Positions 1 through 40,620 of a stretch of 40,620 bases of DNA are shown one piece after another. The notes beneath the pieces were generated by a model, which was not told the DNA's origin, did not search any database, and was given only the letters and a program-made list of their open reading frames with translations. How positions within the stretch are numbered: position 1 is the first letter of the stretch; every line of letters starts with the position of its first letter. The stretch is from positions 1 to 40,620 of the forward strand of contig JAIROT010000173.1 of NCBI GenBank assembly GCA_031257385.1, read 5' to 3'. Source of the stretch: Treponema sp. Lineage in GTDB: Bacteria; Spirochaetota; Spirochaetia; Treponematales; Breznakiellaceae. The translations under genes were made by a program, and so were the position numbers.

Positions 1-2
1 AC

Positions 3-227
3 GAAGAGGAATGGAAAGTCTTGTATTGTGTTGCGAACAGGACGAAGGAAGCGCCTGAAAAACCATACACGATAAAGGAAGCGGTGGAGCATATCGGCAA
101 CCCGGGAGGTCCCAGACGTGCCCCGAGTGACGGTCCTCCCGGTGTAAAAACGGTCTGGCGGGGTTTACAGAAATTCTACACCCTCTACGACTATAGGGAA
201 ATGTTCGACTTTGTGGGTCAAGTTTAG
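3..227 (+). pseudogene. C-terminal fragment of an IS4-type transposase (5' end outside window)
   Basis: Reading frame is open from the window edge: EEEWKVLYCVANRTKEAPEKPYTIKEAVEHIGNPGGPRRAPSDGPPGVKTVWRGLQKFYTLYDYREMFDFVGQV. The TIKEAVxxIGxLGG / PGxKTxWRGLxxFYTLxDYRE pattern is typical of IS4-type transposase C-termini. Whether the gene is intact upstream cannot be seen. Confidence 0.6.
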
Positions 228-360
228 AGCTTGCTCCGGAAAATTTACAACCCGTAGTAAAGATGTAAACCGATTTGCGTATCGGGGTATGGACCACGCC
301 AGTACAATAAATTTCCTATCCAACGAAGATACCCAGGAGCTTGCTCCTGGGTTCTTCATT

Positions 361-407
361 TTCACGCTGTGTTTTCTGTCGCGTGTTTCCCTTCAAAACA
401 GCCCGGT
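361..407. repeat. Left copy of 47-bp direct repeat flanking the MCP gene
   Basis: ttcacgctgtgttttctgtcgcgtgtttcccttcaaaacagcccggt; second copy at 2937-2983 with 2 mismatches. Confidence 0.85.
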
Positions 408-416
408 AAATTCCCC

Positions 417-2606
417 TTATTCCACTTTGAACTTCGCCACCTCCTGAACCAGCACATCGATACTCTCTTTATTCTCCCCGCTGATGGCGCTGACCCGGGT
501 TACCGCCGTGTTGATCTGTTCCACCCCTGTGGCCATCTCGCTCATCCCGTTGCTTATTTCCTGGGTTAGCAGTTCCAGACCTTTGCCCTCCTGTATGACC
601 TGGTTACTCCCTTCCAGCATTTCCGCAGAACTACTCTTGACCAGTTGAGTCGCCTCATGTAACTGTCCAATGGCCTCCAGTATCTGTTTGCTCCCCGCTC
701 CCTGTTCCTCCATAGCGTTGCGGATGTTTTCTTCCTGATCCGATACGGTTCTTACCCCGCTGTCTATGGCTTCAAACTTGTTCAGTACCTTGTCGGTGGA
801 TTTGGTTATCGTGTCGATAGAATCCTTTATCTTTTTAAGCACGGTGGAAATGGTCTTGGACTGCTCCCCCGAATTTTCCGCCAGTTTCCGTATTTCATCG
901 GCCACCACGGCGAAGCCCTTCCCCGCTTCCCCGGCGTGGGCGGCCTCGATGGCGGCGTTCATGGACAAGAGGTTGGTCTGGCTGGCGATATTCTCCATCA
1001 CTGCGTTTATCTCCAAAAGACCCTCGGATTCACGAGCAATCTCCTGAATATCCGCCGCTACTTCCTGAAGCCCCGTCCGCCCCGCTTCGGAAGCTTCGGT
1101 AAGGTCTTTCACGTTATCGCTGTTTTTGATCAATGTCCGGGTAACGGACTGGATGTTGGCAAGCATTTCTTCAATGGCACTTGAGGACTGGGCAACACTG
1201 GAGCTTTGCCGCTCCACATGACCGGTAAGTTTATCGATGTTGGCGGCGATCTGTTTCATGGCGGCGTTGGTTTCGGTAACGCCGGCGCTTTGGGTGATAA
1301 CTCTGCCTTTGATGCTTTGGATGTTGGCGGTAATTTCGTTTATAGCCGCGGCGGTTTCGTTCATGTTGGCAGCAAGTTCATTCCCGATATCAAAAAGGGA
1401 AATGCTCTGATTTTTGATGGTAAGCACAAGGGTTTTGATCTTTTCCAGGGTCGCGTTAAAGTGCCGGGACAGATCGCCAATTTCGTCTTTTGAGCGGACA
1501 TCAACGGTTTTTGTCAGATCCCCTTCGCCCTCGGATATGTCCTTGAGAGTAAGGGCCGTCTTGACAATGGGGCTGGTAATCCTGGTGCTGAGGAAAAAGG
1601 CAAGGAGAAAAACCGCGATAATGGTTACGCCAAGGACGATCATGGTAATTCGTTGTATATCCAGGATGGTTCCGTAGAGTACCGATTCGGGAAGAGCCAG
1701 AACGACCCGGTAGCCGTTGCCTTCCACGGAAGTACCGGTCATATAGTACCGGTCCCCGGATTCGTCCTGGTACGACAGGGTAGAGCCCGTTGCCAGGTCC
1801 CGCGAAGCCTGCTGTAAATGAGCGGGGAGACTGTCGATGGTGATTTCTTCGTTCACGTTCAGGGCCCTTTCAGTGTATCGCCCCTGGACGGGATCAAATT
1901 CCCGGTGGGAAAGGACGGTATTGTTTTCGGAAAAGATGAGGAAAATCAGTTGTTCCCCGAAATTTTCCCTGATTTGGGCGGTAAGGGTATCCAGGATCTC
2001 CCCCATGGTACGATCCTCAACATAAATTCCCAGAAGGCCGGCAGTTGCACCGGATTGAGCGATAACGCTGGAACCCACGATCACGAGTTTTTGCCCTGTC
2101 GATCTGGCAAGCATGGGGTTGGAAACATAGGTACGGTGTTCCCCGGCGGTATTGGTTCCCACAAGACAGGTAAAATAATCGCGGGTGTTAAGGAGGCTCG
2201 GCGCCGCGGCGGGATCGCCGTTGTCCCCGGTCATGAGGCCGCCCAGGGCGGGGTTCCCCGGATTGTCGGAACGGTAATAGCTGCCGTCGGGGCGGCAAAA
2301 CAGGTAGGTATGGATACTGTCGTTTAGGGCAAGCTCCTCTACCAGCGGGTCCAGGGCCTGCTTTTTTTCCGGCCAGGTCATTTCCGCCAGGCCGGGGAAG
2401 AAGGACGCCGATTCCACAAGGCCGGCCTTCCGCTCAAAGAAGGCTTCGATGTCCCTGGCGATGGTGGTGGAATATTCCGAAAGAAACCCTTGGGCATTCT
2501 GCCTGATAGCGCTGCTTGACTGCAACAGGATTATTCCTATCCCCGCAAGAAAGGGGATTATAGAAATAAGAATAAAAACAACGATTAATTTCTTGCGCAG
2601 TTTCAT
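417..2606 (-). CDS. Methyl-accepting chemotaxis protein (N-terminal TM, Cache-like sensor, HAMP, MCP signaling domain)
   Basis: 729 aa; signaling hairpin [44 protein letters not shown]-like [45 protein letters not shown]. Confidence 0.95.
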
Positions 2607-2820
2607 AACGGCATCTCCTTAGTCATAGTCGCCTCCTTATTCGTGCTGAAGGGTCTAATACTCCGCCCTTCAGGGCGAGCTTGTTGATTGGCAGCGCTAA
2701 AAGTACCAAAAAGCCGCTATGCCCCCATACGGAGACATGCTGCCGGCCACGCGGCGTTTTATGGGAAAAATGACGAACTCTTTTTTCGGGCAAATTTTTT
2801 TGGAAGATGAGCGAATTCAT

Positions 2821-2830
2821 GGGGGGGGGG
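2821..2830. repeat. Homopolymeric G10 tract
   Basis: Ten consecutive G after gaattcat, in the MCP / nucleoside kinase intergenic region. Confidence 0.9.
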
Positions 2831-2936
2831 CAAAATTCGTGCCAAAGCCGGTTGTTTCAGCGCAATTCTTTACAATATCCGGCCCCCGTTTCATGGATAA
2901 GAATATACCATGCATTACAATATAGGTCAATGGATT

Positions 2937-2983
2937 TTCACGCTGTATTTTCTGTCGTGTGTTTCCCTTCAAAACAGCCCGGT
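2937..2983. repeat. Right copy of 47-bp direct repeat flanking the MCP gene
   Basis: ttcacgctgtattttctgtcgtgtgtttcccttcaaaacagcccggt; 45/47 identical to 361-407. Confidence 0.85.
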
Positions 2984-3030
2984 TTAAGGGTATTCAGCGG
3001 CTTAAAAAAGAAACGCCGATACCCTGATCC

Positions 3031-4698
3031 TCAATACTTGAACTCGCTCTCGCCGATGAATTCCCGCAGAATACTGGTGCCGGGTACATACTGCGGCGGT
3101 ATGGGGGCAAAATTTTCCAGGAACGAGAGGAGCCTCACCGCCTCGGCGTATTCCGGGCGGCTCGGTTTGACCCCCCGCAGCAGGGGGTCGGCGTAGTATT
3201 TGAGGACTGAAAGCTCGTAGTCCAGGGCGGAGTTGAAGGCCGCGTCCGCCGTGTTCTGAAAGGGGAAGATGTGTTTGCGCTCGCCGGCCTGTACGCCGGG
3301 CCACATCTTGATAGTATCCGCCGCGTCCTTGCCCCTGAACTGATAGTCACGGACCATGCGCCGCAGGAGCCGGTTGTCACTGGTGGGGATGCGGTTGTGA
3401 TCGTCCAGGTTGAGCTGAGTGAGGGCCGAAACGTAAATCTTGAATTTCGTACCACGCTCTATGCTGGGGGTAAGGGCGTCGTTGAGGCTGTGGATACCCT
3501 CCACGATGAGCACGGTCCGCCGGTCCAGGCGTATCTTTCTGCCGCCGCTTTCCTTCCGTCTGCCCGTCTTAAAATCGTACAGCGGCAGGGTTATTTCCTC
3601 CCCCCGGTACAGGGCAAGAAGCTGCTCGTTGAGGAAAGGCACATCCAGGGCCTCAAGACATTCGTAGTCGGGTTCTCCCTTTTCATCCCTTGGGGTATTG
3701 TCGGTCCCCACATAATAATCATCCAGGCTGATGGCGACAGGCTTGATCCCCATTACCATCAACTCAATGGAGAGCCGTTTCGCGCTGGTGGTTTTGCCCG
3801 AACTGGAAGGCCCGGCAATAAGTATCATTTTAAGGTTATCCCGTTTTTCATAGATCTGCTCGGTGATATCCGCCATCTTGCGGGCCTGGTGCGCTTCGGC
3901 GATTCTGATGTAGTCCCGGACCGCGCGCTTTGCCACAAGGGAGTTAAGCTCGCCTACCACCCTGACCTCCACAATGCGGCCCCATTTTTTATACTCGTTG
4001 TATACCTCGAAAATTTTGGGCTCGTCTTCAAAGGGGCTGATGGTCTTTCCCCTGCCGACAGCGGGGAAGCGGAGCAGAAAGCCGTCCCGATAGGGCATAA
4101 GCTCAAACGCCGAAAGCTGGCCGGTATGCGCGACCAGCGGCTCAACATAGATGTCAACGTAATCCAGGCACTCATTAACCTTGATCCGCGAGGTGCTGCG
4201 CTGATCCAGAAGCAGCACCGTATCGGTCTGTCGGTTCTTCCTGAATACCTCCAGGGCTTCTTCGTAGGCCATGTATTTGAAAGTGACGGGAAGGTCTTCC
4301 CTGACAAGCCATTCCATTGCTTTGGCAAGGGCGGATATATCTTTCCCGCTGGGCTGCTTGCCGGAGTTGAAGGTGTAGTAATAACTGTTTCCCAGTGAAT
4401 GGCCCACGTAAAGGCTCCTTCCGGGAAAGAGTTTTCGCGCCGCGATGGCCAGGAGGAAGGACAGGGAACGGCGGTAGATCATCGCCCCTTCAGGAGATTC
4501 CAGAAGCATCGGTTCCAGTACCGAATTCACCGCAAGCCGGGTTTTAAGGGGCCGTATCTCGTTGTTTACCCTGACCGCCGCGATGCTGTCCACGGGAATG
4601 CCGAAATGTTCAAGCAGCGTGTCCGCCGGGGTTCCATAGGGACAGTACAGGCCCTCCTTTTCCGCGTTATTGGCAAATCGAATATACAGTTCATTCAT
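3031..4698 (-). CDS. Nucleoside (uridine) kinase with N-terminal TGS / ThrRS-like region
   Basis: P-loop LIAGPSSSGKTTSAKRLSIEL; DDYYVGTDNTPRDEKGEPDYECLEALD; N-terminal ThrRS-like region with degenerate GHSLGNSYYY. Confidence 0.9.
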   Translation of the reverse strand: MNELYIRFANNAEKEGLYCPYGTPADTLLEHFGIPVDSIAAVRVNNEIRPLKTRLAVNSVLEPMLLESPEGAMIYRRSLSFLLAIAARKLFPGRSLYVGHSLGNSYYYTFNSGKQPSGKDISALAKAMEWLVREDLPVTFKYMAYEEALEVFRKNRQTDTVLLLDQRSTSRIKVNECLDYVDIYVEPLVAHTGQLSAFELMPYRDGFLLRFPAVGRGKTISPFEDEPKIFEVYNEYKKWGRIVEVRVVGELNSLVAKRAVRDYIRIAEAHQARKMADITEQIYEKRDNLKMILIAGPSSSGKTTSAKRLSIELMVMGIKPVAISLDDYYVGTDNTPRDEKGEPDYECLEALDVPFLNEQLLALYRGEEITLPLYDFKTGRRKESGGRKIRLDRRTVLIVEGIHSLNDALTPSIERGTKFKIYVSALTQLNLDDHNRIPTSDNRLLRRMVRDYQFRGKDAADTIKMWPGVQAGERKHIFPFQNTADAAFNSALDYELSVLKYYADPLLRGVKPSRPEYAEAVRLLSFLENFAPIPPQYVPGTSILREFIGESEFKY

Positions 4699-6173
4699 TA
4701 CAGGTCCCCTAGATACGTATTTATGAGTTCAAGTTTAAGGCGGCGGAGTTTTTCGGTAATTGAAACCTTGTACACGTGCGGGTTGAGCATCCGCTTATAG
4801 CTGGAATCAAAACATTCCAAATCAGCCGCCGCGTGGGCGCGTATTTCGCTTAACGAAGGAAGCGGGGAAACAAGTTCGCCGCCTGACAGCCGTTTTTTCA
4901 ACAGCGGCTCCGCGTCCCCTTCAATCAAATGATAAAAATGCCGGTAGTCCGCCGAGGGATGCCAAAAACTGCAGCGCATCCCTTTTCCCAGCGAGTCGAA
5001 GTCACCCTCGCCGTCAAGACCGAGCACATCGGCAATTGCGCCGGCGCTTGCGTCTTTTATCCGCCATACCTGCTTAATTCCGGGGTTGGTGGTCTTTTCC
5101 GGGTTATCTGAAAATTTTATCACGGGGATCATACGGCCCCGCCCGTTATCACGCGCGGTAAGTTTGTACACGCCGGTAAAGGCCGCGTCTTTTCCGCCGC
5201 TAACCATCTGGGTTCCCACCCCCCAGGTATTTACCGGCGCGCCTGAATTCACCAGCGTCTCAATAATCGATTCATCAAGATCATTGGAAACGCTGATCGT
5301 CGCCGCGTTAAACCCCGCCTCGTCGAGGAGCCGCCGCACCTCAACCGAAAGGTAATGTATATCCCCTGAGTCAAGACGCACCCCGAAATTCTTTCCCCGC
5401 TTTTTAAGTTTTTCCCCGGCCTTTATGGCGTTGTGAATTCCGCTTTTCAGGGTGTCGTAGGTGTCAACAAGGAAAACGGCTTTATCGGGATAAAGCTCCG
5501 CGTAGGACTCAAAGGCTTCTTCCTCGCTGGGAAAGGACATGACCCAGGAATGGGCCATGGTTCCCAGCACGGGTATGCCGAAAATTTTCCCCGCCAGGGT
5601 GTTGGACGTCCCCATTGCGCCGCCTATATATGCGGCTCTGGCTGCGGAGATTGCCCCGTCCGGCCCCTGGGCGCGGCGGAGGCCGAATTCCATTACCGAA
5701 CCCTTTCCCGAAGCAAGCCAGACCCGGCAGGCCTTGGTGGCGATAAGGCTTTGAAAATTGATGATGTTAAGCAGCATCCCCTCAATGATTTGACATTCGA
5801 TAAGCCCCCCCTCAATTCTGATGAGCGGCTCCTGGGGGAACACCACCGTTCCCTCGTCAATGGCCCAGAGGGAACCGGTAAAACTGAAGCCTTTGAGGTA
5901 TTCGCTGAAGGCCTCCTCAAACATACCCAGGCTTTTAAGCCAGGCTATGTCATCTGCTGAAAACGAAAAAGCCCTGAGCCTGTCCAGCAAAGTTCCCAGT
6001 CCCGCGAATAGCGCGTAGCCGCCGCCAAAAGGCTGCTTGCGGAAAAACATCTCGAAGACCGCCCGCTGATTCATGTTTTTTTTCCAGTAGCCCTGGGCCA
6101 TGGTGAGGGAATAAAAATCGGTGAACAGCGCAGAGTCCGCGGCTGCCGAAATTGTACCGGCGTCAATAGGCAT
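4698..6173 (-). CDS. pncB: Nicotinate phosphoribosyltransferase
   Basis: DFYSLTMAQGYW, FRKQPFGGGYALFAGL, GLRRAQGPDGAISAARAAYIGG, GVRLDSGD, WGVGTQMV. Stop and the downstream kinase start overlap by 1 nt (TAATG). Confidence 0.93.
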   Translation of the reverse strand: MPIDAGTISAAADSALFTDFYSLTMAQGYWKKNMNQRAVFEMFFRKQPFGGGYALFAGLGTLLDRLRAFSFSADDIAWLKSLGMFEEAFSEYLKGFSFTGSLWAIDEGTVVFPQEPLIRIEGGLIECQIIEGMLLNIINFQSLIATKACRVWLASGKGSVMEFGLRRAQGPDGAISAARAAYIGGAMGTSNTLAGKIFGIPVLGTMAHSWVMSFPSEEEAFESYAELYPDKAVFLVDTYDTLKSGIHNAIKAGEKLKKRGKNFGVRLDSGDIHYLSVEVRRLLDEAGFNAATISVSNDLDESIIETLVNSGAPVNTWGVGTQMVSGGKDAAFTGVYKLTARDNGRGRMIPVIKFSDNPEKTTNPGIKQVWRIKDASAGAIADVLGLDGEGDFDSLGKGMRCSFWHPSADYRHFYHLIEGDAEPLLKKRLSGGELVSPLPSLSEIRAHAAADLECFDSSYKRMLNPHVYKVSITEKLRRLKLELINTYLGDL

Positions 6174-6236
6174 GGTTTCTCCTTGTAATTAGAGTCTGTC
6201 CGTAATATAGACACATTACGGGCAGACTGCCTTAAA

Positions 6237-7040
6237 TTATTCGCTGAACACGCCGATCTTCCTGAATTTCTGATAGCGCTTTTCAGGCAGATATTCGGGG
6301 TCTTCTGCGGAAAGGCGGTTCAGCGCGTTCCGCAGCCAGGCGGCGATATTCGCCGCGGTAAACTCGATGTTCTTCGCCGCTCCGCCCTCGGGCTCGGCGA
6401 TGATCCCGTCGCAGACGCCGAAAGAACAGAGGTCTTCGGCGGTAATTTTCATCAGTTCCGCCGCCTCTTTTTCCCGGCCCCCGTCTTTCCACAGAATAGA
6501 CGCGAAGCCCTTGGGGGAAATTACCGAATACAGGGCGTTTTCCAGCATGACAAGCTCATCACAGACCCCCAGGGCCAGCGCGCCGCCGGAACCGCCCTCG
6601 CCCAGCACAATCGAAATCACCGGAGTTTTGAGCATCATAAATTCCTGAAGGTTGCGCGCAATCGCCTCTCCCTGTCCCCGCTCCTCTGCGCCTACCCCGC
6701 AAAACGCGCCGGGTGTATCAATGAAACAGATCACCGGACGGCGGAATTTTTCCGCCTGCTTCGCCAGCCGCAGGGCTTTGCGGTAGCCTTCGGGGTGGGG
6801 CATGGAAAAATTTACCCTCTTGAGTTCTTCAATGTCCCTGGCCCGCACCTGGGCGAGTACGGTAACAGGCGTTTCGTCCAATAAAGCGATGCCGCCAAGG
6901 ACAGCCGGATCATCGCTGAAATAACGGTCGCCGTGGAACTCGATAAAATCATTGAATAAAAGGGGTATGTATTCACGAATGGTAGGGCGGCCCAGGCTGC
7001 GGAGCAGTTCCAGCCGCTGGACAATGGTCAGTTTCGCCAT
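6237..7040 (-). CDS. accA: Acetyl-CoA carboxylase carboxyltransferase subunit alpha
   Basis: FHGDRYFSDDPAVLGGIA, RKALRLAKQAEKFRRPVICFIDTPGAFCGVGAEERGQGEAIARNL, GEGGSGGALALGVCD. Confidence 0.96.
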   Translation of the reverse strand: MAKLTIVQRLELLRSLGRPTIREYIPLLFNDFIEFHGDRYFSDDPAVLGGIALLDETPVTVLAQVRARDIEELKRVNFSMPHPEGYRKALRLAKQAEKFRRPVICFIDTPGAFCGVGAEERGQGEAIARNLQEFMMLKTPVISIVLGEGGSGGALALGVCDELVMLENALYSVISPKGFASILWKDGGREKEAAELMKITAEDLCSFGVCDGIIAEPEGGAAKNIEFTAANIAAWLRNALNRLSAEDPEYLPEKRYQKFRKIGVFSE

Positions 7041-7840
7041 CAGGCCCCCCTTCCCGCGCCGTCCGGGAGGGGCTTGTAACCGTGCATCCTGATGAGGCGG
7101 GCAAGCGTTGAAGGCAGTTCCGCGCGGTGGACAATCATATCCGCAAAGCCGTGGTCAAAGACGAATTCCGCGGACTGGAACTTTTCCGGCAGGGTGTAGC
7201 CGATGGTGTCCTGAATGACCCGTTTTCCCGCAAAACCGACAAGCACCCCCGGCTCGACAATGATGATGTCCCCAAGACTGGCAAAGGACGCGGTAACACC
7301 ACCCGTGGTAGGATCGGCCATTACGCTGATGTAGAGCTGCCCCGCCTTGTTGTGCCTGGCTGCGGCGCCCGAGGTTTTCGCCATCTGCATCAGCGAAAAA
7401 ATACCTTCCTGCATACGCGCGCCGCCCGAAGCGGTAAAGATGATCACCGGCAGCTTGTGCCTGCTGCCATACTCAAAGGCCCGCGTAATTTTTTCCCCAA
7501 CCACGCTGCCCATGCTGGCCATCATAAAATGGCTGTCCATGACGCAGAGCACCGCAGGATAACCCTGAATGGCGCAGCGGCCGCTCAACACCGCTTCCCG
7601 CGCTCCGCAGCTTTCCCGCAATTCGCGGAGCCTGTCCTTATATCCGGGAAAATCTATGGGATTCCCCGACTCCATCCCCGCGTCAAATTCAACAAAACTG
7701 CCCTCATCCGCGGTAATACTGAGCCGCTGCCGCCAGTTAAGCCGGCTGTGATACCCACAGTGATCGCAGACCCAGCGTTTCCGCTCAAAAACCGCGCCGG
7801 GGCAGAAGTTTTGGCATTGCGGACAGATAAAATCAGCCAT
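7040..7840 (-). CDS. accD: Acetyl-CoA carboxylase carboxyltransferase subunit beta
   Basis: N-terminal zinc motif CPQCQNFCPGAVFERKRWVCDHCGYH; FTASGGARMQEGIFSLMQMAKT; ADPTTGGVTASFASLGDI. Overlaps the accA start by 1 nt (TGATG). Confidence 0.96.
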   Translation of the reverse strand: MADFICPQCQNFCPGAVFERKRWVCDHCGYHSRLNWRQRLSITADEGSFVEFDAGMESGNPIDFPGYKDRLRELRESCGAREAVLSGRCAIQGYPAVLCVMDSHFMMASMGSVVGEKITRAFEYGSRHKLPVIIFTASGGARMQEGIFSLMQMAKTSGAAARHNKAGQLYISVMADPTTGGVTASFASLGDIIIVEPGVLVGFAGKRVIQDTIGYTLPEKFQSAEFVFDHGFADMIVHRAELPSTLARLIRMHGYKPLPDGAGRGA

Positions 7841-7988
7841 TACCCAATTTTAACTGAAGCGTCCTGACTGTTCAATAGGAAGAAGAGAAAGCGCAGGGCA
7901 AGGGCCTTTGCTTTTTCGAGTCGGACGGGCGCAGTATCTTCAAAAAAGACTGTAGTATTTGTCCTGATTGTGGTATTCTGGGATCGCC

Positions 7989-8621
7989 ATGTCTATAGTA
8001 GTTGAGCATGAAAAGCGGCGGAAGGAAATTCTCGAAAAGGCCCTGGATGTTTTTGTGGAAGAGGGCTTTGAGAACGCCACCTTTCAAAAAATAGCCGTCC
8101 GCTGCGGCATTACCCGGACCACCCTGTATATCTATTTCAAGCACAAAAAGGAAATTTTTAATTACAGCATCAAGCTGCTGCTGCTGAAGGTGGAAGAAGA
8201 TATCCAGCGGATCCGTTCCGATACCGGCCTGAACAGCGTAGAAAAAATCACCAGAGTCCTGTTGGATATTTTACGGCGTCTGGAAGAAAACCGGCGTCTC
8301 CTTTCGGTGATTCTCGATTATCTGCTGTACCTTTCAAAAAGCGACGCCAATCCCCAAATCAGAATCCGCCGCCGTACCCTGAAGCTGCGGCACATTTTGG
8401 CGTCCATGGTGATTGAAGGAATTAAGGCCGGCGAATTAAACCGCGTAAACATTAAAACCGCCGATGATTACCTGTACAGTTTTATCGAGGCCGCCATTTT
8501 CCAACTGGTGGTTATGAAACCGGAAACAGTGGGAAATTTGCGGGAAGCGGTTATTTTCGCGGTGAGGCAGTTCGCCCGAAAGGATGATGCGCCCGCGGAG
8601 CTTATGAAGGATGCAACATAA
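7989..8621 (+). CDS. TetR/AcrR family transcriptional regulator
   Basis: RRKEILEKALDVFVEEGFENATFQKIAVRCGITRTTLYIYFKHKKEIF helix-turn-helix. ATG at 7989 preferred over the upstream start in the ORF track. Confidence 0.9.
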   Translation: MSIVVEHEKRRKEILEKALDVFVEEGFENATFQKIAVRCGITRTTLYIYFKHKKEIFNYSIKLLLLKVEEDIQRIRSDTGLNSVEKITRVLLDILRRLEENRRLLSVILDYLLYLSKSDANPQIRIRRRTLKLRHILASMVIEGIKAGELNRVNIKTADDYLYSFIEAAIFQLVVMKPETVGNLREAVIFAVRQFARKDDAPAELMKDAT

Positions 8622-8833
8622 CGCGGGGACTTTCCCCATTTCCCCATTTGATCACTTGCGGAATTCCGTATGGCAGGGTATGCTTAAGGATATTGGACTT
8701 GTTCGATAACCCGCTTGGTTATCCCGCCGGTCTTGCAGTTTTTCAGGCTAAAGTCCTGCAAGACTGCGTTTTTAACAACTCTATCAAATACGAATATCCG
8801 GGGACGGAAGGAACACCGGAAAAGGAGCGTTGT

Positions 8834-9829
8834 ATGGATTTTGTAAGTGAAATGAAGGCCAAGGCCAAATCAATGCGGAAAAGACTCGTACTGCCCGAGG
8901 GCACGGAACCCCGAACCGTCAAAGCGGCGCAGATTCTAATAAAAGAACAGCTTGCCGTCAGCGTTACGCTTTTAGGAAAAGTGACGGATATTCAGAAGGT
9001 AGCGGAAAACGAGGGCGTGGACCTGAACAACATTAATATCGTTTCGCCTCACGCCGATGCCAATTTGAACAAATACGCCCATGAGTACTATGAGTTGCGC
9101 AAGCACAAGGGTATGACCGAGGAACAGGCGAAAATCGACATTACCGATCCCCTGCGCTGGGGGGCGATGATGGTACACCTGGACGCGGCCGACGCCATGG
9201 TTGCCGGTGCGGAAAACACCACCGGCGACGTGCTGAGGGCGGGGCTTGCCATTATCGGTACTGTGCCGGGACTTAAAACGGCGTCTTCCTGCTTTGTAAT
9301 GGCTAACCTGGATCCCCGCTGGGGGGCGGACGGGGCGCTCATCTTCTCGGACTGCGCGGTAATACCCGATCCAACGGCGGAACAGCTCGCCGATATAGCC
9401 GAGAGCGCGGCCCAGTCCTGCCGGGAATTCCTGGGAGCGGAGCCGGTAGTGGCGCTGATGTCCTTTTCCACCAAAGGTTCGGCCAAACACGATGATGTAA
9501 CCAAGGTGCAGACCGCGGTGGGACTTCTCAAAGGCAAGAATCCCGGCTTTGTGTTCGACGGCGAGCTGCAGGCCGATGCGGCCCTGGTACCCTCGGTAAC
9601 GGACAAAAAAGCGCCCGGCAGCCCGGTACGGGGCAAGGTGAACACCCTGATATTTCCGGACCTTGGATCGGGCAACATCGGCTACAAGCTGGTCCAGCGC
9701 CTGGGCAAGGCCGAAGCCTTCGGTCCCTTCCTGCAGGGCTTTGCCAAACCGATCAGCGACCTTTCCCGGGGGGCATCGGTGGACGACATTGTTACTACCG
9801 CCGCAGTTACCCTGTCGCGGGCGAAATGA
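8834..9829 (+). CDS. pta: Phosphate acetyltransferase
   Basis: MDFVSEMKAKAKSMRKRLVLPEGTEPRTVKAAQIL; PVRGKVNTLIFPDLGSGNIGYKLVQRLGKAEAFGPFLQGFAKPISDLSRG. ATG at 8834 follows an aaaggag RBS; the upstream extension in the ORF track is leader. Confidence 0.95.
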   Translation: MDFVSEMKAKAKSMRKRLVLPEGTEPRTVKAAQILIKEQLAVSVTLLGKVTDIQKVAENEGVDLNNINIVSPHADANLNKYAHEYYELRKHKGMTEEQAKIDITDPLRWGAMMVHLDAADAMVAGAENTTGDVLRAGLAIIGTVPGLKTASSCFVMANLDPRWGADGALIFSDCAVIPDPTAEQLADIAESAAQSCREFLGAEPVVALMSFSTKGSAKHDDVTKVQTAVGLLKGKNPGFVFDGELQADAALVPSVTDKKAPGSPVRGKVNTLIFPDLGSGNIGYKLVQRLGKAEAFGPFLQGFAKPISDLSRGASVDDIVTTAAVTLSRAK

Positions 9830-9965
9830 GGAGAAATTAACCACGGGCCGCACCGTAATTACCGGGCAGGTCCGTGCTTCCTCTTTCTTCCTGTCCCGGG
9901 GAGCTCCGATGTAGTTAAGATGTAGTTAAATTGAAAAATTTCAGTTGCGAAATATTAAAAACCAG

Positions 9966-9995
9966 TTGCTAAGATTTTGAAAAAGTGGTTATAAT
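9966..9995 (+). promoter_or_regulatory. Putative sigma70-type promoter for the H1-like gene
   Basis: TTGCTA - 18 bp - TATAAT (9990-9995), 36 bp upstream of the ATG. Confidence 0.5.
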
Positions 9996-10031
9996 AGATT
10001 TAGATAACGAAAATTCCAAAGGGGGATATTA

Positions 10032-11138
10032 ATGGCGAATACAAGCAAACCCGCGAAATCGGCGGCAGCCAAAAAACCCGCCGCAAAACCGGCGGCTAAA
10101 AAAACTGCAGCAAAAGCTTCGGTAAAAAAACCGGCCGTAAAAACCACGGCGAGGAAGACGGCGGTAAAATCCGCAGCGAAGGCCACGGCGAAAAAACCGG
10201 CCGTAAAAACCACGACGAGGAAGACAACGGTAAAACCCGCCGCGAAAGCCACGGCGAAAAAACCCGCCGCAAAGGCCACGGCGAGGAAGACGGCGGCAAA
10301 ACCCGTAGCAAAGGCCACGACGAAAAAACCGGCCGTAAAAGCCACGGCGAGGAAGACAACGGTAAAACCCGCCGCAAAGGCCACGGCGAGGAAGACAGCG
10401 GCAAAACCAGCAGCGAAGGCTCCGGCAAGAAAGACCGCTGTAAAAGCCACGGCAAAAAAACCGGCCGTAAAAGCCACGACGAGGAAGACAACGGTAAAAC
10501 CCGCAGCAAAGACTCCGGTAAGAAAGACCGCCGCGAAAGCCACGGCGAGAAAAGTCCCCGTAGAGGAAGTTGCCGCGCCCAGCCTCAAGGTTATGGATCT
10601 TTTTGATGCCTATGCCCAGGACAAATTGCCCAGGGAACAGGGATACATCATTTCTTCGTTCTTCAGCGCAAACTCGGCGTATTCTATCTATGAGATAGTA
10701 TCCTATTCGGGGGTAAAGGAAATACTTCTCACCGAAACAGGGCTGGAATTCAGGACCGCCGGAAAGAAGCTGTCCATTCTGGTAGAACCCCCCAGTTATC
10801 CGGGCAAGTATGTGGAACCGACCAACAGAAAGGATGAGGAGCGCATTCCCAAACGTTTCAACGAGTTGGAAAAGATCACCGATAGAAAGCAAAATTCGAT
10901 CTACGTGGCCAAAGAACCGGTTGAAACCTATGGCTCGTTTACCGTTCTCAAGCCCACCGGCGACAACTTTGCCCGCGTGCTGTACAGTACGCCCGATGTC
11001 TACGAAACCCTCCAGGGGCTTTTTGAGAAATCCTTTAACCAGGAAGCAGGTATTCCCCAGGCGGATGCCAGAACTGCGGCAGACTTTGTCGCAAAAACAG
11101 TGGAAAAAACCATGTCTTTCAGGAGCGAGTACGCCTAA
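10032..11138 (+). CDS. Histone H1-like Lys/Ala-rich repeat protein with a globular C-terminal domain
   Basis: N-terminal ~185 aa made of ~22-aa units (KKPAVKTTARKTAVKSAAKATA etc.), then about 180 non-repetitive aa (LKVMDLFDAYAQDKLPREQGYIISSFF...). Confidence 0.85.
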   Translation: MANTSKPAKSAAAKKPAAKPAAKKTAAKASVKKPAVKTTARKTAVKSAAKATAKKPAVKTTTRKTTVKPAAKATAKKPAAKATARKTAAKPVAKATTKKPAVKATARKTTVKPAAKATARKTAAKPAAKAPARKTAVKATAKKPAVKATTRKTTVKPAAKTPVRKTAAKATARKVPVEEVAAPSLKVMDLFDAYAQDKLPREQGYIISSFFSANSAYSIYEIVSYSGVKEILLTETGLEFRTAGKKLSILVEPPSYPGKYVEPTNRKDEERIPKRFNELEKITDRKQNSIYVAKEPVETYGSFTVLKPTGDNFARVLYSTPDVYETLQGLFEKSFNQEAGIPQADARTAADFVAKTVEKTMSFRSEYA

Positions 11139-11174
11139 AAAGGTATTAAACCAGACTTTCGAGGCTAAAAAGCA

Positions 11175-11205
11175 AAGCCGTCCGGGTGAACCGGACGGCT
11201 TTTTT
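11175..11205 (+). terminator. Intrinsic terminator of the H1-like gene
   Basis: AAGCCGTCCGG-GTGAA-CCGGACGGCTTTTTT: GC-rich hairpin and T run, 37 nt after the stop. Confidence 0.9.
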
Positions 11206-11225
11206 ACACAGCTAAAAATTCGAAC

Positions 11226-11252
11226 AAAAACCCGGGAGCAAGCTCCTGGGTA
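11226..11252 (-). terminator. Intrinsic terminator of the PPDK-like gene
   Basis: Minus strand ACCCAGGAGC-TT-GCTCCCGGGTTTTTG. The same hairpin family occurs at 332-351. Confidence 0.65.
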
Positions 11253-11293
11253 TGAATAAACACCGTCCTTCCAATCGGCCCCTTTACCGGGCT

Positions 11294-13969
11294 TTAGTTC
11301 CCGTCCCTTTCAATCTCCGCCTGGGCAATGCCCAGCAGGGCGATGGGTACCGAGTAGGGAGAACATGACACATAATTGAGACCGGCATCCATGCAGAAGC
11401 GTATATTGGCCGGATTGGCCCCGTGCTCGCCGCAGAGACCGCAGACCAGGTCCGGCCGGGTAAGCCGTCCACGCTCGGTCGCTATGCCGATAAGCTCCTT
11501 GACCCTCGGATCCAGCGTACTGAAAGGATTACCCTGGATAAGGTCAAAAAGAGTATAGTCCGGCATGAAGGCGGTAAAATCATCACGGGAAATACCAAGA
11601 GTGGTCTGGGTCAGATCATTGGTACCGAAACTGAAGAAACGGCCGTACTTGGCGATTTCCCCCGCGCCCAGGGCTGCGGCGGGCAGTTCTATCATCGTAC
11701 CGATCTGATACTCCAGCTCTTTGGCCTTTTTCTCTTTTCGCAGATTCTCTTCAATATCCACAATGCCGATGTAATTTGAACCCTCGATCTTTTTGCCGTA
11801 GGCAATAAGTTTGAGTTCCGAGGCGTTCATCACAATGGGAACCATGATTTCAGGCCGGGCGTCGATTTTTTCGGCGTTGAGCTTGTACGCGGCCTCAAAA
11901 ATGGCCTTGATCTGCATGGCGTATATCTCCGGGTAGGATACGGCGATACGGCAGCCACGGTGTCCCAGCATGGGGTTAAACTCGTGAAGCGCCTCGATCC
12001 GGGCAAGAATTGCGGCCCTGGAGGGCTTGGTACTTTTTCCCTTGGCGACATGGGCGATATAGCCGGCCATTTCTTCATCGTTATGGGGCATAAACTCATG
12101 CAGCGGGGAATCCAGCAGGCGGATGGTCACTCCTTTGCCCGCCATCACTTTCATAATACTGTAGAAATCGTCCCGCTGCATAACCTGGAGTTTGTCGAGG
12201 GCTTTCTTCCGTTCCCCGGGATCGTCGGAGAGCAGCATTTCCCGGAATACGTTGATCCGCTCCGCCTTAAAGAACATGTGCTCGGTACGGCAAAGGCCCA
12301 CCCCGTCCGCGCCGAAACTCAGCGCCAGAGCGGCGTCCCGCGGAGTGTCGGCGTTGCAGCGCACATGGAACTTTTTAAGGAAAGTCTTGGTCAGGGTGAT
12401 AAAGTCCATCAGCCCCGATTCTTTGGGATCAGGCTCAATAAGTTCGGCGCATCCCTCGTATACCGTGGATTCCCCGTAAAAGGGAACATTGATGGTGATG
12501 TAATCGCCTTCAGAAAAACTGAAATCGCCCAGGGAGGCCTTGCTGCCCTTGATCTTCAGATCAGGCGCAACCAGGGAGACTTTTCCGTATTGGCGGGCTA
12601 CAACCGAGGCATGAGCCGAATAGCCGCCTTCAGCGGTGAGAACGCCGGTACTTACCTCGATTGCCTTAACATCCCCGGCAAAGGAGGAGATCAGCACCAG
12701 GATAAAACGGTCGTCCTCGCCTTTCTGATGGGCGCGTTTCTCCGCATCAAGCAGCGCGCTGGTACTAAAGTACACCCTGCCGATGGCCGCTCCCGGCGCT
12801 CCGGCGATGCCGCCTTTCCAGGATTTCAGGGCCTTCGCGCTGGGCGGGTTGATCACCGGATGCAGCATTTCATTCAGTCTGAGGGGATCGATGGCTTTTA
12901 TCACATCGGCGTTGCCGATGATTTTCCGTTTTGCCAGGTCAAGGAGGAGCTTGATGTCGGCCTGGGTTGATTTCTGATCCACCGGACGCTGCTCAATGAG
13001 CCAGAGCTTGCCGTTCTCAACGGTAAAACGGATATAGCGAATTTCCTTGAATTTGTCCTCAAGGGTCCACGCGATTTTTTCAAGCTCTTTAAGGTGAGCA
13101 GCATCGATCTTGCCGATGTCCTGCCCCGACGCGCCAAGCTGGTTGAACTTGCCCCGGAAGAAAGCTCCCTGGAGTTTCTTCTCGCCGGTGATAACATTGC
13201 GGCTGAAATAATCGCCTGAACAGGAGTCTTTGCCGTAATTGCCGTACACCATGGGCTGGATAAGGAGCGCCGTATCACGGTCGTTCTGATCGTCCATCTG
13301 GAGCATTTTGGATATTTCGCTCAAAGTGATAAGAATCTGGCTTTCGGCATCATCAAAAAAGCCCTCGGGGAAATATTTAGCGTATTCGTCCATGTATCCT
13401 GCGGCGCTTTTATCAATCGGAACAGGCTCCTGTTTCTCGTGCAGTTCGTTGGAAGGTCCGCTGATTCCCAGCATCAGGTCCAGGCGCTTCAACTCGGAAG
13501 CGATTTTTTCCTGCTCTTTGGGTTTGGCTTCAAGCTCCCTGATCCGCTCTTCAATTTTGAGCATACCCCGGACAAGAAAAAGCACTTCGTGAGTGGCGAA
13601 GTCTTCACCCACCCATTTGGCAAAGCCCTCGATGGCGGGCTTTACAAGACCGAAGTTGTGCAGAGTCGGGTATGTGGTAATGGCCAGGTTCGAGGATATG
13701 ACCACCTTGAGGAGCATAGGATTCTTCGTGTCCCCGTAAATTTTGCCAATTATGCTGCCGCATTTCTCCAAAAGGGTGTTAATGTCCTTTTTTATGGCTT
13801 TTGTGTCTATCTCTGAGGCGATATATGTGTCCAGAATAAATCCGGGAAGAATAGGAAACCCAAGCCCGGCGAATTCATTGGCCAACCGTCCCCGGATACC
13901 CAAGCGCTCGGGCGCGACTTTTTGGGGAATGACGTCTTTCTTGCTAAAAAAATATATTCTGTTGTCCAT
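11294..13969 (-). CDS. ppdK: Pyruvate,phosphate dikinase-like protein with an apparently degenerate nucleotide-binding domain
   Basis: Conserved central and C-terminal motifs: EGGYSAHASVVARQYGK, GVGLCRTEHMFF, IRLLDSPLHEF, NPMLGHRGCRIAVSYPEIY, GTMIELP, FFSFGTNDLTQ, CGLCGEHGANP, GLNYVSCSPYSVPIA. The N-terminal ATP-grasp region is divergent. Confidence 0.85.
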   Translation of the reverse strand: MDNRIYFFSKKDVIPQKVAPERLGIRGRLANEFAGLGFPILPGFILDTYIASEIDTKAIKKDINTLLEKCGSIIGKIYGDTKNPMLLKVVISSNLAITTYPTLHNFGLVKPAIEGFAKWVGEDFATHEVLFLVRGMLKIEERIRELEAKPKEQEKIASELKRLDLMLGISGPSNELHEKQEPVPIDKSAAGYMDEYAKYFPEGFFDDAESQILITLSEISKMLQMDDQNDRDTALLIQPMVYGNYGKDSCSGDYFSRNVITGEKKLQGAFFRGKFNQLGASGQDIGKIDAAHLKELEKIAWTLEDKFKEIRYIRFTVENGKLWLIEQRPVDQKSTQADIKLLLDLAKRKIIGNADVIKAIDPLRLNEMLHPVINPPSAKALKSWKGGIAGAPGAAIGRVYFSTSALLDAEKRAHQKGEDDRFILVLISSFAGDVKAIEVSTGVLTAEGGYSAHASVVARQYGKVSLVAPDLKIKGSKASLGDFSFSEGDYITINVPFYGESTVYEGCAELIEPDPKESGLMDFITLTKTFLKKFHVRCNADTPRDAALALSFGADGVGLCRTEHMFFKAERINVFREMLLSDDPGERKKALDKLQVMQRDDFYSIMKVMAGKGVTIRLLDSPLHEFMPHNDEEMAGYIAHVAKGKSTKPSRAAILARIEALHEFNPMLGHRGCRIAVSYPEIYAMQIKAIFEAAYKLNAEKIDARPEIMVPIVMNASELKLIAYGKKIEGSNYIGIVDIEENLRKEKKAKELEYQIGTMIELPAAALGAGEIAKYGRFFSFGTNDLTQTTLGISRDDFTAFMPDYTLFDLIQGNPFSTLDPRVKELIGIATERGRLTRPDLVCGLCGEHGANPANIRFCMDAGLNYVSCSPYSVPIALLGIAQAEIERDGN

Positions 13970-13985
13970 GTTTTCCTTCTTAAAT

Positions 13986-15017
13986 TTAGAAGAGCCTCAA
14001 CACGTTGTTTACCGGTCCGTGAAGGAAGGCTTCAAACTGGCTGCTGGCCCCCTGGGACAGATAGCGCTGCAATTTTGCCACATCCTGGATATTGTCGCCC
14101 GCCACGGCAAACTCAATGGCGCTGCCGTGCTTGACTTTCCCCCATTTGAAAAGAGAATTGATATCGAGGATCCGCTCACCTTCATAGTAGATGTACACTT
14201 CCAGCGTGGAGTGCTTGGCCTTGTAACTGGCTACAATCCGCTTCCACGCTTCCACGTTTCCGTTGTGGAAAAGTTCGTTCTGTACCACCACCGCATAACG
14301 GGGGGTCATCTTTGCCGACACAGACGAAGAGGTTGCGGTTATTACCGGCGCGGCGACGCGCTGCACCTGGGGCGCTGAAGGGGCATTTTTTGCCTTGGGG
14401 GCGGTTTTGGCCGCCGCCTTTTTCCCGGGCGTCTTCGCGGAAACGGCTGTTTTTCCGTCATTCCCGCCGGGCGCCGAAACCTTGCGTACACTGAAACTCC
14501 CCTTCAGCAGGGCCGGCGGGGTTTTTACCCTGGCTCCGGCGAAAAGATCCAGGGCCAGTTCCGCCGCGCTTCGGCAGGTTTCATCGGCGGGCTTACCCTG
14601 TTTTCCGGCGTACACTACCAAAAGTTCCCGTTTGCGCAGTCCTCCGAAACCGGACAACTCTCCGGCCACTTTGGGATTCGCAATCAAAAGCCCAAGTTCG
14701 GGATGGTGATAGGCGGCGATAAGATCGACGGCTTTCCATTTGGCGAATTCCGCCGCCAGTTTTGCCGGATCATCAACCACCGTGGCAAGATTGGAAGAAG
14801 CCGCCTCATATCCCAGCTTGTCAATCAGAATCATCCGCAACAGCAGCCCTATCCGCTCACCGGAAAGTTCATTGTCTCCCAGTTCATACAAAATATCCGC
14901 CAGATTATCCGACCCCGCATCTCCGGAAATGCTGATGGTTTTCTGTATCTGCCGCACCACGGCGTTAAAGCCCGCCCGTGTAGAAAGCACTTCCAGATTG
15001 ATCAAATTTTTACCCAT
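13986..15017 (-). CDS. Uncharacterised protein: unknown N-terminal domain, K/A/P-rich linker, C-terminal HPr-like domain
   Basis: ATG at 15017 (MGKNLINLEV); linker KTPGKKAAAKTAPKAKNAPSAPQ; C-terminal PRYAVVVQNELFHNGNVEAWKRIVASYKAKHSTLEVYIYYEGERILDINSLFKWGKVKHGSAIEFAVAGDNIQDVAKLQRYL resembles HPr by eye. Confidence 0.7.
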   Translation of the reverse strand: MGKNLINLEVLSTRAGFNAVVRQIQKTISISGDAGSDNLADILYELGDNELSGERIGLLLRMILIDKLGYEAASSNLATVVDDPAKLAAEFAKWKAVDLIAAYHHPELGLLIANPKVAGELSGFGGLRKRELLVVYAGKQGKPADETCRSAAELALDLFAGARVKTPPALLKGSFSVRKVSAPGGNDGKTAVSAKTPGKKAAAKTAPKAKNAPSAPQVQRVAAPVITATSSSVSAKMTPRYAVVVQNELFHNGNVEAWKRIVASYKAKHSTLEVYIYYEGERILDINSLFKWGKVKHGSAIEFAVAGDNIQDVAKLQRYLSQGASSQFEAFLHGPVNNVLRLF

Positions 15018-15040
15018 AAAAATATTACCCCTTTTTAAGT

Positions 15041-15104
15041 AAAAAGCCCCCAACATCCCAGAGCGGTTGGCATAAAAACCGCGCTCTCGTATCAGGGGCC
15101 TTTT
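15041..15104 (-). terminator. Terminator/attenuator structure between cfpA and the HPr-like gene
   Basis: Minus strand GGCCCC...AGAGCGCGGTT...AACCGCTCT...GGGGGCTTTTT: nested stems followed by T5. Confidence 0.7.
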
Positions 15105-15152
15105 AATTAACGGTATCCCGCCTCGGCGCAGGGCCGGACGGAATATTTTACA

Positions 15153-17153
15153 TTAAAGTTCAGTTAAGCCCTCTTCCCTGTTCGATCTCCGTCTCCGTTT
15201 GGGCTTGGCGTCCACTACGCCGGCGGTCCTTCGTCCCCTTTTAGGAGCGGCGATTGCCTTGGGCGCGTCGGCCACGACCGTGGGAGGGGCGTCCAGACCG
15301 GAAACGGAAGGACGGGTATCCTCGACGCTGCCGAAAGACTGGGTGATGTCTTCCCGAACAGTGGAGCGGCGGCGGCTGAACGAGGCAAATGCCGCGTCCT
15401 GGAAGCCCTTGGACACGCCGTGGAGGAATTCGTTGAGCACGTTGGCCATGGAATCCAGCGTTACTTTTTTCCGTTTGATCGAAGTAATATCTACATCCAG
15501 CAGGAGACCGGGCTGCAGGTGGTAGGGGTTGATCATGTAGTCAAACCGGAAGTATTCCGTTTCCAGCCCGGACAGGCGGCTTTCCATAACGCGCCGCTCA
15601 ATGGGATACAGATAATCGTACATCTGTTTCATCCGCTCCCTCATGAGGATGATTCTGGTGCGGATTCGGTCTTTTTCGTAGTAGTAGGTCCGGTTGGCCT
15701 TTTCCACCTCGGTCTCGGCGGAGGGAACAAAGGAAATCTCGTCCCATACCTTGGCGATATCTTCGTAGAGGGGATCGCCGGTCTTGTCTTTGATGAGCTT
15801 TTTGATCCGGTTCTTGTTCTTCTTGGCGAGGTCGTCAAAATCGCTGATTTTGAACGACGATTTGGAATCCTGGTATATCACTTCCAGGAGGTCCCAAAGA
15901 TGCTGAATCTCGGTCTCAAAGCTCTTGATCTGCACATCGTAGGCCTTGCGGTCTTCAATAAGCTGGGCGTTGTCGAAGTAGCGCAGCTTGATCTGATAGC
16001 GCTCGTCCGGCAGGTTGGCCACATCGGTGTCCTCATACTCGCGGATGATAACTTCGCGGCAGTTTTTGAGGTTTTCGATGAACTGGTAGCCCATCTTGGA
16101 GGTGTCGAGGATAGAGGTGATCGAGTTGATGGCGGTGTTGAAGCCGCGGTTACGGATGTTCTCGATATCGACGATCTTCTTGATATTCTCGCGGACATTG
16201 AGGGCGTCAAAAGCCTCAGGATCAATTTCCGCACGGAGATCGGCAATCCGCTCCATAAGGGCCTTGGCGATATAGCTGTAGCGCTTGGATTTGGCTTCCT
16301 CGGCGTTGTCGTCGGTGTAGTTCTCTACCCGGTTGATCTTGCTGAAGATAACCTCGCTGTCGCTGAATTCCTCAAGACCCTGATCGATCCGCTGATCCTT
16401 GATCCGCTCAATTTCCTTGTCGATACTGTCAATGATGTGTTTGGAAACGAGGTCTTTGATCAGGTATTCCACCGTAACCTGATAGTGGAAAATCGGGCTG
16501 ATAAGCTCGGAATCCAGAATATTGACTGAAAGTTTTACATCGCTGACGGTCTTGGGCTTTATCAGGTTGTCCTTGAAGGCGCATTTGACGATGGAATAGG
16601 CGTTCTCGCCACGGACGAAGGCGCCGGTGTCGGTCTTCTGCCGCAGAATGCTGTTGGTGTGGGTTTCCAGCTCGTTGACACCGCGCTGGATATGGCCCTG
16701 CAAGTGGCCATACATGTTGACCATGGACTTTTCAATTTCACCGGTATTGAACTTGTCGGCGCCGCCTACCGCGTCAAGGAGATCCGCTATCTCTTTGGGG
16801 GTGTAGCGGGCAAGGACCTTGGTCTCTTCCTTGTCAATATAGTTCCTGACCTTCTTCACCATTTCATCTTCAGTCGTCACCATGTAGCGGTTGAACATAT
16901 TCTGATAGTTTTGGTTGAAGTAGTTGTACAGCTTTTCTTTCAAACCGCCCATTACATCAAGGCGTTCAAGCACGTCTTTGGGCAGTTTCGCGGTTAGGTG
17001 GTGGATAACCTTGTTGGTTTCCTCTTCCAGCAGTTGGTTAACCTCAATCTGCTGATCGCGGTATTCCTGGGCTAACGAATTCCGGGAGCCTACGGCGCTC
17101 GGTTTCTCCGGATGGAATACATTAGGGCTTTTAGGCAAATCTACTGATCCCAT
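15153..17153 (-). CDS. cfpA: Cytoplasmic filament protein A-like (treponemal CfpA)
   Basis: 666-aa coiled, charged protein starting [18 protein letters not shown]; size and neighbourhood (next to a ppdK-like gene) match the treponemal CfpA locus as I recall it. Basic C-terminal tail [26 protein letters not shown]. Confidence 0.72.
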
Positions 17154-17196
17154 GATTCACTCCTTAATAATAAATTCGAACAAGACACTTCATACC

Positions 17197-17226
17197 ATTA
17201 TATCCACATTCTTACGAAAATGTAAA
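17197..17226 (-). promoter_or_regulatory. Putative strong promoter of cfpA
   Basis: Minus strand TTTACA - 18 bp - TATAAT; RBS AAGGAG just before the ATG. Confidence 0.6.
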
Positions 17227-17622
17227 GCCCTGGATTGCATTTTGTCAAAGAAAAGGGATTTTCAGCCGGATAAAGCCGGGCGTTTTCCCGTCCGGGCCCT
17301 CCACAGACCCGAAAACGCCCAATTTTTGAAGCAAAAATCCCCGGCAGCCGGTTCTCCGGGAAGAAGCTTCGTTTTAGCCGTAAGGGCGGACTACCCCCCC
17401 GGCGGACAGCGGGTAACAGGTAGGCCCCATACCGGTCCCCGCCTCCGGCGTATCCGGCCAGATCCCCGCTTGGACCATTTGAGCCATATCCGCCGTATTG
17501 CATGGAAGAACGGGCGATACTTCTGAAGTCAGGCCGGATACCGCAGTCCCATAGCGTCCCCTATTTGAGTTATACGAGCCGCAGCAGGACTGCGGGGTAT
17601 TAAACCAGACTTTCGAATCATG

Positions 17623-17874
17623 TCAATATATCTCTCCGTCCGCTGTAAGCAATGAACGAAAAACTCTTGTGTAACTTAAATCGTTTTTCTTTAAGAGTGT
17701 CATAACTGTACCGACATCAGTTTCATCTATATTTTGAATCTCGGCGGCGTACTCGCAAGCAACGCCGAGGGAACGCGGCACAGGTATGACATGACAGGAC
17801 AGACCCGCCGTCTTCATAATTTTTTCGCACGAGAATACATCGGCAAAAGCCGCAAATGTAAAAAGTAATTTCAC
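17623..17874 (-). CDS. DUF3343 family small protein (putative Se/S carrier-like)
   Basis: GTG start at 17874 (VKLLFTFAAFADVFSCEKIMKTAGLSCHVIPVPRSLGVACEYAAEI...), overlapping the frame-corrected yedE stop (GTGA). The longer 151-aa ORF in the track is out-of-frame read-through. Confidence 0.7.
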   Translation of the reverse strand: MKLLFTFAAFADVFSCEKIMKTAGLSCHVIPVPRSLGVACEYAAEIQNIDETDVGTVMTLLKKNDLSYTRVFRSLLTADGEIY

Positions 17875-18955
17875 GCGGCAGCTTTTTTCGCTTTTACGGG
17901 TGTAGAAAGAACCGCAATTAGAGTTATCACGGCAAAACCTGCCGCAACGGCGATTTTTCCGTTGGCAGGAACTCCCTGCGGAGAGCCGCGATGCCAAAAT
18001 TGTGCGCTGTGGCTCCCGCAAGCAGAAACGCGAGTATACAGATACCGGCATCGCTGTTCCCTTCTCCTGACATAACAAGCTGCCTTAGCGGACATCCGCC
18101 GATTAAAACAGAACCGTAACCGACAAGGGCCATTCCCAGAAAATTCCAGAGCGCGTCTGTGTGGGCTATGGGCTGCCCTTCAAAACCGGGCTTAAAGTTA
18201 CCCAAAATAATGTTGCCGGCAAGGGCGACAATGAAAATTGAAACATAGCCCCAAAACACGACGGGGTTTTTTATCAAAAAAATATTGCGTATGCTTCCCG
18301 ACATACAAAGACCGCTTTTTTGCACAAGCGCTCCAATGATAAAAGCCGCGGCAATCGAAAGCAAGACCGGCGCCCGCATCGAACCTACGCCTTCCGCACT
18401 GAATTTGATGAAAGAGGGCCGCACAAACAGAAAAACGAGGAGCACGACGGCAATAAGCGGCATAACGAGTCCGTTTGCCGGTGTCTGCTTTTCAGCCTTC
18501 CCCAAATTAAAACCTTTGCGCAGAAAAACGCTCCCAATACCGATACCCGCGGCAAAGCCCGCAAGTCCCACCAGTGCGTTAAGGTCGCCGCCGCCGAGCC
18601 GCAGCATAAGCCTCAGCGGGCAGCCCAGAAAAACCAGGGCGCCAATCATTACGAAAAAAGCGATGGCAAAACGGGCAAGCGGCGCAGACCCTCCCTGTCC
18701 CTTCCACTCGCCCTTGAACAGCGCGAGTACAAACGCCCCAAGCAAGAATCCCGGTATCTCCGGCCGTATATATTGCACCGCCGCAGCACTATCCAAAGCA
18801 AGCGCACCCACCGTATCACGGATAAAACAAGCCACACAAATACCCATGTTTTTAGGATTGCCGAATTTTGCCAGCAGCACGGCCAGTACCCCTATGACAG
18901 CGCCTGTCGCCACAAGCCAAGCATCGATTTTCGTATTTTTTTGTGAAATACTCAT
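17871..18955 (-). pseudogene. yedE: YedE-family putative selenium/sulfur transporter, frameshifted near the C-terminus
   Basis: MSISQKNTKIDAWLVATGAVIGVLAVLLAKFGNPKNMGICVACFIRDTVGA...GGCPLRQLVMSGEGNSDAG...AHNFGIAA, then a frame change near 17981-17990. Family-like tail SPQGVPANGKIAVAAGFAVITLIAVLSTPVKAKKAAA* is in the adjacent frame. Confidence 0.8.
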
Positions 18956-19034
18956 TTACCACTCCTTTAATCGTATAATTCCCGATTTTACAGCCCGTAC
19001 CCGGAGTCTGTCTACACAAAATCCATATTGTCTC

Positions 19035-19278
19035 AGGGCCGGCGCATCATTTTGACTATCGTGCCGGCCTAACGGCCAGGTGAAAAACCGGAATTTTTAC
19101 CGCAAAGAAGACCGCCTGCGCGGTCAATTAAATGAGAAAAAGTCGAAAAAGTTTTTACTTCAAAGCTTTTTGACCTCCTTCTTTGACTTTTTCGACTTTG
19201 CGGTGGATTTTTTTTCATGATTTATGTGGTTTTACGAGCTCTGCTCCGCGGAGGCTCATTCGAAAGTCTGGTTTAATA
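19035..19278 (+). repeat. Dispersed modular element, copy 1 (AGGGCCGGCGCAT end plus A/T-rich block plus TTCGAAAGTCTGG module)
   Basis: Shares agggccggcgcatcattttgact, aatttttaccgcaaa, gtttttacttcaaag, gcggtggattttt..tcatgatttatg.ggttttacg and ttcgaaagtctggtttaata with the 35846-36080 element in opposite orientation. Confidence 0.75.
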
Positions 19279-19299
19279 TCCCGCGGCTTAAAATTCCAC

Positions 19300-19328
19300 T
19301 TGCATAAAAATGCAGTGCCTGTTATAAT
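19300..19328 (+). promoter_or_regulatory. Putative sigma70 promoter upstream of the heptanucleotide repeat
   Basis: TTGCAT (19300-19305) - 17 bp - TATAAT (19323-19328). Confidence 0.65.
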
Positions 19329-19370
19329 ATTCCCATGCTTTTGTCAATGGCAGGCAATAAGACAGAATAC

Positions 19371-19440
19371 GGCTCACGGCTCACGGCTCACGGCTCACGG
19401 CTCACGGCTCACGGCTCACGGCTCACGGCTCACGGCTCAT
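19371..19440 (+). repeat. Tandem heptanucleotide repeat (GGCTCAC)10
   Basis: Ten contiguous 7-bp units; only the last deviates (GGCTCAT). Confidence 0.97.
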
Positions 19441-19771
19441 TATACTTTATGTAAAAGACAGAATGTCAAGTACCCAATAGGTACTTTCCCCCTTTTCCCC
19501 CATTTTTTCTTAGCATTACGCACACCCACTCCAAACGGAAGCGGTTTTGCCGCGGATTTAGGCAAATCCATTCCCGACGGAGCTAAATCCATCCCCGGCC
19601 GGGGGCAATCCCACTCTGAACGGAATGAAGAACCCCGCAAGGGGCGGGATATTAGACATCTCTCGAATCAATTCCATGGCAAAGGCGCTGATACCGCGGC
19701 AAGGATGTTACCCGCTTACGCGGTTGACATATAAAACAGACGGCGGGAAAGACCGTAAAGGAGTTCTGGAT

Positions 19772-20797
19772 ATGAAGAAACATACAGCGGGTATGACGGC
19801 GCTGCTGCTGACATTCGGTTTGATATTGGCGGGCTGCGACCTCGGCGGAGGCGGGAGCGACGGCGACGGCGGCGGTACCCCTCCTGCTTTTGTTGCCGTT
19901 ACGGGAATTAACGATGTACCGACGGCAGCGCTGGTGGGTGATCAACTACCGCTCAGCGGAACGGTAGCGCCTTCCAATGCCACCAATAAGACAATTGTCT
20001 GGAGCGGCAACAACGTCAGTAACAGTACATTAAACGCGGCGGCCGCGGGCGATTATGAGGTAACCGCTACTATTGCAAACGGCGCAACAAGGACAACTCC
20101 TTACACCAGGAAGTTTACCATTAAGGTTTACAATGCCGGTACGAGCACGCTAAATCCCTTTGGCGAGGATGCAAGCCCCACTGCAAGCCCCTATGTATGG
20201 GTTATGGACGGCACCCAAAGTCAAGCATACGCTACAGTAAAAGATTCTACATGGGAAGCGGAGGATGAATGGGGCTTCTATAATAGCGGAACTTATTTCC
20301 GTATTCCAGGAACAAAAGCCGCACAGTGGACAGTTGCCACCGGCGGATACGCAGGCGATACCGGACTTGCGCTTATTCTCGATAACGGAAAGCTGCTCGC
20401 CGCAAATTTTACGCACGAAAATAGCACCATTAATGGAATGTTCACAAAACTGGATCGCAGCTTAACATTACAGGGAACATGGCAAACCGACGAGCGGGTG
20501 CCTCCTTGGGATGATTATGTGAAAGTAGTTGCCGGTGCTAATGGTGAGTTTATCGAATCTGCCAGCTCCGATAAGTCTAGCTGGACGGAGAAAGTGAAGG
20601 GAACGTATACAACGACTGCTCCAACAAACCCTGCCACGCTTACTGTTACTCACGCCAAGATTAATACTAACTGGGAATCATGGGCTACTTTGCCTCAAGA
20701 TCAAAAAAATGATTTTGGCGGATCTGACACATATAAGGTATTTATTTATGCCGATAGATGTGAAGCAGCCGGATTTGTCTTTTTGAAACAACCATAG
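19772..20797 (+). CDS. Lipoprotein with bacterial Ig-like domain
   Basis: ATG at 19772 after aaaggag; lipobox LILAGC then DLGGGGSDGDGGG linker; FVAVTGINDVPTAALVGDQLPLSGTVAPSNATNKTIVWS is Big-2-like. Confidence 0.75.
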   Translation: MKKHTAGMTALLLTFGLILAGCDLGGGGSDGDGGGTPPAFVAVTGINDVPTAALVGDQLPLSGTVAPSNATNKTIVWSGNNVSNSTLNAAAAGDYEVTATIANGATRTTPYTRKFTIKVYNAGTSTLNPFGEDASPTASPYVWVMDGTQSQAYATVKDSTWEAEDEWGFYNSGTYFRIPGTKAAQWTVATGGYAGDTGLALILDNGKLLAANFTHENSTINGMFTKLDRSLTLQGTWQTDERVPPWDDYVKVVAGANGEFIESASSDKSSWTEKVKGTYTTTAPTNPATLTVTHAKINTNWESWATLPQDQKNDFGGSDTYKVFIYADRCEAAGFVFLKQP

Positions 20798-21105
20798 CAA
20801 CCGTGGCCGCCGCGGCGTCTATGGCGTAGATGCGCCGGCCGCCATTTTTGCCTGACGCGGGGCGGGGCCGTGCGCAAACGCGAGCCCCCGCAATTTTTGT
20901 GCAAAGCATTGATTCGAAAGTCTGGGTTAATACCCCGGAGCTCTGCTCCGCGGAGGCTTATTCCGCGCCGCAGGGGAAGGCTCATCCCCATGCGTTTACC
21001 CTGCGGAAAGAAACAAATACCCGCGGTATTTGACGCTGTGAATGATGTCGTAAAAAGTATCAGGGGCGGTCTGCCTGCGCTTCGGGCCCAAAGGCCTCCC
21101 TGCCG

Positions 21106-21591
21106 CTAATCTGCCTCACCCGGATAATGCAGATTTTCCCCGGCGGGATTGCGAAGGAGCGCGGCGTAGCGGCGGCACTCCCATTTGGCCATGTCGATGT
21201 TTTGTTCGAGCCAGTTGCCGCATTCGGCGGCGGCAGCGCCGGGGACGGGGCCTTCAAACCGTTCCACCCAGTCCAGCATTTCCCTTAACAGGGGAAGTAT
21301 CCCTTCGGAATCGAGATCCCCCTCCAGAATAAGATAAAAGCCGGTCCGGCAGCCCATGGGGCCGAAGTACGCCACTCTGGGGCCCCATTCCCCGTGAGAT
21401 CGCAGAAAAGTGGCCCCCAGGTGCTCAATGGTGTGCAAGGCCGGCTGGTCCATCACCGGCTCCTTGTTGGGTTCCTTGAAACGAAGATCAAAAGTGGTCA
21501 GCGCCGCGCCGCCGAAACGATCCTTCCGGGATACGTAAACCCCCGGCTTCAGCCTGAGATGATCAACTTGAAAACTGGCGATTTTTTCCAT
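21106..21591 (-). CDS. luxS: S-ribosylhomocysteine lyase (AI-2 synthase)
   Basis: FQVDHLRLKPGVYVSR, ALHTIEHLGATFLR (HxxEH), FGPMGCRTGFYLIL, AAAECGNWLEQN. Confidence 0.96.
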   Translation of the reverse strand: MEKIASFQVDHLRLKPGVYVSRKDRFGGAALTTFDLRFKEPNKEPVMDQPALHTIEHLGATFLRSHGEWGPRVAYFGPMGCRTGFYLILEGDLDSEGILPLLREMLDWVERFEGPVPGAAAAECGNWLEQNIDMAKWECRRYAALLRNPAGENLHYPGEAD

Positions 21592-21738
21592 TTACCGCTC
21601 CTTTAGCCCACTATAACCGGACCTGTCTTCAGAATCAAGGGCGGACCAGGCCCGGAATTCGGGCCGTTTTCCGCCCGTATCTTGACCGAAAAAAAGAGGC
21701 CTGGCCGGATAAGCAGCCCGATTTTCGGGCTAGGGTTT

Positions 21739-21972
21739 TTACGGCTTGCTGTAGTTTTCCAACAGGCCTTTCACATCATAGCCGGCGTCAGTGATCGCCG
21801 CCTCAATGTTTTTGAGCGGAGACTTCGCCGGATTAAACATGAAAGATACCGTGCCGCCTTTTATGTCAACCGATACGTCCTTTACGCCGGGAATTTCCCC
21901 CGCTGCCTTGATGATAGTCTTTACACAGTGGTCGCAGGATATTCCTTCGACGCGCAAAATTGCCTTTTCCAT
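21739..21972 (-). CDS. copZ: Heavy-metal-associated (CopZ-like) copper chaperone
   Basis: 77 aa; MEKAILRVEGISCDHCVKTIIKAAGEIPGVKDVSVDIKGGTVSFMFNP. Confidence 0.88.
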   Translation of the reverse strand: MEKAILRVEGISCDHCVKTIIKAAGEIPGVKDVSVDIKGGTVSFMFNPAKSPLKNIEAAITDAGYDVKGLLENYSKP

Positions 21973-21981
21973 TTTTACCTC

Positions 21982-22074
21982 CTACAGTAAATTAAAGGGC
22001 TTAAGAATCTTGTCAACCTCTACGGGTCTGCCGTTTGCGTCATCAACCGTTGCCTTTTTCGTTGCCGTTTTCAT
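21982..22074 (-). CDS. Small ORF (30 aa) between copA and copZ
   Basis: MKTATKKATVDDANGRPVEVDKILKPFNLL*, 20 nt after the copA stop and immediately before the copZ RBS; below the ORF-track length cutoff. Confidence 0.5.
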   Translation of the reverse strand: MKTATKKATVDDANGRPVEVDKILKPFNLL

Positions 22075-22093
22075 TTTAATTACACCCCTGTAT

Positions 22094-24736
22094 TTAGCAG
22101 CAGCCGTGGGCCGCTGCTGTTTCCAGTGTTTCAGGCCGGGAGGCGGACGCTCCGGCGGCCTTGAAACGCTTGAGCCGCAGGGCGTTAGTCAGTACCGATA
22201 CGGAACTCATGCTCATGGCGGCGGCGGCGAATATCGGATTGAGGAGGGGGCCGCCGAAGAGGTAGAGAAGTCCCGCGGCAATGGGAATACCCACCACATT
22301 GTACCCGAAGGCCCAAAACAGATTTTGCTTGATGTTGCGGATTGTCCGCTTGCTTAAGTTTATGGCCGTTGGTACGTCCATTAAATCGGAACGCATTAAC
22401 ACGATGTCCGCGCTTTCCATCGCTACGTCTGTCCCGCTGCCGATTGCGATACCGATGTCAGCCTGAGCCAGTGCCGGAGCGTCATTGATACCGTCCCCTA
22501 CCATCGCAACCGCGCGGCCCTCGTTCTGCAATTTTTTCACTTCGGCGGCTTTGTCCTGGGGTAATACTTCCGACAATACCCGGTCAATGCCGGCCTGTTT
22601 TGCGATAGCGGCGGCGGTCTTTTTGTTGTCCCCGGTGATCATGGCGACTTCTATGCCCATTTTATGAAGGCTTTCGATGGCGGTTCTGCTGCTCTTTTTC
22701 AGTACGTCCGCTACGGCTACAATCCCCGCAAGTTTACCGTCAAGGGCAACATACATCGGGGTCTTGCCTTCACCGGCAAGGCGGTCTGAATCGGCTTCAA
22801 GGGCGGCAAGGGAAATGCCTTTTTCGTCCATGAGTTTTTTGTTGCCCGCCAGAACCGCGAAACCTTTAATGCCGGCTTCAATGCCCCGGCCTGTAATAGC
22901 CTGAAAACTTTCGGTGTTAAAAATTTCCAGGCCCCGGCTTTGCGCTCCCCGCACAATGGCCTGCCCCAGCGGGTGTTCGCTGCCTTTCTCGGCGGATGCG
23001 GCGATCTGCAGGAGCAGGTCTTTGCCGGGATCAGACGGGGGCGTTACGGGGGTGGAAACCCGGTTGAGGGGGGTGGCGGAAGACCCGCCAAAGGCGGGGC
23101 TGCAGCCAGGGGGGAGACTTCCCCCCTCAATAACTACTACATCGGTAACTTCGGGCTTGCCTTCGGTGACGGTTCCGGTTTTGTCAAAGACAATCGTGTT
23201 GATTTTATGGGCGGTTTCCAGGGCCTCCCCGCCTTTAATCAAAATACCATTTTCCGCTCCCTTGCCGGTTCCCACCATGATCGCCGTAGGCGTTGCCAAA
23301 CCGAGGGCGCAGGGACAGGCGATAACCAGTACGGAAATGAAAATCGTCAAGGCGAATTCCGGCGTTGATTTTCCGGAGGGTAATGTTACCAGCCCCGCGG
23401 AAGCTGCCGCAAACCAGGCAATGCCGGCAATAAGGGCGATTATGCAGACAACAGGCACAAAGTAGCCGGAAACGATGTCGGCCATCTGTGCTATGGGGGC
23501 TTTGCTGCCCTGGGCGTCTTCAACCAGTTTGATGATTTGGGCAAGGGCGGTTTCTCCGCCGACTTTTTCAGCTTTGAAGCGGATTAAGCCGTTGGCGTTG
23601 ATGGTCGCGCCAAACACTTTGTCGCCGCTCTTTTTGTCTACCGGCATGCTTTCCCCGGTAAGCATTGATTCATCAATGGCGGTTTGACCTTCGGTTACTA
23701 CGCCGTCCACGGGGATTTTCGCGCCCGGCTTTACGACAATGATGTCGCCGGGCAGCACTTCGTCAATGGGGATTTCTTTTTCGGCGCCGTTTTCGATGAT
23801 GATTGCTGTTTTCGGCGCAAGTCCCATGAGTTTTTTGATTGCCTCGCTGGTTCTGCCTTTTGATACCGCTTCAAGGGATTTGCCCAGCAGGATCAGGGCG
23901 ATAATGACGCCGGCGGTTTCAAAATACAGTGAGTCCACGGCGTGAAAGTTACCGCCCGCTATCTCAAAAATGTTGTAGACGCTGTAAATCACCGCCGCCG
24001 TTGTTCCGATGGCGATAAGGCTGTCCATGTTTGGGCTGCGGTGTAAAAGGTTTTTGAAGCCGACAGTGTAAAAACGGTTGCCCGCTATGATAATCGGGAT
24101 AAGCAAAATTAATTCCACCAATGCGTAGACGAGCGGAAAATTCATTGGGGCTAAAGCCCTGGGGAAGGGTAAACTGAATACCTTTATCATCGGAACCATT
24201 GCGATGTAAAGCAAGGGAAGGCCAAATGAGGACGCAACAATAAATTTTGTCCAGAGTATTCTGATTTCCTTTTCTTTGCGGAGTTTATCTTCGTCTACCG
24301 CCCCTTCCCCGGAAAAGTCCAGGGCCCTGTAACCTGCCTTTTCAATCGCTTCTTTTATGGCGGAAACCCGGACTTTTAAGGGATTGTAAACCACCGTGGC
24401 CTTTTCCGTGGCGAGGTTCACCGCGGCGCTTTCTATACCTTCCAGCTTCCTGAGCGCCTTTTCAATCCGTCCGGCGCAGGCGGCGCAGGTCATGCCGCCG
24501 ACGGGAATAGTTACCGTTGTGCCCCCGGGTTTGTCCAATACCTGATAGCCGATTTTGGCAACCGCTTCCTTGATGCCGGACAGGGTTTGGGCATCGGAAT
24601 ATTCCACAAAGAGTTTTTCGCTGGCAAGGTTCACCGCAGCGCTTGTAACGCCGCCGATTTTTCTCACCGTTTTTTCAATCCGTCCGGCGCAGGCGGCGCA
24701 GGTCATGCCGCCGATGGTCAGGGTTTGACTTTCCAT
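22094..24736 (-). CDS. copA: Copper-translocating P1B-type ATPase
   Basis: Two N-terminal [17 protein letters not shown] domains; [61 protein letters not shown]. Confidence 0.97.
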
Positions 24737-25219
24737 TTAGCTCCTCCTCCAACGGGCAAAAACTGCCTTTGCTTCTTTTAAAAAATCCCTTGAAATGGTG
24801 ATGTCGGCGTCCGTAACCGTTTTGTTTCGCGGGAAAATCGGTACGGGATTACAGCCGCCGCTCCTTACTTCAACCTGGCTCATACGGAAGCGGTTGCCAC
24901 AATTCTGGCAGACCAGCACCGTACCCTGCTGTTTGTAAAAGCCCCTGCCCGAAGCGTAGCAGACCTGGCAGGTGTTGAACGCCGTGCGGATTGTGCCGTC
25001 CGGGGCTTTTACCGCCAATACCTCAATCCGTGTCCCTTCGATGTCCACCGGATAGAAGACGGCGTTTTCCGTAATCTCGGAAATCCGGATTACGAGATCG
25101 CGGTCCGAGACGGCGGGCTTGACCATGTTAAGCTGACTGCTCTGCCCGAATGCCGCAGTCCCAATCACAAGCAGCGCCGCCCTTAAAATCAATTTGTTTC
25201 CCCTGAAACGCTTATTCAT
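24737..25219 (-). CDS. DUF2318-like secreted/membrane-anchored metal-binding protein
   Basis: N-terminal signal-like segment; AFNTCQVCYASGRGFYKQQGTVLVCQNCGNRFRMSQVEVRSGGCNPVPI. Confidence 0.75.
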   Translation of the reverse strand: MNKRFRGNKLILRAALLVIGTAAFGQSSQLNMVKPAVSDRDLVIRISEITENAVFYPVDIEGTRIEVLAVKAPDGTIRTAFNTCQVCYASGRGFYKQQGTVLVCQNCGNRFRMSQVEVRSGGCNPVPIFPRNKTVTDADITISRDFLKEAKAVFARWRRS

Positions 25220-25368
25220 TTTGCTGCCTCCAAAGATTTATTCGAAAGTCTGGTTTAATACCCCGCCCTTGATGCTGCGTAAGCAGCTACTCTGCCGCGG
25301 AGGCTCATCATACCGGATAATTGTGTCAACATTATGTCTTTTCACAATTTACGGTATTTTTTGTTTTT

Positions 25369-27255
25369 TTACACTCCCGCGCCTCCGCAGCAAGCGCCCT
25401 GCGCCGCCGCTTCTTCAAAATAGGCGTCCGGGTAAATCCGGGTCTCAAAATTTCCCACCTCCGCCTTAATCGCATCGATATCAATGCCGTCAATATTGTT
25501 CAACTCATCGACAATTTTCACATAACCGTAGAATACATTGTCCCCGGTTGAAAAATCAAAATCATCCGTCGGCATCAGTTGAAGAATATTATCGCCCCGG
25601 TTTATGTCAATCCGGGTATAATAGGCGGGGAAGATAAGGCTGCTGTTTCCGGGGTCAAGTGAATCGTTGCTGATGGTCAACAAAGCAGGCATATTCCGCT
25701 GTAACACGACAATCGCCGGGTCCATACCGTCATCCTGAAGATTGATTGTTATGGTCTGGTAGGGGAAACCGTATTCTTCCGCTCCCTGTATTTCAGCCAA
25801 TACAACATTGTCCGTGGGAATGGCTACGCCGGCGGGAACGGGGTTAAGGTCCGGTTCGCCGATGCCGGCCATGTTTTGCCCTTCCTCAACTACGGTAATG
25901 GAACTGCGGATCATGCCCATCCAGCAGGAATAGGAAAAACGGCCTGTTTTCTCCGGCGTAAATTCAATCACGTTCTCTCCGGGGCTAAAGCGGTGTTCGA
26001 TTTTGTATTCCCTGATAATCATGCGGTTGTTACAGCCGTTAATACTGCCCTGGGGGGCAGTGATGATCCACTTGACCGGAATACCCTGCTGTACGGTGAT
26101 GGCCGGGTATCGGCCGCCCTTCAACGTGGAATTTACAATCTGTACGCCATTCTCAATTATGGGTGTAAAGGTTTCACCGTTATTTGACGTTGTTTTTGAA
26201 GCAAAGGGATTTATGGCGGCAATAATCCTGTCGGCAATGTTAAGATTGAAACCGGAAAGCCCCCGGCCGTAGGTGAACATGGTCATGCCCATTACCGTTA
26301 CCAGGATTGCGCCAATCTTCATTACCCTGCGGGTAAATTTTTTGCTTAACACTGAACTCAAAGCCCCGATGCCGAACATCAGGGGAACCGTCCCCATGCT
26401 AAAGAGGAACATTGAAAAGCCTCCGGCAACAGGGCTTCCGGTGGAAAGGGCGTAAAGCTGCATGGCCTGGAGGGGGCCGCAGGGCATGAGGCCGTTCAGG
26501 AGGCCGATGATTAAAGGATTTTTGTTGCCGGATTTTTGTTCGTCTATCTTTTTCGCAAAAATTTTCGGCATACGCAGATTGAAGCGTCTAAGCCAGGGGA
26601 AAATGCCGAGCATGTTGATACCCATGATGACCATGAATACCCCGGCGATTAACTGAACGACGCCCTGAAACTGCCCCGACACCGAGACAACCGAACCTAA
26701 AGCCCCGACGATGATACCCGCGGCAGTATAGGAAATCACCCGCCCGGCGTTGTAAAAGATAGAGGGAAACAGCACTTTCCACCGGTCGTTTTGCGTCCGC
26801 CTTTTGCCTTCCTGCGGGACAGCGGCGGCCGGTATACATTGGGAAAGGTTAATTCCCCCGCACATGGCCACGCAGTGAAACGAGGTAATAAGGCCGATAA
26901 CAAAGAGCATACCGTAACCCATGCCGGCCTCCGCCAGCGGGAAGGCCGAAGTGATGGTACTGACGCCCAGGCCCCGCAAAAGCACATAGAGGGAAAGGAT
27001 TATCACCAGCGTTCCGATGATCTCCGTAAACGGCGTTTTGGCCTCGCCATCCAATACCCTGTAATCCAGTTGTTCAATGGCCGCTTTTATCTCGTTAAAG
27101 GTAACAACCGAAGGGTTCCAGGTAACGGTGGCGGTCCCGGTGTTAAAATTTACCGCGGCTTCCTCTACCCCAACGGTACTTTTCAGTTTCTTTTCAATAC
27201 GGTTTTGGCAGCTTACACAGGTCATGCCGCCAATACGGATTGTTTCGGATTTCAT
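25369..27255 (-). CDS. HMA - TauE/SafE-like (cytochrome-c biogenesis type) membrane - cupredoxin-like fusion
   Basis: MKSETIRIGGMTCVSCQNRIEKK; membrane core with SFHCVAMCGGINLSQC and LNGLMPCGPLQAMQLYALSTGS; cupredoxin-like VIEFTPEKTGRFSYSCWMGMIRSSITVV; C-terminal GACCGGAGV. Confidence 0.85.
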   Translation of the reverse strand: MKSETIRIGGMTCVSCQNRIEKKLKSTVGVEEAAVNFNTGTATVTWNPSVVTFNEIKAAIEQLDYRVLDGEAKTPFTEIIGTLVIILSLYVLLRGLGVSTITSAFPLAEAGMGYGMLFVIGLITSFHCVAMCGGINLSQCIPAAAVPQEGKRRTQNDRWKVLFPSIFYNAGRVISYTAAGIIVGALGSVVSVSGQFQGVVQLIAGVFMVIMGINMLGIFPWLRRFNLRMPKIFAKKIDEQKSGNKNPLIIGLLNGLMPCGPLQAMQLYALSTGSPVAGGFSMFLFSMGTVPLMFGIGALSSVLSKKFTRRVMKIGAILVTVMGMTMFTYGRGLSGFNLNIADRIIAAINPFASKTTSNNGETFTPIIENGVQIVNSTLKGGRYPAITVQQGIPVKWIITAPQGSINGCNNRMIIREYKIEHRFSPGENVIEFTPEKTGRFSYSCWMGMIRSSITVVEEGQNMAGIGEPDLNPVPAGVAIPTDNVVLAEIQGAEEYGFPYQTITINLQDDGMDPAIVVLQRNMPALLTISNDSLDPGNSSLIFPAYYTRIDINRGDNILQLMPTDDFDFSTGDNVFYGYVKIVDELNNIDGIDIDAIKAEVGNFETRIYPDAYFEEAAAQGACCGGAGV

Positions 27256-27334
27256 TGCCTTTTTCGCTCCTTCCAACACCGCAAATTTACCCGGTAATTG
27301 TGTCAAAATTATGGCGAATTAAAAAAATCTGATA

Positions 27335-27436
27335 AGTTTTTACTTCAAAGTCCTTTTTTGACCTCCTTCTTCGACTTCCCGACTTTGCGGTGGATTTTTC
27401 TTCATGATTTATGCGGTTTTACGGGGTTTTCAGAGG
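27335..27436 (+). repeat. Dispersed A/T-rich block, copy 2
   Basis: gtttttacttcaaag..cttttttgacctccttcttcgactt..gactttgcggtggatttttcttcatgatttatgcggttttacggggttttcagagg; matches 19141-19236 and the reverse complement of 35919-36016. Confidence 0.85.
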
Positions 27437-27475
27437 TAAAAAGTTTTTATGCCCTGGCCCTGTACCGGTTTTGCG

Positions 27476-28357
27476 TTATCTTCGCAGTTTGGTAGTTCCG
27501 TTAAAATTGAAGGGAATATTTAAATCCTGCAACAGCGGCAGAGTTCCGCCGAGATTCATGTTTCCGCCGCAGGCGTAGGCGATATCGGTTCCCGCGCTGA
27601 TAATGCCGGTAATGTCTTTTACCAGGGCAAGGCTGTTGACGGAAAAACTTAAAGGGATCAGGGTTTTGGTATCCGGCGGAAGGCTGGGAGCGCCGGGGAC
27701 TTTTCCCGAAGCCCACTGGGAATTGTTGACAGCGAAATTATATGAAAAGTCTTTTACATTGATGGCAAAGCTGTTTTTGTTTTCTACTTCCCAGTTAAGC
27801 TCAAAATCCAGCCTGGTAAGACTGACATTCTTCACGCTGATTCCCCTGAAGCTCAGAGAAGGGGCCTTGAGTACCGGAAACTTTCCCGCGTGTTCAAAAT
27901 GCCAGACCTTGTCGCCCAGAATCGGCAGGGCAAACCTTGCCCCCAAAGACAGGAGGTAATCCGCCTCTTTGGCATCCGCGAGCGATTTAACGGCGTTGAG
28001 CAGGTCCGTATAGGTTACGCGCAAAGGTATATCCACCACGGTGACGCTTCGGGATTTAATGGATTTGTCGTTTTTTACAATACCCTCGACAAAGGAATTG
28101 CTGTTGACAAAAAATTCCCAGTCGATCTCCGGAAAGGGAATGTCGACAGGGTTGGGATTTTCCACATTTACCTTGCAGAGCAGATCCACGGCGGTAAAAC
28201 TGAGGCCGGTCAGTTCCATCGAGTACAGGGAAAGCTTAGGTTCACTGAATACCGAGCCCAGAGTCCGGCATGTGGCGAGGCTTGTCATCGTTACAAGTAC
28301 CGAGAACATGGCCGCAAGCGCTGTTTTCGCCGATACCGGTTTACGCATATTGCTCAT
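27476..28357 (-). CDS. LEA14/WHy-domain-like (LEA type 2) secreted protein
   Basis: Two segments resembling WHy repeats (FTAVDLLCKVNVENPNPVDIPFPEIDWEFFVN; LTRLDFELNWEVENKNSFAINVKDFSYNFAVNN); N-terminal signal with LATC. Confidence 0.7.
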   Translation of the reverse strand: MSNMRKPVSAKTALAAMFSVLVTMTSLATCRTLGSVFSEPKLSLYSMELTGLSFTAVDLLCKVNVENPNPVDIPFPEIDWEFFVNSNSFVEGIVKNDKSIKSRSVTVVDIPLRVTYTDLLNAVKSLADAKEADYLLSLGARFALPILGDKVWHFEHAGKFPVLKAPSLSFRGISVKNVSLTRLDFELNWEVENKNSFAINVKDFSYNFAVNNSQWASGKVPGAPSLPPDTKTLIPLSFSVNSLALVKDITGIISAGTDIAYACGGNMNLGGTLPLLQDLNIPFNFNGTTKLRR

Positions 28358-29628
28358 TTCCTTTTGATAAGATCAAAACCGCAATAGGGAACCAGCGCTC
28401 CGGGAATCCGCACCGAGCCGTCTGCCTGCTGGAAATTTTCGAGAATTGCGATGATGGCACGGGAGACGGCGATGGCGGTGCCGTTGAGCATGTGGACAAA
28501 TTTGTTTTTGCCGTCGTCGTCCTTGAAGCGGATATTGAGCCGCCGGGCCTGATAGTCGGTACAGTTTGACGTTGATGTTACTTCTCCCCATTCGCCGTTG
28601 TTGCGGCCCGGCATCCACGCCTCAAGGTCCCACTTGCGGTAGGCAGACGCGCCCAAATCGCCGGTACAGGTGTCCACCACCCGGAAGGGGATGTTGAGGC
28701 CCTCAAAGATTTCTTCCTCAATGGAACGGAGTTCTTCGTGGAAACAGCCGGATTGTTCGGGCAGGCAGTAGACAAACATTTCCAGCTTGGTGAACTGGTG
28801 GACGCGGTACAGCCCCTTGGAAAACTGGCCCGCGGCTCCCGCCTCCCGGCGAAAACAGTGGGAAAGGCCTGCCATGCGCAGGGGCAGTTTTTCTTTTGCG
28901 AGGATCGTGTTGGAGTAATAGCCCCCCAGGGTAATTTCCGCGGTTCCCACAAGACAGGCGTCCTCGCCTTCCAGAGTGTACACATTGGATTCGGCGCCCC
29001 GGGGATTAAAGCCAATCCCCTCAAGAATTTCTTCCCTGGCGATATCGGGGGTGATAAAAGGGGTGAATCCCTTTTTTTGCAGAATGTCCAGCGCGTAACG
29101 GATCAGGGCAAGCTCCAGAAATACCCCCTCGTTTTTGAGGTAGTAGAATTTGGTTCCCGAAACCTTGGTGGCCGAATCAAAATCAATTATATCAAGGTCC
29201 TGACCAAGTTTTACATGGTCGGCGGATTCAAAATTAAATTTGACAGGCTCCCCCACCCGCTTGACTTCAAGGTTATCCTTGTCCTCCTTACCCACCGGCG
29301 CGTCAGGATGGGCCATGTTGGGAATTTTACGGGCCCCGGCCTCAAGTTCCTTTTCCACGGCGGCAAGCTCCGTTTCCGTTCCGGTAATTTCTTCCTTGAG
29401 TTTTTTCCCTTCCTCAATAAGGACATTCCGCTGTTCCTGTTCTATCTTTCCCTTCATCAGGGCGGCGTTGGCGTTCCGCTTCTGTTGCAGGGACTGCAGG
29501 CGGGTGGTAAGTTCTGTCCGCCGGTTATAGAGGCGTACCACCGCCCCGGCATCGGCCTTCATAAAGCGGTCGGCGATATTCGCCATCACCGCCGGCAAAT
29601 TCTCGGCAATAAATCGATAATCCAGCAT
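28354..29628 (-). CDS. serS: Seryl-tRNA synthetase
   Basis: MLDYRFIAENLPAV; FTPFITPDIAREEILEGIGFNPRG; SHCFRREAGAAGQFSKGLYRVHQFTKLE; NGTAIAVSRAIIAILENFQQADGSVRIPGALVPY. Confidence 0.97.
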   Translation of the reverse strand: MLDYRFIAENLPAVMANIADRFMKADAGAVVRLYNRRTELTTRLQSLQQKRNANAALMKGKIEQEQRNVLIEEGKKLKEEITGTETELAAVEKELEAGARKIPNMAHPDAPVGKEDKDNLEVKRVGEPVKFNFESADHVKLGQDLDIIDFDSATKVSGTKFYYLKNEGVFLELALIRYALDILQKKGFTPFITPDIAREEILEGIGFNPRGAESNVYTLEGEDACLVGTAEITLGGYYSNTILAKEKLPLRMAGLSHCFRREAGAAGQFSKGLYRVHQFTKLEMFVYCLPEQSGCFHEELRSIEEEIFEGLNIPFRVVDTCTGDLGASAYRKWDLEAWMPGRNNGEWGEVTSTSNCTDYQARRLNIRFKDDDGKNKFVHMLNGTAIAVSRAIIAILENFQQADGSVRIPGALVPYCGFDLIKRK

Positions 29629-29671
29629 AGGCTTAGTGTAACAGCGGGGGCCTTAATGGACAAGGGTACTG

Positions 29672-30838
29672 TCACTGCACAGGCGATAGCCGGGATTTCC
29701 TGAGCGAGACCGCTATCCGTTTTTTAAGCTCATCCAGGCCGGTTCCGTTTTTGACCGACAGGGCCACGCTTTCGGGGAAGCGTTGCAGCAGCGCTTCTAC
29801 CGGTGAGGCGGCTTCCGTTTCCGCTGTCTGCCCCGCCGTCTCTGATGGAAACGCCGCAATGCGATCGGTTTTATTCAATACGGTGATTATGGGGATGTCC
29901 TCCGCCCCCAGTTCCCGCAAAACCGAAAGTGTTGTCTCAAAACAGTTTTCAATATCCGGCTCCGACGCGTCCAGCACGTGGATCAAAAGGTCGGCGAGAA
30001 CGGCCTCTTCCAGCGTTGAGCGGAAAGCCCTGATTAGGGAATGGGGGAGCCGGCGGATAAATCCGACAGTGTCGGTGAGCAGCGAGACCATACCCGGCTC
30101 AGGCTCAAAGCGGCGGGTGGCGGCGTCCAGGGTAGCGAAGAGTTTGTCTTCCACCAGAACATCCGCTCCGGTAAGGGCGTTGAGCAGGCTGGACTTGCCC
30201 GCGTTGGTATAGCCCACAATGGCGCAGACGGGCAGGCCCTGACGTTTGCGCCGCCGCCGCCGCACTTGCCGCTGTTTTCGCACCTCCTCAAGCTCCTTTT
30301 CCAGCCGGTGAATATTCTGTTCGATTTTACGGCGATCGGTTTCCAGCCTGGTTTCTCCGCCGCCCCTCGTACCATAACGTCCTCCCCGCTGACGGGAAAG
30401 ATCGATGTACTTGTGACTGAGGCGGGGCAGGAAATACGACAGCTCCGCCAGTCTTACCTGCAGTTCAGCTTCTCTGGTACCGGCCCGTTCCGCGAAAATG
30501 CGGATGATGAGTTCCTGGCGGTCCACAACGGGTTTTCCCGCAAGGTCCTCCCAGTTCCGCTGCTGGGAAGGACTGGGGTCCCAGTCAAAAACCAGACAGT
30601 CCGCCTCCAGCTCCGCGGCCTTTTCCGCCAGCCCGGCGGCTTTTCCGCTTCCCATGCCGAATTTCGGCTGCCGGTCCCGTACGCGGATCGTTTCGTGTCC
30701 GGCAACAGCAAGCCCCAGAGTTTCGGCAAGCCGCCGCAGTTCAACGCCGGCGGCCTGCTCCCCGCCTGTTTTCCCGGCGGTCAGACTGACCAAAAAGGCC
30801 CGCTTTGCCCGCTCTTCGGTTTCGTATAATTTTCTCAT
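29672..30838 (-). CDS. hflX: GTPase HflX
   Basis: RGGGETRLETDRR; GYTNAGKSSLLNALTGADV; LFATLDAATRRF; TDTVGFIRRLPHSLIRAFRSTLEEA; NKTD. Confidence 0.96.
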   Translation of the reverse strand: MRKLYETEERAKRAFLVSLTAGKTGGEQAAGVELRRLAETLGLAVAGHETIRVRDRQPKFGMGSGKAAGLAEKAAELEADCLVFDWDPSPSQQRNWEDLAGKPVVDRQELIIRIFAERAGTREAELQVRLAELSYFLPRLSHKYIDLSRQRGGRYGTRGGGETRLETDRRKIEQNIHRLEKELEEVRKQRQVRRRRRKRQGLPVCAIVGYTNAGKSSLLNALTGADVLVEDKLFATLDAATRRFEPEPGMVSLLTDTVGFIRRLPHSLIRAFRSTLEEAVLADLLIHVLDASEPDIENCFETTLSVLRELGAEDIPIITVLNKTDRIAAFPSETAGQTAETEAASPVEALLQRFPESVALSVKNGTGLDELKKRIAVSLRKSRLSPVQ

Positions 30839-30888
30839 TGGCTTACAGTATCGCATAAAAACCAATTTTACGATACATTATATTTACA

Positions 30889-32256
30889 ATGCGATTTGTA
30901 GTGACGGCGGCACAAAAAGTGGTCTTAAGCCTCTTGATATCTCTGGCTCTTTTTGTCGTTGTCATGGTTTTGACCTTTACCGGACCGTTCGGTTTGGATG
31001 AAACGTTCTTCGCATTCCCCGCGTCGATGAGGGCGCTGCTCCTGCTCTCGATTTTTCTTACCGTTTTTCTCACTGTGTTTTTCTGCTTCAACCTCAGGCA
31101 GGATCCCGTAACTATCATTCTGTACCGCCTGCAGTCGCTGCGGAAATCCCTCATGGAACAGTTCTACGAACAAAAGGGCGAGATGGACTGGGCGAGATGG
31201 ACCATGGAACTGGAACAGCGGCGGGAAGGCGTCCACGCCGAAATGAAGCGGGGGATCAAATGGGGCCGGGGCCGCTATTCCGAAGCGGATATCGATTCTT
31301 TTATCGATACATCATGGGATGAACTGCTGGAGCTTATCGGCGCATGGGGAAAAACCGGGGCCGGCATTGATGAAGAAAAACTGCGGGAGATACTGACCCG
31401 CGTTCTTAAAACCCTGCCCGCGGCGTCTTTAACGGGCGTCCCCGTGAAAGCGGCACCCGAAGGGGCAAAAGCGCATGAAACCTCCACTGCCGGGGAATTT
31501 GCCAAAACCGGAAACGTCGTGTCCTTTGAAACCGGGGAAAGTCCGCGGGCAGCCGGGAAAAAACGCCGCTTATCAACGCCGGACAAGCCGGAAACCCAAC
31601 AAAGCCGCAGGCGCCCGGCTTCGGGGGGCGCGGGCGAAAGTACTCCCGAAACAAGGTCTTTCAAAATGGGCGGCCTGCTTGCCGCGGCAATGCAAAAACG
31701 GGCCGGGCCAAACTCCACTGCCAGGGCAATTTCCATTACGCCAAAAAAAGACAGGGCCGACCGCCTGAAAGCGCCGGACACGGAAGAGCTTGTTGAGCCT
31801 GAAGAAGAGCCGGAAGAGTTAGAAGAAATCAAAGAGGTGAAAGAAATGAAAGAAGAAGAAGACCCGGAAGAACTTGAAGAACTGGAAGGAGTCGAAGAGC
31901 TTGAGGAATTGGACGAAGCGGGAGAGCTTGAAGAGCTGGAGGAAGAAAGCCCCGGAAGAAAATCTCCCTTAGCGGAAAGCAGCCGGCCCGTGGCGGATGA
32001 TATCAGGAAACTGGAAAGCACGATAGAATTTTCAAATGGTATTTCCGGCGCGGAGGAAGCCGAAGTATCCGCACCCGCCGAACTGGAAATTGTTTCTCCT
32101 TTTTCGTCGATGTTTTCACCGCCGGAAGCAGAAGCCATTCTTCAAGAGGACGGCGTCCCCCATGTTAACAGCGGCGTTCTAAACCCCGACCGGAAAACCG
32201 AGGCGGGCCTGGACAAGGATTTCAAAAATCTGGTGGATACTGTGGTACGAAAATAG
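30889..32256 (+). CDS. Hypothetical protein: N-terminal TM segments, long Glu-rich low-complexity region
   Basis: Hydrophobic N-terminus; acidic stretch EELVEPEEEPEELEEIKEVKEMKEEEDPEELEELEGVEELEELDEAGELEELEEESPG. Confidence 0.7.
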   Translation: MRFVVTAAQKVVLSLLISLALFVVVMVLTFTGPFGLDETFFAFPASMRALLLLSIFLTVFLTVFFCFNLRQDPVTIILYRLQSLRKSLMEQFYEQKGEMDWARWTMELEQRREGVHAEMKRGIKWGRGRYSEADIDSFIDTSWDELLELIGAWGKTGAGIDEEKLREILTRVLKTLPAASLTGVPVKAAPEGAKAHETSTAGEFAKTGNVVSFETGESPRAAGKKRRLSTPDKPETQQSRRRPASGGAGESTPETRSFKMGGLLAAAMQKRAGPNSTARAISITPKKDRADRLKAPDTEELVEPEEEPEELEEIKEVKEMKEEEDPEELEELEGVEELEELDEAGELEELEEESPGRKSPLAESSRPVADDIRKLESTIEFSNGISGAEEAEVSAPAELEIVSPFSSMFSPPEAEAILQEDGVPHVNSGVLNPDRKTEAGLDKDFKNLVDTVVRK

Positions 32257-32377
32257 TTCGTGCTGAGGGGTTTAAAACCCAGTCGAAGCGCCCGCTATCC
32301 CCTGATAGTTACGACAGAAGAAAATTAACCAGGGGCGCAAGGGACACGCAGAGAGTGAAGAATTAAAGCAAGCCGCA

Positions 32378-32722
32378 TTACACAAAATCTTCACGCATGG
32401 GGGTAAAGAAATCGACCAGCACGCCTTTTTCAAGGCATATACAGCCGTGGGTAACGCCGTTCTGTTTGCAGAGGGTATCTCCCCCGGACACTTCTTTGAC
32501 CTCGCTGCCAACGGTAAAGCGGAAGCGGCCTTCCGCAACATAAGTTATCTGGGTATGGGGGTGGCTGTGTAAAGCCCCCGCAGCGCCGGTATCAAAACGA
32601 TTTTCCACGCACATCATTTTGTCGCAGTAGGCAAGCACTTTACGCTCCACACCGGGGGCCGTAACTTCGCCCTCAATATCCCCGCCAAAAACCCAAACCG
32701 CGTCTTTATGGTTTTTTGCCAT
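32378..32722 (-). CDS. kdgF: Cupin-domain protein, KdgF-like
   Basis: GALHSHPHTQITYVAEGRFRFTVGSEVKEVSGGDTLCKQNGVTHGCICLEKGVLVDFFTPMREDFV; lies next to a TRAP transporter. Confidence 0.65.
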   Translation of the reverse strand: MAKNHKDAVWVFGGDIEGEVTAPGVERKVLAYCDKMMCVENRFDTGAAGALHSHPHTQITYVAEGRFRFTVGSEVKEVSGGDTLCKQNGVTHGCICLEKGVLVDFFTPMREDFV

Positions 32723-32862
32723 GTATAATCCTTTTGGAGGCTTTCCCAAAACCCGCCTGGCTTTGGGGAAGCCCTTTTGGAATGAATTTTACCACGGCCC
32801 CTGCGGAAAACAGGGGCTTTTGTCCGCACGGCCGTGGCTGGTTTTCCTGTTCAGGACGAACA

Positions 32863-33885
32863 CTACCTGGTATCCCGCACGCGGCGGATAATGTCCGCGT
32901 AGGCGGCATAGGCGGGCTGCTGATAGAGGGGCGCGAGGGCGTCCTCAAAGAGCTTGTGCTGATCGGCCGTCAGCTCGGTGATGATAGAGCCTGAGTCACG
33001 GGCCTGTTTTTCGTATCTGGCTTCAGCTTCAAGCCACGCGGCCCGTTCCACTTTGGCGCCTTCTATTGCCCCGTCCTTGACGATTTTCTTTTCAGCGTCG
33101 GAAAGACTGTTCCATACGCCGGTATTGACGAGGATCATTTCGGGGGAAGCCATGTGACCGTCAACGGTAAAACGCTTGGCAACTTCAAAGTGGGCGGCGG
33201 TAATATACGAAGGCCAGTTGTTTTCGGCGCCGTCGATGATACCGTTCTGAATGCCGGGGTAGACTTCGCCGTAGGCCATGGGCGTGGGAGACGCGCCGAG
33301 GAAGCGGACCATGTCCATCATAAGGGCGCTTTCCTGCACCCGTATCCTGAGGCCGGCCATATCCGCCGGAGTCCTGATGTCCCTTTTGGAGTTATAGAAA
33401 TTACGGAAACCGGCGTCGAGCCAGCACAGGCCGAGAAGGTTCTGCTGCTGCAAAGAACCGAGAAGTTCTTCACCGATGGGGCCGTCGAGGACCTTGAACA
33501 TGTGCTCCCGGTCACGGAACAGGAAGGGCATAGCCAGGGCGTTCATAATCGGGTTCAGCGAAGAAAGGGGGTTCAGGCCGACACGGATAAAATGAATGTC
33601 TCCGGTCTGGGTCTGTTCAATGGTGGTTTTTTCATCCCCCAAAACCGAGTTGTTGTACACTTCAATTTTAATCGCGCCGTTGGTTTTTTCTTCAACATAC
33701 CTGGCAAAGGCAAGATCGCCCAGCACTGTGGGATAGCCGTCGGGCTGGTTGTCCGCAAGCCGGTACACCCTGGGCCTGGCCGCGGCGGCGCCGGAACCGG
33801 AGCTTTGAGCCCCGCCGGCAAACAGCGGAGAAGCGGCGAGCGCCAAAGCAAGGATCGCCAGCAATACAACAGAGAACTTTTTCAT
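32863..33885 (-). CDS. dctP: TRAP transporter substrate-binding protein
   Basis: Signal peptide MKKFSVVLLAILALALAASPLFAGG; DNQPDGYPTVLGDLAFARYVEEKTNGAIKIEVYNNSVLGDEKTTIEQTQTGDIHF. Confidence 0.93.
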   Translation of the reverse strand: MKKFSVVLLAILALALAASPLFAGGAQSSGSGAAAARPRVYRLADNQPDGYPTVLGDLAFARYVEEKTNGAIKIEVYNNSVLGDEKTTIEQTQTGDIHFIRVGLNPLSSLNPIMNALAMPFLFRDREHMFKVLDGPIGEELLGSLQQQNLLGLCWLDAGFRNFYNSKRDIRTPADMAGLRIRVQESALMMDMVRFLGASPTPMAYGEVYPGIQNGIIDGAENNWPSYITAAHFEVAKRFTVDGHMASPEMILVNTGVWNSLSDAEKKIVKDGAIEGAKVERAAWLEAEARYEKQARDSGSIITELTADQHKLFEDALAPLYQQPAYAAYADIIRRVRDTR

Positions 33886-33938
33886 CGTTTCCTCCAGAAA
33901 CAAAAATTTATCCGGTCCAAAGCCGGAAAGAAACCGGT

Positions 33939-35243
33939 TTAGTTTCCGAACATCAAATTCGGAATGGTCATGGAAAAAGCCGGCACAAAAGTCAGCACCA
34001 GCAGCACCGTAACCATAGTAACATAGAACGGAACCATGGCTTTCGCGGTTTTCTCAATGGTAATGCCCCCGATGGAACTGCCCACAAACAGTACCGTTCC
34101 CACCGGCGGGGTCAAAAGCCCGATGGAAAGATTCAGCATCATAACAATCCCGAACTGCACCGCGTCCATGCCGATTGCCGGGGAAGTTACCACCGGAACC
34201 AGTATGGGGGCGGCAATCAGAATGAGCGGGGCCATATCCATAACGCAGCCCAAAATGAGGAGGGCGAAGTTTATCAGCAGGAGCAGCACTATCCGGTTAT
34301 GGCTTATGCCGAGGAGGCCCTGGGTAATGAGGGACGGAATACGGAGAACCGTCATCATATAACCGAAGGCCGAAGACGCGGCGATCAGGGTCATTACCAT
34401 GGCCAGGGTTCCCAGCGTCCGTTTCAGTATGGGCCACAGATCTTTCAGCGTGATTTTTTTGTAGAAAAAGATTGAAACGATAAAAGCCCAGATACAGGCA
34501 AGTACCGATGATTCGTTTGCGGTAACAATGCCGGTAAACACCCCGCCGATGATCAAGACCACCGTAAAAAGCCCCAGCAGGCTGTCAAGGCCGATCTTGA
34601 GCGATTCTTTGAACGTATATTTTCCGCCTCGGGGGTAATTCCGTTTCAGTGACATGCTGTAACACAGAACCATAAGGGCAAGTCCCAGCAGCACGCCCGG
34701 TATCAGACCCGCCATAAACAGTTTTCCTACCGAAAGGCCGCCTATAGCCGCAGCGTAGATGATCATATTGTGGCTCGGCGGAATCAACACCCCCTGGCAG
34801 GCGCTGGCGATGGTAATGCAGACCGAAAAATCCGTATCGTAGCCCTGCTTTTTCATCATGTCTATTTCCAGCGGGCCAAGGGACGAGGTGTCCGCCACCG
34901 CGGAGCCTGAAATGCCGCCGAAAAACATACTGGCCACCACGTTCACCATTGCCAGCCCGCCGCGCATACGCCCCACAAACACGTCGGCGAGTTTTACCAG
35001 GCGGTCCGAAATACCCCCCGCGCCCATGATTTCCCCCGCAAGGATAAAGAAGGGAATGGCCAGCAGATTAAACGAATCCACCCCGCTGACCATTTTTTGG
35101 GTAATGGCCCCCAGGGAAATGCCCTTATACGCGGCGGTGGCAAAAGCCGAAAAAGCGAGCGCAAAGGCAATGGGAAATTTGATGATAATGAGAAAGGCAA
35201 AAAGCCCTATCAACAGGGAAATCGCCACAGAATCTACAGTCAT
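33939..35243 (-). CDS. dctM: TRAP transporter large permease
   Basis: Multi-TM; GAGGISDRLVKLADVFVGRMRGGLAMVNVVASMFFGGISGSAVADTSSLG; IPPSHNMIIYA; NLSIGLLTPPVGTVLFVG. Confidence 0.95.
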   Translation of the reverse strand: MTVDSVAISLLIGLFAFLIIIKFPIAFALAFSAFATAAYKGISLGAITQKMVSGVDSFNLLAIPFFILAGEIMGAGGISDRLVKLADVFVGRMRGGLAMVNVVASMFFGGISGSAVADTSSLGPLEIDMMKKQGYDTDFSVCITIASACQGVLIPPSHNMIIYAAAIGGLSVGKLFMAGLIPGVLLGLALMVLCYSMSLKRNYPRGGKYTFKESLKIGLDSLLGLFTVVLIIGGVFTGIVTANESSVLACIWAFIVSIFFYKKITLKDLWPILKRTLGTLAMVMTLIAASSAFGYMMTVLRIPSLITQGLLGISHNRIVLLLLINFALLILGCVMDMAPLILIAAPILVPVVTSPAIGMDAVQFGIVMMLNLSIGLLTPPVGTVLFVGSSIGGITIEKTAKAMVPFYVTMVTVLLVLTFVPAFSMTIPNLMFGN

Positions 35244-35773
35244 AGTGTCGCCTGCTCCTTTGAAAAATCCCCCCGCTTTTTCTGCTGTTCATCGGTACCG
35301 TACTTGAAGTGATCGTATATTTGATAGACGGCAATCATGGACAGCAGAACTCCTACGGCTGTGGGGAACAGGTACTGCCAGCCCACGGGTATCCCCGTTC
35401 CCGGAAGGCGGTTGAATTTGAGCTTGGTAAAATACGGCCCCATATTAATGCACATCATGATCCCCATGATGAAGATGAGGAGTTTCCCGATTATTTCCAG
35501 GGGCAGCTTGATTTTTTTAAGGGCCCGGTCGGCAATAATGGTAAGGGCGATATGAATTTTATCCCGCACCCCCAGGGCCATGGCGATAAAACAGAACAGG
35601 ATCATAAACTGCCGGGCCATTTCTTCCGACCAGCCCGGTGCGTTATTAAAGAAATAACGCAGCACAATCTGTATCGTAACCACAACAAGCATGGCGCCCA
35701 GGCTGACGGCGGCGATTACCTCAAAGACCATACATATAAAGTTGACTATTTTCTTATACGTACCCACCGGCAT
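35240..35773 (-). CDS. dctQ: TRAP transporter small permease
   Basis: Four-TM protein; VVVTIQIVLRYFFNNAPGWSEEMARQFMILFCFIAMALGVRDKIHIAL. 4-nt overlap with dctM. Confidence 0.93.
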   Translation of the reverse strand: MPVGTYKKIVNFICMVFEVIAAVSLGAMLVVVTIQIVLRYFFNNAPGWSEEMARQFMILFCFIAMALGVRDKIHIALTIIADRALKKIKLPLEIIGKLLIFIMGIMMCINMGPYFTKLKFNRLPGTGIPVGWQYLFPTAVGVLLSMIAVYQIYDHFKYGTDEQQKKRGDFSKEQATL

Positions 35774-35845
35774 ACCTCCTTATGACACTCGACTGATTAT
35801 AAAGCACATTGCCGGAATTAACAAGTAACCCGCGGCGCGGCGATT

Positions 35846-36080
35846 AGGGCCGGCGCATACAACTTTTTATTCGAAAGTCTGGTTTAATACCCCGGAGCTC
35901 TGCTCCGCGGAGGCTCATCCTCTGAAACCCCGTAAAACCGCATAAATCATGAAGAAAAATCCACCGTTGCGTCGAAAAAGTCGAAAAAGTCAAAAAAGGG
36001 CTTTGAAGTAAAAACTTCTTCGAATTTTTTCGATTTTGCGGTAAAAATTTTGGGGGGAGTCAAAATGATGCGCCGGCCCT
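35846..36080. mobile_element. Putative non-autonomous (MITE-like) element with 13-bp perfect inverted termini
   Basis: AGGGCCGGCGCAT at 35846-35858 and its exact reverse complement ATGCGCCGGCCCT at 36068-36080; interior shared with 19035-19278 and 27335-27436; no ORF of its own. Confidence 0.6.
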
Positions 36081-36094
36081 GGCTATAAATGTAG

Positions 36095-36123
36095 TTGATA
36101 AAAATAAAGTACCGGGTTATGAT
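36095..36123 (+). promoter_or_regulatory. Putative sigma70 promoter giving a near-leaderless transcript
   Basis: TTGATA (36095-36100) - 17 bp - TATGAT (36118-36123); the annotated ATG is at 36129. Confidence 0.55.
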
Positions 36124-36128
36124 AAGGT

Positions 36129-36911
36129 ATGAGTAACGAGAATAACCCTTCTGATATTGTCGGGAAAAAGGTCTTTTTTTTGTATCCCACGGCGGCGGTA
36201 CAGAACAAGCTTATTGAGGAACTGGTCCAGATGGAATATGAGGCATATATTGCCAAGGATCATGCCGCCCTGCGCCGCCTGCTGAAACAATACCCCGACA
36301 GCATCATTTTCATTGATATCAATGAACAAATGAGCGACAAGGAATGGGACGCCTGGATTCAGGGGCTGGTATCCGCGCCTGAAACAAAAGATGTGATAAT
36401 CGGCATTCTTACCTCAAATGACAAGGGGGAGCTGCGGCAAAAATACGCCGGCGCCGCGTACCTTAAGGGCGGCTACAACGTCTTCAAGTCGGATATTGAC
36501 GGCGCCATCAAACATCTTATCGCCGTGCTCAACACCGCCGGAGCCAAGGGCCGCCGCAAGTACCTGCGGGTAACCACGGAAAACGAAACCATGACCACGG
36601 TGAATATGCCCATAAACGGCAGCTTTATCAGCGGCAAAATTACGGACATCAGCGTGGTGGGCTTTTCCTGCACTTTTGAAAATGATCCTGATATTCTCAA
36701 GAATACCCTGGTCAACAATATACAGGTGAAGCTCCAAATCATGCTTCTCAATGTGGAAGGGATTGTTTTCGGTTCCCGCATGGACGGCAATTCGCGGATT
36801 TACGTGGTGCTTTTTACCAAGCGGATCGATCCGGTGGTACGGACCAAAATCAGAAAGTACATCCAGCAGAATCTGCAGTCCAGGATGGATAGTGAACTGA
36901 AATTTGCCTAA
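36129..36911 (+). CDS. Receiver-like N-terminal domain with C-terminal PilZ domain
   Basis: KKVFFLYPTAAVQNKLIEELVQMEYEAYIAKDHAALRRLL..DSIIFIDIN; PilZ-like RRKYLRV ... GKITDISVVGFSCTF. Confidence 0.75.
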   Translation: MSNENNPSDIVGKKVFFLYPTAAVQNKLIEELVQMEYEAYIAKDHAALRRLLKQYPDSIIFIDINEQMSDKEWDAWIQGLVSAPETKDVIIGILTSNDKGELRQKYAGAAYLKGGYNVFKSDIDGAIKHLIAVLNTAGAKGRRKYLRVTTENETMTTVNMPINGSFISGKITDISVVGFSCTFENDPDILKNTLVNNIQVKLQIMLLNVEGIVFGSRMDGNSRIYVVLFTKRIDPVVRTKIRKYIQQNLQSRMDSELKFA

Positions 36912-36929
36912 GAGTTGTGGTTCAGGATA

Positions 36930-37376
36930 ATGCAAATAGATGACGCGCTAATCAGCAGATTAAAAGACGGCGTTAAAACGATTAATGATCAACACAAAAA
37001 GATATTTGACTTTACCACGGATCTATTTGCCCATTGCGTGGGTGACGATGAGGAAGAAAACCTCTATTTCGAAGCGGTAATAGGGGACGCCGCCGAACTG
37101 ATAAAAACGCATTTTAAGACCGAAGAAGAGCTCATGCTCGAAACGAAATTTTCCTTTTATGAATACACCGATCACAAAAAAGAGCACGAAGAATTTGTGT
37201 GCGCCGTTAACAATTATATCGAACAGTTTCAGGCTTCGAGAAGCACGAATCTATTGATGTTCGCCAGTTACGTCAAATGGTGGGTTATCGGTCACATCAA
37301 GCGCCACGACCGAAAATACATCAACTACTTTAACCGTCTGACTGAAGGCAGCGGCATAGAAAAAATGAGGGTGTGA
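36930..37376 (+). CDS. Bacteriohemerythrin-like protein
   Basis: Metal ligand pattern: NDQHKKIFD, HFKTEEELM, HKKEHEEFV, HIKRHDRKYINYF. Confidence 0.9.
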   Translation: MQIDDALISRLKDGVKTINDQHKKIFDFTTDLFAHCVGDDEEENLYFEAVIGDAAELIKTHFKTEEELMLETKFSFYEYTDHKKEHEEFVCAVNNYIEQFQASRSTNLLMFASYVKWWVIGHIKRHDRKYINYFNRLTEGSGIEKMRV

Positions 37377-37434
37377 GGGCTGCCTGACGGAGGGCCGGGT
37401 ACATGCATCGCGGGCCCCGGTTTGCCGCCGGCCC

Positions 37435-40152
37435 CTATTTTTCCGTCAGGTTATACACCCCGTCCCAGGTGTCCGGGGGGGCTTCCCGCAAAAAGGCCTC
37501 GCAGCGGTCTATGTATTTTTGGGAGGGGCCGTGTTCTTCCATGGACAGGGTTTCCCGGAAAGCTTCCGCGGCGTGTACCCAGTCCCGCTTTTCAAAACAG
37601 TCCAGGGCCTGGTGAAAAACCTCCGCCAGTTTTTTCTGTTCAGGGCCGGCGTTTTCGGCGGTTTCCAGCAGATTACAGAGCCGTACCGGCTCGTGGATTC
37701 CCACCACCCGCACGCGGTCGAGTTTGCGGTACAGAATACGGTCCCCGGTTTCCCTTACCGTGTCCTCGGAAGCAAGTATCCATGTGCCGTATTGCTTGTT
37801 CACCCCTTCAAGACGGGCCGCCAGGTTTACCGCGTTTCCCATGATCGTGTAGTTCATCTTGTTTTCGGTACCCATGTTACCGGCGACCATGTAGCCGGTG
37901 TTGATGCCGATGCGGGTCAAAAGCGGACGGGGCGACATGTTCTCGGCCAAAATCGCCCGGTTCATTTCGTTCTCAATCCGCTTCATGGCTATCGCGGAAA
38001 CACAGGCCCGCAGCGGATGGTCGGGCAGGTCCAGAGGCGCGCCGAAAAAGGCGATAATCGCGTCTCCCTCGTATTTATCGATAGTTCCCTTTTCATCAAG
38101 AACCACGTCGCTCATGGCCGTCAGGTAACGGTTAAGCAGACGTACCAGGTCTTCGGGGTCAAGTTTCTCGGAAATCGTGGAAAATCCCTGCACATCGGTA
38201 AAAATCGCGCTCATCATGCGCTTGACCCCGCCGAGCTGCAGCCGCGAAGGATCGGAAATAATTTCCTTTACCACGTCGCTTGAAACATAAGTGGAAAAGG
38301 CTTCACGGATAAACAGTTTTTCCCGCTCCGAACCGGAGTAGGAAATTATTTCCCTGATGATAACGGCGCTGATCATGGCGAACAGGGTCCCCAGGGGGGC
38401 GAATGCATAGCCGGTAAAGCGCAGCAGCAGCAGCGCAGCCAGCGCGACAAGGAGCGTTACCGCGAAACCGGAAACCGCCCTCAGCAGAGGGGGGAATTTC
38501 ACGCTTAGCGCAAAAAACAGCGGGACAAACAAAAGGGCAAAAATCACGCTCCACCAATGCCCAAGGGGAACGATAAAGGCTTCCGAAAGGATCGTATCCA
38601 GCACCACCGCGTGCGTGCCGACATTCACATACTCGCCCCAGAAAGGATTTACCCCGATATCCGTGGTTCCCGTATCGACCCGGCCCAGAATACAGAATTT
38701 ATCCCGCAGCAATTGGCCGGTCTTCCCGCTGAGTTCCTCGTATTTTTCCAGGTCTATGGCGAGGTACTCCCCCAGGTCCGCGATGTATCCGGCCTCTTCC
38801 TGAATAAGCGCCGCGCTTTCGGGATATTCTTCGGACAGGCCGGCGGCCAGCGCGCGCAGCTTTGCCGCCGGCTCAAGGGCAATAATTTCCCCTATCAGGG
38901 CGCGGCTTTGGGCGCGGTAGTCCACGTATGCCGCAAAAGATTCATCGGAACAGTTTTCAAGCGCGCGGGCCTTTGCAAGCGGCGCCGCGTCAAACAGTTC
39001 CTCCAGCCCGGCAAGTATCCGGGGAAGCGCGGCAAGGGAAGAATCAAACTGGGCAAAAAAGGCAATTTCCGTGGAGGCAAGCGCCCGGCAGTACTGTTCC
39101 AGTTCCGCCTCAATATTGTCCAGCAGGGAAAAATCCACAAACGAAACATGCCGGTAACTGTGAAAGTAATCTTCACGCGGCCAGTCAAGCATCATCCTGC
39201 CGCCTGAATCCAGGGGAATGCGGATGTCTTTTTTCCCTTCCGGCAATTGCGCCCCTTTTATGAGCAGCTCCCGGCGTTTCAGTTCGATTTCCGGCCCGCC
39301 CAGGTAATCAATGAGCGGGGCAAAGGCAAGCTGCAAATACCAGTAGTTGTGAATGTTCTGGGCAAGGTAGATGCGCCGCCTGATCCCGTCAGGATCGATT
39401 TCTACGTTGGTAAACCCCGCCCCTTTCGCCGCCTCACTAAAGGAAGGCAGGGCGGGCAGTATGTCAACATAAAGACTCTTCAGGGCATCGGCGCCGGCCC
39501 GCACCGGGTAGGAAAAATGTTTTTCGGCCAGGGGACGGCGGCCTATCTGCTCGCTGTCGGTGAGGGGAGCGGAACGCAGATTCAGCGTGGCCCAGCTTTT
39601 CCCGAACAGGGCCGATGCCTGGGCCAAATAAAGATCGTTGTCCCGGGCCACGCCCTGGGCCTTTCTGAAAAGGTCATCCCGCTCGCCGCGGATAATCTCC
39701 GAGAGCGCGCCGGCGTATTCGTTAATGCCGGAAGCTCCCAGCCTGCCGGCCCGTAGCGCGGAAAAAATCTCCTGCGCGGAATTGTCTATTTCCGAAAAAC
39801 TCTCGTCAAAATCCGAGGGCAGACCCTGGTTCAGGTAAACGCCGTCCACTCCCTGCGGCCCCTTGTCAATAAATTCAATATCGAAAATAGCAGCCCTGGC
39901 CCCGTATTCCTTGAGCCGCAGCAGACCCTCGGCGGTTACCGAGCGGGGCCAGGGAAAAGTGCCGTTATACGCGATGGCGTTATCATCCACGTCAAGGAAA
40001 ACCACATTATCGATCCGTTCCCGTTGCGGCCTGAAACGGAGGGCAAAATCGTAGAAGCGTTCCTCAAGGGAATCAAGAAAACCCGTCAAATAAAAGAAAG
40101 AGAAAAAAGCCGCGGCTCCAAAGCCGATAAGAATATTTTTCCAGGGTTTCAT
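37435..40152 (-). CDS. CHASE2-domain class III adenylate/guanylate cyclase
   Basis: N-terminal TM and extracytoplasmic CHASE2; TM helices; cyclase core FTDVQGFSTISEKLDPEDLVRLLNRYL, KYEGDAIIAFFGAP, RIGINTGYMVAGNMG, MNYTIMGNAVNLAARLE. Confidence 0.93.
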   Translation of the reverse strand: MKPWKNILIGFGAAAFFSFFYLTGFLDSLEERFYDFALRFRPQRERIDNVVFLDVDDNAIAYNGTFPWPRSVTAEGLLRLKEYGARAAIFDIEFIDKGPQGVDGVYLNQGLPSDFDESFSEIDNSAQEIFSALRAGRLGASGINEYAGALSEIIRGERDDLFRKAQGVARDNDLYLAQASALFGKSWATLNLRSAPLTDSEQIGRRPLAEKHFSYPVRAGADALKSLYVDILPALPSFSEAAKGAGFTNVEIDPDGIRRRIYLAQNIHNYWYLQLAFAPLIDYLGGPEIELKRRELLIKGAQLPEGKKDIRIPLDSGGRMMLDWPREDYFHSYRHVSFVDFSLLDNIEAELEQYCRALASTEIAFFAQFDSSLAALPRILAGLEELFDAAPLAKARALENCSDESFAAYVDYRAQSRALIGEIIALEPAAKLRALAAGLSEEYPESAALIQEEAGYIADLGEYLAIDLEKYEELSGKTGQLLRDKFCILGRVDTGTTDIGVNPFWGEYVNVGTHAVVLDTILSEAFIVPLGHWWSVIFALLFVPLFFALSVKFPPLLRAVSGFAVTLLVALAALLLLRFTGYAFAPLGTLFAMISAVIIREIISYSGSEREKLFIREAFSTYVSSDVVKEIISDPSRLQLGGVKRMMSAIFTDVQGFSTISEKLDPEDLVRLLNRYLTAMSDVVLDEKGTIDKYEGDAIIAFFGAPLDLPDHPLRACVSAIAMKRIENEMNRAILAENMSPRPLLTRIGINTGYMVAGNMGTENKMNYTIMGNAVNLAARLEGVNKQYGTWILASEDTVRETGDRILYRKLDRVRVVGIHEPVRLCNLLETAENAGPEQKKLAEVFHQALDCFEKRDWVHAAEAFRETLSMEEHGPSQKYIDRCEAFLREAPPDTWDGVYNLTEK

Positions 40153-40279
40153 ATTCCGGCAGCCTGCTGCGCTTCGCGCATAAAACCTCCAAAAATCGCC
40201 CGCAGGGCGATTTTATCCTGCAAACTCCCGGCCGGCTTTAGCCGCAAGGAGCCCAAAAATCCACAAGTCCCACAGGCGC

Positions 40280-40618
40280 CTAGAAAATCGCCGTTGTTGC
40301 GGACATCTCAAAGCGCCACTGCTCGCGTTCCCTGGGGGCAACATTCCCCGCCTGGGGCAGGAACACCCCGCCGCCCAGGTTCATGCTTATATCGGAACTA
40401 AGACTCAAAACAAGCGAGGTATACAGCTCAAGGCCCAGCGCGTACCGGTCTTCCGCTTCAGGAACCGGCCGGTCCTGAACCGACTCTTCAGATGTCCTCA
40501 GAAAATACGAGGCAGACAGCCCGGCGGAAACCATCTCGTGCAGCCGCGCCGTGTAGCCCGCCTGCGCCAGGCCCAGCCCCGACAGTTTCGCCTGCAGCAC
40601 CCTCCCCTGCGTTACCGT
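40280..40618 (-). CDS. C-terminal part of a beta-barrel outer-membrane-like protein (5' end outside window)
   Basis: Frame open to the window end; amphipathic alternation and terminal Phe (…RFEMSATTAIF*). Confidence 0.45.
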   Translation of the reverse strand, partial: TVTQGRVLQAKLSGLGLAQAGYTARLHEMVSAGLSASYFLRTSEESVQDRPVPEAEDRYALGLELYTSLVLSLSSDISMNLGGGVFLPQAGNVAPREREQWRFEMSATTAIF

Positions 40619-40620
40619 GG

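Follow-up and report, generated by a model that had tools for sequence, protein, structure and literature searches.

The gene that lies between cfpA and a gene related to pyruvate phosphate dikinase (PPDK) in the Treponema sp. contig analysed here is predicted to encode, at the C-terminus of its product, a domain with the fold of HPr, and this protein (X) and its PPDK-like neighbour probably form a phosphorelay driven by PEP that would resemble Enzyme I/HPr while being built from other parts and tied to the cytoplasmic filament. If true, the spirochaete filament would gain a metabolic input and a PEP-driven relay would run parallel to the PTS. An enzyme long labelled a glycolytic kinase appears, judging by its residues, to have lost its ATP site in many spirochaetes including the syphilis agent, and doubt is cast on the accepted view that TP0746 converts PEP to pyruvate and forms ATP in Treponema pallidum. 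A broader proposition, plausible even if we place it slightly short of probable, is that a second PEP phosphotransfer system, put together independently of the first, operates across the Spirochaetota and couples the PEP level to the filament, and so to division or shape, with TP0746 serving as a relay rather than as a glycolytic ATP producer.

Within the window, i.e. the whole stretch of 40,620 nucleotides, the three genes follow each other on the minus strand in the order cfpA, X, PPDK-like (Table 1). The reading frame of X, the C-terminal letters quoted for it and the gap of 16 nt between its end and the ATG of the PPDK-like gene at 13969 had been given correctly in an earlier sequence-only reading. 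A longer alternative frame starting at 15056 is also present, and the start was set at 15017 because the homologues agree with the latter. The product of cfpA scores 1202.6 bits against NF040882 (curated cut-off 500) and is thus a member of that family. The 128-nt spacer between cfpA and X folds with a minimum free energy (MFE) of -57.1 kcal/mol (z = -4.7), a value equalled by none of 200 shuffles, and its hairpin is a probable intrinsic terminator or attenuator that would set the ratio of cfpA to X expression; there may therefore be only partial readthrough from cfpA into X and the PPDK-like gene. Farther out, on the 5' side of cfpA, the region 17623-18955 has an ORF that resembles, by eye, a YedE-type membrane transporter, followed by a short ORF that looks, again by eye, like a redox or sulfur carrier.

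Table 1. Features of the cfpA, X and PPDK-like locus, in positions of the window
Feature	Position	Strand	Description or basis
cfpA, cytoplasmic filament protein A, 666 aa	15153..17153	minus	NF040882 match
Hairpin flanked by A and T runs, cfpA/X spacer	15039..15105	minus	MFE
Gene X, 343 aa	13986..15017	minus	ATG start; without family annotation; orthologue of TP0747 / TDE0843
N-terminal domain of X, aa 1-172	14502..15017	minus	Predicted helices, then E-H-E-E-H-E-H (E, strand; H, helix); family not assigned
K/A/P-rich linker of X, aa 173-235	14313..14501	minus	pLDDT, low conservation
C-terminal HPr-fold domain of X (predicted), aa 236-343	13989..14312	minus	AlphaFold2 models, Foldseek, conservation
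His251 codon, candidate phosphoacceptor	14265..14267	minus	Invariant motif N-E-L-F-H-N-G-N-V-E-A-W-K
PPDK-like gene, 891 aa	11294..13969	minus	Degenerate ATP-grasp, intact His domain and PEP barrel; orthologue of TP0746 / TDE0844
His453 codon of PPDK-like protein	12611..12613	minus	Aligned with C. symbiosum PPDK His455

How closely do the three genes keep together? Within the order, 75 of 151 genomes carry a homologue of X, and across the phylum a profile (E <= 0.1) detects one in 138 of 395. For the joint count one match at 0.03 was set aside, which leaves 137 genomes with X, next to 135 with the PPDK-like protein and 138 with CfpA, the last figure omitting one genome (G037) that matched below the curated cut-off. 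All three occur together in 129 of the 395 genomes and none of them in 253, with pairwise phi coefficients of 0.94-0.96; mismatches are few, and several of them fall on incomplete assemblies or at contig ends. The gene trio is thus conserved, as had been suggested for treponemes, and extends well beyond them. In 177 X loci the PPDK-like gene lies directly downstream in 172 and cfpA directly upstream in 168; these loci were picked for carrying X, overlap in part and come mostly from close relatives, so that the phylum sample is taken as the unbiased test of linkage. A few lineages have the PPDK-like gene kilobases or farther from X.

No Pfam or NCBIfam match was obtained for X, whether alone or across 59 homologues, and its architecture is known from prediction. 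The AlphaFold2 model, built with those 59 homologues, shows two confident domains separated by a disordered linker rich in Lys, Ala and Pro. This linker, already proposed from the letters, is present at about residues 173-235, has pLDDT values below 50 at 181-204 and 211-233 and shares only 5-25% identity with distant homologues; it is probably disordered. The two domains differ in conservation, 38 of 108 columns being at least 98% identical in the C-terminal one (139 homologues) and 6 of 172 in the N-terminal one, where N18, W94, Y103, P106, N114 and P115 are invariant or nearly so. The final E-H-E-E-H-E-H order of the N-terminal domain resembles that of the C-terminal domain, and the former may in turn be a degenerate relative of HPr-like or ferredoxin-like domains; a profile comparison for a second HPr-like domain at this end was not significant.

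HPr is built in the order β-α-β-β-α-β-α, and its His15 is the residue just before the first helix. In the C-terminal domain of X, AlphaFold2 predicts strand 241-244, helix 252-268, strands 273-278 and 281-283, helix 288-291, strand 300-307 and helix 313-323, i.e. β1-αA-β2-β3-αB-β4-αC, so that both the order and the spacing of the elements are those of HPr, and His251, directly ahead of helix A, falls at the His15 position as had been claimed. The order was unchanged when the domain was folded alone (110 residues, 63 sequences; pLDDT 86.7, pTM 0.83). A Foldseek search of 350,542 PDB chains with this domain alone returned HPr or Crh chains as the top 14 matches and as 35 of the first 39, with probabilities up to 1.00 and target-normalised TM-scores up to 0.66; none fell below E = 0.001, the lowest E being 0.02. 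The whole of X also matched HPr, in hits given without their query range, which the N-terminal domain might equally have produced. Predicted fold, element order and spacing, and a His directly before helix A are shared with HPr (PF00381) and its relatives Crh and NPr, as is the hydrophobic Leu-Phe that opens helix B, where S-L-F-K is also found in E. coli HPr. X differs from HPr in its longer helix A, in its fusion to the linker and N-terminal domain and in a C-terminal extension (G-A-S..F-E..L-x-L-F).

At the level of sequence, by contrast, the resemblance is not significant. BLASTP of X against E. coli HPr gave no match, phmmer and hmmsearch against PDB sequences gave no link to HPr, and in hhalign the C-terminal domain scored against an HPr profile at a level reached by 12% of unrelated windows (6 of 50). 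Run over the window's own genome, PF00381 found three true HPr proteins, X not among them. The HPr motif H-[AT]-R-[PA] (HARP/HTRP) is absent, H-N-G-N standing in its place in 139 of 139 homologues, which agrees with the earlier remark that ARP is replaced by NGN. Since HPr Arg17 and Pro18 are thus missing, any phosphotransfer chemistry would require other groups. Hence the claim that the last ~100 residues match HPr stands for the predicted fold and the Foldseek ranking and fails for the sequence match, and it is the comparison of folds that supports the resemblance, the sequence match taken by itself not being significant. X appears to resemble HPr beyond chance in fold, and its C-terminal domain is best described as HPr-fold by prediction rather than as a member of the HPr family, a label withheld because the sequence methods fail and the motif is H-N-G-N. 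His251 is kept in all 139 aligned homologues across spirochaetes, together with N247, F250, N252, G253, N254, V255, E256, W258 and K259, and NELFHNGNVEAWK is nearly invariant.

Could X simply belong to the ordinary PTS, as an HPr-like regulator that is phosphorylated by the canonical Enzyme I or by HPr kinase instead of by its neighbour? Genes for canonical Enzyme I and HPr do reside in the same genome, and residue 288, which lies approximately at the place of HPr Ser46 (the register being uncertain by 1-2 residues), is Ser in 89 of the 139 homologues. However, this residue is Ala in 32 and Thr in 18, i.e. not Ser in 50 of 139, X co-occurs with the PPDK-like protein and CfpA and has no PTS genes adjoining it, and HPr is distributed far more widely than X, 59 of the 61 genomes sampled from the phylum having it. 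A role in the ordinary PTS is therefore very improbable, and with canonical HPr and Enzyme I at hand X should be dispensable for that system.

The second half of the argument concerns the PPDK-like neighbour, described beforehand as competent for PEP and His chemistry and degenerate in its ATP-grasp domain, a description that the residues uphold. The alignment comprised 108 PPDK-like proteins encoded next to X, 11 further PPDKs of the same set of genomes and the PPDK of C. symbiosum (1dik). In 108 of 108 neighbours K22 is replaced by Arg, R92 by Val or Ile, E323 by Arg, Lys, Leu or Gly, and Q335 by Glu, Asp or Asn; D321 is replaced in the window protein and most others, and R337 is retained in 93. 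By contrast, the phosphorylated His and the PEP site are intact: H455, R561, R617, N768, D769 and C831 are retained in all 108 and E745 in 107, the remaining one being an unread residue (X in the sequence). All 11 of the other PPDKs keep R92, D321, E323, Q335 and R337 (K22 lay outside the DNA compared). Identity to C. symbiosum PPDK tells the same story, at 28% for the ATP-grasp domain of the PPDK-like protein versus 58% for the canonical paralogue, and 50% versus 54% for the PEP barrel. In plant PPDK, Arg95 and Glu324 are directly involved in ATP binding (PMC5507339), and in VadK the Arg106Lys change renders the ATP site non-functional and inactivates the enzyme (PMC13400623); local motifs suggest that Arg95 and Glu324 correspond to R92 and E323, and Arg106 of VadK to R92. 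PPDK-like genes located away from X carry the same lesions, and the 117 sequences, adjacent and non-adjacent, form one clade (FastTree, MRCA support 0.71). Against TIGR01828 the window protein scores 633 bits, below the family cut-off of 843, and against TIGR01417 (PTS_I_fam) 102 bits, below the cut-off of 342 and best in the PEP barrel.

Another contig of the same genome encodes a further PPDK, whose ATP site is intact, and for this organism the PPDK-like protein is therefore rejected as simply the glycolytic PPDK. A rival explanation is that the PPDK-like protein has remained an active PPDK, or works with a different phosphate donor or acceptor through a remodelled ATP-grasp site, with X as its inhibitor, activator or localisation factor, and that it would then still provide the last glycolytic ATP step of T. 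pallidum. In the genome taken to be that of this species (G014 = L113; single contig of 1,139,633 bases) the trio lies at 810746-816533. The positions of TP0746 and TP0748 in PMC10013896 and PMC3373638 fall within the trio genes, which is the ground for the assignment, and the correspondence of cfpA, X and ppdK to TP0748-TP0746 given in the earlier reading is confirmed. A single HPr and a single Enzyme I are encoded there alongside the PPDK-like protein, the last being the sole PPDK-family protein besides Enzyme I, and pyruvate kinase, present in the other ten genomes tested, was not detected. These points favour a working PPDK, as does the literature, according to which TP0746 most likely yields ATP from PEP, AMP and PPi (PMC10013896). 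On the other hand, the ATP-binding residues R92 and E323 are gone in every one of the 108 neighbours, and the window's own genome and most tested relatives have a separate canonical PPDK and/or pyruvate kinase, so that we regard this explanation as quite unlikely. The lost residues speak against an ATP-forming TP0746, without proving the point.

Published data from Treponema denticola bear on the association with the filament. TDE0842 (cfpA), TDE0843 (X) and TDE0844 (PPDK-like) were repressed together when the organism was co-incubated with other oral species (PMC3914990), and among the major proteins of its envelope fraction band 1 was TDE0844 and band 3 CfpA, the presence of CfpA being explained by the authors as membrane anchoring (PMC3931704). 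A soluble glycolytic enzyme would be unexpected in the envelope, a hint that the PPDK-like protein may accompany the filament, even though co-fractionation does not prove contact. CfpA is a ribbon protein whose loss leads to filamentation and condensed chromosomes (PMC3398590). No paper connecting CfpA, a TP0746-type PPDK and HPr was found in the literature searched, which has most subscription journals outside it, and the papers searched on the CfpA filament mention no phosphorelay. The same co-fractionation, along with the tight linkage of X to cfpA and the loss from X of the HPr motif residues that follow the His, would also suit a structural module, in which X would be a bridge or anchor of the filament with the HPr-like fold as a binding surface, the PPDK-like protein a recruited or moonlighting scaffold, and His251 a residue for packing or binding that never carries phosphate. 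Yet full conservation of the PEP site and phospho-His would be needless for a mere scaffold, and His251 sits exactly at the phosphoacceptor position of HPr; a purely structural role is therefore unlikely, if the least unlikely of the alternatives.

The relay that we favour adds to the computed fold, residues and linkage, and to the published co-regulation and co-fractionation, two phosphotransfer steps, a docking on the ATP-grasp remnant and an output to CfpA that we infer. PEP would phosphorylate His453 on the swivelling His domain of the PPDK-like protein, for which the residues are in place, and the latter, its ATP/AMP-PPi chemistry lost, would pass the phosphate on to His251 of X. X would thus take the place that ATP has in a PPDK, and the former ATP-grasp domain may perhaps have been reused as its docking site. 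With its N-terminal domain on a flexible linker, X might then report the PEP supply to the CfpA filament or act on it, as the linkage suggests. Several points argue against such a relay. The PPDK-like protein is without the helical domain through which Enzyme I binds HPr, and the missing sequence homology to HPr, the Foldseek E-values, the H-N-G-N motif, the distance of the PPDK-like gene from X in a few lineages and the canonical HPr and Enzyme I of the same genome count in the same direction. Of the interpretation originally drawn from the letters, all computable parts (fold, His, neighbour and trio) have held and the sequence match to HPr has not.

Several known systems offer parts of this scheme. 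With Enzyme I (PtsI) the PPDK-like protein shares the PEP barrel, the phospho-His domain and the proposed chemistry from PEP via His to the His of an HPr fold, whereas its domain order and ancestry, with an ATP-grasp N-terminus and no Enzyme I helical domain, are those of PPDK, and its HPr-like partner is a different one. With PPDK (TIGR01828) it shares the three-domain architecture and all PEP-site and phospho-His residues, while it has lost ATP-site residues and forms its own clade. VadK of M. tuberculosis (PMC13400623) is likewise a PPDK-derived protein turned phospho-His regulator and is its mirror image, having lost the PEP domain and kept ATP, whereas the PPDK-like protein has lost the ATP site and kept PEP. 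In rifampin phosphotransferase and HpeHI (PMC4844700, PMC12167813) a swivelling His domain also shuttles phosphate between sites, in HpeHI split over two proteins, but there, unlike in the system proposed for the window, the phosphate comes from ATP and goes to a small molecule.

A few loci depart from the usual arrangement. In two genomes (G017 and G032; loci L121 and L122) cfpA is located elsewhere and not beside X, and the G017 copy (C1:2249885-2251645) contains an in-frame TAA; another genome (G045) has two full copies of cfpA. In one family (f50; loci L248, L249, L250, L252, L253 and L255) genes are inserted between X and the PPDK-like gene, encoding a protein of ~241 residues (5 of 6 loci), a protein of 660-880 residues without a Pfam match (Pfam run on L252) and, by Pfam on the same locus, a von Willebrand A protein and a GAF-GGDEF protein; it is possible that these are further parts of the system.
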